A stretch of 64,000 nucleotides of DNA from Xanthomonas sp. CFBP 8443 (GTDB lineage: Bacteria; Pseudomonadota; Gammaproteobacteria; Xanthomonadales; Xanthomonadaceae), in contig NZ_CP102592.1 of the NCBI RefSeq assembly GCF_025666195.1, positions 1,984,001 through 2,048,000 on the forward strand. The letters are read 5' to 3'. Below the pieces are notes generated by a model, which saw only the letters and a program-made list of their open reading frames with translations, did not search any database and was not told where the DNA came from. The translations under genes were made by a program, and so were the position numbers. Below, one piece after another: positions 1 through 64,000 of this stretch. The stretch's first letter is position 1. Every line of letters starts with the position of its first letter.

Positions 1-1431
1 CCGTTCAAGCGGCTGACCGCCGAGGAGATCGGCTACCTGCGCTACGACTCGGACTGGGCCACCACCACGATGACCCAGCAGGTGCTGTCGGCCTATGCCT
101 CCGGCGGCATCTTCGACCTGCCCGGCGGCGAGGCGCAGATCGTGTTCGGCGGCGAGTACCGCAAGGAGCGCAACGACATCGGCGCGATCGCCCAGTACGA
201 CCCGGCCAACCCGGCCTACGACGCCACCCTCGGCACCACCCAGCTGCCGTTGCGCGGGCAGTACGACGTCAAGGAGCTGTACAGCGAACTGCACCTGCCG
301 CTGCTGGCCGGCAAGCCGTTCGCCGAGCGGCTGGGCGTGGACGCGGCGGTACGCGTGTCCGACTACAACACCGCCGGCCGCACCGTCACCAACAAGTTCG
401 GCATCGACTGGTCGCCGATCCGCGACATCACCCTGCGCGGCACCTACGGCAAGGCGGTGCGCGCGCCCAACATCGGCGAGCTGTACACCGCCAGCAGCAT
501 CGGCGGCATGTGGATCACCGACCCGTGCAACACCTACAACCTGCGCTATCGCACCGACCGCAGCCAGTACGCAGCGGCCAACTGCGCGCAGCTCAACCCG
601 TCCGACAAGGACACCTACTGGCTGTACCGCGACATCATCACCAAGGGCAACCTGGACCTGGGCAACGAGACCGCCAAGACCCGCACCGTCGGCGTGGTGC
701 TGCGGCCGCGCTTCCTGGAGGATTTCTCGCTGTCGGTGGACTACTACAACATCGATCTGCGCGGCGCGATCGATTCGTTCCCGGCGCAGACCATCATCAA
801 CAAGTGCGTCGACGCGCCGACCCTGGACAACCAGTTCTGTTCGTTCGTCGGCCGCGACGCCGGCGGCAATCTGCTCGACGTGATCACGCAGAAGCTGAAC
901 CTGTCGCGCTACCTGACCCGCGGCGTCGATTTCGCCGCGCAATACCGCTACGACCTGGCCGGACTCTGGGGCCAGAACGCCGGCGCGCTGTCGTTCGACC
1001 TCAACTACACGCGCCTGATCCGCCAGGACTACACCCTGGATCCGGACCAGCCGGAAGACGTCACCCGCTTCGCCGGCGTGTTCGGCTCGCCGCAGTGGAA
1101 GGGCGTGCTGCGCAGCACCTGGTCCAACCAGCATGCCGGCGCGACCTGGTCGCTGCGGCACATCGCCAAGATGCGCACCAGCACCCAGATCACCGACACC
1201 GACTACCAGAAGGTCTGGACCGGCAACGTGTTCTACAGCGACGTGTCCGGCTACTACCGGCTCAAGTCGGGGCTGGAACTGTTCGGCGGCATCACCAACG
1301 CATTCGACCGCGCGCCGCCGCGGGTGCCGGGCGCGGAGGCCGGTGGCGCCAATTTCGAACTCGGCTACCACGCCGGCGTGTACGACGTGATCGGGCGGAT
1401 GTACTACGGCGGGATCCGCCTGGCGCTGTGA
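1..1431 (+). CDS. TonB-dependent receptor, C-terminal part (5' end outside window)
   Basis: The frame is open from the first base, so the plug and first strands lie upstream of the window; 476 codons of the beta-barrel remain. The protein is an outer-membrane transporter energised by TonB. Visible hallmarks are the barrel motif RGTYGKAVRAPNIGELY, paired extracellular-loop cysteines near DPCNTYN, and the closing strand ending in GGIRLAL with the terminal hydrophobic residue pattern expected for BAM insertion. It resembles the second receptor at 6342-9230 (RAPNI.ELY, DPCN), so the two are probably paralogous importers for related ligands. It precedes glycosidase genes for GH127 and GH27, which suggests an oligosaccharide ligand; the substrate is inference. 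The call as a TonB receptor is secure. Confidence 0.93.
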   Translation, partial: PFKRLTAEEIGYLRYDSDWATTTMTQQVLSAYASGGIFDLPGGEAQIVFGGEYRKERNDIGAIAQYDPANPAYDATLGTTQLPLRGQYDVKELYSELHLPLLAGKPFAERLGVDAAVRVSDYNTAGRTVTNKFGIDWSPIRDITLRGTYGKAVRAPNIGELYTASSIGGMWITDPCNTYNLRYRTDRSQYAAANCAQLNPSDKDTYWLYRDIITKGNLDLGNETAKTRTVGVVLRPRFLEDFSLSVDYYNIDLRGAIDSFPAQTIINKCVDAPTLDNQFCSFVGRDAGGNLLDVITQKLNLSRYLTRGVDFAAQYRYDLAGLWGQNAGALSFDLNYTRLIRQDYTLDPDQPEDVTRFAGVFGSPQWKGVLRSTWSNQHAGATWSLRHIAKMRTSTQITDTDYQKVWTGNVFYSDVSGYYRLKSGLELFGGITNAFDRAPPRVPGAEAGGANFELGYHAGVYDVIGRMYYGGIRLAL

Positions 1432-1464
1432 CGACCGCCTGCCGCCCGCGCCATTCGGCACAAA

Positions 1465-1498
1465 TCCGCATGTCTGCGCAGCCGTGGCGACAAGACGC
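1465..1498 (+). promoter_or_regulatory. Bipartite conserved motif, copy 1
   Basis: TCCGCATG (1465-1472), 14 nt, then GCGACAAGACGC (1487-1498). The same two blocks with the same spacing recur at 5967-6000. The site lies between the first receptor and the GH127 gene, about 150 bp before the chosen start. Its identity as operator or promoter is inferred from position and conservation only. Confidence 0.6.
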
Positions 1499-1647
1499 GA
1501 TGACGTATCGATGACACAGTGGCGACAACCCGTCCTGTTGTGGCCGCGGCCGGGCCTGCCTGCCGCCGCCACGTGCAAAGGAGCAAGCGCTATGTATTGC
1601 CATGTTTTCTCGCCGCGTCCCGAGGCCGTCCAGCAGAGCGGTGCCCG

Positions 1648-4068
1648 ATGAGTCCGGGTTCGGGTCATGTCCATACGGCGCAGTGCGCGCACGCCGCCGC
1701 CGCCGATGCGGCGGCGCTGGATCCATCGCGCCGCCGCTTCCTGCAATGGAGCGCGCTGGCGATGGCCGCCGGGTTGCTGCGCTTCCCGCTGGATGCGGCC
1801 GCATCCAGCGCCGGGCGCGTGCAGGCGTTACCGCTGCAGCAGGTCACGCTCAAACCCTCGCTGTTCCTGGATTCGCTGCAGACCAATCGCCGCTACCTGA
1901 TGGAGCTCGAACCGGACCGGCTGCTGCACAATTTCCTGCAGTACGCGGGGCTGCCGCCGAAGGGTGCGGTCTACGGCGGCTGGGAAGGCGACACCATCGC
2001 CGGCCACACCCTTGGCCACTACCTCAGCGCGCTGGCCAAGATGCATGCGCAGACCCGCGACGCCGAGCTGCGCAAGCGCATCGACTACATCGTCGCCGAA
2101 CTGGCGCGCGCGCAGGCGAAGGACGCGGACGGCTACGTCGGCGGCTTCACCCGCAAGAACGACAAGGGCGAGATCGAGGGCGGCAAGGCGGTCATGGAGG
2201 ACGTGCGCCGCGGCATCATCAAGGGCAGCAAGTTCAACCTCAACGGCAGCTGGTCGCCGCTGTACACCCAGCACAAGCTGTTCGCCGGCCTGCTCGATGC
2301 GCATGCGCTGGCCGGCAACGCCCAGGCGCTGGCGGTGCTGGTGCCGATGGCCGGCTATTTCGCCGGCGTGTTCGACGCGCTCGACCATGCGCAGATGCAG
2401 AGCTTGCTGGACACCGAGTTCGGCGGCCTCAACGAGTCCTACATCGAACTGGGCGCGCGCACCGGCGACGCACGCTGGATCGCGATCGGCAAGCGCCTGC
2501 GCCACGAGAAGGTGATCGACCCGGCGGCGGCCGGCCGCGACGCGCTGCCGCACATCCACGCCAATACCCAGGTGCCCAAGTTCATCGGCGAGGCGCGCCA
2601 GTTCGAGGTCGCCGGCGACGCCGATGCCGCCGCCGCGGCGCGCTTCTTCTGGGAAACCGTGACCGCGCACTACAGCTACGTGATCGGCGGCAACGCCGAC
2701 CGCGAGTACTTCCAGGAACCGGACACCATCGCCGCGTTCCTGACCGAGCAGACCTGCGAGCACTGCAACAGCTACAACATGCTCAAGCTGACCCGGCACC
2801 TGTACCAGTGGACGCCGCAGGCGCGCTACTTCGACTACTACGAACGCACCCTGCACAACCACGTCATGGCCGCGCAGCATCCGGGCACGGGCATGTTCAC
2901 CTACATGACGCCGATGATCAGCGGCGGCGAGCGCGGCTTCTCCGACAAGTTCGACTCGTTCTGGTGCTGCGTCGGCAGCGGCATGGAAGCGCACGCGCAG
3001 TTCGGCGATTCGATCTACTGGCAGGACGCTTCGGCGCTGTACGTCAACCTGTACATCCCTTCCACCCTGGACTGGCCCGAGCGCGACCTGGCGCTGGAAC
3101 TGGACAGCGGCGTGCCGGACAACGGCAAGGTGCGGCTGCAGCTGCGCCGCGCCGGCGCGCGCACGCCGCGGCGCCTGCTGCTGCGGCTGCCGGCCTGGTG
3201 CCAGGGCCGCTATACCGTACGTCTCAACGGCAAGGCCCAGCGCGGCACGCTGGCCGACGGCTACCTGGCGCTGGAGCGCGACTGGCGCAGCGGCGACGTG
3301 ATCGAACTGGACCTGGCCACGCCGCTGCGCCTGGAGCACGCCGCCGGCGATGCCGACACGGTGGTGGTGATGCGCGGTCCGCTGGCGCTGGCCGCCGACC
3401 TCGGTCCGGTCGCCGAACCCTACGATGCGCCGGACCCGGCGCTGGTGGCGACCGCCGACCCGCTGGCCGGCTTCGCCGAACTGCCGCAGTCCGGGCATTT
3501 CCTGGCCAGCAGCACGCAGCCGCAGGGGCTGACCTTCGTGCCGTTCTACGCGCAGTACGAACGCCGCAGCGCTCTGTACTTCAAGCGCATGGCGCCGGCG
3601 CAGTGGGCGCAGGAGGCGGCGCGGCGCACCCGCCAGCAGGCCGAGCGCGCGGCGCTGCAGGCCAGTGCGGTGGACATGATCCAGTTCGGCGACGAGGCCT
3701 CCGAGCAGGCGCACAAGCTGCGCAGCGACACCTCCTTCGGCGGCGCCTACCGCCGCCAGCAGTGCCGCGACGTGCGCGGCAAGGGCTTCGTCGAATTCCA
3801 GATGCGCGGCAGCGCACAGCCGCTGGCGTTGCGCCTGCGCTTCTGGGGCAGCGACAAGGGCCGCTTCAACATCCTGGTCAACGGCAAGCTGGCGGTGGAG
3901 GTGCAGGTGGAGCGCGGGCAGGTGATCGACTTCGTCGACCGCGACTATCCGCTACCGCCGGCGCTGACCCGCGATGCGGCGCAGCTGACGCTGCGCATCG
4001 AGCCGCAGCACGGCGACACCGCCGGGCCGTTGTTCGGCGGCTGGTTGATCCCGGCCGCGAGCGCATGA
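1648..4068 (+). CDS. GH127-type beta-L-arabinofuranosidase (DUF1680), Tat-exported
   Basis: An 806-residue glycoside hydrolase. The ATG at 1648 is chosen because it places a twin-arginine signal (SRRRFLQWSALAMAAG) about 30 residues in; the open frame extends to 1519 but those residues do not look like protein. The catalytic core shows the GH127 signatures: a TCEHCNSYNMLKL segment supplying Glu and Cys zinc ligands, and FWCCVGSGMEAH, which holds the vicinal cysteines, one being the nucleophile in characterised members. A C-terminal beta-sandwich follows. Family members release L-arabinofuranose from hydroxyproline-rich glycoproteins and arabinans in the periplasm. Its stop overlaps an ATG used by the downstream reading frame, so it is probably cotranscribed with the GH27 gene. 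Exact substrate is not visible. Confidence 0.88.
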   Translation: MSPGSGHVHTAQCAHAAAADAAALDPSRRRFLQWSALAMAAGLLRFPLDAAASSAGRVQALPLQQVTLKPSLFLDSLQTNRRYLMELEPDRLLHNFLQYAGLPPKGAVYGGWEGDTIAGHTLGHYLSALAKMHAQTRDAELRKRIDYIVAELARAQAKDADGYVGGFTRKNDKGEIEGGKAVMEDVRRGIIKGSKFNLNGSWSPLYTQHKLFAGLLDAHALAGNAQALAVLVPMAGYFAGVFDALDHAQMQSLLDTEFGGLNESYIELGARTGDARWIAIGKRLRHEKVIDPAAAGRDALPHIHANTQVPKFIGEARQFEVAGDADAAAAARFFWETVTAHYSYVIGGNADREYFQEPDTIAAFLTEQTCEHCNSYNMLKLTRHLYQWTPQARYFDYYERTLHNHVMAAQHPGTGMFTYMTPMISGGERGFSDKFDSFWCCVGSGMEAHAQFGDSIYWQDASALYVNLYIPSTLDWPERDLALELDSGVPDNGKVRLQLRRAGARTPRRLLLRLPAWCQGRYTVRLNGKAQRGTLADGYLALERDWRSGDVIELDLATPLRLEHAAGDADTVVVMRGPLALAADLGPVAEPYDAPDPALVATADPLAGFAELPQSGHFLASSTQPQGLTFVPFYAQYERRSALYFKRMAPAQWAQEAARRTRQQAERAALQASAVDMIQFGDEASEQAHKLRSDTSFGGAYRRQQCRDVRGKGFVEFQMRGSAQPLALRLRFWGSDKGRFNILVNGKLAVEVQVERGQVIDFVDRDYPLPPALTRDAAQLTLRIEPQHGDTAGPLFGGWLIPAASA

Positions 4069-4124
4069 GCGCTGCCGCAGCGCACGCGCGCGGCGCTGGC
4101 CTGGTTCCCCGCCAGGAGCCAGCG

Positions 4125-5711
4125 ATGGCCGCGCGCTCCGCTTTCTGCGCTCGCCGCTGGCTATGGCACGGCCTGCTCGCGCTCGCCGCCGTTGGCAGCG
4201 GCGGCTGCGCACATGCGCTGTCCCAGGCCGCGGCGGCGCGTTCGGCGAACCCGTTGCACGGCATCTGGGTGATCGACCAGGGCCCATCGTTCCCCGGCCC
4301 GCGCTACCTGCGCATCGCCGAGCGCGATGGCCGACCGCACGGCAGCATCACCACCGACTGGTACGGCGACGTGCCGATGCAGCAGTTGCTCATCGACGGC
4401 GGCGTGGCCCGTTTCCAGATCGACAACGGCAATCCGCGGCTGCCGGCGCAGCCGTGGACCGCGACCCTGGAGGACGGCCAGCTGCACGTGGCCGGCCGCA
4501 TCTGGGACGAGCAGGTCGACGTGCGCGCGCGCCGCGGCAGCGAGGCCGATGCGGCGCGGCTGGCATTCCCCGTCACGCCGCTGCCGGACTACGCGGCGTT
4601 GCCGAGCGACGGCCTGGCGCGGACCCCGCCGCTGGGCTGGAGCAGCTGGAACCGGTTCGCCGAACATATCGACGACGCCACCGTGCGCCAGATCGCCGAC
4701 GCGATGGTCGCGTCCGGACTGCGCGATGCCGGCTACGTGTACGTCAACATCGACGACGGCTGGCAGGGCGAGCGCGACCGCGACGGCGTGCTGCAGCCGA
4801 ACGCGCGCTTCCCCGACATGCGCGCACTGGCCGACTACGTGCACGGCAAAGGCCTCAAGCTCGGCCTGTACAGTTCGCCCGGGCCGAAGACCTGCGCCGG
4901 CTACGCCGGCAGCTACGGCCACGTCGAACAGGACGCGCGCACCTGGGCCGGCTGGGGCATCGACTACGTCAAGTACGACCTGTGCTCGGGCGAAGGCATC
5001 TTCCGCGATCCGCAGCAGGTGCGCCGCGCCTACCTGCAGATGGGCCAGGCGCTGCGCGCGACCGGACGGCCGATCGTCTACAGCCTGTGCCAGTACGGCC
5101 GCGACCACGTCGGCCAATGGGGGCGCGAGGTCGGCGGCCATCTGTGGCGGACCACCGGCGACATCGAGGACAGCTACGCGAAGATGGCCTCGATCGGCTT
5201 CGACCGCAACGGCGATCCCGCCGACGCCGGGCCGGGCGGCTGGAACGATCCGGACATGCTCGAGGTCGGCAACGGCGGCATGAGCGTGGACGAGTACCGC
5301 ACGCACATGGCGTTGTGGGCGCTGTCGGCGGCGCCGCTGCTGCTGGGCAACGATCTGCGGCAGATGACGCCGGCGACGCTGGCGATCCTGCGCAACCGCG
5401 AGGTGCTGGCGATCGACCAGGATGCGCTGGGCGTGCAGGGCAGGGCGGTGCGCAAGGACGGCGCGATCGAGATCTGGCGCAAGCCGCTGGCCGACGGCGG
5501 CGTCGCGCTGGGCGTATTCAACCGCGATACGCAGCCGCAGCAGGTGATGCTGACGGCCGACGACGCCGGCACCGCGTTGCACGGACGCCGTTGGCGCGAT
5601 CTGTGGCGCGGCCGTTCGCAGGCGGCCGAGCGACTGCGCAGCGTGCAGGTCGCCGCGCATGGCGTGGTGTTGCTGCGGTTGTCGCCGCCGCCGGCCGTAC
5701 GCGCGCACTGA
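4125..5711 (+). CDS. GH27 alpha-galactosidase / beta-L-arabinopyranosidase-type enzyme
   Basis: A 528-residue secreted glycosidase. The ATG at 4125 follows AGGAG (4114-4118) by 6 nt and opens a signal sequence with a cysteine (GSGGC) that could be a lipidation site; an alternative ATG at 4065 overlaps the GH127 stop. After an extra N-terminal beta domain of about 150 residues comes the GH27 barrel, with TPPLGWSSWNRF, NIDDGWQ, KYDLC (nucleophile Asp) and GGWNDPDMLEVGN (acid/base Asp). GH27 contains both alpha-galactosidases and beta-L-arabinopyranosidases. Pairing with GH127 favours attack on arabinogalactan or extensin side chains, which is inference. Strong family assignment; specificity unresolved. 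Confidence 0.9.
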   Translation: MAARSAFCARRWLWHGLLALAAVGSGGCAHALSQAAAARSANPLHGIWVIDQGPSFPGPRYLRIAERDGRPHGSITTDWYGDVPMQQLLIDGGVARFQIDNGNPRLPAQPWTATLEDGQLHVAGRIWDEQVDVRARRGSEADAARLAFPVTPLPDYAALPSDGLARTPPLGWSSWNRFAEHIDDATVRQIADAMVASGLRDAGYVYVNIDDGWQGERDRDGVLQPNARFPDMRALADYVHGKGLKLGLYSSPGPKTCAGYAGSYGHVEQDARTWAGWGIDYVKYDLCSGEGIFRDPQQVRRAYLQMGQALRATGRPIVYSLCQYGRDHVGQWGREVGGHLWRTTGDIEDSYAKMASIGFDRNGDPADAGPGGWNDPDMLEVGNGGMSVDEYRTHMALWALSAAPLLLGNDLRQMTPATLAILRNREVLAIDQDALGVQGRAVRKDGAIEIWRKPLADGGVALGVFNRDTQPQQVMLTADDAGTALHGRRWRDLWRGRSQAAERLRSVQVAAHGVVLLRLSPPPAVRAH

Positions 5712-6341
5712 GCGCACGGGCGGCGGCACGCGTGGCGGCGCATGCCGCCCGCCGCGCATGCGACCACGCTCGCGCTTCGATCGCCATCTGGTCCGATGCC
5801 GAAAGTCCGCTACGCGCGCATCGCAACGCTGCCGGGGTGACTGGCGCTATGCCGAGTTGCATCAAGCAAAGCTCTGCCGCGCATAACCATCATGTCGCGT
5901 GTGCAGCAGCCCGCATGCGCGGCGGGCAAGCAAGCAACGCGCCGGATGGTCACGACCATGCATTATTCCGCATGCAGAGCCGCTAATTGCGACAAGACGC
6001 AGGCTCCACTTCCGGGCACATTGTGACCACGTCGTTAAAACGTGATGACCTGGCTGTTTCTTCGGCCGACACGCCGGCGTGCGGGACAGGACCCGCCGCT
6101 GCCGTTCGCCCTCCATCTGCAATACCGGGGATCCGCGCGCACCGCGTTGCGCGAAGGACATCGAGCATCCCCGCCGTTGCGTCCGTTCTTGCATAGACCG
6201 GGCGCGGGAAACGCAGTTGCTGGCGGCGCTGGAAGCGTCGCGCTCGTTGCATCAACCGTCCGCTGGCGCAGAGCCGGCGCGGATCCGTTCGGCCATTCGT
6301 TTTCGTCCATGCCCCGTGTCGCCATCGCTCAGGAGATTCCC
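5712..6341. other. 630-bp intergenic region before second TonB receptor
   Basis: No convincing gene. A GGCGGC-GCAT-GCCGCC hairpin sits at 5734-5749 just after the GH27 stop, without a T-run. The bipartite motif is repeated at 5967-6000. At about 6022-6043 there is an imperfect inverted repeat (CACG...CGTG around TTAAAA) that could be an operator. AGGAG at 6331-6335 serves the next gene. Confidence 0.6.
5967..6000 (+). promoter_or_regulatory. Bipartite conserved motif, copy 2
   Basis: TCCGCATG (5967-5974), 14 nt, GCGACAAGACGC (5989-6000). All twenty block bases and the spacing match copy 1 at 1465-1498, while the 14-nt spacer and the flanks differ. It lies about 340 bp before the second TonB receptor start. 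It is probably a binding site or promoter that coregulates the locus. Confidence 0.6.
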
Positions 6342-9230
6342 ATGTCGTTTCCACACGCAAACCCTTCCTCGCATCGCAACGCACCGGTGCCGCAGCCGCT
6401 GGCGCTGGCGGTGATCGCCGCGCTGTCGCTGGGCGCGTCGTGGTCGGCGCTGGCGCAGGAGGCGGACGCGGACGGCGGCAAGACCCAGACCCTGGACAGC
6501 ATCGTGGTCACCGGCTCGCGCCTGCGCCGCGTCGACACCGAAACCGCCAATCCGGTGGTGACCATCAGCCGCGCGCAGATCGAGGCCACCGGCAAGGCCA
6601 CGCTCGGCGATCTGGTGCAGGAACTGCCCTCGATCGCCGGCAACGCGACCAATCCCAACACCAACAACGGCGGCGGTACCGGCGCCTCGACCATCTCGCT
6701 GCGCGGCCTCGGCGACAAGCGCACACTGATCCTGGTCAACGGCACGCGCCTGGCCAGCAACGACGTCAACGCGATCCCGGCGACGATGATCGAGCGGGTG
6801 GAAGTGCTCAGCGACGGCGCCTCGGCGGTGTACGGCTCCGACGCGATCGGTGGCGTGGTCAACTTCATCCTGCGCAAGAGTTTCGACGGCATCGAGGCCA
6901 GCACCGATTTCGGCACCAGCTCGCGCAGCGACGGCAACCGCCGCAACTTCTCGCTGACCGCCGGCAAGACCTGGGACCGCGGCAGCGTGATCGCCGGCGT
7001 GTCCTACCACGACATCGATCCGGTGTCGGCCGGCGCGCGTGGCTACTCCAAGGATGCGCTGTCGCTGATCGGCGGCGTGCCGGTCAAGCAGGGCTCCTCG
7101 GCCACGCCGACCGGCAGCATCAGCTTCAACGACGGCTCGGCCCAGGCCAGGGCGCTGGCGGCCAGCAACGGCTGCTCGCGCGTCACCTTCAATGGCGGCA
7201 GCAGCAGCCCGACCGATCCCAGCCAGTACCACTGCTACGTCGCCTCCACCGATTCCTACAACTACCAGCCGTACAACCTGCTGCAGACCCCGCAGGAGCG
7301 CACCAACGCCTTCGTGATCGGCAGCTTCCGCTTCAACGATCACCTGGAAGGCTACGTCAACAGCTACTTCAGCAAGACCAGCTCGGCCTCGATCATCGCG
7401 CCGATCCCGATCTTCTCCAACGGCGACAACTTCCTGGTGTCCTCGGCCAGCTACTACAACCCGTTCGGGCTGAACTTCGGCACCGACCGCAGCGCCGGCC
7501 AGTCCTACAACGACTTCAACAGCCGCGCCACCGTGCTCGGCAATCGCCGCTACGAGTACAACACCTACAATTTCCAGATCAATCCGGGCCTGCGCGGCAG
7601 CTTCGGCGACAGCTCGTGGCAGTGGGACGCCAGCATCAACTACGGCAAGGTCAAGCAGAAATCGATCAACAACGGGTTCCTCGACTACGCCGGGTTCAAC
7701 GCCGCGGTCGGCCCCTCGTTCCTGGACAGCGACGGCACGGTCAAGTGCGGCAGCGCCGGCGCGGCGATCGCCGGCTGTACCCCGATCGACATCTTCAACC
7801 TCAACAGCCCCAACAACCTTGCCGCGCTGCAGGCATTGGTGGTCAACCCGATCGTCACCAGCGTGTACCGGGTCAAGCAGTTCGAGGCCAACGCCAACGG
7901 CAACCTGTTCGAGCTGCCGGCCGGCACCGTGAGCCTGGCCGCCGGCGTGTCCTACCGCAAGGAGAGCACCTCCACCGCCGCCGACGCGCTGTGGACGGGC
8001 GACGAGAACGGCCTGTGCGGGGTGATCGAATACTGCGCCACCGTGCTCGGCGGCAGTTTCAGCGTCAAGGAGGCCTATGCCGAGGCGCTGTTCCCGCTGC
8101 TGTCGGAACTGCCGCTGGTGCATTCGCTGAACTTGACCGTGGGCAGCCGCTTCTCCGACTACGACTCGGTCGGCAGCAAGACCAACAGCAAGGTTGCGCT
8201 GGAATGGCGCCCGATCGAGAACCTGCTGTTGCGCGGCACCGTCTCGCAGGTGTTCCGTGCGCCCAACATCAATGAACTGTATTCCGGCGTGGTCGGCGAT
8301 TCGGCCACGGTCAACGATCCCTGCAACGGCTACACCGGCGGCCACGAGGGCGCCTGCGCCAACGTGCCCACCGACGGCAGCTACCAGCAGGCGGACAACC
8401 AGATCGGGGCCAAGGCCTCGGGTGCGGTGGTGGCCGGCTACCAGCTCAAGCCGGAGACCGGCAAGTCCTACGATTTCGGCGTGGTCTACGATCCGGGCTG
8501 GCTGGACGGGCTGTCGATCAGCGCCGACGTGTGGCGCATCGATCTCAACGACACCATCACCACCGTGTCGGCGCAGACCGTGTTCAACCAGTGCTACGCC
8601 AACTCGGGCAGCGCGTTCTGCGCGCTGATCCACCGCAACGACAACGGCACCATCAACTACGTCGCCGAACCCACGGTCAACCTCGGCAAGCTGTGGGCGC
8701 GCGGCGCCGACTTCAGCCTCAACTACCGCCTGCCGGACACCGCCTGGGGCAGCTTCAACGCCGGCCTCAACGGCACCTACACCATCCGCTACGACGTCAA
8801 CCCGGACAGCACCGACCCTAACACCGTCACCATCCACAACGCCGGCAAGTACACCCAGGCCTACGGCAACTTCCCGCGCTGGCGCGCGCTCGGCACCCTG
8901 GGCTGGAATCTCGGCAACTGGAGCGCCAACTACCGCATGCGCTACATCGGCGCCACCGAGATCGGCAGCGCCGACGCGCGGCAGAACCTGTCGGCCGACG
9001 TCGGCGAGCCCGGGGTGGTGCGCGGCATCGGCGCCTACGTCTATCACAGCGCGCAAGTGGGTTACCAGTTCGCGCAGTGGCGCACCCGCGTCGAACTCGG
9101 CGTGGACAACCTCACCGACAAGCAGCCGCCGCTGTACTACGCCAACAACGTCGGCAACGCCAACACCGACGTGGCCACCTACGACCTGCTCGGCCGCTAC
9201 TACTGGGCGCGGGCGACGGTGAAGTTCTAG
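6342..9230 (+). CDS. TonB-dependent receptor, complete
   Basis: A 962-residue outer-membrane TonB-dependent transporter. The start at 6342 follows AGGAG with 6-nt spacing and begins a signal peptide cleaved after SALAQ. A TonB-box-like stretch DSIVVTGSRL is followed by the plug (ISLRGLGDKRTLILVNG, VEVLSDGASAVYGSDAIGGVVNFI) and a long barrel containing FRAPNINELY and DPCNGY, closing with YYWARATVKF. The plug sequence is typical of receptors expanded in Xanthomonas and Caulobacter for complex carbohydrate uptake. It is the probable importer partner of the GH127/GH27 enzymes and shares their upstream motif. Substrate is inferred from context. Confidence 0.95.
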   Translation: MSFPHANPSSHRNAPVPQPLALAVIAALSLGASWSALAQEADADGGKTQTLDSIVVTGSRLRRVDTETANPVVTISRAQIEATGKATLGDLVQELPSIAGNATNPNTNNGGGTGASTISLRGLGDKRTLILVNGTRLASNDVNAIPATMIERVEVLSDGASAVYGSDAIGGVVNFILRKSFDGIEASTDFGTSSRSDGNRRNFSLTAGKTWDRGSVIAGVSYHDIDPVSAGARGYSKDALSLIGGVPVKQGSSATPTGSISFNDGSAQARALAASNGCSRVTFNGGSSSPTDPSQYHCYVASTDSYNYQPYNLLQTPQERTNAFVIGSFRFNDHLEGYVNSYFSKTSSASIIAPIPIFSNGDNFLVSSASYYNPFGLNFGTDRSAGQSYNDFNSRATVLGNRRYEYNTYNFQINPGLRGSFGDSSWQWDASINYGKVKQKSINNGFLDYAGFNAAVGPSFLDSDGTVKCGSAGAAIAGCTPIDIFNLNSPNNLAALQALVVNPIVTSVYRVKQFEANANGNLFELPAGTVSLAAGVSYRKESTSTAADALWTGDENGLCGVIEYCATVLGGSFSVKEAYAEALFPLLSELPLVHSLNLTVGSRFSDYDSVGSKTNSKVALEWRPIENLLLRGTVSQVFRAPNINELYSGVVGDSATVNDPCNGYTGGHEGACANVPTDGSYQQADNQIGAKASGAVVAGYQLKPETGKSYDFGVVYDPGWLDGLSISADVWRIDLNDTITTVSAQTVFNQCYANSGSAFCALIHRNDNGTINYVAEPTVNLGKLWARGADFSLNYRLPDTAWGSFNAGLNGTYTIRYDVNPDSTDPNTVTIHNAGKYTQAYGNFPRWRALGTLGWNLGNWSANYRMRYIGATEIGSADARQNLSADVGEPGVVRGIGAYVYHSAQVGYQFAQWRTRVELGVDNLTDKQPPLYYANNVGNANTDVATYDLLGRYYWARATVKF

Positions 9231-9641
9231 GCCTGCTGTCGTCCAGTCCGAACCAGGACGTGCGGACGCCGTTCCCGGTCGGCGTCTGCACGCGGGCTTC
9301 GATGTCGTAGTGCGCGATCCTGGCGGCAGCCCGTACATGGCTGCCGCCGGTGCGGACAGATCCTGGGGTGCTGTGGAACGATCGCCAAGGCGTGGCGATC
9401 AGCGCTCATGACGTCGGCCTACTGCGCGACTGTGACGGCGCCGACGACTGATACGGCGAGTACCAGACTGCCGGTAAATAGGCGACCGCAGGAATCCGGC
9501 ACTTCCCTCGATGCGTGTTATGTCCGGTTGCCGTTTACGCTGGACGGCTAGGCTTTCGGATCGATGCGGCGCCTTGTTGCCTGCGCAGCCGTGACGTTGG
9601 GCGGCACTTGGCGCTCGCGCCGCACAGCCGCGCTGCGCCGG
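9231..9641. other. Intergenic region, convergent genes
   Basis: 411 bp between the receptor stop and the stop of the oppositely oriented dehydrogenase. Small open frames on both strands have no recognisable features, and no clear terminator hairpin with a T-run was found. Confidence 0.5.
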
Positions 9642-10667
9642 CTACTCCAACAACTTCAGCAGGTCCCGGTGCAGGTCGTGCGGAATCCGCACACCCTCGC
9701 GGACGCTGCGTGCGCGTGCCTGATAGCGGCGTTGCGAGGGCAGCCGCGCACCGGTGTCCTGGTAGGCGGCGAAGAACGCCTCGGCGCGTGCCATGTGCGC
9801 CGCCCACTCCGCGCCCAGGAACCGCACCGGGTCCAAGGCGATGATCAATTCGCCGTGGTACGGGGAAGCGCCGGTGCCGGCGTCATGCGCCAGCGATTCG
9901 GCGCTGGTGAGGTCGCCGATCAGCGGCCCGGCGATCAGTTCGATCATGGCGGAAAGCGCCGAGCCCTTGTGTCCGCCGAAGGTCAGCATCGCGCCACCGC
10001 CGCCGGCGACCACGTTCGGATCGGTGGTCGGCCTGCCGGCGGCGTCCACCCCCCAGCCTTCGGGAATCGGCAGACCGGCGCGGCGGTGTAGTTCGATCTC
10101 GCCGCGCGCCACCGCGCTGGTGGCGAAATCGAACACGAAGGGAAGCGCGTCCCCGCGTGGCCAGCCGAACGCGAGCGGGTTGGTTCCCAGCAGGGGCGTG
10201 TGGCCACCGGCCGGCGTGACCCAGGCATGGCTGGGATTGCAGATCAGCGCGACCAGCCCGGCCTCGGTGATGCGTTCGACTTCCGGCCATAGCGCGGAGA
10301 AATGCACGCAATGGTTGATCGCCAGCGCCGCCAGCCCATTGCCGCGCGTCTTCTCGATCAGCGCCGGCAGGCCACGTTCGAACGCCAACAGCGAGAAGCC
10401 GCTGCGTGCATCGACGCGGACGATCCCGGGTGCCTGATCGTGCACGACCGGCTCGGCATCGCCCACGACCTTGCCATTGCGCAGCGTCGCCACGCATCCC
10501 AGGGTGCGGTAGAGCCCATGCGACGCGCAGCCGTCGCGTTCGCCCGCGACGATCGTGGCGGTGAGGGTTCGCACATGCGCCGGGCCGAAACCGGCATGGC
10601 GCAGGATGCGTTCGACCAATGCGGAAGCTTGATCCAAGGACAGTGCGACGGTATCGCTCGCGTTCAT
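9642..10667 (-). CDS. Malate/L-lactate dehydrogenase (Ldh_2) family oxidoreductase
   Basis: 341 residues, the normal length of this NAD(P)H-dependent family, which includes ureidoglycolate, 2,3-diketo-gulonate and piperideine-2-carboxylate reductases. The ATG at 10667 (MNASDTVALSLDQ) is preferred over the long upstream extension of the frame, which lacks protein character. Recognisable blocks are GDGCASHGLYR-like DGCASHG near residue 45, the catalytic-His region INHCVHFSALWPEVERI, the cofactor loop THAWVTPAGG-like HAWVTPAGGHTPLLGTNP, and FGGHKGSALSAMIELIAG. The gene is isolated and convergent with the TonB receptor. No neighbour identifies the substrate; cytoplasmic 2-oxo or imino acid reduction is the family role. 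Confidence 0.88.
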   Translation of the reverse strand: MNASDTVALSLDQASALVERILRHAGFGPAHVRTLTATIVAGERDGCASHGLYRTLGCVATLRNGKVVGDAEPVVHDQAPGIVRVDARSGFSLLAFERGLPALIEKTRGNGLAALAINHCVHFSALWPEVERITEAGLVALICNPSHAWVTPAGGHTPLLGTNPLAFGWPRGDALPFVFDFATSAVARGEIELHRRAGLPIPEGWGVDAAGRPTTDPNVVAGGGGAMLTFGGHKGSALSAMIELIAGPLIGDLTSAESLAHDAGTGASPYHGELIIALDPVRFLGAEWAAHMARAEAFFAAYQDTGARLPSQRRYQARARSVREGVRIPHDLHRDLLKLLE

Positions 10668-11116
10668 CGAAAAAGCGCGGAAGGGAGGATCTGGGATTCT
10701 CTCCCACGTCGCGCTTTGTGAAAACCTCGGGCTGCCAGCCAGCATCGAGGTTTGACATGCGTGCCAGTTGCGTCGCGCCATACAACGCCCACACATTTGG
10801 ATGACGTTGTAATGAATCGGTCGTACGCGAACTGCGTAGCGGCAAGCTGACGGCGCCGAACTTTTTGAGGCGAGGCCGCTCATCGGATGTTTGAAAATTT
10901 TCTTGACAGCCATCCCTGAATTAGTCAGATAATTCGACGAGGCCGGGATCCGGCCGACAGGGGATCCTCCGTTCGATCGATTGCCTCGCGCCTTGGCGCG
11001 ATAGGCTTGCATTGCGTTTTTCTGCGATTTTCGTTATCGCGATACTCCCCCGTTGGGAGCCTCGCGGTCATTCAGGGAATTCGGCCCGCAACGGGCTGAA
11101 AGGGAAGAGGCAAACG
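10668..11116. other. Divergent intergenic region upstream of RHS locus
   Basis: 449 bp between the divergent dehydrogenase and RHS genes. It becomes markedly AT-rich around 10855-10935, where a sigma-70-like promoter is recognisable; no gene was found. GGAAGAGG at 11103-11110 is the ribosome site of the RHS gene. Confidence 0.55.
10903..10933 (+). promoter_or_regulatory. Putative sigma-70 promoter of the RHS operon
   Basis: TTGACA at 10903-10908 and GATAAT at 10928-10933, separated by 19 bp, in an AT-rich stretch. It would give a leader of about 175 nt before the ATG at 11117. The spacer is slightly long, so this is a sequence-only prediction. Confidence 0.5.
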
Positions 11117-14100
11117 ATGGTCGGAATACGGCTGGTGATCGGCATGCTGCTGCTGTGCCTGGGTGCGCGTGCGCATGCGTCAGATGATTTGGGGCCCTAC
11201 GAGGAGTACGAGAAGAAGATCAAGGCCTCGCAGGTGGTTGGCCCGCTGAAGGGCGACATCTTCGGCGAGAGCATCAGTCTGTACAACATGAGCGTCAGCT
11301 TTTACGCCGCCGACGTGGACGTACCGGGCAACAACGGATTGCCCGTCGCGGTTGGACGCGAATTCAAGGTCATGAATCGACGTTCGGTATACGCGGCAAA
11401 AGGCTTCGGCGACTGGGAAATCGACACGCCGCGCGTCTATGGCGAGTTCCGAGCTGACATAGGCTGGGTGATAAAAGGCGCATCGCCTACTGCGCGATGT
11501 TCCATTCCTGCCATACCTGATGCGGCGATGACGATCGGAAGCGTTGCGTACAGCGCTTATGACATGTGGCATGGCTATTATTTGCATATCCCAGGTGCGG
11601 GCGAGCAGGAGTTGTTGGTCGACAACCAGACCAAGACGCCGCGCCCGACCGATGGCCTTGCGCGTCCGTGGATCACCAAGGATGGTTGGCGCTTGGGTTG
11701 TCTGGCCAATACGATCAACTATGGCGGCGAGGGCTTTCTGGCGATTTCGCCTGCCGGGGTTAAGTATTACTTCGATTACGCGATCGTCACCCCCATCGGT
11801 GGCTACGAGCAGGCGGGCACGGGTAATCCTGCTGTGCGTGCCCGCGTCGCGCTTGCGGCCAGCCGTGTCGAAGACCGCTTCGGCAACTGGGTGACGTACA
11901 GCTATACGGGCGACAAGCTGTCCTCCATCCAATCCAGCGACGGGCGCGCGATCGCGCTGAACTACAACGGCGACCTGATCAGCAGCATCCAGACCAATGG
12001 CCAGACCTGGACGTATGGGTACGAATTCAGTACCGCGTATCCATCGGCACAAGGGGCCTATCGCCTGAAGACGGTTACTCAACCCGATGGCTCGCAGTGG
12101 ACCTACAGCATCGTCAGCGGCAACATGCTGCCGAAGCGCGAGCCACCAGCCGGCGGTGGTGCTAGCAGTTGCGTCTATGAGCCTGATCTCATGGATGGCG
12201 CGGTTTCGCTGCAGGTGACCCATCCTTCCGGGGCCGTAGGCATGTTCGCTTTCGACTACCGACGTCAGTACCGGAGCCATACCCCCATCATCCGGTGTGC
12301 TCTACCGACGGGTCAGCAGCCGCCGAATCCTTATGTCCCCAACTACTCCGACAACTATGTCCTGACGTCGAAGATCGTGACGGGTCCGGGTCTAGCGCAG
12401 CAGGTTTGGCATTACCTGCCGGGCGAGGGCGTAACGCAATTTTACAAGACGGGCAAAGCGACCGATCCCTGCCCGACCTGCACGCCGAGCAAGACGGCCA
12501 AGGTGACCAATCCGGACGGCACCGCCACCGCTTACGAATTCGGAATCATGTACGGCCTCAACGATGGCCGCCTACTGAGTACCACGGCGCTGGATGCCAA
12601 CGGCAATACGCTGTCTAAGACCAGCAACACCTATTTCGCCGATGCCGACGTGGACGCGCAGCCCTTCCCTGCGGAAATGGGGCAGTCGTTGCTCGGTATT
12701 CCCAATCCCCTGACCAACGTGCTTCGCCCGCTGCGCAGCAAAGTCGTGCAGCAGAACGGCGTCTCCCACACTTGGACCGCAAACGGCTTCGATGCATTTG
12801 CACGTACGCTCAGCGTCACCCGTGCCAGCCCCTGGCACTCGCGCACGGATGCAACCGAGTACTACGACGATCTGGGCAAGTGGATCGTCGGCCAGAGCGC
12901 CAAGAGCACCAATACCAATACCGGGCTGGTAGAGTCGCAGACCAGCTACGACACCAATGCGATGCCGTCGCAACGCTGGTCGTTCGGCAAGTTGCGCCTG
13001 ACCCTGGGCTACAACAGCGACGGCACGCTGGCCACGGTCAAGGACGGCAACAACAACACGACCACCGTCTCCAACTGGAAACGCGGCGTCCCGCAATCGA
13101 TCCACTACGCCGACGGCAACACCGAGTCGGCCACGGTCAACGACAGCGGCTGGATCACCTCGACCACCGACGAGAACGGCTATACCACCACCTATGGCTA
13201 CGACGCCATGGGTCGGATGGCGAGCATCGCCTATCCGGCCAACGACAGCGTAGCTTGGAACACCACCACCCAGGCGTTCGAACAGGTCAACGGCAGCGAG
13301 TACGGGCTGGACGCCGGCCACTGGCGGCAGACCGTGGCCACCGGCAATGGGCGCAAGCTGACCTATTTCGATGCACTGTGGCGCCCGGTGCTGTCCCGCG
13401 AGTTCGATGCCGGCAACGAAGCCGGCACCCAGCGCTTCCAGAGGTTCGCCTACGACTACGACGGCCGTACCACGTTCAGCTCCTACCCTGGAACGTCCGA
13501 TTCGCTCAGCACCGGCACCTGGAACGAGTACGACGCGCTGGGCCGGGCGACCTCCGTGTCGCAAGATAGCGAACTGGGGCTGCTGACCACACGTACCGAA
13601 TACTTGCCGAATGGCCAGACCCGCGTAACGAATCCGCGTGGCCAACAGACGGTCAGCGGGTTCCAGATATTCGATCAGCCGGATTACGCCAAGCCGGTGT
13701 GGATCATGCATCCGGAAGGCGCCAATACCGACATCACGCTGGACGTGTTCGGTAAGCCGACGTCGATCCGCCGCCGCAATGCCGACAGTTCGCTGTCGGT
13801 CACGCGCAGCTACGTCTACGATGGCTATCAGCAGCTGTGCAAGACCATCGAGCCGGAAACCGGCGCCACGGTGATGGATTACGACGCGGCTGGGAACCTG
13901 GTCTGGTCGGCCAGCGGGCAGGGCTACACCTCGACTTCGGCTTGCAACAGCGCCGACGTTGCCGCCGGCGCCAAGGTCGGCAGAGGCTACGATGCGCGCA
14001 ACCGCCTGGCCACGCTCGCGTTTCCAGACGGCGTAGGCAATCAGTCTTTCGTCTACACCGCCGATGGACTGCCTGCGCAGGTGACCACCAACAACAGCAA

Positions 14101-16327
14101 CGGCGGCGACGCTGTAGTCAACGCGTATACCTATAACAAGCGCCGCCTGTTACAGAGCGAGAGCATGATCCAGCCGGGGTCGAGCGCGCTTGGCCTCAGC
14201 TACGCCTATACAGTCAACGGCCATCCGGCCGGCGGCACTTATCCTTCGGGATTGGCACTGAATTACGCGCCCAATGCACTGGGCCAGCCTACCCAGGCCA
14301 ACGGCTACGCAATGGGCGTGGGCTATTATCCGAACGGGGCGATCAAACAGTTCACCTACGGCAACGGCATCGTGCACACGATGGCGCAAAACGCGCGCCA
14401 GCTGCCGGCGCGCAGCTCCGATAGCGGCGCCAGCAATCCATTGGACTTGGGCTATGCCTACGATGCCAACGGCAACGTCGGAGGCATCACCGACTACGCG
14501 CATGGCCGGCAGACCCGCAGCATGAGCTACGACGGATCGGATCGCCTGTCCACCACGCAATCGGTGATGTTTGGCGGCGACAACCTGGCTCGCTACAGCT
14601 ACAACGTGCTCGACGACCTGACCGCGGTCAAGGTCGGCGGCAGTCGCGACTACAGCTATTTCTACAATGCCAATCGGCAACTGTTGAGCGTCAACAACAG
14701 TTCCGACAGCTCGGCGGTGATCGGGCTGAGCTACGACGCGCAGGGCAACCTGTCCAACAAGAACGGCATCCACTACCTGTTCGACAAGGGCAACCGTCTG
14801 CGTGAGGTCACCGGTGTGGAGACCTACCGCTACGACGCGCAAGGGCGCCGGGTGCTGGCCAACAGTCCGAGCCTGGGCAACATCGTCTCGCTGTACGGAC
14901 AGGACGGCGTGTTGCGCTACCAGCGCGACGAACGCGTCGGCAAGATCACCGAGTACGTGTACCTGGGCGGCAGCCTGCTGGCCAAGGTCAGCAACCTGCC
15001 GACGCTGGCCTCGCCCAGCGTGACCGTTCCCGGCTACAGCAGTTCCGGCAGTTACACCGTGCAGTGGTCGGCGGTGGCCTCGGCCAACCGCTACGAACTG
15101 CAGGAGCAGGCCAACGGTGGCAGCTGGGCCGCGCTGTATTCGGGAACTGCGAGCAGCCAGGCGATTTCCGGAAAGGCGGCAGGCAGCTACGGCTATCGCG
15201 CCCGTGCGTGCCTGGGTAGCTACTGCGGTGCGTGGAGCGCCATCGGCACGGCCGTGGTGCAGTTCGCCCCCAGCGATGCGCCCAGCATCAGCGTGCCCGG
15301 CACCGGCGTGGTCGGCAACTACACCATCAGCTGGGGCACGGTCACCGGCGCGGCCACATATGCGCTGGAAGAATGCGCCAACGGCGGCGCTTGGAGCGTG
15401 TCCTACAGCGGCAGCGCGCAGAGCAACGTCTATAGCGGCAAGGCAGCGGGCAGCTACGCGTATCGCTTGCGCGGCTGCAACCCCGCCGGGTGCGGTCCGT
15501 ACTCGGGCACCGGCACGGTACTCGCCGTGTATGCGCCAGCCGCGGCGCCCTCGCTCAGCGCACCAGCGACCAACACCACCGGCAGCTACACGCTCAGCTG
15601 GAGCACGGTGGCCAGCACCGTGAGCTACAACCTCGAAGAGAGCGCCAATGGCGGTGCCTGGACCGGCATCGCCTCGGTTCCCGGCACCAGCGCCGGGGTC
15701 GGTGGCCGCGGCGCCGGCACCTACCTGTACCGGATCAAGGCCTGCAATGCGGCCGGCTGCGGTCCATACTCGGGCAACGTCTCCACTCAAGTGATCTTCG
15801 CCCCGAGCGGCGCGCCCAGCCTGAGCACGCCTGCCAGCGCCGGTGTCAATGGGTACACGGTGAGCTGGAGCGGCGTGGCCAGCGCCAGCAGCTATGTTCT
15901 GGAAGAAAGCGCTAACAGCGGCGGCTGGACGGCCACGCAGAACGCCAGCGCCACCAGTCAGGCATTCACCGGCAAGGGCAACGGGAGCTACGCCTACCGG
16001 GCCAAGGCCTGCAACATCGCCGGCTGCGGACCGTACTCCAATACGCAGGCCACTGTGGTGGATACCTCGCCACCGGCCACGCCGTCGTTCAATACCGGCT
16101 ATCGCTACATCAACACCTCCCCAGCCACGTTCGAACTGGACTGGACGCCGAGGGCGCGCGCCACGCGGTACGAGATAAGTGGTGCGGTCAGCTACTCCGG
16201 ACCCAATACCTTCGTCACCTTGAGCAAGACCGGCAGCGTCAACACCGTGCAGGTGCGCGCTTGCAACGAGAACGGATGCTCGGCCTGGTCCGCCGTCTTC
16301 ACGCCGACGCTTGAGGGGAGAGGCTAA
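11117..16327 (+). CDS. Secreted RHS/YD-repeat protein with C-terminal tandem Fn3-like repeats, lacking its own core and tip
   Basis: 1736 residues. The ATG at 11117 follows GGAAGAGG and starts a Sec signal (LVIGMLLLCLGARAHA). Residues to about 1290 carry an RHS N-terminal region and many YD repeats (YDAMGRMASIAYP, YDAAGNLVWSA, YDAQGRRVLANS), which fold into a hollow shell in known RHS proteins. Then come four tandem segments of exactly 89 residues (from 15014, 15281, 15548, 15815) plus a divergent fifth from 16082, each with PS.S.P...YT.SW...A..Y.LEE and an ending like C..AGCGPYS, resembling fibronectin type III folds. The usual RHS core is missing here and is encoded by the next gene, which overlaps by one base (TAATG). 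Probably the encapsulating/stalk half of a toxin complex. Confidence 0.85.
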   Translation: MVGIRLVIGMLLLCLGARAHASDDLGPYEEYEKKIKASQVVGPLKGDIFGESISLYNMSVSFYAADVDVPGNNGLPVAVGREFKVMNRRSVYAAKGFGDWEIDTPRVYGEFRADIGWVIKGASPTARCSIPAIPDAAMTIGSVAYSAYDMWHGYYLHIPGAGEQELLVDNQTKTPRPTDGLARPWITKDGWRLGCLANTINYGGEGFLAISPAGVKYYFDYAIVTPIGGYEQAGTGNPAVRARVALAASRVEDRFGNWVTYSYTGDKLSSIQSSDGRAIALNYNGDLISSIQTNGQTWTYGYEFSTAYPSAQGAYRLKTVTQPDGSQWTYSIVSGNMLPKREPPAGGGASSCVYEPDLMDGAVSLQVTHPSGAVGMFAFDYRRQYRSHTPIIRCALPTGQQPPNPYVPNYSDNYVLTSKIVTGPGLAQQVWHYLPGEGVTQFYKTGKATDPCPTCTPSKTAKVTNPDGTATAYEFGIMYGLNDGRLLSTTALDANGNTLSKTSNTYFADADVDAQPFPAEMGQSLLGIPNPLTNVLRPLRSKVVQQNGVSHTWTANGFDAFARTLSVTRASPWHSRTDATEYYDDLGKWIVGQSAKSTNTNTGLVESQTSYDTNAMPSQRWSFGKLRLTLGYNSDGTLATVKDGNNNTTTVSNWKRGVPQSIHYADGNTESATVNDSGWITSTTDENGYTTTYGYDAMGRMASIAYPANDSVAWNTTTQAFEQVNGSEYGLDAGHWRQTVATGNGRKLTYFDALWRPVLSREFDAGNEAGTQRFQRFAYDYDGRTTFSSYPGTSDSLSTGTWNEYDALGRATSVSQDSELGLLTTRTEYLPNGQTRVTNPRGQQTVSGFQIFDQPDYAKPVWIMHPEGANTDITLDVFGKPTSIRRRNADSSLSVTRSYVYDGYQQLCKTIEPETGATVMDYDAAGNLVWSASGQGYTSTSACNSADVAAGAKVGRGYDARNRLATLAFPDGVGNQSFVYTADGLPAQVTTNNSNGGDAVVNAYTYNKRRLLQSESMIQPGSSALGLSYAYTVNGHPAGGTYPSGLALNYAPNALGQPTQANGYAMGVGYYPNGAIKQFTYGNGIVHTMAQNARQLPARSSDSGASNPLDLGYAYDANGNVGGITDYAHGRQTRSMSYDGSDRLSTTQSVMFGGDNLARYSYNVLDDLTAVKVGGSRDYSYFYNANRQLLSVNNSSDSSAVIGLSYDAQGNLSNKNGIHYLFDKGNRLREVTGVETYRYDAQGRRVLANSPSLGNIVSLYGQDGVLRYQRDERVGKITEYVYLGGSLLAKVSNLPTLASPSVTVPGYSSSGSYTVQWSAVASANRYELQEQANGGSWAALYSGTASSQAISGKAAGSYGYRARACLGSYCGAWSAIGTAVVQFAPSDAPSISVPGTGVVGNYTISWGTVTGAATYALEECANGGAWSVSYSGSAQSNVYSGKAAGSYAYRLRGCNPAGCGPYSGTGTVLAVYAPAAAPSLSAPATNTTGSYTLSWSTVASTVSYNLEESANGGAWTGIASVPGTSAGVGGRGAGTYLYRIKACNAAGCGPYSGNVSTQVIFAPSGAPSLSTPASAGVNGYTVSWSGVASASSYVLEESANSGGWTATQNASATSQAFTGKGNGSYAYRAKACNIAGCGPYSNTQATVVDTSPPATPSFNTGYRYINTSPATFELDWTPRARATRYEISGAVSYSGPNTFVTLSKTGSVNTVQVRACNENGCSAWSAVFTPTLEGRG
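15014..16324 (+). repeat. In-gene tandem repeat, exact 267-bp period
   Basis: Equivalent codons begin at 15014, 15281, 15548, 15815 and 16082, an exact spacing of 267 bp (89 codons). The first four copies are similar and the fifth is diverged. They encode Fn3-like modules at the end of the RHS-repeat protein. Confidence 0.85.
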
Positions 16328-17337
16328 TGAGCATCGGATACGAAATGAAAGGAATCGCCAAGCCCTTGATCAAACTGCTGTGGCTGCTGGTCCTCGCGCT
16401 GCCTCTTCATGCGGCGGCCGAAACAGTGGAGTACGTCCACACCGACGCCCTCGGAACCCCGATCGCGGTCACCGACGCCAGCGGGAACCTGATTGAGACC
16501 AGCGAGTACGAACCGTACGGCAAGCTGCTCAACCGTCCATTGACAGATGGGCCCGGATTCACTGGGCATGTGCAGGATGCGACCACCGGGCTGACATACA
16601 TGCAGCAGCGGTATTATGATCCAATAATTGGGAGGTTCTTGAGCGTGGACCCAGTTGGTACTGATAGCGGCAAAGACCAGAATTTCAATGGGTATTGGTA
16701 TGGAAATAATAATCCATTTGCGTTTTCGGACGCGGATGGAAGATGCACTGGTTCACACATAGAAAATAGAGACGGAACATGCGTGAGTTCCGGGGACTTT
16801 ACTACCCAAGGTCCTGGTCCAACGATGCGTGGTGCACAATCTGTCGTGCATCAAGCGTACATAGAGGCGCAACTCGGATTTGATCCTAGCAGCGCTTTTG
16901 CAGCTGCTGACGTGCCTGTTATACCTATGTTTTGCGAGTCTCCAGCCGACTGCGCTACTATCAGGCAGCAGAATCTATATTCTCAAGGAAGAATAAGTAG
17001 GAGTGAATTGATGGAGCACTATGAAGGCCAGGGCGGTGGGGCTCTGATTGGTGTGGGTGTTTTAGGGGTGGGATACGTCGCTGTAAGATTCCCGGTGGTT
17101 TTGTCCGCAACTGGAACCGCCATCAGATTCATTCGGCTTGGATATGAAGTAAGCGGGGGGAAGAATTTTCGTCTTGCTCCATTTGGGAATAGAACCGGCC
17201 ATCCTCTTGGAAGGTGGCCGCATTATCATCGAAGAGTGACGGACTCAAAAGGGGAGACATTGCCGGGCCAAGGAATAGGGAGGCATCGGCCCTGGGAGTC
17301 AAAGTCGACAGATAAATCACTTTGGGATAAATTCTAA
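16327..17337 (+). CDS. Secreted RHS core plus toxin tip protein
   Basis: 336 residues. The start overlaps the previous stop by one base, and a Sec signal (LIKLLWLLVLALPLHAAA) follows, so it appears to be a genuine separate protein. Residues about 35-130 are the RHS-associated core: VEYVHTDALGTPIAVTD, EYEPYGK, GFTGHVQDATTGLTYMQQRYYDPIIGRFLSVDP, normally fused to the YD repeats. The core ends in NNNPFAFSDADG, near where RHS proteins self-cleave. The tip contains a Gly-rich hydrophobic stretch (about residues 237-275) and a His/Arg/Trp-rich end with NRTGHPLGRWPHYHRR and GRHRPWE, which looks nuclease-like, though I cannot name the family. Base composition becomes AT-richer from about 16600, as expected for an exchanged toxin tip. 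Confidence 0.82.
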   Translation: MSIGYEMKGIAKPLIKLLWLLVLALPLHAAAETVEYVHTDALGTPIAVTDASGNLIETSEYEPYGKLLNRPLTDGPGFTGHVQDATTGLTYMQQRYYDPIIGRFLSVDPVGTDSGKDQNFNGYWYGNNNPFAFSDADGRCTGSHIENRDGTCVSSGDFTTQGPGPTMRGAQSVVHQAYIEAQLGFDPSSAFAAADVPVIPMFCESPADCATIRQQNLYSQGRISRSELMEHYEGQGGGALIGVGVLGVGYVAVRFPVVLSATGTAIRFIRLGYEVSGGKNFRLAPFGNRTGHPLGRWPHYHRRVTDSKGETLPGQGIGRHRPWESKSTDKSLWDKF

Positions 17338-17690
17338 TGAAGCCTCCTCTTATTCTGGTTGATGGCGGCGACGTAACTCTTTTTGGGTCTGAAAGTTCGC
17401 TCGTTCGTTATGTTGAGTCGCCTGACATAGGCGAGTATTTGGTATTTGATTCATCAGGAAAAAGGTTGGCTCTTGCTGCTGAGGTGGACGAAGTTAAATT
17501 TTTAGGCCTTAGGTTAAATAAAGTCGAATTGGTTAAGCTGGCGGAGCCTGCGTTTGGTTTGGATGAAAGTAGTGAGTTAAAAGTTATTCTAAATAGGTTC
17601 ATTTCACGAAGCTTTGGGGAAGAGAGGCAGGGCCTAAGCTTGTCTCAACTCATCGAAATACTGGAAAGTCGTTTAGGTGTAGTTGACTAG
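17337..17690 (+). CDS. Putative immunity protein for the RHS tip
   Basis: 117 residues, not recognised by sequence. Its ATG overlaps the stop of the toxin-tip gene by one base (TAATG), the same coupling used upstream. The protein is acidic and without a signal peptide or membrane segment, with beta-rich character (LILVDGGDVTLFG, EYLVFDSSGKRLAL, EVKFLGLRLNKVEL) and a helical C-terminus (LSQLIEILESRLG). Its DNA is much AT-richer than the rest of the window, matching the toxin tip. Small acidic cytosolic proteins encoded immediately 3' of polymorphic toxin tips are normally cognate immunity proteins, so the role is inferred from position. Confidence 0.65.
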   Translation: MKPPLILVDGGDVTLFGSESSLVRYVESPDIGEYLVFDSSGKRLALAAEVDEVKFLGLRLNKVELVKLAEPAFGLDESSELKVILNRFISRSFGEERQGLSLSQLIEILESRLGVVD

Positions 17691-17952
17691 CGCACATCCA
17701 TTGTCAGTTAGGAGGGGCGGCAAAGGCGGATGCTGGACTACTTGCAAAAGCCTATGCCACCAACCAGGGTGCTGCATTGATTGTTCAGGATTTGACTCTA
17801 GCCGTGTTGGCTATGCCATTTGCACAATCCGTCCCGAATGTATTGTCGCAAGCCGATACTGCAGTGAAGGTATCAACCGCGGTGGAATGACACTCAATTC
17901 AAGAGCCGAAGGTTTAGGCCTTGACAAGGTCAAGATCTTTAGCAGGAGATGA
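17687..17952 (+). pseudogene. Decayed fragment, possibly an orphan RHS toxin tip
   Basis: Directly after the immunity gene a frame without a start (17687-17890) encodes a hydrophobic helix-rich stretch including GLLAKAYATNQGAALIVQDL and VLAMPFAQSVPNVLSQADT before a TGA; an overlapping frame runs on to 17952. Composition is as AT-rich as the toxin tip. Such stretches resemble the linker/translocation part of polymorphic toxins, and displaced tip remnants commonly follow active toxin/immunity pairs. I cannot identify a homologue, so the assignment is tentative. Confidence 0.4.
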
Positions 17953-17987
17953 CCCGGTCTTCCCATCGCTGCAGCGTCGGCGGCTGA

Positions 17988-21275
<3,288 letters not shown>

Positions 21276-21311
21276 GCCGTCCGCCATTCACAGACAACAA
21301 GGGAGCCATCC

Positions 21312-21806
21312 ATGAAGAACACCGTACGCGTGCTGCTGATCGCCTCGCTGGCACTGGGCTTCACCGCCTGCAAGAAGGAAGAGCCCGCCGCGCCCGCCGC
21401 CGACGCGCAGGCGGCGCTGACCGCGCCGTCCAAGGACGACGATGCCGGCTGGAAGAAGTACCTGCAGGAAGTGGCGATCCAGAACATGGGCAACGTCACC
21501 AACAGCCCGTTCCTGTACTACCTGCCGCCGGAGTCGGATCCGGAGTTCCAGGCCAAGTACGAGCGCCAGGTCGAAAGCGCCACCACCGCCATCGGCCGCG
21601 GCATCCAGCCGGGCAACATGCTGGCGTTCGGTTCCTCGGCCTCGGCCAAGATGGCCGACCTGATCGCCGCGGCGTTCGCCAAGGTCGAGCCGAACACGAT
21701 GAAGGGCGTGCGCGTGGTCTACATCGGCGCCGCCGCCGACAATGCCCGCGTGCAGACCGTGATCCAGCCGACCGGCGCCGAGTACATCTTCGTCGAAGCG
21801 AAGTGA
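21312..21806 (+). CDS. Small lipoprotein of unknown function
   Basis: 164 residues with a lipoprotein signal (LLIASLALGFTACKKEE; lipidated Cys near residue 20), followed by an Ala/Pro-rich linker and a globular domain rich in polar residues (YERQVESATTAIGRG, MLAFGSSASAKMADLI, VRVVYIGAAADNARVQTVI). GGGAG precedes the ATG. I do not recognise a functional family; similar lone lipoproteins are common in Xanthomonadaceae. It is probably anchored in the outer membrane, since Lys follows the cysteine. Followed by a strong hairpin. Confidence 0.8.
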   Translation: MKNTVRVLLIASLALGFTACKKEEPAAPAADAQAALTAPSKDDDAGWKKYLQEVAIQNMGNVTNSPFLYYLPPESDPEFQAKYERQVESATTAIGRGIQPGNMLAFGSSASAKMADLIAAAFAKVEPNTMKGVRVVYIGAAADNARVQTVIQPTGAEYIFVEAK

Positions 21807-21810
21807 TGCG

Positions 21811-21844
21811 ACGTCCGGCGCGCCCGCCTGGGCGCGCCGGACGT
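21811..21844 (+). terminator. Strong hairpin after lipoprotein gene
   Basis: A perfect 15-bp inverted repeat (21811-21825 with 21830-21844) around the loop GCCT, four bases after the lipoprotein stop and followed by ATTGCTT. It is very stable but the T-run is weak, so termination or transcript stabilisation are both possible. Confidence 0.6.
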
Positions 21845-22164
21845 ATTGCTTGGCAGGGAGATGCCTCCCTTGCCATCGCCGCGACCGACGGCCCCTAGCT
21901 GCCTGCCGCAGTCGGCACCGCTGCCATTTGGAGCGTGATGTCGGATCAAGCGCGGCCCGCCAGCGCTGACAGCGCCATCGTTCCCGCATGCCGTCGCAAT
22001 CGCCGCCGATGCGCGCACACGATGCGCCCCGTTCCTGCGACAGCTGCTGTGGCCTGTGCCCGACCGCCTGCGCGATGCAGCGTCCCACCAGGCAAGAACC
22101 CCGCGCGCCGGGTCCTCCACGCCCGATCCGGTAAGATGCCCGGGTTAGTGCCGAAGTCTGCGAA
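21845..22164. other. Intergenic region upstream of ferredoxin
   Basis: About 320 bp with no recognisable gene. Near its end GGTAAGATGCCC (around 22130) has the look of a -10 region for the ferredoxin gene, but no matching -35 is clear. Confidence 0.4.
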
Positions 22165-22449
22165 ATGTCCCTCAAGATCAACGAGCTCTGCGTCAACTGC
22201 GACGTCTGCGAGCCGGCCTGCCCGAACCAGGCCATCGCGATGGGCGAGACGATCTACGTGATCGATCCGGCCCGTTGTACCGAATGCGTCGGCCATTTCG
22301 ACGAGCCGCAGTGCGTGGTGGTGTGCCCGGTCGAATGCATCGACCCGGATCCGGCGATCCCGGAGAGCCACGACCAGTTGCTGGCCAAGCTGCTGCAATT
22401 GCAGCGCGATCATCCCGAGTTGTACCCACAGGAGCCCCCCGCCGCATGA
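22165..22449 (+). CDS. yfhL: YfhL-family 4Fe-4S dicluster ferredoxin
   Basis: 94 residues with two [4Fe-4S] motifs: [12 protein letters not shown] and [18 protein letters not shown]. The insertion between the second and third cysteines of the second motif is diagnostic of the YfhL/Alvin-type ferredoxins. It is a cytoplasmic electron carrier. The stop overlaps the ggt ATG (ATGA). This gene order links ferredoxin expression to ggt, although no functional link is known. Confidence 0.93.
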
Positions 22450-24185
22450 GAACGCTCGTCCGCCGTGTCCTGCTGCTCGCCCTGGTCCTGGCGCCGCCGG
22501 CGTGGGCCGAAGCGCCGGCCGCCGCCGCCGCGCATCCGCCCGGCGCCGCGGTCGCCAGCGGCCACGGCCTGGCCACCGACGCCGGCCTGCAGATCCTACG
22601 CGAGGGCGGCAACGCATTCGACGCGGCGGTGGCGGTGTCCTCGACGCTGGCGGTGGTCGAGCCGATCAGCTCCGGCCTGGGCGGCGGCGGGTTCTTCCTG
22701 CTGCACGACGCCAAGACCGGCAAGGACACGATGCTGGACGCGCGCGAATACGCGCCGGAATCGGCCACGCCGGACAAGTTCCTCGATGCCAAGGGCGCGC
22801 TGGACCGCGACCGCTCGGTCAACGGCCCGTGGTCGGCCGGCATCCCCGGCCTGCCGGCGGCGCTGGTGGAACTGGCGGCCAAGCATGGTCGGCTGCCGCT
22901 GCAGCAGTCGCTGGCGCCGGCGATCCGCATCGCCCGCGAGGGCTTCCCGGTGTACCGGCGCATGGCCGAGGGCTACCAGGCCCGGCGCAAGGTGATGGAG
23001 CGCTATCCCGGCACCCGCGAGGTGTACCTGCGCAACGGCAAGCCGATCGCCGAAGGCGACCTGTTCAAGCAGCCGGAACTGGCCGACACCCTGCAGTTGC
23101 TGGGGGCAAAGGGCTTCGACGGCTTCTACCGCGGCGCCACCGCCAAGAAGCTGCTGGCCGGGGTCAAGCAGGCCGGCGGCCACTGGACCGCGGCGGAACT
23201 GGCCGGCTACACGGTCAAGCAGCGCACGCCGATCCAGTTCGAGTACAAGGGCTGGACCGTCACCACCGCGCCGCCGCCGTCTTCCGGCGGCATCGCCCTG
23301 GCCAGCATGCTGCAGATCCTGGAAGGTTACGACCTGAAGGCGATGGACCCGGCGCACCGCACCCACCTGGTGGTGGAGGCGATGCGCCGCGCCTACCGCG
23401 ACCGCACCTTCTTCCTGGGCGATCCGGATTTCACCGCGGTGCCGCAGCGCGTGCTGCTGAGCAAGGACTACGCGATCGGCCTGCGCTCGACGATCAATCC
23501 GGAGAAGGCCACCCCCAGCGACCTGCTGTCGGGCCAGCCGACCCCGCTGGAGGACGACGAGACCACCCACTTCTCGATCATCGACGGGGAGGGCAACCGC
23601 GTCGGCGGAACCCAGACCGTGAACCTGCTGTTCGGCTCCGGGCTGATCCCCAAGGGCACCGGCGTGCTGCTCAACGACGAGATGGACGACTTCGCGCTCA
23701 AGCCCGGCACGCCCAACGCATTCGGGGTGATGGGTTACGCGGCCAACGCGCCCAAGCCAGGCAAGCGCCCGCTCAGCTCGATGACGCCGACCTTCATGGA
23801 GAACGCCGACAAGACCATCGTGCTCGGCACCCCGGGCGGCAGCCGCATCATCACCATGGTGTTGCTCGGCATCCTCGGCTACGACGACGGCCTGAGCGCG
23901 CAGCAGGTCGCCGCGTTGCCGCGCTACCACCACCAGTGGCTGCCGGACGTGATCGAGGCCGAGACCGGCACCTTCGACGCGGCCACCGTGCAGGGCCTGC
24001 AGGCGATGGGCCACACGCTCAAGCTGCCAGGCGACAGCGCCGAAGGCGGGCGCGGTTCCAGCCACGTGTGGGGCAACCTGCAGACGGTGCAATGGGACAA
24101 GCGCAGCAACACGCTCAGCGGCGGCAGCGACCCGCGCAACGAAGTCGGCAAGGCCGAGGTGCAACTGACGACGCCGGCGCGCTGA
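22446..24185 (+). CDS. ggt: Gamma-glutamyltransferase (periplasmic)
   Basis: 579 residues with a Sec signal ([14 protein letters not shown]). The Ntn-hydrolase precursor self-cleaves into large and small subunits; the nucleophile is the first Thr of [12 protein letters not shown] (about residue 373), which becomes the small-subunit N-terminus. Other family motifs are [40 protein letters not shown] and [12 protein letters not shown]. It hydrolyses glutathione and other gamma-glutamyl compounds in the periplasm. The start overlaps the ferredoxin stop. Confidence 0.97.
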
Positions 24186-24264
24186 GCCATGCGTGTCGGC
24201 AGCTTCATGACGGCATCGCCCGCGCCGTTGCGAGTTGTCGTCGCCGCGTAACGCCTGCGAGCCT

Positions 24265-24290
24265 TTCCGAGTCCCGAGTCCCGAGTCCCG
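24265..24290 (+). repeat. GAGTCCC heptad run
   Basis: Tandem CCGAGTC/GAGTCCC heptads between ggt and the MBL-fold gene, one of several such runs in this window. No matching opposite arm was found here. Confidence 0.6.
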
Positions 24291-24295
24291 AAAAA

Positions 24296-25186
24296 ATGAA
24301 ACTCTGGTCCATCCAAGGCAACTCCCAGAAACTCGACGGCGGCGCGATGTTCGGCAACGCGCCCAAGGCGATGTGGCAGCAGTGGGCCGAGCCCGATGAC
24401 GGCAACCGCATCGCGCTGGCCTGCCGCGCACTGCTGGCGCGGCCGCTGGCCGGCAAGACGGTGCTGTTCGAGACCGGCATCGGCGCGTTCTTCGCGCCGG
24501 CGCTGCGCGAGCGCTACGGGGTCCAGGAAGACCGCCACGTGCTGCTGGATTCGCTGCGCGAGGCCGGCGTGGCGCACACCGACATCGACGTGGTGGTGCT
24601 GAGCCATCTGCACTTCGACCATGCCGGCGGATTGCTGGCGCCGTGGCGCGAAGGCGCGGCGCCGGAACTGCTGTTTCCGAACGCGCGCTTCCTGGTCGGC
24701 GCGGCGCACTGGCGACGCGCGTTGCAGCCGCATCCGCGCGACCGCGCCAGTTTCATTCCGGAATTGCCTGGCCTGCTCGAGGCCAGCGGCCGCCTGGAGC
24801 TGGTCGACGGCGCGCATTCGCACGCGCTGGGCGAGGCGGTGCGCTTCCGTTTCAGCGACGGGCATACTCCGGGGCTGATGCTCGCCGAGATCGTCGGCGC
24901 GCAGCAGGCCGATGGCCAGACGCATGGCGGCGTCGCGTTCTGCGCCGACCTGATCCCGGGACGCTCGTGGGTGCATGTGCCGATCACGATGGGCTACGAC
25001 CGCAACGCCGAGCTGCTGATCGACGAGAAGCGCGCGTTCCTGGAGGACGCGCTGGCGCGCAACGTGCACCTGTTCTTTACCCATGATCCGGATTGCGCGC
25101 TGGCGCAACTGGCGCGCGACGCCAAGGGCCGGTTCGTCACCACCCACGAACTGGCGACGCTGCAGGCAAGGTCGCTGGCGGGCTAG
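24296..25186 (+). CDS. MBL-fold metallo-hydrolase
   Basis: 296 residues. The metallo-beta-lactamase fold is shown by the zinc motif [10 protein letters not shown] (HxHxDH), a further His in the DGHTPGLM segment, and Asp in FCADLIPG. The N-terminus ([20 protein letters not shown]) is typical of lactonase-like or glyoxalase-II-like cytoplasmic members; no signal peptide is present. The ATG at 24296 follows directly on an A-run and heptad repeats with no clear ribosome site. Substrate cannot be told from sequence; quorum-signal lactonase is one possibility only. Confidence 0.85.
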
Positions 25187-25519
25187 GGCGGTTGCCACGA
25201 TTGGCGCAGGCCACGTTGCCGTGCCCGGCGCTCAGGCAGCCGCGCGCGAGCTGGTTGCCAGTCACAAGCCGCACGCGGTCGCTTGGTGCGCGCACGCCGA
25301 CCCGAAAGGCCGCGCCTGGGCGCGTACGGACGGCATCAGCGCCTGATCGCCTATCGGCATGCGTTCCCTCGCCCTGTCTTGCGCGTACGCGCCCCAGCAT
25401 CGCGGCGCGGCCCATCCCGATCGCGTCGATCAGCCCCACGCGCCGCGCATTCCCGCTGGCGGCTGAAAGCCCGCCGCGCAGCGCTTGCAGCCGTCATCGC
25501 GGCCGGCCAGTATCGCCGC
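25187..25519. other. Intergenic region before GH9 gene
   Basis: 333 bp of GC-rich sequence with no supported gene, hairpin or repeat. Open frames running through it belong to no recognisable protein. Confidence 0.4.
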
Positions 25520-27253
25520 ATGAACAACCTGCCTGCCGCCTTGCGTTGCCTGCTTCTCGCCTGCCTGATCGTCGGCGGCTGCGCCTCGCGCTCCGAGGAC
25601 GCCACCATGCCGCCGATCCGACTCAACCAGGTCGGCTACCTGCCGGCCGCCAGCAAGCTCGCGGTGGTGCCCGATGGCCACGGCGAGGCATTCGCGGTCG
25701 AACGCGCCGACTCGGGCAAGGTGGTGTTGCGTGGCACGCTCGGCGCCGCGGCGACTTGGGCGCCGGCACAGCAGACGGTGCGCATCGCCGACTTCTCCAC
25801 GCTGCGCGCGCCGGGCCGCTATCGCCTGCGCGTGGACGGACTGCCGCCGTCGGACAGTTTCGCCATCGGCGCCGATGCCTACGAGGCGGTGACGCGCGCG
25901 GCGCTGAAGGCCTACTACTTCAACCGCGCCAGCACCGCGCTGCCCGGCGAGTACGCCGGCCGCCACGCGCGCGCGGAAGGGCACCCGGATACGCATGTGC
26001 TGGTCCACGCCTCGGCGGCCTCGCCCGGGCGTCCGGCCGGCACCGCGATCTCCGCGCCGAAGGGCTGGTACGACGCCGGCGACTACAACAAGTACGTGGT
26101 CAATTCCGGCATCAGCGTGTACACGCTGCTGGCCGCCTACGAACAGTTCCCGGCCTATTTCGCCGCGCACAAGGAGGGCATTCCGGACAGCGGCGACGGC
26201 GTGCCGGACATCCTGCGCGAGGTCGACTGGAACCTGCAGTGGCTGCTGGCGATGCAGGATCCCGGCGACGGCGGCGTGTACCACAAGCTGACCAACCTGG
26301 ACTTCGGCGGCATGCAGATGCCCGACCAGGCCAACGCGCCGCGCTACGTGGTGCAGAAGAGCACCGCGGCCACGCTCGACTTCGCCGCGGTGATGGCCCA
26401 GGCCAGCCGCATCTACGCACCGTTCGACGACCGCTTCGGCGGCGTGTCCAAGCGCATGCTGCAGGCCTCGCGCCGCGCCTGGGCCTGGGCGCAGGCGCAT
26501 CCGGACGCGATCTACCGGCAGCCGGCGGACGTGCACACCGGCGGCTACGACGACGCCAAGCTCGACGACGAGTTCGCCTGGGCGGCCACCGAGCTGTACC
26601 TGGCCACCGGCGAGGACGCGTTCTACGACGCGGCGATGGCGCGCAACGTGCCGGCCAGCGTGCCGAACTGGGGCTCGGTGGGCGGACTGGCGTGGATGTC
26701 GCTGGCGCAGCACCGCGCGCGGCTGACGCCGCACGCGGACCAGGCGCGCATCGCCCGCGAGATCGACGGCGTGGCCACGCACCTGCTGCATGCCTGGCAG
26801 GGATCGGCATGGAAGGTGGCGATGGCCCCGGCCGACTTCCACTGGGGCAGCAACAGCACCGCGCTGAACCAGGCGATGCTGCTGTTGCAGGCGTACCAGC
26901 TGGAGCGCAAGCCGGAGTACCTGCAGGCCGCGCAGTCGCAGCTGGACTACGTGCTCGGGCGCAACCCACTGGGCATGTCCTTCGTCACCGGCATCGGCGC
27001 GCGCTCACCGCTGCACATCCACCATCGCATCTCCATCGCCGACGGCGTCGCCATGCCGGTGCCGGGCCTGCTGGTCGGCGGCCCGCAGCCGGGCCAGCAG
27101 GACGCCAAGGAGTGCAAGCACGCCTATGCCTCGACGCTGCCGGCGCTGTCCTACCTGGACGCCGAGTGCAGCTACGCGACCAACGAAGTGGCCATCAACT
27201 GGAACGCGCCGCTGGTGTACGTGAGCGCGGCGCTGCAGGTGCTGCAGCGCTGA
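25520..27253 (+). CDS. GH9 endoglucanase (lipoprotein)
   Basis: 577 residues. The start at 25520 yields a lipoprotein signal (LLLACLIVGGCASR, Cys about residue 21). Residues about 30-120 form the Ig-like CelD-N domain typical of GH9 (IRLNQVGYLPAASKLAVV). The (alpha/alpha)6 catalytic domain follows, with the nucleophile/base region GWYDAGDYNKYVVN, then NPLGMSFVTGIG and a C-terminal acid Glu in SYLDAECSYATNEVAINWN. GH9 enzymes cleave beta-1,4-glucans, so cellulose or xyloglucan oligomers are likely. Tethering to an envelope membrane suggests processing of imported oligosaccharides. Followed by the tandem REP array. Confidence 0.93.
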   Translation: MNNLPAALRCLLLACLIVGGCASRSEDATMPPIRLNQVGYLPAASKLAVVPDGHGEAFAVERADSGKVVLRGTLGAAATWAPAQQTVRIADFSTLRAPGRYRLRVDGLPPSDSFAIGADAYEAVTRAALKAYYFNRASTALPGEYAGRHARAEGHPDTHVLVHASAASPGRPAGTAISAPKGWYDAGDYNKYVVNSGISVYTLLAAYEQFPAYFAAHKEGIPDSGDGVPDILREVDWNLQWLLAMQDPGDGGVYHKLTNLDFGGMQMPDQANAPRYVVQKSTAATLDFAAVMAQASRIYAPFDDRFGGVSKRMLQASRRAWAWAQAHPDAIYRQPADVHTGGYDDAKLDDEFAWAATELYLATGEDAFYDAAMARNVPASVPNWGSVGGLAWMSLAQHRARLTPHADQARIAREIDGVATHLLHAWQGSAWKVAMAPADFHWGSNSTALNQAMLLLQAYQLERKPEYLQAAQSQLDYVLGRNPLGMSFVTGIGARSPLHIHHRISIADGVAMPVPGLLVGGPQPGQQDAKECKHAYASTLPALSYLDAECSYATNEVAINWNAPLVYVSAALQVLQR

Positions 27254-27356
27254 GTGCGTGCGCGGTCGCCGGCCTGGCTGGCGACGGCGCGCCGCTGCTG
27301 CCGCGACCGGGCCTGCAAGCGCATTCGATTCAGCTCCCTACAGTTGTCGGAGTATC

Positions 27357-27845
27357 TGTAGGAGCGACTTCAGTCGCGACAAGCGAAGCGGCGATCTTCC
27401 CGGCTTCGGAAGCAGTCGGGGCTGAAGCCCCTCCCACAGTGCACCGGCTGGCTATCCGAAGGTCGTTGTGGGAGCGACTTCAGTCGCGACGAACGAAGCG
27501 GCGATCTTTCCGGCTGCGGAAACGTTGGGGCTGAAGGCCACCTGCAGAGCGCCCAGCCAGCGATCCGGAGGTTCTTGTGGGAGCGACTTCAGTCGCGACG
27601 AGCGAAGCAGTGATCTTCCGGCTGTGGAAACCGCAGAGGCTGAAGCCCACCTGCAGCACTCAATCAGCTATCCGAAGGTCCTTGTAGGAGCGACTTCAGT
27701 CGCGACGAGCGAAGCGACGATCTTCCCGGCTTCGGAAACCGTCGAGGCCGAAGCCCCCTCCCACAGTGCGCCCAGCTGACTATTCGAACGGCATTGTGCA
27801 GTCGGGACTGAAGTCCCTCCCACAGGGGTCCCTCCCACAGTAGGT
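27357..27845. repeat. Tandem REP-type array, period about 108 bp
   Basis: GGAGCGACTTCAGTCGCGAC occurs at 27361, 27471, 27580 and 27687 (spacings 110, 109, 107), with a degraded fifth unit from about 27790. Each unit starts with this arm, continues with AGCGAAGCGGCGATCTTCC and ends with a GGGGCTGAAGCCCCTCCCAC-type arm, so every unit can fold as a long imperfect hairpin. It occupies the convergent space between the GH9 gene and upp. Open frames inside it are artefacts of the repeat. Confidence 0.88.
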
Positions 27846-27922
27846 CCGGCACGCCATGCCGCGCCAACGCCAACGCCAATGCAGAAGCGCCCGCACTTGG
27901 TCCCGGGCCCAACCGCCCGAGC

Positions 27923-28555
27923 TCAGCCGACCCGGGTGCCGAAGATGCGGTCGCCGGCGTCGCCCAGGCCGGGCAGGATGTAGCCCTTGTCGTTGAGGTG
28001 GTCGTCGATCGCGGCGGTGTAGACCTCCACGTCCGGGTGCGCCGCCTCCAGCGCCTTCAGCCCTTCCGGCGCGGCGACCAGGAAGATGCCCTTGATCCGC
28101 CGCGCGCCGGCGCGCTTGAGCATGTCCACGGTGGCGATCAGGGTGCCGCCGGTGGCCAGCATCGGGTCCAGGATCAGCGCGTCGCGTTCCTCCAGGCGGC
28201 CGGTGAGGCGTTCGAAGTACGGCACCGGCTGCAGCGTCTCCTCGTCGCGCTGCAGGCCGACCACGCTGACCCGCGCCGCCGGGATCAGCGCCAGCACGCC
28301 GGGCAGCATGCCCAGCCCGGCGCGCAGGATCGGCACCAGGGTGATCTTGGCGCCGGCGATGCGCTGCACCTGGGTGGGGCCGGCCCAGCCCTCCATCGTA
28401 TGCGTCTCCGTCTCCAGGTCGGCGGTGGCCTCGTAGCCGAGCAGGGTGCCCAACTCGGTGACCAGTTCGCGGAAGCCCTTGGTGCTCAGCGCGGCATCGC
28501 GCAGCAGGCCGATCTTGTGCTGCACCAGGGGATGGCGGACTTCGACGATCTTCAT
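27923..28555 (-). CDS. upp: Uracil phosphoribosyltransferase
   Basis: 210 residues, standard length. It converts uracil and PRPP to UMP in pyrimidine salvage. Motifs: [23 protein letters not shown], the PRPP-binding loop DPMLATGGT, and C-terminal [11 protein letters not shown]. The ATG at 28555 starts the canonical N-terminus [11 protein letters not shown]. Divergent from the TonB receptor at 28693; no nucleotide-sensing leader was seen. Confidence 0.97.
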
Positions 28556-28658
28556 GGGGGCGCTCGCGACGGGGTTGCGCACAGTGTGCCGCAGCGGGCT
28601 TGGCGGCCGCCAGCGGCTGCGTGTCACTAGCACGCAACGTGTCGGAAATATGTTGTTT

Positions 28659-28682
28659 CCCCATTCTTAACGTGAAATGGGG
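28659..28682. promoter_or_regulatory. Inverted repeat before TonB receptor/phytase operon
   Basis: CCCCATT (28659-28665) and AATGGGG (28676-28682) around a 10-bp AT-rich spacer, ending 10 bp before the chosen GTG. It could be an operator or an mRNA hairpin near the ribosome site. No regulator is identifiable. Confidence 0.35.
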
Positions 28683-28692
28683 ATCGGCTTCC

Positions 28693-31212
28693 GTGCATAC
28701 CAAGACTCCGCTGTTCGTGGCGATCGCGTTCGGCCTCAGCGCGGCCTGCGCCGCTCCCGGCGCACAGGCCGCCGCCGCCGATGCGGCGACCGACCTCGAT
28801 CGGGTCGAGGTCCGCCCGCAACTGGAGGCCCAGGCCCGCGCGGTGGACCTCAAGCGCGAGTCCGATGCGATCCTGGACGCGGTCTCGGCCGACGAGGTCG
28901 GCGACTATCCGGACCAGAACGTGGCCGAGTCGCTGCAGCGCCTGCCCGGGGTCAGCGTCACCCGCGACCAGGGCGAGGGCCGCTTCGTGGTGGTGCGCGG
29001 GCTGGACGCGGCGCTCAACAGCGTCAGCGTCGACGGCATCGCCATCGGCACGCCGGAGAGCGACAACCGCGCCGCGCCGATGGACGTGATCCCGTCCGAA
29101 TCCACCGAGCGGCTGAAGGTGGTCAAGTCGCCGACTCCGGACATGCCGGGCGATGCGATCGGCGGCGCGATCTTGGTCGAGTCGGCCTCGGCATTCGACC
29201 GCAACGGCCGCAGCATCCGCGCCAAGCTCGAGGCCAACCACCAGCAGCTCAGCGACAAGACCAGCCCCAAGGCCTCGTTCAACTACAGCGACCTGTTCGC
29301 CGACGACACGTTCGGTGTGGCGCTGGGGCTGAACTACCAGGACCGCCAGTTCCAGTCCGACAACACCGAAGGCGAGTACGACGCGATCGACGGCGGCGAC
29401 CTGGTCATGGTCGAGCAGCAGCGCCGCAAGTACCACATCGACCGCAAGCGCATCGGCGCCAACCTCAACCTGGACTGGCATCCGGACCAGGACAACCGCT
29501 ACTACCTGCGCACGCTGTTCAGCAGCTTCGAGGACGCCGAGACCCGGCAGAACACGGTGATCGCCTTCGATGCCGACGACATCCAGGGCAACGGCGACGG
29601 CACCTACGCGGCGCCGGTCGACGAGATCTCCAAGCGGGTGCGCTACCGCACCAAGCAACAGGACACGCTGGCGGCGAGTTTCGGCGGCGAGAACCGCCTG
29701 AGCGGCGCGGTGCTGGACTACCAGGCCGGCTACACCAAGACCCGCGAGCGGGTGAACGACGAGAAGGAAGCGCGCTTCGAGTACGACGGCGACGATCTCG
29801 ACGCGACCATCGACCAGAACAAGCGGATGCCCGCCATCGGCTTGTCCAGCGACGACTGGGTGTCCAACGACGACTACGCATTCGACAAGTTCGTGCTCTC
29901 GCCCGGCCGCACCGACGACGACGAGTACAGCGCCAAGCTCAACGTGCGCTTCGACGGCGACAACGCCAGCTACAAATTCGGCCTGCTCGGGCGCTGGCGC
30001 GACCGCGACGTCGACAAGGACGAGCGCGAGCTGTCCGAGGGACCGGCCATCGACCTGGCCGACTGGACCGTGGCGCTGCCGCAACACCGGCGCAACAGCC
30101 TGGGCCAAGCGCTGAGTTCCTCGGCATTGCGCCGCTACTGGGCGCAGGACGGCAGCCAGTACAGCGCCGACGACGGCGATGTCGGCAGCAACGCGGTGGG
30201 CGCGCTGGCGGAGGACTACGTCGCCAAGGAAGACGTGCTGGCCGCCTACGCGATGGGCACCTGGGACATCGGCGCGTTGCGGGTGATCGCCGGCGTGCGC
30301 GTGGAGAACACCCAGTTCAGGGCCAGCGGCAACCAAGTCGATCTCGCCGACGACGGCGAATCGTTCGCGGCCAGCGCGTTGCAGGCCAGCAGCAGCTACA
30401 CCAACGTGCTGCCGGGCCTGCACCTGCGCTGGAACGGCGGCGACGACTGGTCGCTGCGCGCGGCGCTCAACAAGACCGTCTCGCGCCCCGGCTTCGGCCA
30501 GATCGCGCCGCACGCGACGATCAACAACGACGACGAGGAAGTGGAGCTGGGCAATCCGAACCTGGATCCCTACGAATCGACCAACCTCGACCTGTCGTTC
30601 GAGCGCTACCTGGGCAAGACCGGCATCGTCTCGCTGGGCCTGTTCCACAAGTCGATCGATGGCTACATCGTGGACACGGTGATCGACGACGATCCTGCCT
30701 TCGCCGGCTACGACGTCGCGATGGCGATCAACGGCAAGAGCGCCAAAGTCTACGGCGCCGAGTTCAACTGGCAGCAACAGTTCGCGTTCCTGCCGGACGG
30801 CTGGAACGGACTGCTCGGCGGGGTCAGCGGCACCTGGCTGCATACCGAGTTCGATCCGGGCCTGGAGGATCGGCAGGGCGAGGACTTCGCGCTGCCGCGC
30901 GCCTCCAAGAACGTCTACAGCGCCTTCCTCGGCTACGAACGCGACGGCTTCTCGACCAGGCTCTCGGCGGTGTACCGCAGCGACTACCTCGACGAACTGG
31001 GCAAGGCCCGCGACTACGATATCTTCGTGGCCCCCAACACCCAACTCGACTTCAGTCTCGACTACCAGGTGACCGACACCGTGCAGCTGTACTTCGACGC
31101 CTCCAACCTGCTCGACAAGCCACTGGAACGCTACCAGGGCACGCGCACGCATACCCAGCAGTACGAGGAATACGGCCGCACCTTCGCCGTCGGCCTGCGG
31201 GTGAAGCTGTGA
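28693..31212 (+). CDS. TonB-dependent receptor, probable phytate-related importer
   Basis: 839 residues from the GTG at 28693, which opens a signal peptide (PLFVAIAFGLSAACAAPGAQA); a GTG at 28672 is an alternative. The plug contains DYPDQNVAESLQRLPGVSVTRDQGEGRFVVVRGL, the hallmark of the Xanthomonas/Caulobacter receptor subfamily. The barrel includes NKTVSRPGFGQIAPHA and ends in YGRTFAVGLRVKL with the terminal aromatic/hydrophobic pattern. Its stop overlaps the GTG of the phytase gene, a receptor-enzyme pair that implies uptake of phosphorylated inositol or a product of it. The ligand is inferred; the receptor assignment is firm. Confidence 0.92.
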   Translation: MHTKTPLFVAIAFGLSAACAAPGAQAAAADAATDLDRVEVRPQLEAQARAVDLKRESDAILDAVSADEVGDYPDQNVAESLQRLPGVSVTRDQGEGRFVVVRGLDAALNSVSVDGIAIGTPESDNRAAPMDVIPSESTERLKVVKSPTPDMPGDAIGGAILVESASAFDRNGRSIRAKLEANHQQLSDKTSPKASFNYSDLFADDTFGVALGLNYQDRQFQSDNTEGEYDAIDGGDLVMVEQQRRKYHIDRKRIGANLNLDWHPDQDNRYYLRTLFSSFEDAETRQNTVIAFDADDIQGNGDGTYAAPVDEISKRVRYRTKQQDTLAASFGGENRLSGAVLDYQAGYTKTRERVNDEKEARFEYDGDDLDATIDQNKRMPAIGLSSDDWVSNDDYAFDKFVLSPGRTDDDEYSAKLNVRFDGDNASYKFGLLGRWRDRDVDKDERELSEGPAIDLADWTVALPQHRRNSLGQALSSSALRRYWAQDGSQYSADDGDVGSNAVGALAEDYVAKEDVLAAYAMGTWDIGALRVIAGVRVENTQFRASGNQVDLADDGESFAASALQASSSYTNVLPGLHLRWNGGDDWSLRAALNKTVSRPGFGQIAPHATINNDDEEVELGNPNLDPYESTNLDLSFERYLGKTGIVSLGLFHKSIDGYIVDTVIDDDPAFAGYDVAMAINGKSAKVYGAEFNWQQQFAFLPDGWNGLLGGVSGTWLHTEFDPGLEDRQGEDFALPRASKNVYSAFLGYERDGFSTRLSAVYRSDYLDELGKARDYDIFVAPNTQLDFSLDYQVTDTVQLYFDASNLLDKPLERYQGTRTHTQQYEEYGRTFAVGLRVKL

Positions 31213-32357
31213 CGGGCGCGCAGCCGACGCTGCGCCTGGCGGCGATCACGCTGATCTGCGGGCTGGTCGCGGCCTGCGCCAATACGCCGCCGGCCGGCAC
31301 CGCGCCGGCGGCCGACCGCGAGCCGGACGAGGGCGCGCAACACGACCCGTTGCTGAGCGCGGCCAATTTGCCGCACACCGTGATTGCCGAAGCCTTCCTC
31401 ACCGCGTCCACCCCGGCCGACAACCTCGATTCGCCGGCCAGCTGGACCACGCCGCAGGGCCAGCGTTGGGTCATCACCACCGCCAAGAAGAGCGGCGAGC
31501 TGGTGGTGTTCGATGGTGCCAGCGGGCAGCGCCTGCGCACCGTGGGCGGCAAGGGCGTCGCGCCCGGACAGATGGACCGACCCAACGGGATTGCCGTGGT
31601 CGGCGATCTGGCGCTGGTGGTCGAGCGCGACAACCATCGCGTACAGGCGTTCGCGTTGCCCGGTTTCGCCTCCGTCGCGCTGTTCGGCGCCGAGGACCTG
31701 AAGAAGCCGTACGGGCTGTGGGCGCGGCCGAAGGACGGCGGCATCGAGGTCATCGTCAGCGACAACTACATGCTCGGCGCCGACGAGGAAACCGTGCCGC
31801 CGCTGGCCGAACTGGGCCAGCGCTTCCGCCGCTACCAGCTGCGCAAGCAGGGCGACGCCTGGAGCGCGACGCTGACCCAGACCTTCGGCGAGACCTCGGC
31901 GGCCGGCGCGATCCGCATCGCCGAATCGGTGTTCGCCGATCCGGCGCACGACCGCCTGCTGCTGGCCGAGGAAGACGTGGCCACGGGCACCCGCCTGCGC
32001 GAATACGGCCTGGCCGACGGCAGGTATCGCGGGCGCGACATCGGCGCGGACCTGTACAAGGCGCAGGCCGAGGGCATCGCTTTGCTGAGCTGCGCGGACG
32101 GCAGCGGCTACTGGATCGGCACCGACCAGTTCAAGGACCGCAGCCTGTTCCACGTGTACGACCGGCAGACGCTGGCGCATGTCGGCGCCTTCGCCGGCAA
32201 GGTCACCGCCAACACCGACGGTGTGTGGCTGGATCAGCGCGGCGACGCGCGCTTCCCGCAGGGCGTGTTCTACGCCCTGCACGACGACCAGGCGGTGGCC
32301 GCGTTCGATTGGCGCGACATCGCGCGCAGCCTGCGCTTGAAGGAGTGCGCGCGGTGA
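31209..32357 (+). CDS. Beta-propeller phytase-like lipoprotein
   Basis: 382 residues. The GTG at 31209 overlaps the receptor stop (GTGA) and begins a lipoprotein signal (LICGLVAACAN). The body is a repetitive six-bladed-propeller-like sequence: TPADNLDSPASWTTPQGQRWVITTAKKSGELVVFDG-type opening (positions 70-105), RPNGIAVVGDLALVVERDNHRVQAF, and TNTDGVWLDQRG near the end, matching 3-phytase proteins of Xanthomonas in layout and length. BPP enzymes are calcium-dependent and release phosphate from phytate. I could not confirm every calcium ligand. Cotranscription with a TonB receptor supports extracellular or periplasmic phytate use. Confidence 0.8.
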   Translation: MTGAQPTLRLAAITLICGLVAACANTPPAGTAPAADREPDEGAQHDPLLSAANLPHTVIAEAFLTASTPADNLDSPASWTTPQGQRWVITTAKKSGELVVFDGASGQRLRTVGGKGVAPGQMDRPNGIAVVGDLALVVERDNHRVQAFALPGFASVALFGAEDLKKPYGLWARPKDGGIEVIVSDNYMLGADEETVPPLAELGQRFRRYQLRKQGDAWSATLTQTFGETSAAGAIRIAESVFADPAHDRLLLAEEDVATGTRLREYGLADGRYRGRDIGADLYKAQAEGIALLSCADGSGYWIGTDQFKDRSLFHVYDRQTLAHVGAFAGKVTANTDGVWLDQRGDARFPQGVFYALHDDQAVAAFDWRDIARSLRLKECAR

Positions 32358-32400
32358 GCGGCGATGCCGGCGCAGGGCAGCCCCTCGCGCCGGCACGGAC

Positions 32401-32700
32401 TCAGGACGCCAAGCGGTAGAGCAGGAACACCGCCAGCGCCAGCAACGCCCAGCAGCCCAGGCCCAGCGCCATCACCGCATCGTCGCTGGCGATCAGGCTG
32501 CCGCTGGCGTTGCGGTAGAACAGCGGACTGCCGTGGCCGCGCTTGCCCGGCCGGCGCGACGGCTGGTCGCGCCGGGTCTCGGCACGGATCCAGCCCAGCG
32601 ACAGCAACGGCAGCAACAACCGGCCGCTCCAGTAGCCGAACAACTGCGCGACGAGTTCGAACAGCGGCCGGGCGATCGACTCGGCCAGTGCTTGCAGCAC
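32401..32700 (-). CDS. Small membrane protein of unknown function
   Basis: 99 residues from the GTG at 32700, seven bases after the aminotransferase stop, so probably the second gene of that operon. The open frame extends further upstream into the aminotransferase, but those residues look non-protein. An N-terminal amphipathic/hydrophobic region (LFELVAQLFGYWSGRLLLPLLSLGW) is followed by a basic stretch and a C-terminal membrane helix (ALGLGCWALLALAVFLLYRL). No family is recognised. Start is uncertain. Confidence 0.65.
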   Translation of the reverse strand: MLQALAESIARPLFELVAQLFGYWSGRLLLPLLSLGWIRAETRRDQPSRRPGKRGHGSPLFYRNASGSLIASDDAVMALGLGCWALLALAVFLLYRLAS

Positions 32701-32707
32701 GCCTCGG

Positions 32708-34204
32708 TCAGGCCGCCGCGGCCTGCGCCAGCCGGGGACCCTCGCGTAGCGCACGGCCGATCAGTCCGACCAGCAGGTCCAGCTCGTCGCTGTCCATGCC
32801 GAAATGCGGCGTGAAGCGCAGCGAGTTCTCGCCGCCGTGGATCACGTTGACCCCGTGCTGGCGCAGCCATTCCTCGGTGGAACCGGCGCCGTAGCACTTG
32901 AACTGCGGCGCCAGCGCGCAGGAGAACAGCAGGCCGGTGCCCTGCACCTGGGTGATCAGCCCGCCGAGTTCGGCCTTGAGCTTCTCCAGTTTCTGCACCG
33001 CCTCGGCGCCGCGCGCGCGGATGTTGTCACGCACCTGCGGGGTCAGCTGCGCCAGCGTGGCGCTGGCCACGTCGAGCGCGCGCGGGTTGCTGGTCATGGT
33101 GTTGCCGTAGGTGCCCTTGCGGTACAGCTGCGCGGCGTGCTCGGTCACCGCCAGCACCGACAGCGGGTACTGCGCGGCGTTGAGCGCCTTGGAATAGGTC
33201 TCCATGTCCGGCGGATCGAGCTGCTCGAAGCCGGGGTAGTCGACCACCGACAGCACGCCGTGGGCGCGCAGCCCGGCCTGGATCGAATCGACCAGCAGCA
33301 GGCTGCCGTGGGCGCGGGTCAGTTCGCGCGCGGCGGCGTAGAACGCCGGCGGCAACGCGCGGCCCGGGTCGCCTTCGCCCATCACCGGCTCCAGGAACAC
33401 CGCCTCGATGAACCAGCCATGCTGTTCGGCCTCGGCGAACGCGCGGCGCAATGCGTCCACGTCGTAGGGCGCGATCGCGATCACCGAGTCCTCGCCGCGA
33501 TAGCTGGCCAGGTGCTGCACGTAGGCCTTGCGGCTGGAATCGGAATACAGCCCGGGACGGTCGGTGCGGCCGTGGAAGCTGCCCTTGACCACCAGGCGTT
33601 TGATCTTCGCGCCGGCATGGCGCGCGCCCGGGTCGGTCTGCAGCTTGGCGTTGATGTCGGCGATGCGCGCGGCCAGGCCCACCGCTTCGGAGCCGGAGTT
33701 GAGGCACATGAACTTGCTGTACGGGCAACCGCCGCGCTGCTGGCCGATCTCGGCGCGCAGCGCGCGGTCGAAACGCAGCTGCGACACGCTCGGGGTCATC
33801 ACGTTGGCCATCGCCTGCGGCCGCGCCATCGCCTCCAGCACCGCGTCGGGGGTGTGGCCGAAGCCGAGCATGCCGTAGCCGCCGGCGTCGTACAGCACCG
33901 CGCCCTTCAGCGTGACCACCCACGGCCCGCGTGCGGCCAGCGCGACGTACGGGGTCACCGCGTCGTCGGCGTAGAAATTGACGAAGCCGGCCTGCAGCGT
34001 GCGGATCTGCTCGGCCTCGTCCAGCTCCAGCAGCTCGGCGAACTCCTGCGCCAGACGGGCATGCTCGGCCGCGGCGGCGTCGATCGCGGCGCCCAGCTGC
34101 GGATGCGAGGCAGCCAGGCGCGCGATGCTGGCATCGTCCAGGCCGGCGGTCAGGCGGTCGCCGGCATGGGCGCGCAGCGGGGCGAGGGGGCCGAGTACGG
34201 TCAT
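32708..34204 (-). CDS. Class III PLP-dependent aminotransferase
   Basis: 498 residues, somewhat longer than typical class III transaminases because of an N-terminal extension of about 80 residues. AGGAG lies 7 nt before the ATG at 34204. Motifs: CLNSGSEAVGLAARIAD, KGSFHGRTDRPGLYSD, LLLVDSIQAGLRAHG and the PLP-lysine segment ETYSKALNAAQYPLS. The Asp that contacts the pyridine nitrogen is present, but the usual DEVQTG is DSIQAG. The gene is divergent from an Lrp/AsnC regulator across a perfect palindrome, which suggests amino-acid-responsive control. An amino-acid or omega-amine substrate is likely; which one is not visible. Confidence 0.88.
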   Translation of the reverse strand: MTVLGPLAPLRAHAGDRLTAGLDDASIARLAASHPQLGAAIDAAAAEHARLAQEFAELLELDEAEQIRTLQAGFVNFYADDAVTPYVALAARGPWVVTLKGAVLYDAGGYGMLGFGHTPDAVLEAMARPQAMANVMTPSVSQLRFDRALRAEIGQQRGGCPYSKFMCLNSGSEAVGLAARIADINAKLQTDPGARHAGAKIKRLVVKGSFHGRTDRPGLYSDSSRKAYVQHLASYRGEDSVIAIAPYDVDALRRAFAEAEQHGWFIEAVFLEPVMGEGDPGRALPPAFYAAARELTRAHGSLLLVDSIQAGLRAHGVLSVVDYPGFEQLDPPDMETYSKALNAAQYPLSVLAVTEHAAQLYRKGTYGNTMTSNPRALDVASATLAQLTPQVRDNIRARGAEAVQKLEKLKAELGGLITQVQGTGLLFSCALAPQFKCYGAGSTEEWLRQHGVNVIHGGENSLRFTPHFGMDSDELDLLVGLIGRALREGPRLAQAAAA

Positions 34205-34301
34205 GCGGGATCTCCTGGAGGCGGGTCGTGCAGTGATAGACCTTCTATTATCGGGACCGGATCGTCGGTTGGCAGAGTTGATTTGTGCAGGAAATCGGAT
34301 A

Positions 34302-34322
34302 ATTTCGTCGATTCGACGAAAT
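34302..34322. promoter_or_regulatory. Perfect 21-bp palindrome, probable Lrp-type operator
   Basis: ATTTCGTCGA (34302-34311), central T, and its exact reverse complement (34313-34322), 10 bp before the Lrp-type regulator start. It overlaps a GATAAT box (34298-34303) usable as the regulator's -10. A second GATAAT on the minus strand (rc of 34245-34250) could serve the aminotransferase. Autoregulation with control of the divergent gene is inferred. Confidence 0.65.
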
Positions 34323-34332
34323 CCGGCCGCGC

Positions 34333-34764
34333 ATGAAGATCACCCCCTCCGACGAACGCCTGCTCTCGCTGCTGCGCGAGGACGCCCGCGCCTCCACCGC
34401 GCAGATCGCGCGCAAGCTCGGCCTGTCGCGCACCACCGTGCAGAGCCGGATCGAGCGGCTGGAGCGTGAGGGCGTGATCTGCGGCTACACGGTGCGCACC
34501 CGCGACGACTTCGAGCAGGGCCATCTGCGCGCGCACATCCTGATCACCGTACTGCCGAAGAAGATGACCTCGGTGGTCAAGGCGCTGCGCGAGATCGACG
34601 AGGTCCGCGTGCTGCATTCGGTCAGCGGCTCCTACGACCTGATCGCGCTGGGCGTGGTGCCGGGCGTCAACGACATGGATGTGCTGACCGACCGCATCGG
34701 CGCGGTGGACGGGGTGGAGCGCACGACCTCGTCGATCATTCTTTCGACGAAGTTCGAGAGGTGA
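34333..34764 (+). CDS. Lrp/AsnC-family transcriptional regulator
   Basis: 143 residues, typical length. An N-terminal winged helix-turn-helix (DERLLSLLREDARASTAQIARKLGLSRTTVQSRIERLEREGVI, about residues 7-50) is followed by the RAM ligand/oligomerisation domain (LRAHILITVLPKKMTSVVKALREIDEV, SGSYDLIALG). Divergent from the aminotransferase, with a perfect palindrome in between, it is the likely controller of both. The effector is probably an amino acid. Confidence 0.93.
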   Translation: MKITPSDERLLSLLREDARASTAQIARKLGLSRTTVQSRIERLEREGVICGYTVRTRDDFEQGHLRAHILITVLPKKMTSVVKALREIDEVRVLHSVSGSYDLIALGVVPGVNDMDVLTDRIGAVDGVERTTSSIILSTKFER

Positions 34765-34771
34765 GGGGGGC

Positions 34772-35029
34772 GGGACTGGGGACTCGGGACTCGGGATTTC
34801 GCGAGTTCGGCGCATTTGCGCTTTCTGTGGGAGGGGCTTCAGCCGCGACGCTTTACCGATAATGCGTCGGGGCTGAAGCCCCTCCCACAGAAAAGCGGTT
34901 ACGCCGGAGCCGCAAAAAGCCACTTTTTGTGCAAAAAACGCGCTTTTTTCATCAAACCGCTTGACAGCGATTTGCCCCGGAACATCATCCTGCAGTCCCG
35001 AGTCCCGAGTCCCGAGTCCCGAGTCCCGG
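34772..35029. repeat. Nested inverted repeat: GGGACTC heptad arms enclosing a REP hairpin
   Basis: The outer left arm (34772-34798) is GGGACTG/GGGACTC heptads; the outer right arm (34994-35029) is GTCCCGA heptads. Between them lies a near-perfect 30-bp REP-type inverted repeat (34822-34851 with 34864-34893, one mismatch) with loop TTTACCGATAAT. A run GCAAAAAGCCACTTTTTGTGC follows at about 34911. It fills the space between the regulator gene and queA. Confidence 0.8.
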
Positions 35030-35042
35030 CCTCCCAGCTACA

Positions 35043-36128
35043 ATGTCCGGCCACCTATTCCGCGACCCGCCGGCTTTGAAGAAGTCCGATTTCCGCTACG
35101 ACCTGCCCGAGGAACTGATCGCGCAGGCGCCGCTGGCCGAGCGTTCGGCCAGCCGCCTGTTGCTGGTGCCGCCGGCGCCGGCGCCGTTCGAAGACCGCCA
35201 GATCCGCGAGCTGCCGCAGCTGCTGCGCGCCGGCGACCTGCTGGTGTTCAACGACACCCGGGTGATTCCGGCGCGCCTGTTCGGCAACAAGAGCAGCGGC
35301 GGCCGCGTCGAGATCCTGATCGAACGCCTGCTCGGCGGCCAGCGCGCCCGTGCGCAGTTGGGCGTGAGCAAGTCGCCCAAGGCCGGCGCGCGCATCGCCC
35401 TGGACGCCGGCGGCGAGGCCGAGGTGCTGGACCGCGACGGCGAGTTCTACGTGCTCCAATTCCACGTGTCCGACACGCTGGAGGCGTGGCTGCAGCAGGC
35501 CGGACGGCTGCCGTTGCCGCCGTACATCCGCCGCGAGCCAGGGCTGGACGACCGCGAGCGCTACCAGACCGTGTTCGCGCGCGAGGCCGGTGCGGTCGCC
35601 GCGCCGACCGCCGGCCTGCACTTCGATGCGCCGTTGCTGGAGGCGCTGCGGGCGCGTGGCGTCGGTTTCGGTCACGTCACCCTGCACGTGGGCGCCGGCA
35701 CCTTCCAGCCGGTGCGGGTGGAGGCGCTGGACCAGCACGTGATGCACCGCGAATGGCTCAACGTCGGCGCCAGCCTGGTCGAGCAGGTGCGGCGCACGCG
35801 CGCCGCCGGCGGCCGCGTGATCGCGGTAGGCACCACGGTCGTGCGCGCGCTGGAGAGCGCGTCCAAGGACGGTGAACTCCATCCTTTCGCCGGCGAAACG
35901 CAGATCTTCATCCTGCCCGGCTACCGCATCCGCAGCGTCGATGCGATGGTCACCAACTTCCATCTGCCGGAAAGCACGCTGCTGATGATGGTGTCGGCCT
36001 TCGCCGGCCGCGAGCGCATCTTCGATGCCTATCGCCACGCGATCGCGCAGCGCTACCGCTTCTTCAGCTATGGCGATGCGATGTTGTTGTGGGGCCGGGA
36101 GTGGGGATCCGGGAGTGGGGATCCGTAA
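35043..36128 (+). CDS. queA: S-adenosylmethionine:tRNA ribosyltransferase-isomerase
   Basis: 361 residues from the ATG at 35043; a TTG at 35076 would give the more conserved N-terminus (LKKSDFRYDLPEELIAQ) and 350 residues, and neither has a clear ribosome site. QueA transfers the ribosyl group of SAM to 7-aminomethyl-7-deazaguanine in tRNA, making epoxyqueuosine. Motifs: LIAQAPLAERSASRLL, LVFNDTRVIPARLFG, AAPTAGLHFD, HVTLHVGAGTFQPV and VTNFHLPESTLLMMVSAF. tgt, acting earlier in the same pathway, lies downstream but is separated here by a protease gene. Confidence 0.96.
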   Translation: MSGHLFRDPPALKKSDFRYDLPEELIAQAPLAERSASRLLLVPPAPAPFEDRQIRELPQLLRAGDLLVFNDTRVIPARLFGNKSSGGRVEILIERLLGGQRARAQLGVSKSPKAGARIALDAGGEAEVLDRDGEFYVLQFHVSDTLEAWLQQAGRLPLPPYIRREPGLDDRERYQTVFAREAGAVAAPTAGLHFDAPLLEALRARGVGFGHVTLHVGAGTFQPVRVEALDQHVMHREWLNVGASLVEQVRRTRAAGGRVIAVGTTVVRALESASKDGELHPFAGETQIFILPGYRIRSVDAMVTNFHLPESTLLMMVSAFAGRERIFDAYRHAIAQRYRFFSYGDAMLLWGREWGSGSGDP

Positions 36129-36321
36129 CGGCGGCACGACCTGGCGTCTGCTTTTGGCACGCCGATCGGCTCGTGTCACGACATTGCGCAACAGCGCTCG
36201 GCTGCAAGCTGCACGTCCGGCAACCTCGATCGCGCAGGATTGTGACGGGCGACATGCCGCGTCTTCTTGCGTAGACGATGCCGTACGGCGTTGGGGGATG
36301 GGCGCGCGCATCTCGTCTTGA

Positions 36322-36374
36322 TGAGTGGAGCTTGCGCTCCGGATGTCCCGATGAGCGGGACATGTCATCACTCA
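36322..36374 (+). promoter_or_regulatory. Structured mRNA leader of the subtilase gene
   Basis: TGAGTG (36322-36327) can pair with CACTCA (36369-36374), closing a junction with two inner hairpins: GAGC-TTGC-type (36327-36340) and ATGTCCC/GGGACAT (36343-36349 with 36357-36363). The AAGGA ribosome site begins two bases after the outer stem, so folding could affect initiation. Pairing is by eye. Confidence 0.4.
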
Positions 36375-36387
36375 AAGGACGGTTCCC

Positions 36388-38211
36388 ATGAAGAAGAAAC
36401 CCACAGATCTGCTGCTTGCCGCGTTGCTGATGAGCCTGGCGGCAGCCTCGGCGCAGGCGCAGACCCCGGCCGTGGGCGGCGGCAAGTTTCCGGCCAAGCG
36501 CATGCTGCTGGAGGCGGACATGCCGCGTACCGACGCCCAGGGCCGCCGGCTGTACGCGATCAACCTCAATCCGTTCGTGCTGCAGGAGACCGAGCGGCTG
36601 TACGCCAAGACCAGTCCCGCCGACTTCCGTAGCATCGATCCGGCGATCCGTCCGCACCAGAACAGCAAGGGTATGGTGCATTTCGCCGACCAGATCGCGA
36701 GGATGCCGGGGGTGAAGATCGAGCGGGTCCTGTCGACTGTTTCCAACACCGTCTATGCATGGATGCCGGAACGCGTGGCCGCGCAGCTGGCACGGATCGA
36801 GTACGTCGTGTCGGTGCGTGGGGTGGAGGCGTCCGCGGCGACCTTCTCGGCCGCAGGCGATATCGTCAATGGCGCCGAGATCGCCTCGTGGGCCTTGCCG
36901 TACACCAACACCAACGACGCCATCACCACGTCCAACCCGTTCTATCTGCTGGACGCGGTGCTGGACAACCCGCCGCATCCGGAACTCAATGTCGTGTACC
37001 GGCAGGATTCGCCGTCGGCCACAACTAATCCGCTGCACAGCACCGCCGTGGCCGGGTTGGTCGGCGCCAGGCAGAACGGCCAGCTGCTGCGCGGAATCAA
37101 TCCCGGCCAGCCGATTAAGGCGTTCGGCTTGAACGACTTGAACGAGGATACCGTCGCCAATGCGCTCGACGCGGCTACGCGCTACGCCGACGGAATCGGC
37201 GAGTTCGCCGTATTGAATATGTCGTTCAACACCTATCCCGGATCGGCCAACTGGTTCGCATCGAGTCAGAAGTGGGGCCGCAGGATCCGCGCCGCCAGCA
37301 ACCGCTTCTTCATCACCCAGTCGGCGGGCAATGCCTACACCAATGGGCGATCTCCGCTGGAGACCGATGCCTGCAAGCTCGCCTACAACGCTGCGGGCAC
37401 GGCCCGCGACATGGACGGCATCGTCGTGGTCGGCGGCCTGCAGCGCGACGGCTCGCGTTTCGGCGGCGCGGAGAACAGCGCGCAGTGGGACGGATTCGCA
37501 AGCGGTTCCACCGTCGGTCCCTGCATCGAAGCCTGGGCGCCGGCGCACGAGATCACCAACCTGATCTACAGCGGCGGCATCGAGGCGGTGTCCGGCACCT
37601 CGTTCGCCGCGCCGATCGTGGCGGCGATCGCGTCGCGCTACGGCGACAGCCAGACCCGGCCGATCGAGCGCGAGGCCTACATCAAGGCCGGCCTGGCCGC
37701 CACCGGCTACAGCGAAGCCGGATTGCCGCTGAAGAAGGTGCAGTACGTCGCGCCTGCCCAATTCAACATTCCCAAACGCCTGCCGGTGACGGCGGCGACG
37801 TCGCCGACCAATTTGGCCAACCTGGCGTCGCTGTACGACGGCAAGTTCTTCAGCGACGTCGATTACTGGAATGCGCAGACCAATTGGGGCAGCGTGACCC
37901 TGGACCTGGGCCAGATGCGCACGGTGACCGGGGTGCGGATCACCGTGCGCACCGCGGCCAGCGAACTGGCCGGCTCGGCGCAACCGATCGACTTTGCGGT
38001 GTCGTCTGGCGTTCCCGGCCCGGTGTTCGGTGGCGGCAGCGGCGGCGGACAGGTCAGCTACGCCGCGCCGGTCTACTACACCGAGGCCGATCAATCCGAT
38101 GTGGCGCCGGTCTATATCGCGCTGAGCGGCGGTGCACGCTACCTGAAGATCGAGGCCAACAATCCGTACTCGTGGCTGGCGTATTCGGAAATCGAGATCT
38201 ACGGTTACTGA
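36388..38211 (+). CDS. Secreted subtilisin-like serine protease (S8) with C-terminal discoidin-like domain
   Basis: 607 residues; AAGGA lies 9 bp before the ATG. A signal peptide (LLAALLMSLAAASAQA) and an inhibitor-I9-like propeptide (about residues 40-150) precede the catalytic domain. The putative triad is Asp in AVLDNPPHPEL, His in LHSTAVAGLVGA (an atypical HSTAVAG), and Ser in SGTSFAAPIVAA; the oxyanion Asn is in TQSAGNAYTN. The last 150 residues (LYDGKFFSDVDYWN, WGSVTLDLGQMRTVTGVRI, YLKIEANNPYSWLAYSEIEIYG) resemble an F5/8-type carbohydrate-binding module. It separates queA from tgt, unlike most genomes. Likely an extracellular protease. Confidence 0.88.
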   Translation: MKKKPTDLLLAALLMSLAAASAQAQTPAVGGGKFPAKRMLLEADMPRTDAQGRRLYAINLNPFVLQETERLYAKTSPADFRSIDPAIRPHQNSKGMVHFADQIARMPGVKIERVLSTVSNTVYAWMPERVAAQLARIEYVVSVRGVEASAATFSAAGDIVNGAEIASWALPYTNTNDAITTSNPFYLLDAVLDNPPHPELNVVYRQDSPSATTNPLHSTAVAGLVGARQNGQLLRGINPGQPIKAFGLNDLNEDTVANALDAATRYADGIGEFAVLNMSFNTYPGSANWFASSQKWGRRIRAASNRFFITQSAGNAYTNGRSPLETDACKLAYNAAGTARDMDGIVVVGGLQRDGSRFGGAENSAQWDGFASGSTVGPCIEAWAPAHEITNLIYSGGIEAVSGTSFAAPIVAAIASRYGDSQTRPIEREAYIKAGLAATGYSEAGLPLKKVQYVAPAQFNIPKRLPVTAATSPTNLANLASLYDGKFFSDVDYWNAQTNWGSVTLDLGQMRTVTGVRITVRTAASELAGSAQPIDFAVSSGVPGPVFGGGSGGGQVSYAAPVYYTEADQSDVAPVYIALSGGARYLKIEANNPYSWLAYSEIEIYGY

Positions 38212-39567
<1,356 letters not shown>

Positions 39568-39570
39568 TCA

Positions 39571-39706
39571 AGCCCCTCTCCCCCCGGGAGAGGGGTTGGG
39601 GTGAGGGTACGGGCGAAGCCTGGCGGGCATCGAAAGCACACGAGGCTGCGCCCGTACCCTCATCCGCCGCTGCGCGGCACCTTCTCCCGGGGGGAGAAGG
39701 GGGGGG
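39571..39706. repeat. Long palindromic intergenic repeat, copy 1
   Basis: Starts with CCCTCTCCCCCCGGGAGAGG-type sequence, then TTGGGGTGAGGGTACGGGCG, and ends with the complementary CGCCCGTACCCTCATCC, a GCCGCTGCGCGGC hairpin and CTTCTCCC...GGGAGAAGG. The unit is repeated at 39753-39887. It can form a large branched stem-loop directly after tgt. Confidence 0.8.
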
Positions 39707-39752
39707 CTGCGGCCTGCTTCAGTAAGTGGCGGTGGCCTGTCGTAGCAGGAAT

Positions 39753-39887
39753 AAGCCCCTCTCCCCTCGGGAGAGGGGTTGGGGTGAGGGTACGGGCGCA
39801 GCCTCGCGGGCATCGCAGGCACACGAGGCTGCGCCCATACCCTCATCCGCCGCTGCGCGGCACCTTCTCCCGAGGGGAGAAGGGAGG
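39753..39887. repeat. Long palindromic intergenic repeat, copy 2
   Basis: Second direct copy of the unit at 39571-39706, with CTCGGGAG in place of CCCGGGAG and other small changes that preserve pairing. A CATAAT box at about 39926 downstream may be the yajC -10. Confidence 0.8.
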
Positions 39888-40012
39888 GCGCGACGGTCGT
39901 TCCGGGGGCAAGGGGAGATCGTGGCATAATCGGCGGCTGCTTGCCGCCCCCGGCGACAAACCAGCGGTCCGTGCCCAACGGCGACGGGCTGCCCAAACCA
40001 TAGGACACACCG

Positions 40013-40357
40013 ATGAACCCGCTCGATTTCCTGATTCCCGTGGCCCAGGCGCAGACCGCCGGCGCCGCTCCCGCCGCCGGTGGCGGCATGCAGATGTTCC
40101 TGCTGCCGATCATCCTGATCGCGGTGATGTACTTCGTGATGATCCGCCCGCAGATGAAGCGGCAGAAGGAGCACAAGTCGATGCTGGACAAGCTTAGCCG
40201 CGGCGACGAGGTCATCACCTCCGGCGGCGTGGCCGGCGTGGTCACCGACATCGGCGACAACTTCATCACCGTGGAAATCGCCGACAACGTGCGCATCCGC
40301 GTGCAGAAGGGCGCCATCGGCAACGTGCTACCCAAGGGCACGCTGAAGTCCGCCTGA
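40013..40357 (+). CDS. yajC: Preprotein translocase subunit YajC
   Basis: 114 residues with one membrane helix (MFLLPIILIAVMYFVMIRP) and a cytoplasmic domain (KRQKEHKSMLDKLSRGDEVITSGGVAG). It is an accessory subunit of the Sec holotranslocon together with SecD and SecF, which follow in the same operon. Standard length and start. Confidence 0.97.
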   Translation: MNPLDFLIPVAQAQTAGAAPAAGGGMQMFLLPIILIAVMYFVMIRPQMKRQKEHKSMLDKLSRGDEVITSGGVAGVVTDIGDNFITVEIADNVRIRVQKGAIGNVLPKGTLKSA

Positions 40358-40413
40358 TCCATTTCTCTTACTGCTAGGCGCGGCGCCGGCGTGGCGTCGT
40401 GCGGGGTCCTGCA

Positions 40414-42258
40414 ATGCTCGAGTTTCCGCGCTGGAAGTATTTCCTCATCCTGATCGTGCTGGCGTTCAGTGCGTTGTACGCACTGCCCAACGTGTATCAG
40501 AAGGACCCCTCGGTCCAGATCACCGCCAGCCGCGGCGGCCAGCTCGACGCGGCCCTGCGCGAGCGGGTCAGCGCCGACCTCAAGGCGGCCGGGATCACCC
40601 CCAAGTCGGTGGCCAACGAAGGCGACAGCCTGATGGTGCGCCTGCCGAGCCTGGAGGCGCAGACCCGCGCCAACGACATCCTGCGCCAGCAGGTGGGCGA
40701 GAACTACACGGTGGCGCTGAACCTGGCCTCGACCGTGCCGGAGTGGCTGTCCAAGATCGGCGGCAAGCCGATGGTGCTGGGCCTGGATCTGGTCGGCGGC
40801 GTGCATTTCGCGCTGCAGGTGGACCAGAAGGCGGCGCTGGACAAGCGCCTGGACGCGTTCGCCGAGGACATCCGCACCACGTTGCGCGACAACCGCATCG
40901 CCTACCGCGTGGTCGAGCGCCGCGCCGACAACGGCATCCAGGTCGGCCTGGGCGAAGGCGCCGATGCCGACGCCGCGCGTGCCGCGCTGGCTAAGGCGCA
41001 GCCGACGCTGAGCTATGCCGTGTCCGGGCAGACCATCGCGGTGACCGTGCCCGACGCCGAGCTCAAGCAGATCGCCAGCGGCGCGATCGAGCAGAACCTG
41101 ATCACCCTGCGCAACCGCGTCAATCAGCTCGGCGTGTCCGAGCCGACGATCCAGCGTCAGGGCGAAGACCGCATCGTGGTCGAACTGCCGGGTGTGCAGG
41201 ACACCGCCGAAGCCAAGCGCATGATTGGCGCCACCGCCTCGCTGGAGTTCCGTGCGGTGGTCGACGGCAACGCCGAAGACGCTGTGCGCACCGGCACCAT
41301 TCCGCCGGAGGCCAAGGTCTACCGCTTGCGCGACAGTGGCGCGCCTGTGCTGCTCAACAAGCGTGCCCTGGTGACCGGCGACCAGATGGTCGCCGCCGCC
41401 GTCAGTACCGACCAGAACGGCCTGCCGGCCGTGGCGGTCACGCTCAACAACGTCGCCGGCCAGCGCATGTTCGACTACACCAGCGCCAACACCGGCAAGC
41501 TGATGTCGGTGGTCTATATCGAGCGCATTCCCACCGTCACCGTGGTCGACGGCAAGGAAGTGCGCAGCGTGCGGGTCAAGGAAGAGGCGTTGTCGCCGAC
41601 CCGCATCGCCGGCGTGTTCGGCAAGAACTTCCAGACCACCGGTCTGGAAAAAGCCGAAGCCGAGAACCTGGCCAAACTGCTGAAGTCCGGCTCGCTGGCC
41701 GCGCCGATGGACTTCGTCGAGGAGTACGTGATCGGTCCGAGCCTGGGTGCGGAGAACGTCGAGCGCGGCGTCACCGCGGTGATCTACGCGTTCCTGTTCA
41801 CCCTGGTGTTCTTCGGCGTGTACTACCGCATGTTCGGCGCCATCACCTCGGTGGCGCTGCTGATGAACCTGCTGATCGTGGTCTCGGTGATGTCGCTGTT
41901 CGGCGCCACCATGACCTTGCCCGGCTTCGCCGGCCTGGCCTTGTCGGTCGGCCTGTCGGTGGATGCCAACGTACTGGTCAACGAACGTATCCGCGAGGAG
42001 TTGCGTCTGGGCGTACCGCCCAAGTCGGCGATCGTCGCCGGTTACGAGAAGGCGGGCGGCACCATTCTCGACGCCAACCTCACCGGCCTGATCGTCGCCA
42101 TCGCGTTGTATGCGTTCGGCACCGGACCGCTACGCGGTTTTGCACTGACCATGATGATCGGCATCTTCGCCTCGATGTTCACCGCGATCACCGTGTCGCG
42201 CGCGCTGGCGACGTTGATCTACGGCCGCCGCAAGAAGCTCAAGTCCGTCGCCATCTGA
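40414..42258 (+). CDS. secD: Protein translocase subunit SecD
   Basis: 614 residues; the ATG at 40414 (MLEFPRWKYFLIL) is preferred to the ATG five codons upstream. SecD and SecF form an RND-type proton-driven factor that pulls proteins across the inner membrane. One N-terminal helix, a large periplasmic P1 domain (GLDLVGGVHFALQVD) and five C-terminal helices (ALSVGLSVDANVLVNERIREEL, ALTMMIGIFASMFTAI) are visible. It lies in yajC-secD-secF with a repeat-bearing spacer before secF. Confidence 0.97.
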   Translation: MLEFPRWKYFLILIVLAFSALYALPNVYQKDPSVQITASRGGQLDAALRERVSADLKAAGITPKSVANEGDSLMVRLPSLEAQTRANDILRQQVGENYTVALNLASTVPEWLSKIGGKPMVLGLDLVGGVHFALQVDQKAALDKRLDAFAEDIRTTLRDNRIAYRVVERRADNGIQVGLGEGADADAARAALAKAQPTLSYAVSGQTIAVTVPDAELKQIASGAIEQNLITLRNRVNQLGVSEPTIQRQGEDRIVVELPGVQDTAEAKRMIGATASLEFRAVVDGNAEDAVRTGTIPPEAKVYRLRDSGAPVLLNKRALVTGDQMVAAAVSTDQNGLPAVAVTLNNVAGQRMFDYTSANTGKLMSVVYIERIPTVTVVDGKEVRSVRVKEEALSPTRIAGVFGKNFQTTGLEKAEAENLAKLLKSGSLAAPMDFVEEYVIGPSLGAENVERGVTAVIYAFLFTLVFFGVYYRMFGAITSVALLMNLLIVVSVMSLFGATMTLPGFAGLALSVGLSVDANVLVNERIREELRLGVPPKSAIVAGYEKAGGTILDANLTGLIVAIALYAFGTGPLRGFALTMMIGIFASMFTAITVSRALATLIYGRRKKLKSVAI

Positions 42259-42350
42259 TGCGAGTCCCTCGCAATAGCCCGCACATCCAGGTGCGGGGCA
42301 GGAAATGCGAGTCCTTCGCAAGAGCCCGCACAGCCATGTGCGGGGTCCAA
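42258..42350 (+). repeat. Two tandem 46-47-bp stem-loop units in the secD-secF spacer
   Basis: Copy 1 is 42258-42304, copy 2 is 42305-42350. Each has a small GCGA...TCGC hairpin followed by a CCCGCACA...TGTGCGGG-type hairpin; the second hairpin of copy 2 is a perfect 8-bp stem with loop GCCA. The copies differ by a few bases that mostly keep pairing. The SecF frame stays open through copy 2, but the family start lies after it. Confidence 0.75.
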
Positions 42351-42370
42351 ATTATGAAGAGCATGTCTCC

Positions 42371-43336
42371 ATGAAAATCTTCCCGCTTCATCTGATCCCG
42401 AACGACACCAAGATCGACTTCATGCGCTGGCGGCGCCCGACCCTGGTGCTGATGCTGGTGCTGGCGGTGGCCTCGCTAGGGGTGATCTTCGCCAAGGGCT
42501 TCAACTATGCGCTGGAGTTCACCGGCGGCGCGCTGGTGCAGACCAGCTTCCAGAAGCCGGTGGACATCGACCACGTGCGCGAGCAGCTGGCCACGGCCGG
42601 CTTCGAGAACGCGCAGGTGCAGAACGTCGGCAGCGGCAACGAGGTCGTGATCCGCCTGCAGCCGCAGGGCGAGCACAACAACGAGGACGTGGCCAAGAGC
42701 CTCGCCGAGCGGGTGCACAAGGCGGTGGACAGCGCGCAGAACCCGGCGACGGTGAAGCCGGGCGAGTTCGTCGGCCCGCAGGTCGGCAAGGACCTGGCGC
42801 TGAACGGCGTCTACGCGACGGTGTTCATGCTGGTCGGCTTCCTGATCTACATCGCGTTCCGCTTCGAGTGGAAGTTCGCGGTGGTGGCGAGCCTGACCGC
42901 GCTGTTCGACCTGCTGGTGACGGTGGCCTACGTCTCGCTCACCGGCCGCGAGTTCGACCTGACCGTGCTGGCCGGCCTGCTGTCGGTGATGGGCTTTGCG
43001 ATCAACGACATCATCGTGGTGTTCGACCGCGTCCGCGAGAACTTCCGCAGCCTGCGGGTGGAGCCGGTGGAAGTGCTGAACCGCTCGATCAACCAGACCC
43101 TGTCGCGCACCGTGATCACCGCGGTGATGTTCTTCCTGTCGGCGCTGGCGCTGTACCTGTACGGCGGCAACTCGATGGAAGGCCTGGCGCTGACCCACAT
43201 GATCGGCGCGGTCATCGTGGTGGTGTCCTCGGTGATCGTGGCGGTGCCGCTGCTGTCGATCGGCCCGTTCCAGGTCACCAAGCAGGACCTGCTGCCGAAG
43301 GCCAAGGATGTGGAGGCGCTGGCGCGCAGGCCCTGA
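42371..43336 (+). CDS. secF: Protein translocase subunit SecF
   Basis: 321 residues from the ATG at 42371 (MKIFPLHLIPNDTKIDFMRWRR). Six membrane helices and a smaller periplasmic domain; motifs ALEFTGGALVQ, FIYIAFRFEW-like YIAFRFEWKFAVVA, VMGFAINDIIVVFDRVREN and NRSINQTLSRTVITA. It completes the SecDF complex. The frame extends upstream through the tandem stem-loop repeat, which I treat as untranslated. A terminator follows. Confidence 0.96.
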   Translation: MKIFPLHLIPNDTKIDFMRWRRPTLVLMLVLAVASLGVIFAKGFNYALEFTGGALVQTSFQKPVDIDHVREQLATAGFENAQVQNVGSGNEVVIRLQPQGEHNNEDVAKSLAERVHKAVDSAQNPATVKPGEFVGPQVGKDLALNGVYATVFMLVGFLIYIAFRFEWKFAVVASLTALFDLLVTVAYVSLTGREFDLTVLAGLLSVMGFAINDIIVVFDRVRENFRSLRVEPVEVLNRSINQTLSRTVITAVMFFLSALALYLYGGNSMEGLALTHMIGAVIVVVSSVIVAVPLLSIGPFQVTKQDLLPKAKDVEALARRP

Positions 43337-43341
43337 GTGGC

Positions 43342-43492
43342 CGGGATTGGGGATTTGGGATTCGCAAAAGCGGGTTCCCGGTTCCGTAACGAAAAAGCCG
43401 CGCATCTGCGCGGCTTTTTCGTTTTGGGGAGAGTAGGTGGTCAGCGATGGGGTGCCGCTCTTGCGAATCCCCAATCCCAACTCCCCAATCCC
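43342..43492. repeat. GGGATT heptad inverted pair enclosing a terminator
   Basis: Left arm GGGATTGGGGATTTGGGATT (43342-43361) and right arm with CGAATCCCCAATCCC plus CCCCAATCCC (43464-43492), enclosing the terminator at 43391-43420. It has the same organisation as the pairs at 34772, 45203 and 49685. Confidence 0.7.
43391..43420. terminator. Bidirectional rho-independent terminator, secF/suhB
   Basis: A perfect 14-bp stem GAAAAAGCCGCGCA / TGCGCGGCTTTTTC with a two-base apex, with T-runs on both strands, between convergent secF and suhB. Confidence 0.92.
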
Positions 43493-43499
43493 GGCCCCA

Positions 43500-44327
43500 T
43501 CAAAACTTCGCGTCGAACTCCGCCGCATACCCGGTGTTGACGATCAGCTTCTGCAGGGCGTCGCTGACCTTGATGTTGCCGGCCACGATCTGGAACTGCG
43601 GGGCGCCGCGGTCGTCGATGCGGCCCGGGGTGGCGCCCTTGAAGTCGGTGATGCGGCCGCCGGCCTCGCGCACCAGCAGCACGCCGGCGGCGATGTCCCA
43701 GGCCTTCACGCCGGCCTCGAAATAGGCGTCGGTGCGGCCGCAGGCCACGTAGGCCAGGTCCAGCGCGGCCGAGCCGGTACGGCGGATGTCCTCGGCCTGC
43801 ACCATCAGCGCGTCCACGCACTTGAGCTGCGCGGTGGTGCGCTTGCGCTCGCGCGGGGCGAAGCCGGTGTTGACCATCGCCCCATTCAGGTCCTTGCGCT
43901 CGCTAACGCGGATGCGGCGGTCGTTGAGCACCGCGCCGTTGCCGCGGCTGGCGGTGAACAGCTCGTTGCGCAGCGGGTCGAAGATCACCGCGTCGATCGG
44001 CTCGCCGTTCTCGACCAGGGCGATCGACACGCAGTAGTGCGGGAAGCCGCGCAGGTAGTTGCTGGTGCCGTCGAGCGGGTCGATCACCCACATGTAGCGG
44101 CCGCCGCCCTGCACGCCGCCTTCCTCGCCCATCACCCCGTAGTCGGGATAGGCGCGGCGCAGTTCCTTGATGACCACCTTCTCCGCGTCGGCATCGACTT
44201 CGCTGGCGTAGTCCATACGGTCCTTCTGCACCACGTTCAGCGCTTCCAGCCGGTTGATATGGCGCAGCAGCACGTTGCCGGCGAGGCGGGCGGCCTTGAC
44301 CATGACGGTGACGGCGGGTTTTTGCAT
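43500..44327 (-). CDS. suhB: Inositol-1-monophosphatase SuhB
   Basis: 275 residues. GGGAG precedes the ATG at 44327. The Mg-dependent phosphatase motifs are [16 protein letters not shown], the signature [17 protein letters not shown] and [16 protein letters not shown]. SuhB dephosphorylates myo-inositol phosphates and, in E. coli, also joins the rRNA antitermination complex. Divergent from trmJ, as in many proteobacteria. Confidence 0.96.
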
Positions 44328-44442
44328 GGCAACGGCTCCCGAGAGGGCGGAGAAGGATCTGGCGGAGGAAAAGAACAGTCCGGCGCGAAGACCGGCCGCG
44401 CAGTTTACCATCTACGCCCCGTTCGCTCCGCATCTTCCTGCC

Positions 44443-45201
44443 ATGACCGCTTCTGCCCACATTCGCTTCGTTCTGGTCGGTACCCAGCACCCCGGCAATA
44501 TCGGGGCCGCGGCGCGGGCGATGAAGACCATGGGCCAGGCGCGGCTGGTGCTGGTGGCGCCGGAGCGCGCGCTCGACGAGGACGCCTACCGGCGTTCGGC
44601 CGGTGCCGAGGACGTGCTGCAGCAGGCGCCGGTGCTGGCCACCCTGGCCGAGGCGGTGGCCGATTGCCGGCTGGTGCTCGGCTGCACCGCGCGCAGCCGG
44701 CGGGTGTCGCTGGAGGAACTGTTGCCGGCGGACGGCGCGCAGCGGCTGGTCGCCGCGGCCGCCGAACAGGCCGAGGTGGCGCTGGTGTTCGGCCGCGAGC
44801 GCACCGGCCTGACCAACGAGGAACTGCAGCTGTGCCATGCGGCGGTGCACATTCCCTCCGACCCCGCGTTCAGCTCGCTCAATCTGGCCGCGGCGGTGCA
44901 GGTGCTGGCCTACGAACTGCGCCTGGCGCAGCTGCGCGGCGCGGAACCGGCGCCGGCGCCGGACCCCGGTTTCCGCGAGACACCGGCCAGCCACGCGCAA
45001 CTGGAAGGCATGTTCGGGCAACTGGCCGAGACGCTGGACGACATCGACTTCCACAAGGGCCGTGCGCCGGATTCGGCGATGCGCAAGCTGCGCCGGCTGT
45101 TCCTGCGCAACGCACTGACCGAGCAGGAAGTGCGGCTGCTGCGCGGGATCCTGTCCGACGCGCAGCGCATGGCGCGCCTGGCCGGGCAGGCGCGCAGCTA
45201 A
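44443..45201 (+). CDS. trmJ: tRNA (cytidine/uridine-2'-O-)-methyltransferase TrmJ
   Basis: 252 residues. A SPOUT-fold enzyme methylating the ribose of tRNA nucleotide 32. Motifs: VLVGTQHPGNIGAAARAMKTMG, VALVFGRERTGLTNEEL, and SDPAFSSLNLAAAVQVLAYELR, which forms the SAM-binding trefoil knot. The C-terminal extension DFHKGRAPDSAMRKLRRLFLR is typical. No strong ribosome site was seen at the ATG. Confidence 0.96.
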   Translation: MTASAHIRFVLVGTQHPGNIGAAARAMKTMGQARLVLVAPERALDEDAYRRSAGAEDVLQQAPVLATLAEAVADCRLVLGCTARSRRVSLEELLPADGAQRLVAAAAEQAEVALVFGRERTGLTNEELQLCHAAVHIPSDPAFSSLNLAAAVQVLAYELRLAQLRGAEPAPAPDPGFRETPASHAQLEGMFGQLAETLDDIDFHKGRAPDSAMRKLRRLFLRNALTEQEVRLLRGILSDAQRMARLAGQARS

Positions 45202-45202
45202 T

Positions 45203-45341
45203 TCGGGACTCGGGACTGGGGACTCGGCAGAGCAGGGATTTCGAGTCCTTGGTGGCGGGTCGCTTGTCGTGGTGCATGGGACGTTCGCTTCCTTGCCGTG
45301 CCATGACCACCGAGTCCCGGGTCCCCAGTCCCGCGTCCCGG
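45203..45341. repeat. GGGACTC heptad inverted pair
   Basis: Left arm GGGACTCGGGACTGGGGACTC (45205-45225) and right arm CGAGTCCCGGGTCCCCAGTC continuing to 45341, about 85 bp apart, in the trmJ to PhnD-like spacer. Arms are complementary in blocks. Confidence 0.75.
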
Positions 45342-45406
45342 CTTCACAAGCTGTCACCGGATCACGCTTTCGGCTAGGCTTATAGCCTCTACATGGGGAA
45401 TGTGGT

Positions 45407-46324
45407 TTGCAAAGTTCGCGGTGGCGTATCGTCATGGTGTGGCTGGCGCTGGCGATGTACTGGCCTGCGGCTGTGCATGCGCGTCCGTCGGTGTTGGTAT
45501 TGGGACGCATCAGCGACAACCCCAAGGCCCACTACGAGCAGTTGAAGCCGTTGCTGGATTACGTGGTGCCGCGCATGCGCGACGTCGGCATCACCTCCGG
45601 GCAGATCCTGATGGCCCGCGACAGCCAGCAGATGAGCAGCTACCTGCGCCGCGGCCGCGTCGATTGGGTCACCGAGACCGCGTCCACCGCGATGGCGCTG
45701 CAACAGCGCGGCGGGGTGCGGCCGCTGCTGCTGACCGAACGCGGCGGCGTGCGCGAATACCACACCGTGTTCTTCGTGCGCCGCGACGGCCCGCTGCACT
45801 CGCTGGACGACCTGCGCGGCCGCACCCTGGCATTGCAGAGCACCTTGTCCACCAGTGCCTACCTGGTGCCGATGATGACCCTGCTCGAGCATGACCTGCA
45901 CCCGGAGATCCTGCTCTCGCCGAAGGACCAGGCATCGGCCAACACGGTCGGCTACGTGTTCGCGCGCTCGGAACTCAACATCGCCTCCTACGTGCACAAA
46001 CACCTGGTGGACGCCGGCGCGCTGAGCAACCTGGATTGGGACGACGACCGCCGCGTTCCGCCCGCGTTCCGCCGCGATTTCCGGGTGATCTACCGCAGCG
46101 AAGCGTATCCGCGCGCGGTGGAGATGGTGCGCGGCGACCTGGCCTCGCCGGTGGAGGCGCGGCTGCGCGAGGTGTTGCTGGAGGCCGCCGACGATCCGCA
46201 GGGCAGTGCGGCGCTGCGCAAGTTCTTCGGCACGTCCGGCTTCTATCCGCTGGACCAGGCCTCGCAGAAGCGGCTGGACCAACTGCGCGCCGGCGTCGCG
46301 CGGGTCAAGCTGGAAGTCGAATGA
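45407..46324 (+). CDS. PhnD-like periplasmic substrate-binding protein
   Basis: 305 residues from a TTG at 45407 preceded by GGGGAA; an ATG at 45434 is the alternative, and both give a signal peptide (MVWLALAMYWPAAVHA). The fold is the type-2 periplasmic binding protein of the PhnD/phosphonate family: HYEQLKPLLDYVVPRM, RRGRVDWVTETASTAMALQ, RGRTLALQSTLSTSAYLVPMM and FFGTSGFYPLD. No ABC permease or ATPase is nearby. Its stop overlaps the start of a GGDEF-EAL protein, so it more likely serves as the ligand sensor of a cyclic-di-GMP module than as a transporter part. Confidence 0.82.
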   Translation: MQSSRWRIVMVWLALAMYWPAAVHARPSVLVLGRISDNPKAHYEQLKPLLDYVVPRMRDVGITSGQILMARDSQQMSSYLRRGRVDWVTETASTAMALQQRGGVRPLLLTERGGVREYHTVFFVRRDGPLHSLDDLRGRTLALQSTLSTSAYLVPMMTLLEHDLHPEILLSPKDQASANTVGYVFARSELNIASYVHKHLVDAGALSNLDWDDDRRVPPAFRRDFRVIYRSEAYPRAVEMVRGDLASPVEARLREVLLEAADDPQGSAALRKFFGTSGFYPLDQASQKRLDQLRAGVARVKLEVE

Positions 46325-48465
46325 AGACGTTGCGCTTCGGGTTGCAGGCCAGGTTCCTGCTGGCGATGGGCGTGGCCGCTGTTTTGATCCTGGCGATCCT
46401 GGCGCTGATGCTGGAGCGGCAGGCGGCGATGCAGAACGAAGTGCGCACGCTCAGCGGCAACGTGATCCATGGCCTGTTCGACCGCAGCATGCGCAGCCGC
46501 GGCGAGACGCTGGCGCAGCAGTTGTCCGAATCGCTGGCCAATCCGGTGTACTACTCGGATCTGGATGCGATCGGCAGCCAGGCGCGCTCGGCGCTGGGTT
46601 ACGTGGCTGTGGCCTATGTGCTGGTCTACGACGCCGACGGGCGCCTGATCCACGACGGCAGCGACGATCTGCCCGGCTACGGCCAGCGCATGCGCGGGCC
46701 GGTGGCGGAGGCGGCGATCAAGGCCAACGGCCTGCTGGCGCAGGAGTCCAACGAGATCCTCGACGTATCGATGCCGATCATGATCGGCGACCAGCGCGTG
46801 GGCGGGGTGCGCGTGGGCATGTCCTGGGCGCGAGCGCTGGTCTACGAACGCCAGGCCGGCGAGAACCTGGACCAGCGCCTGGACGCGCTGGGCAAGCGGC
46901 ACCTGGGCTGGTTGTTGCTGCTGCTGGCCGCGCTGGGGTTGACTGCGGTGATGGTGGCGATCTACGTGCAGCGCACGCTGGTGGCGCCGATCCGCTGGCT
47001 GGCCGCGGCCGCACGCCAGATCGAGGCCGGCGACTACGTGGTGGAACGCCGCGACAGTGGCCGCCGCGACGAGGTCAGCGAACTGCTGCGCGCGTTCGGG
47101 CGCATGAGCGAGGCGATCGCGCGCCACGACCGCGACGTGCGCCACATGGCCTACACCGATGCGCTGACCGGGCTGACCAACCGGCTCGCGTTCCGCGAGG
47201 CGCTGGACCATCGCATGCTGTCCGCGCGCACCTCGCAGCGGCGCCTGGCGCTGCTGTTCGCCGACATCGACGACTTCAAGCGGATCAACGACACCCTCGG
47301 CCACGAGGCCGGCGACGAGGCGCTGCTGCAGTTCGCGCGGCGCATCCAGCAGGCGGTGGACCAGCTGGGCGGGCACGACGCGCTGCTGGCGCGCTTCGGC
47401 GGCGACGAGTTCGTGATCCTGGTCGAGGACGAGCCCGAGCACGTGGTGCAGGTCGCCACCGGGTTGGCCGAGCGCCTGGTGCAGGAACTGCGCGAACCGC
47501 TGCGGATCCAGGAGCGTGAGGTGTTCATGGGCACCTCGATCGGCATCACCGTCTATCCCGGCGATGCCGAACACGCCTCGGCGCTGCTCAAGAACGGCGA
47601 CATCGCGATGTACCAGGCCAAGCTGGCCGGCAAGAACTGCCACCGCTTCTACAGCCGCGCGATGGACTATGCGGTGGAGCGGCGCGTGCACATGGAGCAC
47701 GAACTGCGCGGGGCCTGGGACCGCGACGAACTGAAGCTGGTGTACCAGCCGATCTTCCGCACCCTGGACCGGCGCATGGTCGGGGTGGAAGTGCTGCTGC
47801 GCTGGCAGCACCCGGCGCTGGGCACGATCTCGCCGACGGTGTTCATCGACGTGGCCGAACAGAGCGGGCTGATCGAGAGCATCGGCCCCAAGGTGCTGCG
47901 CGCGGCCTGCCACGAAGCCATGCAGTGGCAGCGCTTCGACGGCAGCCGCGACCTGTTCGTGTCGGTCAACGTCTCGCCGCGGCAGTTGCGCAGCGGCGAC
48001 CTGCCGGAAATCGTCGCCGACTGCCTGCGCGAATCCGGCCTGCCGGCGGCGCAGCTGCACCTGGAGCTGACCGAGACCGCGGTGATCGGCGACGAGCTGC
48101 AGGCTGCCAGCATGCTGGCGCGGCTGCACCGCACCGGGGTCAAGGTCTGGCTGGACGACTTCGGCACCGGCTTCTCCGGGCTGAGCCACCTGCGCCAGGT
48201 GCCGGTGGACGGAGTCAAGATCGACAAGAGTTTCGTCGCCGACCTGCAGCGCGATCCGGACGACCTGGCGCTGACCACCGCGATCATCGCGATGGCGCAT
48301 TCGCTGGGCATTACCGTGGTCGCCGAGGGCATCGAGCAGGAAGTGCAGTTCGAACTACTGCGCGAGCGTGGCTGCGAACTGGGGCAGGGCTTCTGGCTCA
48401 GCCATCCGCTCAGCGCCGCCGAGTTCCGCCAGTTGCTGGCCAACGAGGGCGTGCCGCGCGGCTAG
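46321..48465 (+). CDS. Membrane GGDEF-EAL protein (cyclic-di-GMP turnover)
   Basis: 714 residues; the ATG overlaps the upstream stop (ATGA). N-terminal helix (LLAMGVAAVLILAILALML), periplasmic sensor of about 165 residues, second helix (LGWLLLLLAALGLTAVMVAIYV), HAMP (VAPIRWLAAAARQIEAGDY), then GGDEF and EAL domains. The cyclase site GGDEF is intact at residues 360-364. The phosphodiesterase motif is EVL rather than EAL at 490-492, but ELTET, DDFGTGFSGL and KIDKSFV are kept, so activity is plausible. The periplasmic binding protein encoded just upstream probably docks on its sensor domain. Confidence 0.93.
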   Translation: MKTLRFGLQARFLLAMGVAAVLILAILALMLERQAAMQNEVRTLSGNVIHGLFDRSMRSRGETLAQQLSESLANPVYYSDLDAIGSQARSALGYVAVAYVLVYDADGRLIHDGSDDLPGYGQRMRGPVAEAAIKANGLLAQESNEILDVSMPIMIGDQRVGGVRVGMSWARALVYERQAGENLDQRLDALGKRHLGWLLLLLAALGLTAVMVAIYVQRTLVAPIRWLAAAARQIEAGDYVVERRDSGRRDEVSELLRAFGRMSEAIARHDRDVRHMAYTDALTGLTNRLAFREALDHRMLSARTSQRRLALLFADIDDFKRINDTLGHEAGDEALLQFARRIQQAVDQLGGHDALLARFGGDEFVILVEDEPEHVVQVATGLAERLVQELREPLRIQEREVFMGTSIGITVYPGDAEHASALLKNGDIAMYQAKLAGKNCHRFYSRAMDYAVERRVHMEHELRGAWDRDELKLVYQPIFRTLDRRMVGVEVLLRWQHPALGTISPTVFIDVAEQSGLIESIGPKVLRAACHEAMQWQRFDGSRDLFVSVNVSPRQLRSGDLPEIVADCLRESGLPAAQLHLELTETAVIGDELQAASMLARLHRTGVKVWLDDFGTGFSGLSHLRQVPVDGVKIDKSFVADLQRDPDDLALTTAIIAMAHSLGITVVAEGIEQEVQFELLRERGCELGQGFWLSHPLSAAEFRQLLANEGVPRG

Positions 48466-48493
48466 GCGGGGCGCGAACGACTGCGCTCGTTTT

Positions 48494-48561
48494 TGTAGGA
48501 GCGGCTTCAGCCGCGACAGGCGCTATCGGTAATGCCTGTCGCGGCTGAAGCCGCTCCTACA
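48494..48561. repeat. REP-type perfect 28-bp inverted repeat
   Basis: TGTAGGAGCGGCTTCAGCCG... (48494-48521) and its exact complement (48534-48561) around loop GCTATCGGTAAT. It is related to the REP at 34822-34893 and the array at 27357. It sits between convergent genes. Confidence 0.92.
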
Positions 48562-48609
48562 GAGGCGATGGCAACATCGCCGGCATCGCCCTGGCAATTC
48601 GCATCAGGC

Positions 48610-49641
48610 CTATCGCGCCACGTTGGGAACCGACACTCCGGCTTCGGTCTGCAGCACCGGCTGCATGGTCCCGTCCGGGTTGTAATGCAGGTATTCGATC
48701 GTCACCGCGCGCCGGCCGATCGCGCCGTTCAAGTCGCCGATCGCCAGGGTCGCGTTGTGCAGGAACAGGTACCAGCGGTCCTTGAACTCCACGATGCCCG
48801 GGTGGATGGTGAAGCTGTACTTGCCCGAGCCGGTCAGTTCGCCGCGATACGTCCACGGCCCGATGAGGGCGGGCGCGGTCGAATAGGACACGTGTTCGTC
48901 GCGCTGCGTGTCCCGGTCCAGCGAGGCGTAGGTGAGGTAGTACAGATCGCCGCGCTTGTGCAGCCACGGGCCTTCCTCGAAATGCGGCGGGGTGATCTCG
49001 CGGATCGGGCCGTCGATCTCGATCATGTTCGGCTTGAGCTTGGCCAGGTAGCACTGGCGATTGCCCCAGGCGATCCAGGTGGTGCCGTCGTCGTCGGTCA
49101 GCACGGTGGGGTCGATGTCTTCCCAGCTGTGCGTGCCCTTGGGCGTCATCGCATTGGTGATCAGGGCCGAGCCGCGCGCATCCACGAACGGGCCGGTCGG
49201 CGTGTCCGCGACCGCGACCGCGATGGCCTTGCCCGGATGCGTGGCGTCGTGCTCCACCGCCGCGTAGAAATAGAACTTGCCGTTCTTCTCGATGGCCTGC
49301 GACGCCCACGCGTCCTGCTTGGCCCACTTGAAATCCTTGACGCGCATGACCGGGGCATGGGCGGTCCAGGTCTTCATGTCCTTGGTCGAATAGACCAGCC
49401 ACTCGCGCATGGTGAACATCTCGTCGCGCTGCGCCTCGTCGTGGCCGACGTACAGATACAGCGTGTCGCCGACCACCAGCGGCGCAGGATCGGCGGTGAA
49501 TTTGTCGCGGACGATCGGATTGGCGCCAGCGGCCAGTGCCGGCGCTGCCGCCGCGACCGCTGCGGTTGCGGCCGCCGCAAGCAGCGCCAGGAGTCCGAAA
49601 CGGCATTGCCGGCGGCGCCAGGTCATCGTCAAGACGTTCAT
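48610..49641 (-). CDS. GH43 glycoside hydrolase, secreted
   Basis: 343 residues from the ATG at 49641, which follows GGAG; the frame extends nine codons upstream. Signal peptide (FGLLALLAAAATAAVAAAAPALA). The five-bladed propeller shows the GH43 triad: Asp base in KFTADPAPLVV, pKa-modulating Asp in DIDPTVLTDDDG and Glu acid in FEEGPWLHKRG. GH43 enzymes are beta-xylosidases, alpha-L-arabinofuranosidases or arabinanases. A xyl-box-like palindrome just upstream points to xylan or arabinoxylan use. Monocistronic. Confidence 0.9.
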   Translation of the reverse strand: MNVLTMTWRRRQCRFGLLALLAAAATAAVAAAAPALAAGANPIVRDKFTADPAPLVVGDTLYLYVGHDEAQRDEMFTMREWLVYSTKDMKTWTAHAPVMRVKDFKWAKQDAWASQAIEKNGKFYFYAAVEHDATHPGKAIAVAVADTPTGPFVDARGSALITNAMTPKGTHSWEDIDPTVLTDDDGTTWIAWGNRQCYLAKLKPNMIEIDGPIREITPPHFEEGPWLHKRGDLYYLTYASLDRDTQRDEHVSYSTAPALIGPWTYRGELTGSGKYSFTIHPGIVEFKDRWYLFLHNATLAIGDLNGAIGRRAVTIEYLHYNPDGTMQPVLQTEAGVSVPNVAR

Positions 49642-49653
49642 CGAGATCTCCTT

Positions 49654-49667
49654 TGGTAGCGCTAGCA
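49654..49667. promoter_or_regulatory. Xyl-box-like operator upstream of GH43 gene
   Basis: TGGTAGCGCTAGCA differs at one base from the box TGGTAGCGCTAACA that I recall for the LacI-type xylan regulator of Xanthomonas. It ends 12 bp before the GH43 start codon and is directly followed by a second perfect palindrome (TAGCATCG/CGATGCTA, 49663-49678). Confidence 0.6.
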
Positions 49668-49684
49668 TCGCGATGCTAACTCAC

Positions 49685-49882
49685 TGGGAGCCGGGACCGG
49701 GGACCGGGGACCGGGGACCAGGGACCCGGAACAGCGAGTTCCCGAGGCTGCAAGATTCCGAAAAAAGCCACGCGGATGGCGGCTTTTCTAATTTTGCATA
49801 GAGCTGCCAACGATGGCGTCGCGATCGTCCTCAGCGCACGGCTTTGCTTTTCCGGGTCCCCGGTCCCTGGTCCCCGGTCCCG
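49685..49882. repeat. GGGACC heptad inverted pair enclosing a terminator
   Basis: Left arm 49685-49728 (GGGACCG heptads with five G-tracts at 3-4-nt spacing) and right arm 49852-49882 (CGGTCCC heptads), enclosing the terminator at 49761-49787. It lies between GH43 and epmB. Confidence 0.75.
49761..49787 (-). terminator. Terminator of epmB
   Basis: AAAAGCC (49763-49769) pairs with GGCTTTT (49781-49787); on the minus strand the stem is followed by six T. It lies about 120 bp after the epmB stop. Confidence 0.65.
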
Positions 49883-49906
49883 GCGCAGCCACCGCTGCGC
49901 CCGCGC

Positions 49907-50938
49907 CTACAGCGCGCGCTTGCCCGTATCGCCAGGAATCTCGCGCACCAGCTTCGGCACCAGATAGCCGGACAGCCGCGCGGCCAGGGCCTGGTGCAGC
50001 GCGCGCGCGGTCGCGTCGTCCACTTCGAAATGGGCCACGCCCTCGACCCGGTCCAGCTGGTGCAGGTAGTACGGCAGCACGCCGGCGGCGAAGCTGCGCT
50101 CGCTCAGGGCGGCCAGCGCCTCGACGCTGTCGTTGACCCCACGCAGCAGCACCGCCTGGTTCAGCAGTTGCACGCCGGTACTGCGCAACTGCGCCAGCGC
50201 CGCATCGACCCCGGCGTCGAATTCGTTGGCATGGTTGGCATGGATCACGAACGCCAGCGGCCACGGCAGCGCGCGCAGCCAGGCCAGCAGCGGCGCATCG
50301 ACGCGCTCGGGCAGCACCACCGGCAGGCGGCTGTGGATGCGCAGCCGCTTGAGCTGCGGAATGGTCGCCAGCGCGTCGGTCAGCTCGGCCAGCTTGGGCG
50401 TGGCCAGCGACAGCGGATCGCCGCCGGACAGGATCACCTCGTCGATGTCCGGGTCGGCGGCGATCGCCGCCACCGCCTCGCGCCAGCCGTCGCGCGCCGC
50501 GGTTTCCTCGGCATACGGGAAGTGGCGGCGGAAGCAATAGCGGCAGTGCACCGCGCAGCTGCCGGTGGCGACCAGCAGCGCGCGGCCGCGGTATTTCTGG
50601 ATCACCCCGTCGGCCTTCTTGGCCGCGGCGTCGCCGACCGCGTCCAGCGCGAACCCCGGCACCCGGCGCAGTTCGGCGTCGATCGGCAGCACCTGGCGCA
50701 GCAGCGGATCGTGCGGGTCGCCATGGCGCATGCGCGCGACGAAGCCGCGCGGCACGCGCAACGCGAACTGCGTCGCAGCCTGTTCGGAGACGCCGAGCGC
50801 CTGCGGGTCCAGTCCCAGCAGCGCCAGCAATTCATGCGGGTCGCGCAACGCATCGCGCCACAGCTGCTGCCAGCGCGGCGGGGCCAATACGGTGGGGGAC
50901 GGGGACGGCTGCATCGGGCGGGGGGCTGCGGTTATCAT
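49907..50938 (-). CDS. epmB: EF-P beta-lysylation protein EpmB (radical SAM lysine 2,3-aminomutase family)
   Basis: 343 residues; an ATG eight codons in (50914) is an alternative start. The radical-SAM cluster motif is [15 protein letters not shown], followed by [34 protein letters not shown] and a PLP-binding region near [12 protein letters not shown]. EpmB isomerises lysine to beta-lysine for attachment to elongation factor P. It is divergently placed beside efp, its target, as in many gammaproteobacteria. EpmA is not in this window. Confidence 0.94.
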
Positions 50939-51039
50939 ATGCGGTCATAAAACGAGCGCCCGCCGGTTGCGGCGGGGCTTCCCATTCTATCCGGCCGGCC
51001 GCCGAACGCGGCGGGTTTGCCTTACCCGAGGAGTTTCAG

Positions 51040-51606
51040 ATGGCCAGCTACGGCATGAACGACGTCAAGAACGGGATGAAGATCCTGGTCAACAGCGAGC
51101 CCGCGATCATCACCGATACCGAATACGTCAAGCCGGGCAAGGGCCAGGCCTTCACCCGCATCAAGTACCGCTTCATCAAGTCCGGGCGCGTGGTCGAACT
51201 GACCATGAAGGCGACCGACAGCCTGGAAGCGGCCGACGTGGTCGATACCAACATGCAGTACCTGTACACCGATGGCGAGTACTGGCACTTCATGCAGCAG
51301 GAAACCTTCGAGCAGGTGCAGGCCGACAAGGCCGGCGTCGGCGAAGCGGCCAAGTGGATCAAGGGCGAGGAAGACTGCGTGGTGACGCTGTGGAACGGCA
51401 CCCCGATCCAGGTCACCCCGCCGAACTTCGTCGAGCTGAAGATCGTCGAGACCGACCCGGGCGTGCGCGGCGACACCTCCGGCGGCGGCGGCAAGCCGGC
51501 CACGCTGGAAACCGGCGCGGTGGTGCGGGTGCCGCTGTTCGTCGGCCAGGACGAAATCATCAAGGTCGATACCCGCTCGGGCGAGTACTTCTCGCGCGTC
51601 AAGTAA
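51040..51606 (+). CDS. efp: Elongation factor P
   Basis: 188 residues; GAGGAG precedes the ATG. EF-P relieves ribosome stalling at polyproline. The KOW-like domain carries the modification loop [10 protein letters not shown] with the target Lys at position 34, consistent with EpmB-dependent beta-lysylation. OB domains follow ([11 protein letters not shown] end). Divergent from epmB. Confidence 0.98.
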
Positions 51607-51760
51607 GCCGACCGCCCGCGCGGCCGGGCGCCGCACCGACGCCTGCGGGCGGCGGCCGGCGTCGCCCAGGCGTGCGTTCGCCGCGTGCCGCCACGTATCT
51701 GCAATGCCGAATCGCCGCACCGCGATCACGGCCGATCCGTTTCCAGGAAATCCCGCGACG

Positions 51761-52411
51761 ATGAGCCACGCCGACAGCGCCGATGCCAAATACCCGCACG
51801 ACCGGGTCGTGTTCTTCAGCGATGCGGTCTTTGCCATCGCCATCACCCTGCTGGCGGTGGAGATCAAGGTGCCGGGGCATGCCCAGGTCGAGGCCGCCGG
51901 CGGCATCCTGGCCGCGTTGCAAGGGATGTTGCCGCTGTTCATCGGCTTCGCGGTGAGCTTCCTGGTCACTGCGCTGTTCTGGAAGTCGCACCTGCAGCTG
52001 TGCCGGCATATCCGCCAGTTCGACGACCGGCTGATCTGGCTCAACGTGCTGCAGCTGCTGCTGATCGGCCTGCTGCCGTTCTCAACTGCGCTGTATTCGG
52101 ACTACTTCGGCAGCCACCAGGCGTTCGCGGTGTATTGCGCGCACCTGGCCGCGATCGGTGCGGCGGCCTTGCTGATGCACGCCTACGCGGTGCGCAAGGA
52201 GGGCCTGGTGCAGCGGCTGGGCGCGCTGCAGGCGCGGGCGATGACGCTGCGCGTGGCGATCGCGCCGGTGGTGTTCGCGCTGTGCATCCCGCTGGCGATG
52301 GTCGCACCGGTGCTGGGGCGGCTGGGCTTCGTGGCGGTGTTCGTGCTGCAGTGGGTGGTGATGCGCGTATACCGGCGGCGCATCCTTCTTCAGGCGGCCG
52401 CGGCGACTTGA
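51761..52411 (+). CDS. TMEM175/DUF1211-family potassium-channel-like membrane protein
   Basis: 216 residues from the ATG at 51761 (MSHADSADAKYPHDR). Six predicted membrane helices; the first contains the family signature RVVFFSDAVFAIAITLLAVEIK (FSD motif), and the rest include LLPLFIGFAVSFLVTALFW and LGFVAVFVLQWVVMRVY. Bacterial members form tetrameric K+-permeable channels. The length corresponds to a single repeat unit. No neighbour clarifies its role. Confidence 0.85.
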   Translation: MSHADSADAKYPHDRVVFFSDAVFAIAITLLAVEIKVPGHAQVEAAGGILAALQGMLPLFIGFAVSFLVTALFWKSHLQLCRHIRQFDDRLIWLNVLQLLLIGLLPFSTALYSDYFGSHQAFAVYCAHLAAIGAAALLMHAYAVRKEGLVQRLGALQARAMTLRVAIAPVVFALCIPLAMVAPVLGRLGFVAVFVLQWVVMRVYRRRILLQAAAAT

Positions 52412-52436
52412 TTCTCCCTTTTCCAGAGCACTTGCG

Positions 52437-53771
52437 ATGACCTCCATTCCCGAATCCTGCGACCTGCTGATCGAAGCCGGCTACGTGGTCCCGATCGAGC
52501 CGCATGCGGTGGTGCTGGAGGACCACGCGGTGGCGGTGCGCGGCAGCGAGATCGTCGCGGTGTTGCCGCGCGCCGAGGCGCACGCGCGCTTTTCCGCCAC
52601 GCGCACCGTGTCGCGCCCGGACGCGGCGCTGCTGCCGGGCCTGGTCAACGCGCACACCCACAACCCGATGACGCTGCTGCGCGGCATCGCCGACGACCTG
52701 CCGCTGATGGTGTGGTTGCAGCAGCACATCTGGCCGGTGGAGACCGCGGTGATCGGCCCGGAGTTCGTCGCCGACGGCACTGCGCTGGCGATCGCCGAGA
52801 TGCTGCGTGGCGGCACCACCTGCGCCAACGAGAACTACTTCTTCGCCGACGTGCAGGCCGCGGTGTACAAGCAGCACGGCTTCCGCGCGCGGGTGGGCAC
52901 GGTGATCATCGATTTCCCGACCGCCTGGGCCAAGACCTCCGACGAATACTTCGAACGCGCCTGCGAGGTGCATGACCAGTGGCGCGACGATCCGCTGATC
53001 GGCATCGCCTTCGCCCCGCATGCGCCGTACACGGTCAACGACGCCAACTTCGAGCGGGTGCGGATGCTGTCCGACCAGCTCGACGTGCCGGTGCACCTGC
53101 ACACCCACGAGACCGCGCAGGAGATCGCCGACTCGCTCAAGCAGTACGGCCAGCGCCCGCTGGCGCGGCTGGACCGGCTCGGCCTGGTCAACGACCGCCT
53201 GATCGCGGTGCACATGACCCAGCTCACCGACGCGGAGATCCACCTGTGCGCCGAGCGCGGGGTCAGCGTGGTGCATTGCCCCGAGTCCAACCTCAAGCTC
53301 GCCTCCGGCTTCTGCCCGGCCTGCGCGCTGCAGCGCGCGGGGGTGAACCTGGCGATCGGCACCGACGGCTGCGCCAGCAACAACGACCTGGACATGTTCA
53401 GCGAGAACCGCACCGCGGCGATCCTGGCCAAGGCGGTGGCCAACGACGCCACCGCGCTGGACGCGGCCAGCACGCTGCGCGCGGCCACGCTGGGTGGCGC
53501 GCGCGCGCTCGGCTTCGGCGAGAAGATCGGCTCGATCGAGGTCGGCAAGCAGGCCGACCTGATCTGCGTGGACCTGTCGGCGCTGGAGACCCAGCCGCTG
53601 CACAACGTGCTGTCGCAGCTGGTCTATGCGACCGGCCGGCAGCAGGTCAGCGACGTGTGGATCGCCGGCCAGCGCAAGCTGGAGCAGCGCGTGCTGGTGG
53701 ACATGGACGTGGACGCGCTGGTCGCCAACGCGCGGCAATGGCGCGAGCGTATCCGCAGCGTGCACGCCTGA
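52437..53771 (+). CDS. mtaD: 5-methylthioadenosine / S-adenosylhomocysteine deaminase
   Basis: 444 residues of the amidohydrolase superfamily. Metal site: HTHNP in [21 protein letters not shown], His in [10 protein letters not shown], and Asp in [15 protein letters not shown]; also [12 protein letters not shown]. Cytoplasmic deaminases of this type convert MTA and SAH to their inosine forms for SAM salvage. Located just upstream of ubiG, a SAM-dependent methyltransferase, and these two genes are often adjacent in Xanthomonadaceae. Related TRZ/ATZ deaminases are the alternative. Confidence 0.88.
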
Positions 53772-53823
53772 TCCGCTCTACTGCCGTGCCGCGCTGCGCG
53801 CGCGGCCCAACCGAGATGCCGTC

Positions 53824-54543
53824 ATGACCGCTTCCGCTTACAACACCTCCGCCAACTTCGACCAGGCCGAACTGGACAAGTTCGGTGCCCTGGCCACCCG
53901 CTGGTGGGACGCCGACGGCCCGCAGAAACCGCTGCACGCGCTGAACCCGGTGCGGCTGCGCTACGTCGCCGACCGGTTGCCGCTGCGCGGCGCCAGCGTG
54001 CTCGACGTGGGCTGCGGCGGCGGCCTGCTGAGCGAGGCGCTGGCCAAGGAGGGCGCGCAGGTCACCGCGATCGACCTGGCTCCGGAGCTGGTCAAGGTGG
54101 CGCGGCTGCACCAGCTCGAGTCCGGCGTGGAGGTCGACTACCGCGTACAGTCGGTCGAGGATCTCGCCGCCGAGCGCCCGGGCAGTTTCGACGCGATCAC
54201 CTGCATGGAGATGCTCGAGCACGTGCCCGATCCGGCGGCGATCGTGCGCGCCTGCGCGACCCTGCTCAAGCCCGGCGGCCAGCTGTTCCTGTCCACGCTC
54301 AACCGCACCCCGGCCGCGTTCGCGCTGGCCATCGTCGGCGCCGAGTACGTGGCGCGGCTGCTGCCCACCGGCACCCACCGTTACCAGGATTTTATCAAGC
54401 CGGCCGAACTGGCCGCATGGCTGCGCCAGGCCGACCTGCAACTGCACGACGTCAGCGGCATGGCCTACGAGCCGTGGCGCAACCGCGCGCGGCTGTCCAC
54501 GCGCACCGAGGTGAACTATCTGGCGTGTGCGGTGAAGCCGTGA
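53824..54543 (+). CDS. ubiG: Ubiquinone biosynthesis O-methyltransferase
   Basis: 239 residues. UbiG performs both O-methylations of the ubiquinone ring. Motifs: [27 protein letters not shown] N-terminus, SAM site [33 protein letters not shown], and [13 protein letters not shown]. The start at 53824 gives a family-typical length. 52 nt after the deaminase gene and upstream of gph, a common arrangement. Confidence 0.97.
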
Positions 54544-54567
54544 TTGGGGATTCGGGATTCGGGATTG
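54542..54567 (+). repeat. GGGATTC heptad run
   Basis: GATTGGGGATTCGGGATTCGGGATT directly after the ubiG stop, with a short complementary CCGATTCCCGAA at about 54600. It is the left arm of a weak pair of the same family as 43342. Confidence 0.6.
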
Positions 54568-54592
54568 GCAACAGCATGTGTGCGTGCGCGTG

Positions 54593-55330
54593 ATGCCTTC
54601 CGATTCCCGAAGTCAGGATCGCGATGTCCAGCCGCCGCAGGCCGGGGCATCCCGGAATTTTCCGCGCGCGGTGCTGTTCGACCTGGACGGCACGCTGCTG
54701 GACAGCGCGCCGGATCTGCTGGCTGCGGCCAATGTGCTGCGGGCCGAGCGCGGGCGTGATGCGCTGACCCTGGAACAGTTGCGTCCGGTGGTGTCCAAGG
54801 GTTCGCGCGCGATGCTGGGCGTGGCTTTTCCCGACCTGCCTGCCGCTGCGCGCGATGCGCTGATCCCCGAGTTCCTGCGCCAGTACGAAACCCTGATCGG
54901 CCGGCATTCGCAGCCGTTCGACGGCATCGCGACGTTGCTGCAGCGGCTGGAAGATGCCGGCTGCGTGTGGGGCATCGTCACCAACAAGCCCGAATACCTG
55001 GCGCGGCTGATCCTGCCGCAGCTGGGCTGGGAACGGCGTTGCGCGGTGCTGATCGGCGGCGACACGCTGGCCGAGCGCAAGCCGCATCCGCTGCCGCTGC
55101 AGGTCGCCGCACAGCGCCTGGACCTGGCGCCGGCGCAGGTCGCCTACGTCGGCGACGACGAGCGCGACATCATCGCCGCGCGCGCCGCCGGCATGGCTTC
55201 GGTGGCCGTGCTGTGGGGCTATCGCCTGGACGGCGAGGATCCGCTGGCCTGGCGCGCCGATGCGCTGGTCGCCGCGCCGTCCGACCTGTTCGATGCGAGC
55301 GCCTGGCCCGGCGCACTGCAGCGTCCCTGA
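54593..55330 (+). CDS. gph: Phosphoglycolate phosphatase (HAD family)
   Basis: 245 residues from the ATG at 54593; an ATG at 54578 is also possible, and the first 25 residues overlap repeat-derived DNA. HAD motifs: FDLDGTLLDSAPDL (nucleophile Asp), VTNKPEYLARLIL (motif II), K in AERKPHPLPL and VGDDERDIIAARAAGM. Gph removes 2-phosphoglycolate formed during DNA repair. The ubiG-gph order supports the call over other HAD phosphatases. Confidence 0.92.
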   Translation: MPSDSRSQDRDVQPPQAGASRNFPRAVLFDLDGTLLDSAPDLLAAANVLRAERGRDALTLEQLRPVVSKGSRAMLGVAFPDLPAAARDALIPEFLRQYETLIGRHSQPFDGIATLLQRLEDAGCVWGIVTNKPEYLARLILPQLGWERRCAVLIGGDTLAERKPHPLPLQVAAQRLDLAPAQVAYVGDDERDIIAARAAGMASVAVLWGYRLDGEDPLAWRADALVAAPSDLFDASAWPGALQRP

Positions 55331-55352
55331 CTTTCCGGAATCCCGTGATCGC

Positions 55353-56054
55353 ATGAGCAGCACCTCCGCCCTGGATGCCTTTCTCGACAAATGGCGCAGC
55401 CGCTGGCCGGAATGGGCGGTGGCCGAAACGTTCGTGCCCGCGGCGCAGCGCGTGCGCGCCGTGGCCTGGTTCGCGCTGCTGCATGAATTCGACGACATCC
55501 TCAACATCGCCGGCGATCCGCTGCCGGCCGATGCCAAGCTGGCCTGGTGGGGCGAGGAATTGCGCAGCTGGGCCGCGCAACGCTCGCGGCACCCGCTGGG
55601 GCGGGTGCTGGAGCCGGTGGCCGCGCCGTGGGCGCAGCTGGCCGAGGCCTTGCCGGGCCTGCTCGCCTCGCGCGCTGCCGCGGCCGATCCGGCGCACGCC
55701 TACGAGCGCCTGGAGGCGTTCGCGCTGGCCGCCGCGCAGGTCGAGCGTGCGGTGTTCGAGGGCGAACGCGACGCCGCGTCCGCACTGGCCACGCAGGTGT
55801 TGGCGCAGCGGCTGGCCGCCGCCGGCATCGCCGCGGTGCCGCTGTCGCTGCGTGGCGGCGACGACGCGCAGGCGCAACAGCGCTGGGCGCAGGCCTTGCT
55901 GCAGCGCTGGCCGCGGCGCGTGGATGGGCCGCGACCGCGGCGCATCGTGTCGACGCTGGCGCGCGCGCGGATCGCGCAACAGGCCCGTGGCGTGCGCAAG
56001 CCGCCGAGCCAGATGGCCTCGCTGTGGCGCGCGTGGTGGGCCGGCCTGGGCTGA
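55353..56054 (+). CDS. Squalene/phytoene synthase-like protein (divergent)
   Basis: 233 residues. The all-alpha sequence has AWFALLHEFDDILNIAGD, which fits the first aspartate-rich region of the squalene/phytoene synthase family, and LAWWGEELRSWAAQ, which fits the family's next helix. The second DxxxD motif expected for prenyl diphosphate binding is not visible, and the protein is shorter than true synthases (about 280). It may therefore be a non-catalytic or altered family member. It follows gph closely. Confidence 0.72.
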   Translation: MSSTSALDAFLDKWRSRWPEWAVAETFVPAAQRVRAVAWFALLHEFDDILNIAGDPLPADAKLAWWGEELRSWAAQRSRHPLGRVLEPVAAPWAQLAEALPGLLASRAAAADPAHAYERLEAFALAAAQVERAVFEGERDAASALATQVLAQRLAAAGIAAVPLSLRGGDDAQAQQRWAQALLQRWPRRVDGPRPRRIVSTLARARIAQQARGVRKPPSQMASLWRAWWAGLG

Positions 56055-56615
56055 GGTCAGGGCCGGGATCGAGCGGCGCCGCGGCGGAGCGCGTGCCTTC
56101 GGTGTCGCCACACGCGCTTGCCGCAGCCGATCGGTGGGAGTAAGTGCGGACGCTGCCGGCGAGTAGCAGCGCCAGCCTGCGCAGTGGATGCGCGCGATCA
56201 CGTGCATGACCGCTGATTTCGCCTGGCAACAGCTGCGGCGCAATCCCGCTGGCCAGCGAGCTACGCCTGACCGGCGGTCATCGATGCGCGCGTGCTTGCA
56301 ATCGCTGCGGTCGCGCGCCGTCCAGTGATGCCAGATCCAGATACCGGCGTTTGCCTTGGGGCGGGCGTGGCGATCGTCTGCGCCCTGCGCCGGGCCAGCA
56401 AGTCTATGCCGCAGGGGGTAGTGCGCCCGGCGACACGGCGGCGCCATGCCGAGGCGGGACATGGAGCGGCATGCCAGCGGCTGCGGATAACGCCGTTGGC
56501 GTCTGCAACCCGATCCGGGCCCGTGCAGGGCCGTGCGCGCTTTCATGCGGCGTCGTCTGTCCTTCCATATTCAACCGGGCAGGTCGGCCGGGCGCCGCTG
56601 TCGCTCCGAATATAA

Positions 56616-56628
56616 GTGCAATTTGCAC
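56616..56628. promoter_or_regulatory. GTGCAA-T-TTGCAC palindrome (putative MarR operator)
   Basis: A perfect 13-bp palindrome in AT-rich DNA 186 bp before the monooxygenase start. Half-site GTGCAA is shared with 58971-58976 at the MarR gene. Confidence 0.55.
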
Positions 56629-56749
56629 ATGTTTAGATTTGATGCCATCATGCGCGTGAGGCAGCTTTTGTTGCAGTGGATATCGTAAAAAACAAAAGCA
56701 TAGAGCGACACGCCAGCGCACTTGGCTCTATCCGAATCTATAAAGTAAC

Positions 56750-56762
56750 GTGCTTTTTGCAC
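56750..56762. promoter_or_regulatory. GTGC-TTTTT-GCAC palindrome (putative MarR operator)
   Basis: A 13-bp inverted repeat beginning 5 bp after a TATAAA box (56739-56744), where a repressor would cover the transcription start of the monooxygenase gene. Same spacing and outer GTGC/GCAC as the site at 56616. Confidence 0.55.
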
Positions 56763-56813
56763 TTAACAGGCGCGTTCCGCGCCAATCACGACGGCCACCG
56801 CAAGGACATTGCA

Positions 56814-58331
56814 ATGACCCAGAACTTCGCAAGCGACATCCTGATCGTGGGCGCCGGCGCCGCCGGCCTGACCCTGGCCTTGGACCTGGCCCGCCGCAAC
56901 CTGCCGTTCCGGCTGATCGACAAGCTGGACGGGCCGTTCCGCGGTTCGCGCGGCAAGGGCATCCAGCCGCGCAGCCAGGAGGTGTTCGAGGACCTGGGCA
57001 TCGTCGATCGCCTGGTGGCGGCCGGCGGCGTCTATCCGCCGCAGCGCAGCTACCGCGAGGACGGCAGTTGCCGCGAATCCGCGCTGGCGGACCAGCACGG
57101 GCCCACTCCGGGCGAGCCGTATCGAATTCCGCTGATGGTGCCGCAGTTCCTGACCGAAGCGGTGATGCGCGAGCGCCTGGCCGAACTCGGCAGGCGGCCT
57201 GAATTCGGCTGCGAACTCATCGGCTTCGCCCAGGATGCGGACGGCGTGACCGCGCAGCTGCGCAGCGCACAGGGCGAGGAAACGGTGCGCGTGCGCTACC
57301 TGGTCGGTACCGACGGCGGCCGCAGCTTCGTGCGGCGTGCGCTGGGCATCGGCTTCGAAGGCAAGACCCTCGGCGTGCGCGCCGTCGTCGCCGACCTGAT
57401 GCTTCACGGTCTGGACCGGCACGCCTGGCACCGCTTCAACGAGGACTCGATGCAGACGCAGCTGTCGCTGTGCCCGCTGATGGGCACGCCGCTGTTCCAG
57501 CTACAGGCGCCGGTCCCGCTGGAGGGCGAGGTCGATCTGAGCGTGCAGGGGCTGAACGAGATGATCGCCAGCCGCAGCGGCCGCGGCGATATCGTCGTCG
57601 ATTCGGTCAGCTGGGCATCGGCGTTCAACATGCAGGCGCGGTTGGCGGAGCGTTACCGCGATCGGCGCGTGCTGCTCGCCGGCGACGCCGCCCACGCCCA
57701 TCCGCCGACGGGCGGACAGGGCCTGAACACCAGCGTCCAGGACGCCTACAACCTCGGCTGGAAGCTCGCCGCGGTGCTCGGCGGCGCGCCACAGGCGCTG
57801 CTGGACAGCTACGAAGAAGAACGCCGCCCGGTCGCGGCGCAGATGCTGGGCCTGGCGACCAGGCTGCTGGAGGCGTCGGCGAGCGGCCCGGTGCGGCGCG
57901 GTCGCGAGGTGCAGCAGCTCGATATCGGCTACCGCGGGTCGTCGCTGGCGTTGGAGCGGCCGGCGCGCGATGGCGGCATCCGTGCCGGCGATCGCGCGGC
58001 GGACGCGCCGTGTCGCGGGGCGGGTGGGCAACCGCGGCGTTTGTTCGAGCTGTTCCAGGGGCCGCATTGGACGTTGCTCGGCTACCACGTCGACCGTGAT
58101 GCGTGGGCGCCGCCCGCGCGCGCCGGCCTGCATGTCCATCGGGTGGGGCCGGACGCCGACATCGTCGACGATGCCGGGCATCTCCGCGCCGCGTATGGCC
58201 TGGCGCCCGGCGACTGGGTGCTGGTGCGTCCCGATGGCCATGTCGGTGCCATCGTCTCGGCGCACGAGGCTGCGGCGCTGGAGGCGTATCTCGGCGCGGT
58301 GGGTCTGGCGGCGTACGCGCACGCGGCTTGA
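56814..58331 (+). CDS. FAD-dependent aromatic-ring monooxygenase
   Basis: 505 residues; AAGGA lies 8 bp before the ATG. It is a class A flavoprotein hydroxylase: dinucleotide site ILIVGAGAAGLTLALDLARR, the YLVGTDGGRSFVRR (DG) motif, and the FAD/ribityl motif LLAGDAAHAHPPTGGQGLN followed by QDAYNLGWKLAAVL. The C-terminal 110 residues resemble the thioredoxin-like domain of phenol/resorcinol and polyketide hydroxylases. NAD(P)H-dependent hydroxylation of an aromatic or polyketide-like compound is likely. Convergent with a MarR gene and carrying related palindromes, so probably induced by its substrate. Confidence 0.9.
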   Translation: MTQNFASDILIVGAGAAGLTLALDLARRNLPFRLIDKLDGPFRGSRGKGIQPRSQEVFEDLGIVDRLVAAGGVYPPQRSYREDGSCRESALADQHGPTPGEPYRIPLMVPQFLTEAVMRERLAELGRRPEFGCELIGFAQDADGVTAQLRSAQGEETVRVRYLVGTDGGRSFVRRALGIGFEGKTLGVRAVVADLMLHGLDRHAWHRFNEDSMQTQLSLCPLMGTPLFQLQAPVPLEGEVDLSVQGLNEMIASRSGRGDIVVDSVSWASAFNMQARLAERYRDRRVLLAGDAAHAHPPTGGQGLNTSVQDAYNLGWKLAAVLGGAPQALLDSYEEERRPVAAQMLGLATRLLEASASGPVRRGREVQQLDIGYRGSSLALERPARDGGIRAGDRAADAPCRGAGGQPRRLFELFQGPHWTLLGYHVDRDAWAPPARAGLHVHRVGPDADIVDDAGHLRAAYGLAPGDWVLVRPDGHVGAIVSAHEAAALEAYLGAVGLAAYAHAA

Positions 58332-58445
58332 TCGCTGTCGGCGCCGCCCGCAGGCGAGGGCGGCGTTCGAGCGCCAGTCGCAGGCGATGCGGACGATCGT
58401 GGCGGCACCGGCGGCGATCTGTGCCGGCCACCACTGGCGTTGGCG

Positions 58446-58976
58446 CTATGCCGAAACGCGCGTGCGGGCGATAGTGCCTTCCCACAACAGCGCGCTGTCG
58501 GCCAGCCGCCGCAGCAGCAGCGTCAGCCGCTGTACGTCCTGCTCGCTCCAGTCGGCGAGCATCGCGCTGACGATGCGCTTGCGTGCCGCGTCGATCGCAT
58601 CGACCATCTCCCGGCCCTTGCCGGTGACCAAGGCCTCGTTGACGCGCGCGTCGGTCTGCGCCGCGCGCCGGGTGACCAGCTTGAGCTTCTGCAGCTTCGC
58701 CACCTGGCGGCTGACGGTGGTGTAGTCGCGTCCAAAGCGCTCGGCCAGCTCGACCACGCCGATCGGGCCGAAGCGGGCGATGCCCACCAGCAGCGGGAAC
58801 AGCGTGCTGTCCAGGGAAATGCCGGCTTCTTCGACCATCGCCGCATCGCCCTGCGGCCGGTTGATCACGCCGACCAGGTCGATCAGCGCGCCATGCAGCA
58901 TCTGGATCTCGAGGTCGATGGGGGGCGTGGCGGCTTTCTTCGGCACTGGCGCGGACTCTTGCGGAAATGGGTGCAA
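58446..58976 (-). CDS. MarR-family transcriptional regulator
   Basis: 176 residues from a TTG at 58976; no in-frame ATG exists before MLHGALID (residue 26), and no ribosome site is visible, so the start is uncertain. The winged helix includes FPLLVGIARFGPIGVVELAERFGRDYTTVSRQVAKLQKLKLV and the wing TDARVNEALVT. MarR proteins are dimeric repressors responsive to phenolic compounds. The adjacent convergent monooxygenase and the TGCA-type sites suggest local autoregulation and monooxygenase control. Confidence 0.9.
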   Translation of the reverse strand: MHPFPQESAPVPKKAATPPIDLEIQMLHGALIDLVGVINRPQGDAAMVEEAGISLDSTLFPLLVGIARFGPIGVVELAERFGRDYTTVSRQVAKLQKLKLVTRRAAQTDARVNEALVTGKGREMVDAIDAARKRIVSAMLADWSEQDVQRLTLLLRRLADSALLWEGTIARTRVSA

Positions 58977-58986
58977 TATACATGCA
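58972..58986. promoter_or_regulatory. TGCA-N7-TGCA site at MarR gene start
   Basis: TGCAATATACATGCA overlaps the regulator's start codon. The GTGCAA half-site (58971-58976) matches the 56616 palindrome, suggesting one regulator for all three sites. Confidence 0.45.
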
Positions 58987-59110
58987 GTGCGCGGGCGCGA
59001 TGTCCGCCGGATCCTTGCGAGGTGTCGCTCACTGCTGCGGCACCGGTGATGCGCACCGGCACTGCGCAGATGCCGCAGCGGGCGATCTCAGTGCGAGCGT
59101 GGCGCGCGGG

Positions 59111-59935
59111 CTAGCGCGGCAGCAGAAAATTCGCCGTTGCCGGCGGCGCATCGCCGTCGTGGCCCAGCGCCGTGCCCTGCGCCTCGTCCTTCAATTGCAC
59201 GCCGGACAGCTGGCGCCGGCAGGCCTCGCGCATCAGATACGCCAGCTTGTGTGCGGCCTGCGCATAGCTCAGGCCTTCGCCGCGGATATTGGAGATGCAG
59301 TTGCGGCAGGCATCGGTGAGGCCGATGCGCGGGGCGTAGGTGAAATACGCGCCCAGGCTGTCGGGCGAACTCAACCCGGGACGTTCGCCGATCAGCATCA
59401 GCGTCATGCGCACGCCGAGGAGCTCGCCGATCTGGTCGCCGATCGCCACGCGCCCTTGTTCGACCAGCGTCGCCGGCGCCAGCGACCAACCTTCGGCGAC
59501 GGCCAGCGCGTCGATGCGCTCGAGCATCGGCAGAGCGTGCCGGTGCACCGCCAGCGCCGACAGGCCGTCGGCGACGATCACTGCCAGGTCGGCAGGTGCG
59601 CGCTGCAGCGCGGCGTGGCCGCGCAGCTGGTCGGTCGATTCCTCGCTCAGCCGGCGGCCCAGGTCCGGGCGCTGCAGGTAGACGTGGCGATCGCTGGCGG
59701 CGCTGTGCAGCAACAGCGGCTCGCGGCCGCGCCGTGCCAGTTCCGCGCGCAGCGCCGCGTGATCGAAGCGCAGGTGCACCGCGTCGCGCGCCTGTGCATG
59801 GGCGAACTGGAAATCCAGCTGCGCGGCGGTCGGCAGGCTGGTGCCGGCGCGGCCGAGCGCGATGCGCGCCGGCGTCAGCCGGCGCAACGCGTACCAGGGA
59901 TCGGCACGGGCGGGGCGGTCGCTGTCGTCGTGCAT
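59111..59935 (-). CDS. eutC: Ethanolamine ammonia-lyase small (beta) subunit
   Basis: 274 residues. With EutB it forms the adenosylcobalamin-dependent lyase that splits ethanolamine to acetaldehyde and ammonia. Motifs: [34 protein letters not shown] N-terminus, [16 protein letters not shown], and [17 protein letters not shown] plus [20 protein letters not shown] lies 8 bp before the ATG; 9 nt separate it from eutB. Confidence 0.96.
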
Positions 59936-59944
59936 ATGCGGTCC

Positions 59945-61339
59945 TCAGTCCAATTGCGCCAGCGCGCGCTGGAACGCCGGCGGCGGTGCATCGCCGAGCC
60001 GGAAGCGGCCATGCTCCAGGCGCAGGATGTCCAGCCGTTCCAGCCAGGCCTCGAACTCCGGCGCCGGGCGCAGCCCGAGCACCTGGCGCGCGTACAGCGC
60101 ATCGTGGAACGAGGTGGTCTGGTAGTTGAGCATCACGTCGTCGGAGCCGGGGATACCCATGATGAAGTTGATGCCGGCGGCGCCGAGCAGGGTCAGCAGC
60201 ACGTCCATGTCGTCCTGGTCGGCCTCGGCATGGTTGGTGTAGCAGATGTCGCAGCCCATCGGCACGCCGAGCAGCTTGCCGCAGAAGTGATCCTCCAGCC
60301 CGGCGCGGATGATCTGCTTGCCGTCGTACAGGTATTCGGGGCCGATGAAGCCGACCACGGTGTTGACCAGCAGCGGCTTGAACCGCCGCGCCACCGCGTA
60401 GGCGCGCGCCTCGCAGGTCTGCTGGTCCACGCCGTGGTGCGCGTCGGCCGACAGCGCGCTGCCCTGGCCGGTCTCGAAGTACATCACGTTGTCGCCCACG
60501 CTGCCGCGCTTGAGGCTGAGTCCGGCCTCGTAGCCTTGCTGCAGCAGTGCCAGGTCGATGCCGAAGCCGGCATTGGCCTTTTGCGTGCCGGCGATGGACT
60601 GGAACACCAGGTCCAGCGGCACTCCGCGTTCGATGACCTCGATGGCGGTGGTGACGTGGGTGAGCACGCAGGCCTGGGTCGGGATCTCGTAGCCGGCGAT
60701 CACCGCGTCGAGCATCTTCAGCAACTCGCAGATGGTCCGGGTGTTGTCGCTGGCCGGGTTGATCCCGATCACCGCGTCGCCGTTGGCGTACAGCAGCCCG
60801 TCGAGCACGCTGGCGGCGATACCGGCCGGGTCGTCGGTGGGGTGATTGGGCTGCAGCCGCGTCGACAAGCGCCCGCGCAGCCCCAGCGTGTTGCGGAACG
60901 CGGTGACCACGCGGATCTTCTGCGCTACCAGCACCAGGTCCTGGATCCGCATCAGCTTGCAGACCGCCGCGGCCATCTCCGGGGTCAGCCCCGGCGCCAG
61001 CGCGGCCAGCGTCGTCTCGTCGGCCGCCTCGCCGAGCAGCCAGTCGCGGAAGCCGCCCACGGTCAGGTGCGCCACCGGCGCGAACGCAGCCGCGTCGTGG
61101 CTGTCCACGATCAGTCGGGTCACCTCGTCCTCTTCGTAGGGAATCACCGCCTCGTGCAGGAAGTGCCGCAGCGGCAGGTCGGCCAGCGCCATCTGCGCGG
61201 CGACCCGCTGCGGCTCGCTGGCCGCGGCCAGCCCGGCCAGGCGGTCGCCCGAGCGCGCCGGCGTGGCCTTGGCCAGCAGGTCCTTGAGGTCGTCGAAGCG
61301 CCAGGTCTGGCCGCCGACGCTGTGTGCGAAACCGCTCAT
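59945..61339 (-). CDS. eutB: Ethanolamine ammonia-lyase large (alpha) subunit
   Basis: 464 residues, standard length; AGGAGG lies 7 bp before the ATG. TIM-barrel active-site segments: LQPNHPTDDPAGI, NGDAVIGINPASDN, ETGQGSALSADAHHGVDQQT, GFIGPEYLYDGKQIIRAGLEDHFCGKLLG, and NHAEADQDDMD. Subunit of the B12-dependent lyase. Lies between the permease and eutC genes in one operon; no carboxysome-type shell genes are present. Confidence 0.97.
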   Translation of the reverse strand: MSGFAHSVGGQTWRFDDLKDLLAKATPARSGDRLAGLAAASEPQRVAAQMALADLPLRHFLHEAVIPYEEDEVTRLIVDSHDAAAFAPVAHLTVGGFRDWLLGEAADETTLAALAPGLTPEMAAAVCKLMRIQDLVLVAQKIRVVTAFRNTLGLRGRLSTRLQPNHPTDDPAGIAASVLDGLLYANGDAVIGINPASDNTRTICELLKMLDAVIAGYEIPTQACVLTHVTTAIEVIERGVPLDLVFQSIAGTQKANAGFGIDLALLQQGYEAGLSLKRGSVGDNVMYFETGQGSALSADAHHGVDQQTCEARAYAVARRFKPLLVNTVVGFIGPEYLYDGKQIIRAGLEDHFCGKLLGVPMGCDICYTNHAEADQDDMDVLLTLLGAAGINFIMGIPGSDDVMLNYQTTSFHDALYARQVLGLRPAPEFEAWLERLDILRLEHGRFRLGDAPPPAFQRALAQLD

Positions 61340-61388
61340 TCCGGGTCCTCCTGCAGGCGCCTGCGCGCGGCGGGCGCCGTGTTCTCGA

Positions 61389-62756
61389 TCATGCCTCGCC
61401 GCTGGCCTCGGCGGCGATGACGCCGCCGCTGCGGCGCAGGCTCAACCCGCAGCAGCCCGCACCGAGCAGCATCAGGCCCAGGAACACCAGCGCCAGCAGC
61501 GCGTTGAACCACACCATGGCCGCCAGGCATACCAGCGCCAGCAGCAGCGCCAGCGCCGGCACCAGCGGATAGCCCGGCGCGCGGTAGCTGCGTTGCAACT
61601 GCGGCTCGGCGCGGCGCAGCTTGAACAGGCTGAGCATGCTCATGATGTACATGACGATCGCGCCGAACACCGACATGGTGATCATCGCCGCGGTCAGCGA
61701 CATGCCCTGTACCTGCACCAGTCCGTCGCTGTAGATCGCCGCCACCCCGACCACGCCGCCGGCCAGGATCGCGCGGTGCGGGGTGCGGAAGCGCGACAGC
61801 TTGGCCAGGCCGTGCGGCAGGAAGCCGGCGCGCGCCAGCGCGAAGAACTGCCGCGAATAGCCCAGGATGATGCCGTGGAAGCTTGCCACCAGGCCGAACA
61901 GGCCGATCCACACCAGCATGTGCAGCCAGGTCGAGTCGTTGCCGACCACCGCCTTCATCGCCTGCGGCAGCGGATCGTTGATGTTGGACAGCGTGCGCCA
62001 GTCGCCGACGCCGCCGGCCATGATCATCACCCCGAAGGCCAGCGTCACCAGGGTCAGGATGCCGGCGATGTAGGCGCGCGGAATGGTGCGCCTGGGGTCC
62101 TTGGCCTCCTCGGCGGCCATCGCCGCACCTTCGATCGCCAGGAAGAACCAGATCGCGAACGGGATCGCGGCGAAAATGCCGCCGACCGCCGCCAGGCTGA
62201 AGCTGTCCGACCCGGCCCAGCCGCCGCGCGCGAAGTTGGCCACGCTGAAGCCCGGCGCGACCACGCCCATGAACACCAGCAGCTCGATCACCGCCAGCAC
62301 GGTGACGATCAATTCGAAGGTGGCGGCGATGCCGACGCCGAGGATGTTCAAGGTCATGAAGATGGCGTAGGCGCCGACCGCGGCCAGGCGCGGGTCCAGC
62401 GTCGGGAACTGCACATTGAGGTAGGCGCCGATCGCCATCGCGATCGCCGGCGGTGCGAACACGAACTCGATCAGCGTGGCGATGCCGGCGATCATCCCGC
62501 CGGCGGTGCCGAATGCGCGCAGGCTGTAGGCGAACGGGCCGCCGGCGTTGGGAATGGCGGTGGTCAGTTCGGTGAAGCTGAAGATGAAGCAGGTGTACAT
62601 CACCGCCACCAGCACCGTGGTGACCAGGAAGCCGAGCGTGCCGGCGGCGCCCCAGCCATAGCTCCAGCCGAAGTATTCGCCGGAGATCACCAGGCCCACG
62701 GCGATGCCCCACAGGTGCAGGGTTCCGAGGGTGGGTTTGAGCTTTTCGATCGTCAT
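61389..62756 (-). CDS. eat: Ethanolamine permease (APC superfamily)
   Basis: 455 residues; the ATG at 62756 (MTIEKLKPTLG) follows AGGAG, and the longer upstream frame is ignored. Twelve hydrophobic segments, with GTLHLWGIAVGLVISGEYFGWSYGWG, IPNAGGPFAYSLRAFG, AIPFAIWFFLAIEGAAMAAEEAKDP and SFHGIILGYSRQFFALARAG typical of Eat-type amino acid/amine transporters. First gene of the eat-eutB-eutC operon, so ethanolamine is the expected substrate. Confidence 0.94.
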   Translation of the reverse strand: MTIEKLKPTLGTLHLWGIAVGLVISGEYFGWSYGWGAAGTLGFLVTTVLVAVMYTCFIFSFTELTTAIPNAGGPFAYSLRAFGTAGGMIAGIATLIEFVFAPPAIAMAIGAYLNVQFPTLDPRLAAVGAYAIFMTLNILGVGIAATFELIVTVLAVIELLVFMGVVAPGFSVANFARGGWAGSDSFSLAAVGGIFAAIPFAIWFFLAIEGAAMAAEEAKDPRRTIPRAYIAGILTLVTLAFGVMIMAGGVGDWRTLSNINDPLPQAMKAVVGNDSTWLHMLVWIGLFGLVASFHGIILGYSRQFFALARAGFLPHGLAKLSRFRTPHRAILAGGVVGVAAIYSDGLVQVQGMSLTAAMITMSVFGAIVMYIMSMLSLFKLRRAEPQLQRSYRAPGYPLVPALALLLALVCLAAMVWFNALLALVFLGLMLLGAGCCGLSLRRSGGVIAAEASGEA

Positions 62757-63247
62757 GCGCACATCTCCTGGACGGGGGGAGGGAGAGCGAACGCCGCGGC
62801 GAGATCCGCCGCGGGGACTGCGATTGCGCATTGCGCGCCGTTGCGGGCGCCCGGCCACCGCTGCAGGCTGGCCGCCCAGCGGTTATACCGCAAAGCAGCA
62901 TGGCGTCGCGCGCCTGGCCCGCGGCCGCATTTGGATACGATCGATGGTGGTGGCTGCGCTATGCTCGGCGCAGAGGTCAGGGGGGCCGTCAGTCCGGTAG
63001 GGACGGGCTACGCCGTGTTCGGCGCGGACGGGACGAGGAAGATCGAGTGGATTCATGCCGATGAGCGGGCGCGTGTCGCCGCCGTACCGGGCGCGCGCAA
63101 GCGCGTCCGGCCGGTTCGTCGTGTTCGGTGCCCAGGCGCCTGCGCGCCATCGACAGGCGGCGGCGAGCCGTGGCGCCAGGCGCGCAGTTGGACGCCGGGT
63201 ACGCAGCGTGGCCCAGCCCCGGCGCGCCGACAGGCCATGATCGACGT
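62757..63247. other. Intergenic region upstream of the ethanolamine operon
   Basis: 491 bp between divergent genes. The reading frame that begins at 62961 and ends at 63251 has no recognisable features. No clear promoter or operator was identified. Confidence 0.4.
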
Positions 63248-64000
63248 ATGACGCGCACGTGCCGTTGGTCGCGCTGGCTGCTGTTGCTGTGCGTGTGCGC
63301 GGCCGACGCCGCGCTCGCGCAGCGCGTGCACTTGCAACGCCTGCCCGCCGATCCGCCGGCCGCGGAGGTGGTGGCGGGCGCACACCTGGCGCAACTGCAG
63401 GACGACCTGCATGGCAGCACCTTGTACGAGCCGTTGAAGACGCCGACCTGGTGGCGGGTGCGCGCCGATCGGGCGATCGGCGCCGACGGCGATCCGCAAC
63501 TGGTGCTGCAGGCGCCGTACCTGACCCGGGTGGAAGCCTGGGTGCCGGGCCAGGCCGCGCCGACCCGGCATGCGCTGTACGGCGCCGACGCCGACCTGGG
63601 CTATTCGACCCGCGCGCTGGTCATCGCGCTGCCGCATGGCCTGCCGCAAGGCGCCTCGGTCTGGCTGCGGGTGCAGGCGCCGGCGGCGGTCCCGATGCCG
63701 GTGTCGATCGCGCCGCTGGCGCAGGTGCATCGCGACGATCTGCACTACGTCGGCTGGCGCGCCTTCATCATCGGCTCGACCGCGGTGCTGGCGATCCTGG
63801 CCATCGCGTTGTGGGCGCGATTGCGCGAGCGGGTCTACGGCTATTTCACCGCCAACGTCCTGTGCGTGCTGCTGTACCTGCTCGGCATCGGCGGCGAAGC
63901 GCGGGCGGTGCCGGGCCTGGACGTCCTGTTCGCTTCTTCGCCGGCGCCGATACGGATCGTGGCGGCGCTCGGCGGCTTCTTCATCATCAACTTCCAGCGC
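63248..64000 (+). CDS. 7TMR-DISM-type membrane sensor, N-terminal part (3' end outside window)
   Basis: 251 codons to the window end. A signal peptide (WLLLLCVCAADAALA) precedes an extracellular beta-rich domain (TWWRVRADRAIG, PYLTRVEAWVPG, GYSTRALVIALP, SVWLRVQAP) of the 7TMR-DISMED2 type. Then helices begin with GWRAFIIGSTAVLAILAIALW and YFTANVLCVLLYLLGIGGEA. Such proteins usually end in a GGDEF or histidine kinase domain, which would lie beyond the window. Divergent from the ethanolamine operon. Confidence 0.8.
   Translation, partial: MTRTCRWSRWLLLLCVCAADAALAQRVHLQRLPADPPAAEVVAGAHLAQLQDDLHGSTLYEPLKTPTWWRVRADRAIGADGDPQLVLQAPYLTRVEAWVPGQAAPTRHALYGADADLGYSTRALVIALPHGLPQGASVWLRVQAPAAVPMPVSIAPLAQVHRDDLHYVGWRAFIIGSTAVLAILAIALWARLRERVYGYFTANVLCVLLYLLGIGGEARAVPGLDVLFASSPAPIRIVAALGGFFIINFQR

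Follow-up and report, generated by a model that had tools for sequence, protein, structure and literature searches.

A two-piece RHS toxin of Xanthomonas, probably exported as separate shell and core proteins

Introduction

The usual picture of an RHS cocoon, Tc toxins apart, is a single chain that folds around the toxin it carries. RhsA of Pseudomonas protegens is an example; according to the sections of the paper drawn on here, the seal on its YD cocoon is a C-terminal autoprotease region whose two catalytic aspartates, D1324 and D1346, are both needed to free the toxin by cutting at PxxxxDPxG[W/L/F] (PMC8765631). In Tc toxins, by the portions of PMC11067744 used here, the cocoon is formed by two polypeptides, TcB and TcC, and several TcC subunits can serve one TcB. 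The one-polypeptide rule for RHS toxins is thus usual, not universal. Sec-exported WapA-type toxins are described, in the part of PMC3482391 used here, as going out by T2SS/Sec export; that part of its text contains “split” once and “fn3” nowhere.

The closest studied system to the locus described here is Bcn-A of Xanthomonas perforans (Marutani-Hert et al., 2020; GenBank AF454545.2 as cited in PMC7259588). In the excerpts of PMC7259588 relied on here, Bcn-A comprises ORFA (long, RHS-like, 1398 aa), ORF2 (124 aa), ORF3 (100 aa), ORF4 (290 aa; it has a signal peptide and is to some extent identical to both WapA and RhsA), and ORF5 (145 aa, immunity). Activity is abolished without ORFA, ORF2, or ORF4 and reduced without ORF3; it is found in the supernatant at 50 kDa and above, with none in cells, and is lost without xpsD. 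The authors took ORFA as the toxic component, gave ORF4 a role in delivery or processing, and described ORFA as having no signal sequence (PMC7259588). Among open-licence PMC papers, no title or abstract beginning was found announcing a separately exported RHS shell and core.

Materials and Methods

The window is a 64,000-nt stretch of Xanthomonas sp. CFBP 8443 (contig NZ_CP102592.1, positions 1,984,001 to 2,048,000); the host genome is a single contig of 5.24 Mb. Relatives were taken from 100 genomes of the genus, family, and order, ranked by kinship and including the own genome; the core protein was matched in 75 of them. The loci compared are 40 fetched stretches (one being the own genome’s second locus) and 78 named loci, with 8 duplicates dropped. 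Named loci come from the best 80 of 504 confirmed matches in the named collection, and the counts below are not frequencies. Core matches were classified only if they had at least 80 aligned residues. The end of one stretch (L086) repeats a gene of another (L088), and one cut copy is counted among both the 78 N-shells and the 53 C-shells without core.

Signal-peptide-like calls combine a simple hydropathy rule with inspection by eye. Because 17 of 62 fused cores were positive by the initial rule as well, the segments before cores were counted at a stricter cut-off; the ORFs compared in these counts are related sequences. The AlphaFold model of the cocoon is that of L092, a relative in which C-shell and core are naturally fused (872 aa; 30 sequences).

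The Window Locus

The original prediction described a YD-repeat protein ending after Fn3-like repeats, a core with a variable tip as a separate protein with its own signal peptide, and one-base TAATG overlaps joining three genes. The ORFs, the tail repeats, and both junctions are present as described, with “Fn3-like” resting on sequence pattern and “signal-peptide-like” on the hydropathy rule and inspection by eye. The features, in window coordinates, are:

9642-11012, reverse strand: Ldh-type gene, flanking the toxin site
11117..16327, forward strand: shell gene, 1736 aa, with signal-peptide-like start, N-shell, C-shell (YD barrel), and Fn3-like tail
11117..11182, forward strand: signal-peptide-like segment of the shell, MVGIRLVIGMLLLCLGARAHAS, by hydropathy rule and by eye
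12830..15004, forward strand: C-shell, shell residues 572 to about 1296, a separate gene in some related loci (joint A at about residue 572)
15014..16324, forward strand: five Fn3-like repeats at the shell end, four of 89 aa and one of 81 aa
16325..16329, forward strand: shell/core junction TAATG, read from the sequence
16327..17337, forward strand: core plus tip gene, 336 aa, ATG at 16327 and TAA at 17335-17337
16327..16419, forward strand: signal-peptide-like segment of the core, ending in LPLHAAA, with the first core strand ETVEYVHTD directly after
16420..16743, forward strand: RHS core, barrel-closing strands plus predicted aspartyl autoprotease, by sequence matches
16648-16650, forward strand: catalytic-type Asp108 of the core, by alignment
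16729-16731, forward strand: catalytic-type Asp135 of the core, by alignment
16744..17334, forward strand: variable tip, presumed toxin; tips vary among loci
17335..17339, forward strand: tip/immunity junction TAATG, read from the sequence
17337..17690, forward strand: presumed cytoplasmic immunity gene, 117 aa, third gene of the locus
16500..17999, no strand: low-GC stretch, GC 0.43-0.52 against 0.59-0.69 in the shell
18060-20726, reverse strand: htpG, flanking the toxin site

The shell ORF runs from an ATG at 11117 to a TAA at 16325-16327. Shell and core are in different reading frames, so that the split is not one suppressed stop codon; the two genes are probably translation-coupled. In a Pfam/NCBIfam profile search the shell matched RHS_repeat (PF05593, 69.3 bits) and YD_repeat_2x (TIGR01643), and the core matched PF03527 (34 bits) and Rhs_assc_core (TIGR03696, 72.6 bits). 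The shell repeats of 81-89 aa are Fn3-like by sequence pattern only: Pfam gave no fn3 match in the window shell, and one E-set-type match in its tail (ChitinaseA_N, 26.6 bits against a cut-off of 21.2). Nor did Pfam find a PAAR or VgrG family or an SpvB domain in the window shell, and no Pfam match at the locus names an export machine.

GC content falls from about 16500 and stays low through the tip and immunity gene, which by composition is as expected of an exchanged cassette. The low-GC stretch continues between the immunity gene and htpG (17690-17960) with no recognisable gene, perhaps the remnant of an older cassette; blastx of 17690-18060 against all fetched loci matched only the window’s own ORFs.

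The toxin site lies between the Ldh-type gene and htpG, and both neighbors are also found in L043-L047; L048 has the htpG neighbor only, within its fetched stretch. In other Xanthomonas the same site holds type-1 or type-2 loci (see below), two of the latter (L059 and L071) with both neighbors. On the reverse strand of L047, a second core cassette follows a fragment of Fn3-like tail, with a 90-aa htpG fragment nearby, as if a block had been duplicated.

Distribution and Inheritance of the Split

Adjacent shell and core genes occur in 28 pairs, which come from Xanthomonas, Stenotrophomonas, [Pseudomonas] hibiscicola, Lysobacter, Pseudoxanthomonas, Luteimonas, Mizugakiibacter, another genus of the family (G050), and a metagenome bin. 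In every pair the shell, in a few cases cut or broken upstream, has 4-7 Fn3-like repeats at its end. The same split with conserved TAATG junctions had been proposed as a thing to look for in related genomes; the split is there, but TAATG stands at the shell/core junction in only 2 of the 28 pairs (the window and L058), with TGATG in L069, and is rejected as its conserved mark. A candidate core start lies at -4 or -1 from the shell stop in 16 pairs, and at +1 to +21 in the remaining 12 (nearest candidate). These varying offsets, with the cores’ own signal-peptide-like starts, rule out programmed frameshifting or read-through.

The repeats go with the break: 43 of 53 C-shell ORFs without a core carry them, against 0 of 54 C-shell ORFs with one. 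The ten repeat-free exceptions are five upstream pieces of a third joint described below (L077, L079, L081, L094, and L141), three that run off their stretch (L148, L066, and L086), and two others (L078 and L142).

On a tree of 72 C-shells, the split/fused label changes 5 times (23.7 in shuffles), with 4 changes forced by starred branches. This makes the split state heritable and means that splitting, or transfer of the split with a 3′ block, took place more than once. The window shell belongs to a starred clade (100*) of seven split Xanthomonas shells, enclosed by an all-split group of 32 rows from several genera (support 93, not starred). The original prediction had set against itself the case that close relatives all encode one fused protein; the six other Xanthomonas loci of the window shell clade are instead all split. 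A recent nonsense mutation is ruled out, the split being kept across genera and on the tree.

dN/dS is 0.05-0.17 for shell, tail, and core (six comparisons); judged by these ratios, all three are under purifying selection. The view that this is a working arrangement rather than a chance frameshift thus stands on an inherited split under purifying selection, and not on the TAATG overlaps from which it was first argued. dS is higher in the core (1.1-1.4) than in the shell (0.3-0.8), which points to exchange of cores. Shell and core divergence are correlated (r 0.64, 0 of 5000 permutations). The nearest core sits beside the same shell type for 37 of 40 cores, but beside one of the three closest shells for only 22 of 40, so that pairing is loose at fine scale.

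Where the Cocoon Is Cut

The AlphaFold model of the fused relative (pLDDT 85.9, pTM 0.81) has a fold that matches solved Rhs, Tc, and teneurin cocoons; its residues 833-872, most of the autoprotease loop, are below 50. The joint between shell and core (joint B) falls in the turn between the neighboring barrel strands 742-750 and 756-763 of this model, and the window’s Fn3-like tail begins soon after the strand preceding it. The last barrel strands are in the core, and the shell is without them. With the break in a turn between neighboring strands, shell plus core would, by the model, hold each strand once. A prediction for the window core alone was uninformative (pLDDT 51.7, pTM 0.23).

Joint B alone is used in 35 loci, joint A alone in 15 pairs, both in 5 loci, and neither in 16. 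A third joint, at about residues 332-348 of the model, is used in L077, L079, L081, L094, L141, and the cut L148, with an Ig-like stretch ahead of the break in L079, L141, and L148.

Two single loci deserve mention here. L108 has seven Fn3-like repeats at the end of its N-shell, at joint A, followed by a gene in which C-shell and core are fused; by their position, these repeats mark a break at another joint. In L060 the N-part of the shell is separate, and a transposase-like ORF (700-1830) stands between it and the C-shell, which keeps a signal-peptide-like start of its own.

Predicted Export Signals

At the stricter cut-off, 63 of 74 core ORFs without C-shell have a strong hydrophobic segment ahead of the core, as against 2 of 59 with C-shell. 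Ten of the 11 separate cores failing it are by eye fragments or cut pieces; the other, L101, fails despite belonging to an adjacent pair and having a segment that is plausible by eye, and is the one exception among the 28 adjacent cores (27 pass). Downstream pieces at joint A begin with a signal-peptide-like segment in 20 of 22 cases (L090 and L123 fail the rule; L152 passes, but is doubtful by eye), while the same place in unbroken ORFs has one in 0 of 57. So do 74 of 78 N-shells and, by eye, the third-joint pieces of L077, L079, and L081. Each piece of the split RHS loci seems, from these segments, to have its own export signal. The small-x-small site nearest the HTD of the first core strand (a loose motif, taken as a predicted cleavage site) is six residues before it in 51 of 72 split cores; cleaved there, the mature core would start at the strand after joint B.

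Core, Tip, and Putative Immunity

Across two overlapping alignments, of 22 and of 27 rows, Asp108 and Asp135 of the core never vary, and they align with the catalytic dyad of RhsA. The window core retains both catalytic-type autoprotease aspartates, with Arg at the cleavage position in place of the Trp, Leu, or Phe of the published consensus.

The last 61 residues of the tip are 64% identical to a protein in a genus of another family, where it adjoins an 82-aa protein that is 33% identical over 73 residues to the window’s third gene. In a sister species (G007), core and tip are matched over their whole length at 85%, and the neighboring gene at 59%. This recurrence of tip with neighbor supports a toxin-immunity pair, which tip and third gene are presumed to be. 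Among the matches listed in a tip search of 369 genomes of the class were the own genome and one other, the copy in G007 not being among them. No toxin or immunity family was found for tip or third gene in Pfam or NCBIfam (max_evalue 10, where the HMMER filters drop most weak matches). The copy in the other family is an orphan tip-plus-neighbor pair (L161, 1504-1937) that immediately follows an adenylate-kinase-like ORF.

Some loci have more than one core: two stand behind one shell in L057, L110, and L136, and four in L060. The L060 cores share one leader and are almost alike in the first part of the core, but their tips have no significant similarity to each other (best E 0.07). Orphan Rhs tips usually lack a start. 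Some cores here without a shell upstream in the fetched stretch keep both a start and a signal-peptide-like segment.

Loci Resembling Bcn-A

Fifteen shells forming one starred clade (99*), with one Fn3-like repeat and an LLYQLLLN-like end, define the type-2 loci. Their order is shell, then small gene or genes, then core, with at least one small gene in all 15; the small genes have signal-peptide-like starts by eye. The small-protein families between shell and core (L062, reverse strand, 8448-9157, and relatives) are seen in type-2 loci only. The small proteins gave no Pfam match, and for one of them sub-cut-off NCBIfam matches; four small-gene queries and one tail query from type-2 loci found no match in type-1 loci. 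The own genome’s second split RHS locus (L042, C1:204722-205084, at 0.2 Mb) is of type 2. At 3.73 and 5.21 Mb the same genome has RHS-repeat ORFs of 1583-1590 aa, with weak core matches inside, which look fused.

In gene sizes and order Bcn-A resembles the type-2 loci, for example L062, where a shell of 1403 is followed by one more small ORF, small ORFs of 130 and 103, and a core of about 346. Ten Bcn-A primers compared with 29 loci gave mostly noise, and only the shell-end primer and translated peptides were used. Three primers encode peptides of type-2 gene ends (LYQLLL, PVDLYVDGC, and AGCDIVA), and the shell-end primer has its best match on the LYQLLL codons in 7 of 16 type-2 loci tested. 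One primer searched as a pattern in 20 genomes of the genus gave two 3-mismatch matches, taken as chance.

By analogy with these loci, Bcn-A ORF4 as published would be an RHS core plus toxin, and Bcn-A very likely has the same split architecture, published without recognition of its core. A signal-peptide-like start is present in the type-2 shells and N-shells examined, contrary to the authors’ description of ORFA.

Possible Assembly and Release

We consider it probable that the locus encodes a two-piece, Sec-exported RHS toxin that assembles in the periplasm and leaves, most likely, by type II release. The shell, an open barrel with its Fn3-like tail, and the core would cross the inner membrane separately via Sec. 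In the periplasm the first strand of the core would dock on the last YD strand of the shell, sealing the cocoon, and the core autoprotease would cut the tip loose inside. The assembled complex would then be released, the likeliest route being the type II secretion reported for Bcn-A, and would act on competing bacteria, with the immunity protein staying in the cytoplasm. The observations behind this are the layout of the genes, the conservation of the split, the selection on its parts, the strand-exact break in the model of a fused relative, and the conserved catalytic-type aspartates; how the pieces dock, where they assemble, how they are exported, whether the core cuts itself, and whether this tip is toxic are matters of prediction.

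Since relatives keep the same split, shell and core probably come together only once they are out of the cytoplasm. Reassembly of core and shell there, as first suggested, is the best reading of the strand-exact break in the model and of Bcn-A genetics, with the binding itself deduced from them. Type II secretion takes folded proteins from the periplasm, and GspD is present in the own genome. Release by this route is the weaker part, carried over from Bcn-A to a window that is without the small genes of the type-2 loci. Their absence counts against the model as a whole too, the counterpart ORF2 being reported essential in Bcn-A, as do the reported want of a signal sequence in ORFA (both from the parts of PMC7259588 used here), the Arg at the cleavage position, the loose fine-scale pairing of cores with shells, and the poor prediction for the window core. 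The own genome also encodes a T6SS, which was counted against the model as well, but Pfam shows no PAAR or VgrG part in the shell.

Retention on the cell surface is a second possibility: after the same reassembly the complex, perhaps held by the Fn3-like tail, would act by contact and need no type II secretion. Surface proteins commonly have Fn3 arrays, which was counted in its favor, together with the restriction of the tail to places where the chain is broken, the lack at the window of the small exported type-2 proteins, and the lack of an export machine named by Pfam at the locus. It is nevertheless thought unlikely, given that Bcn-A activity is reported in the supernatant, with none in the cell fraction, and depends on xpsD (PMC7259588, in the part used here).

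As a third possibility, the pieces might act apart, the shell as an exported adhesin or carrier and the core plus tip as a small secreted bacteriocin. Separate signal-peptide-like starts on shell and core would suit this, as would the cores without a shell upstream in the fetched stretch; the placing of the last barrel strands in the core, with the shell lacking them, and the reported need for both ORFA and ORF4 in Bcn-A (PMC7259588, same part) make it improbable. That the locus is a decaying, accidentally split RHS gene has next to no probability: RHS loci often carry broken copies, and there are broken or cut pieces among the relatives (the second copy in L047, and L060), but conservation of the split in many genera already refutes it, and the new signal peptide and Fn3-like tail at the break and the dN/dS of 0.05-0.17 speak against it.

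The two-piece toxin with periplasmic assembly may have a wider setting. Tentatively, with the balance tipped slightly against it, a kit-built class of RHS toxins may exist in Xanthomonadales, in which the cocoon would go out in two or three separate Sec substrates, with the break at any one of three joints (before the barrel, mid-barrel, or before the seal) and often marked by Fn3- or Ig-like domains; it would then be reassembled in the periplasm and released folded by type II secretion. Seal-plus-toxin subunits would let one shell load any of several toxins without recombining into a fused gene, and Bcn-A would belong to this class, its toxin having been attributed to the wrong gene.

If the two-piece reading is true, docking of a plug-and-toxin subunit on an exported shell is another way to load a cocoon, and separate pieces suggest how so large a toxin passes Sec. 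Exchanging a toxin would then take an added gene rather than a spliced one, and Bcn-A of X. perforans would gain a concrete molecular reading.

Comparison with Known RHS Systems

The RHS/YD polymorphic toxins usually have shell, core, and tip in one polypeptide; in the window they take two genes in different frames. The suggestion of a new assembly logic holds in part: a two-protein RHS shell is known from TcB-TcC, and Bcn-A very likely shares the architecture of the window locus, while the separate export of shell and core would be a variant. The likeness to Tc toxins lies in an RHS cocoon of two polypeptides with the toxin behind an aspartyl autoprotease (PMC11067744, in the part used here). 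However, TcC aligns with the L092 model from residue 288 on, whereas joint B lies at about 750, so that TcC takes in a large part of the barrel and the window core only its end. Joint B is accordingly rejected as the TcB/TcC break, and the third joint is nearer to that position without being the same.

T6SS RhsA differs in being one polypeptide, with PAAR and no signal peptide, whose pieces arise by autocleavage and not from separate genes (in the sections of PMC8765631 cited above); the window shell is unlike T6SS Rhs effectors in having a signal-peptide-like start and no PAAR/VgrG family. The Sec-exported, WapA-type toxins share with the window a signal peptide, RHS repeats, a variable tip, and immunity, but are single polypeptides, as the cited part of PMC3482391 has it. 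Bcn-A is the nearest, with a separate RHS shell and a signal-peptide-bearing core gene, then immunity, as in the window; it is likened to type-2 loci by gene sizes, order, and three primer peptides rather than by whole sequence. It differs from the window in the small genes ORF2 and ORF3 between shell and core, where the window shell abuts its core, and its type-2 counterparts have one Fn3-like repeat where the window shell has five.
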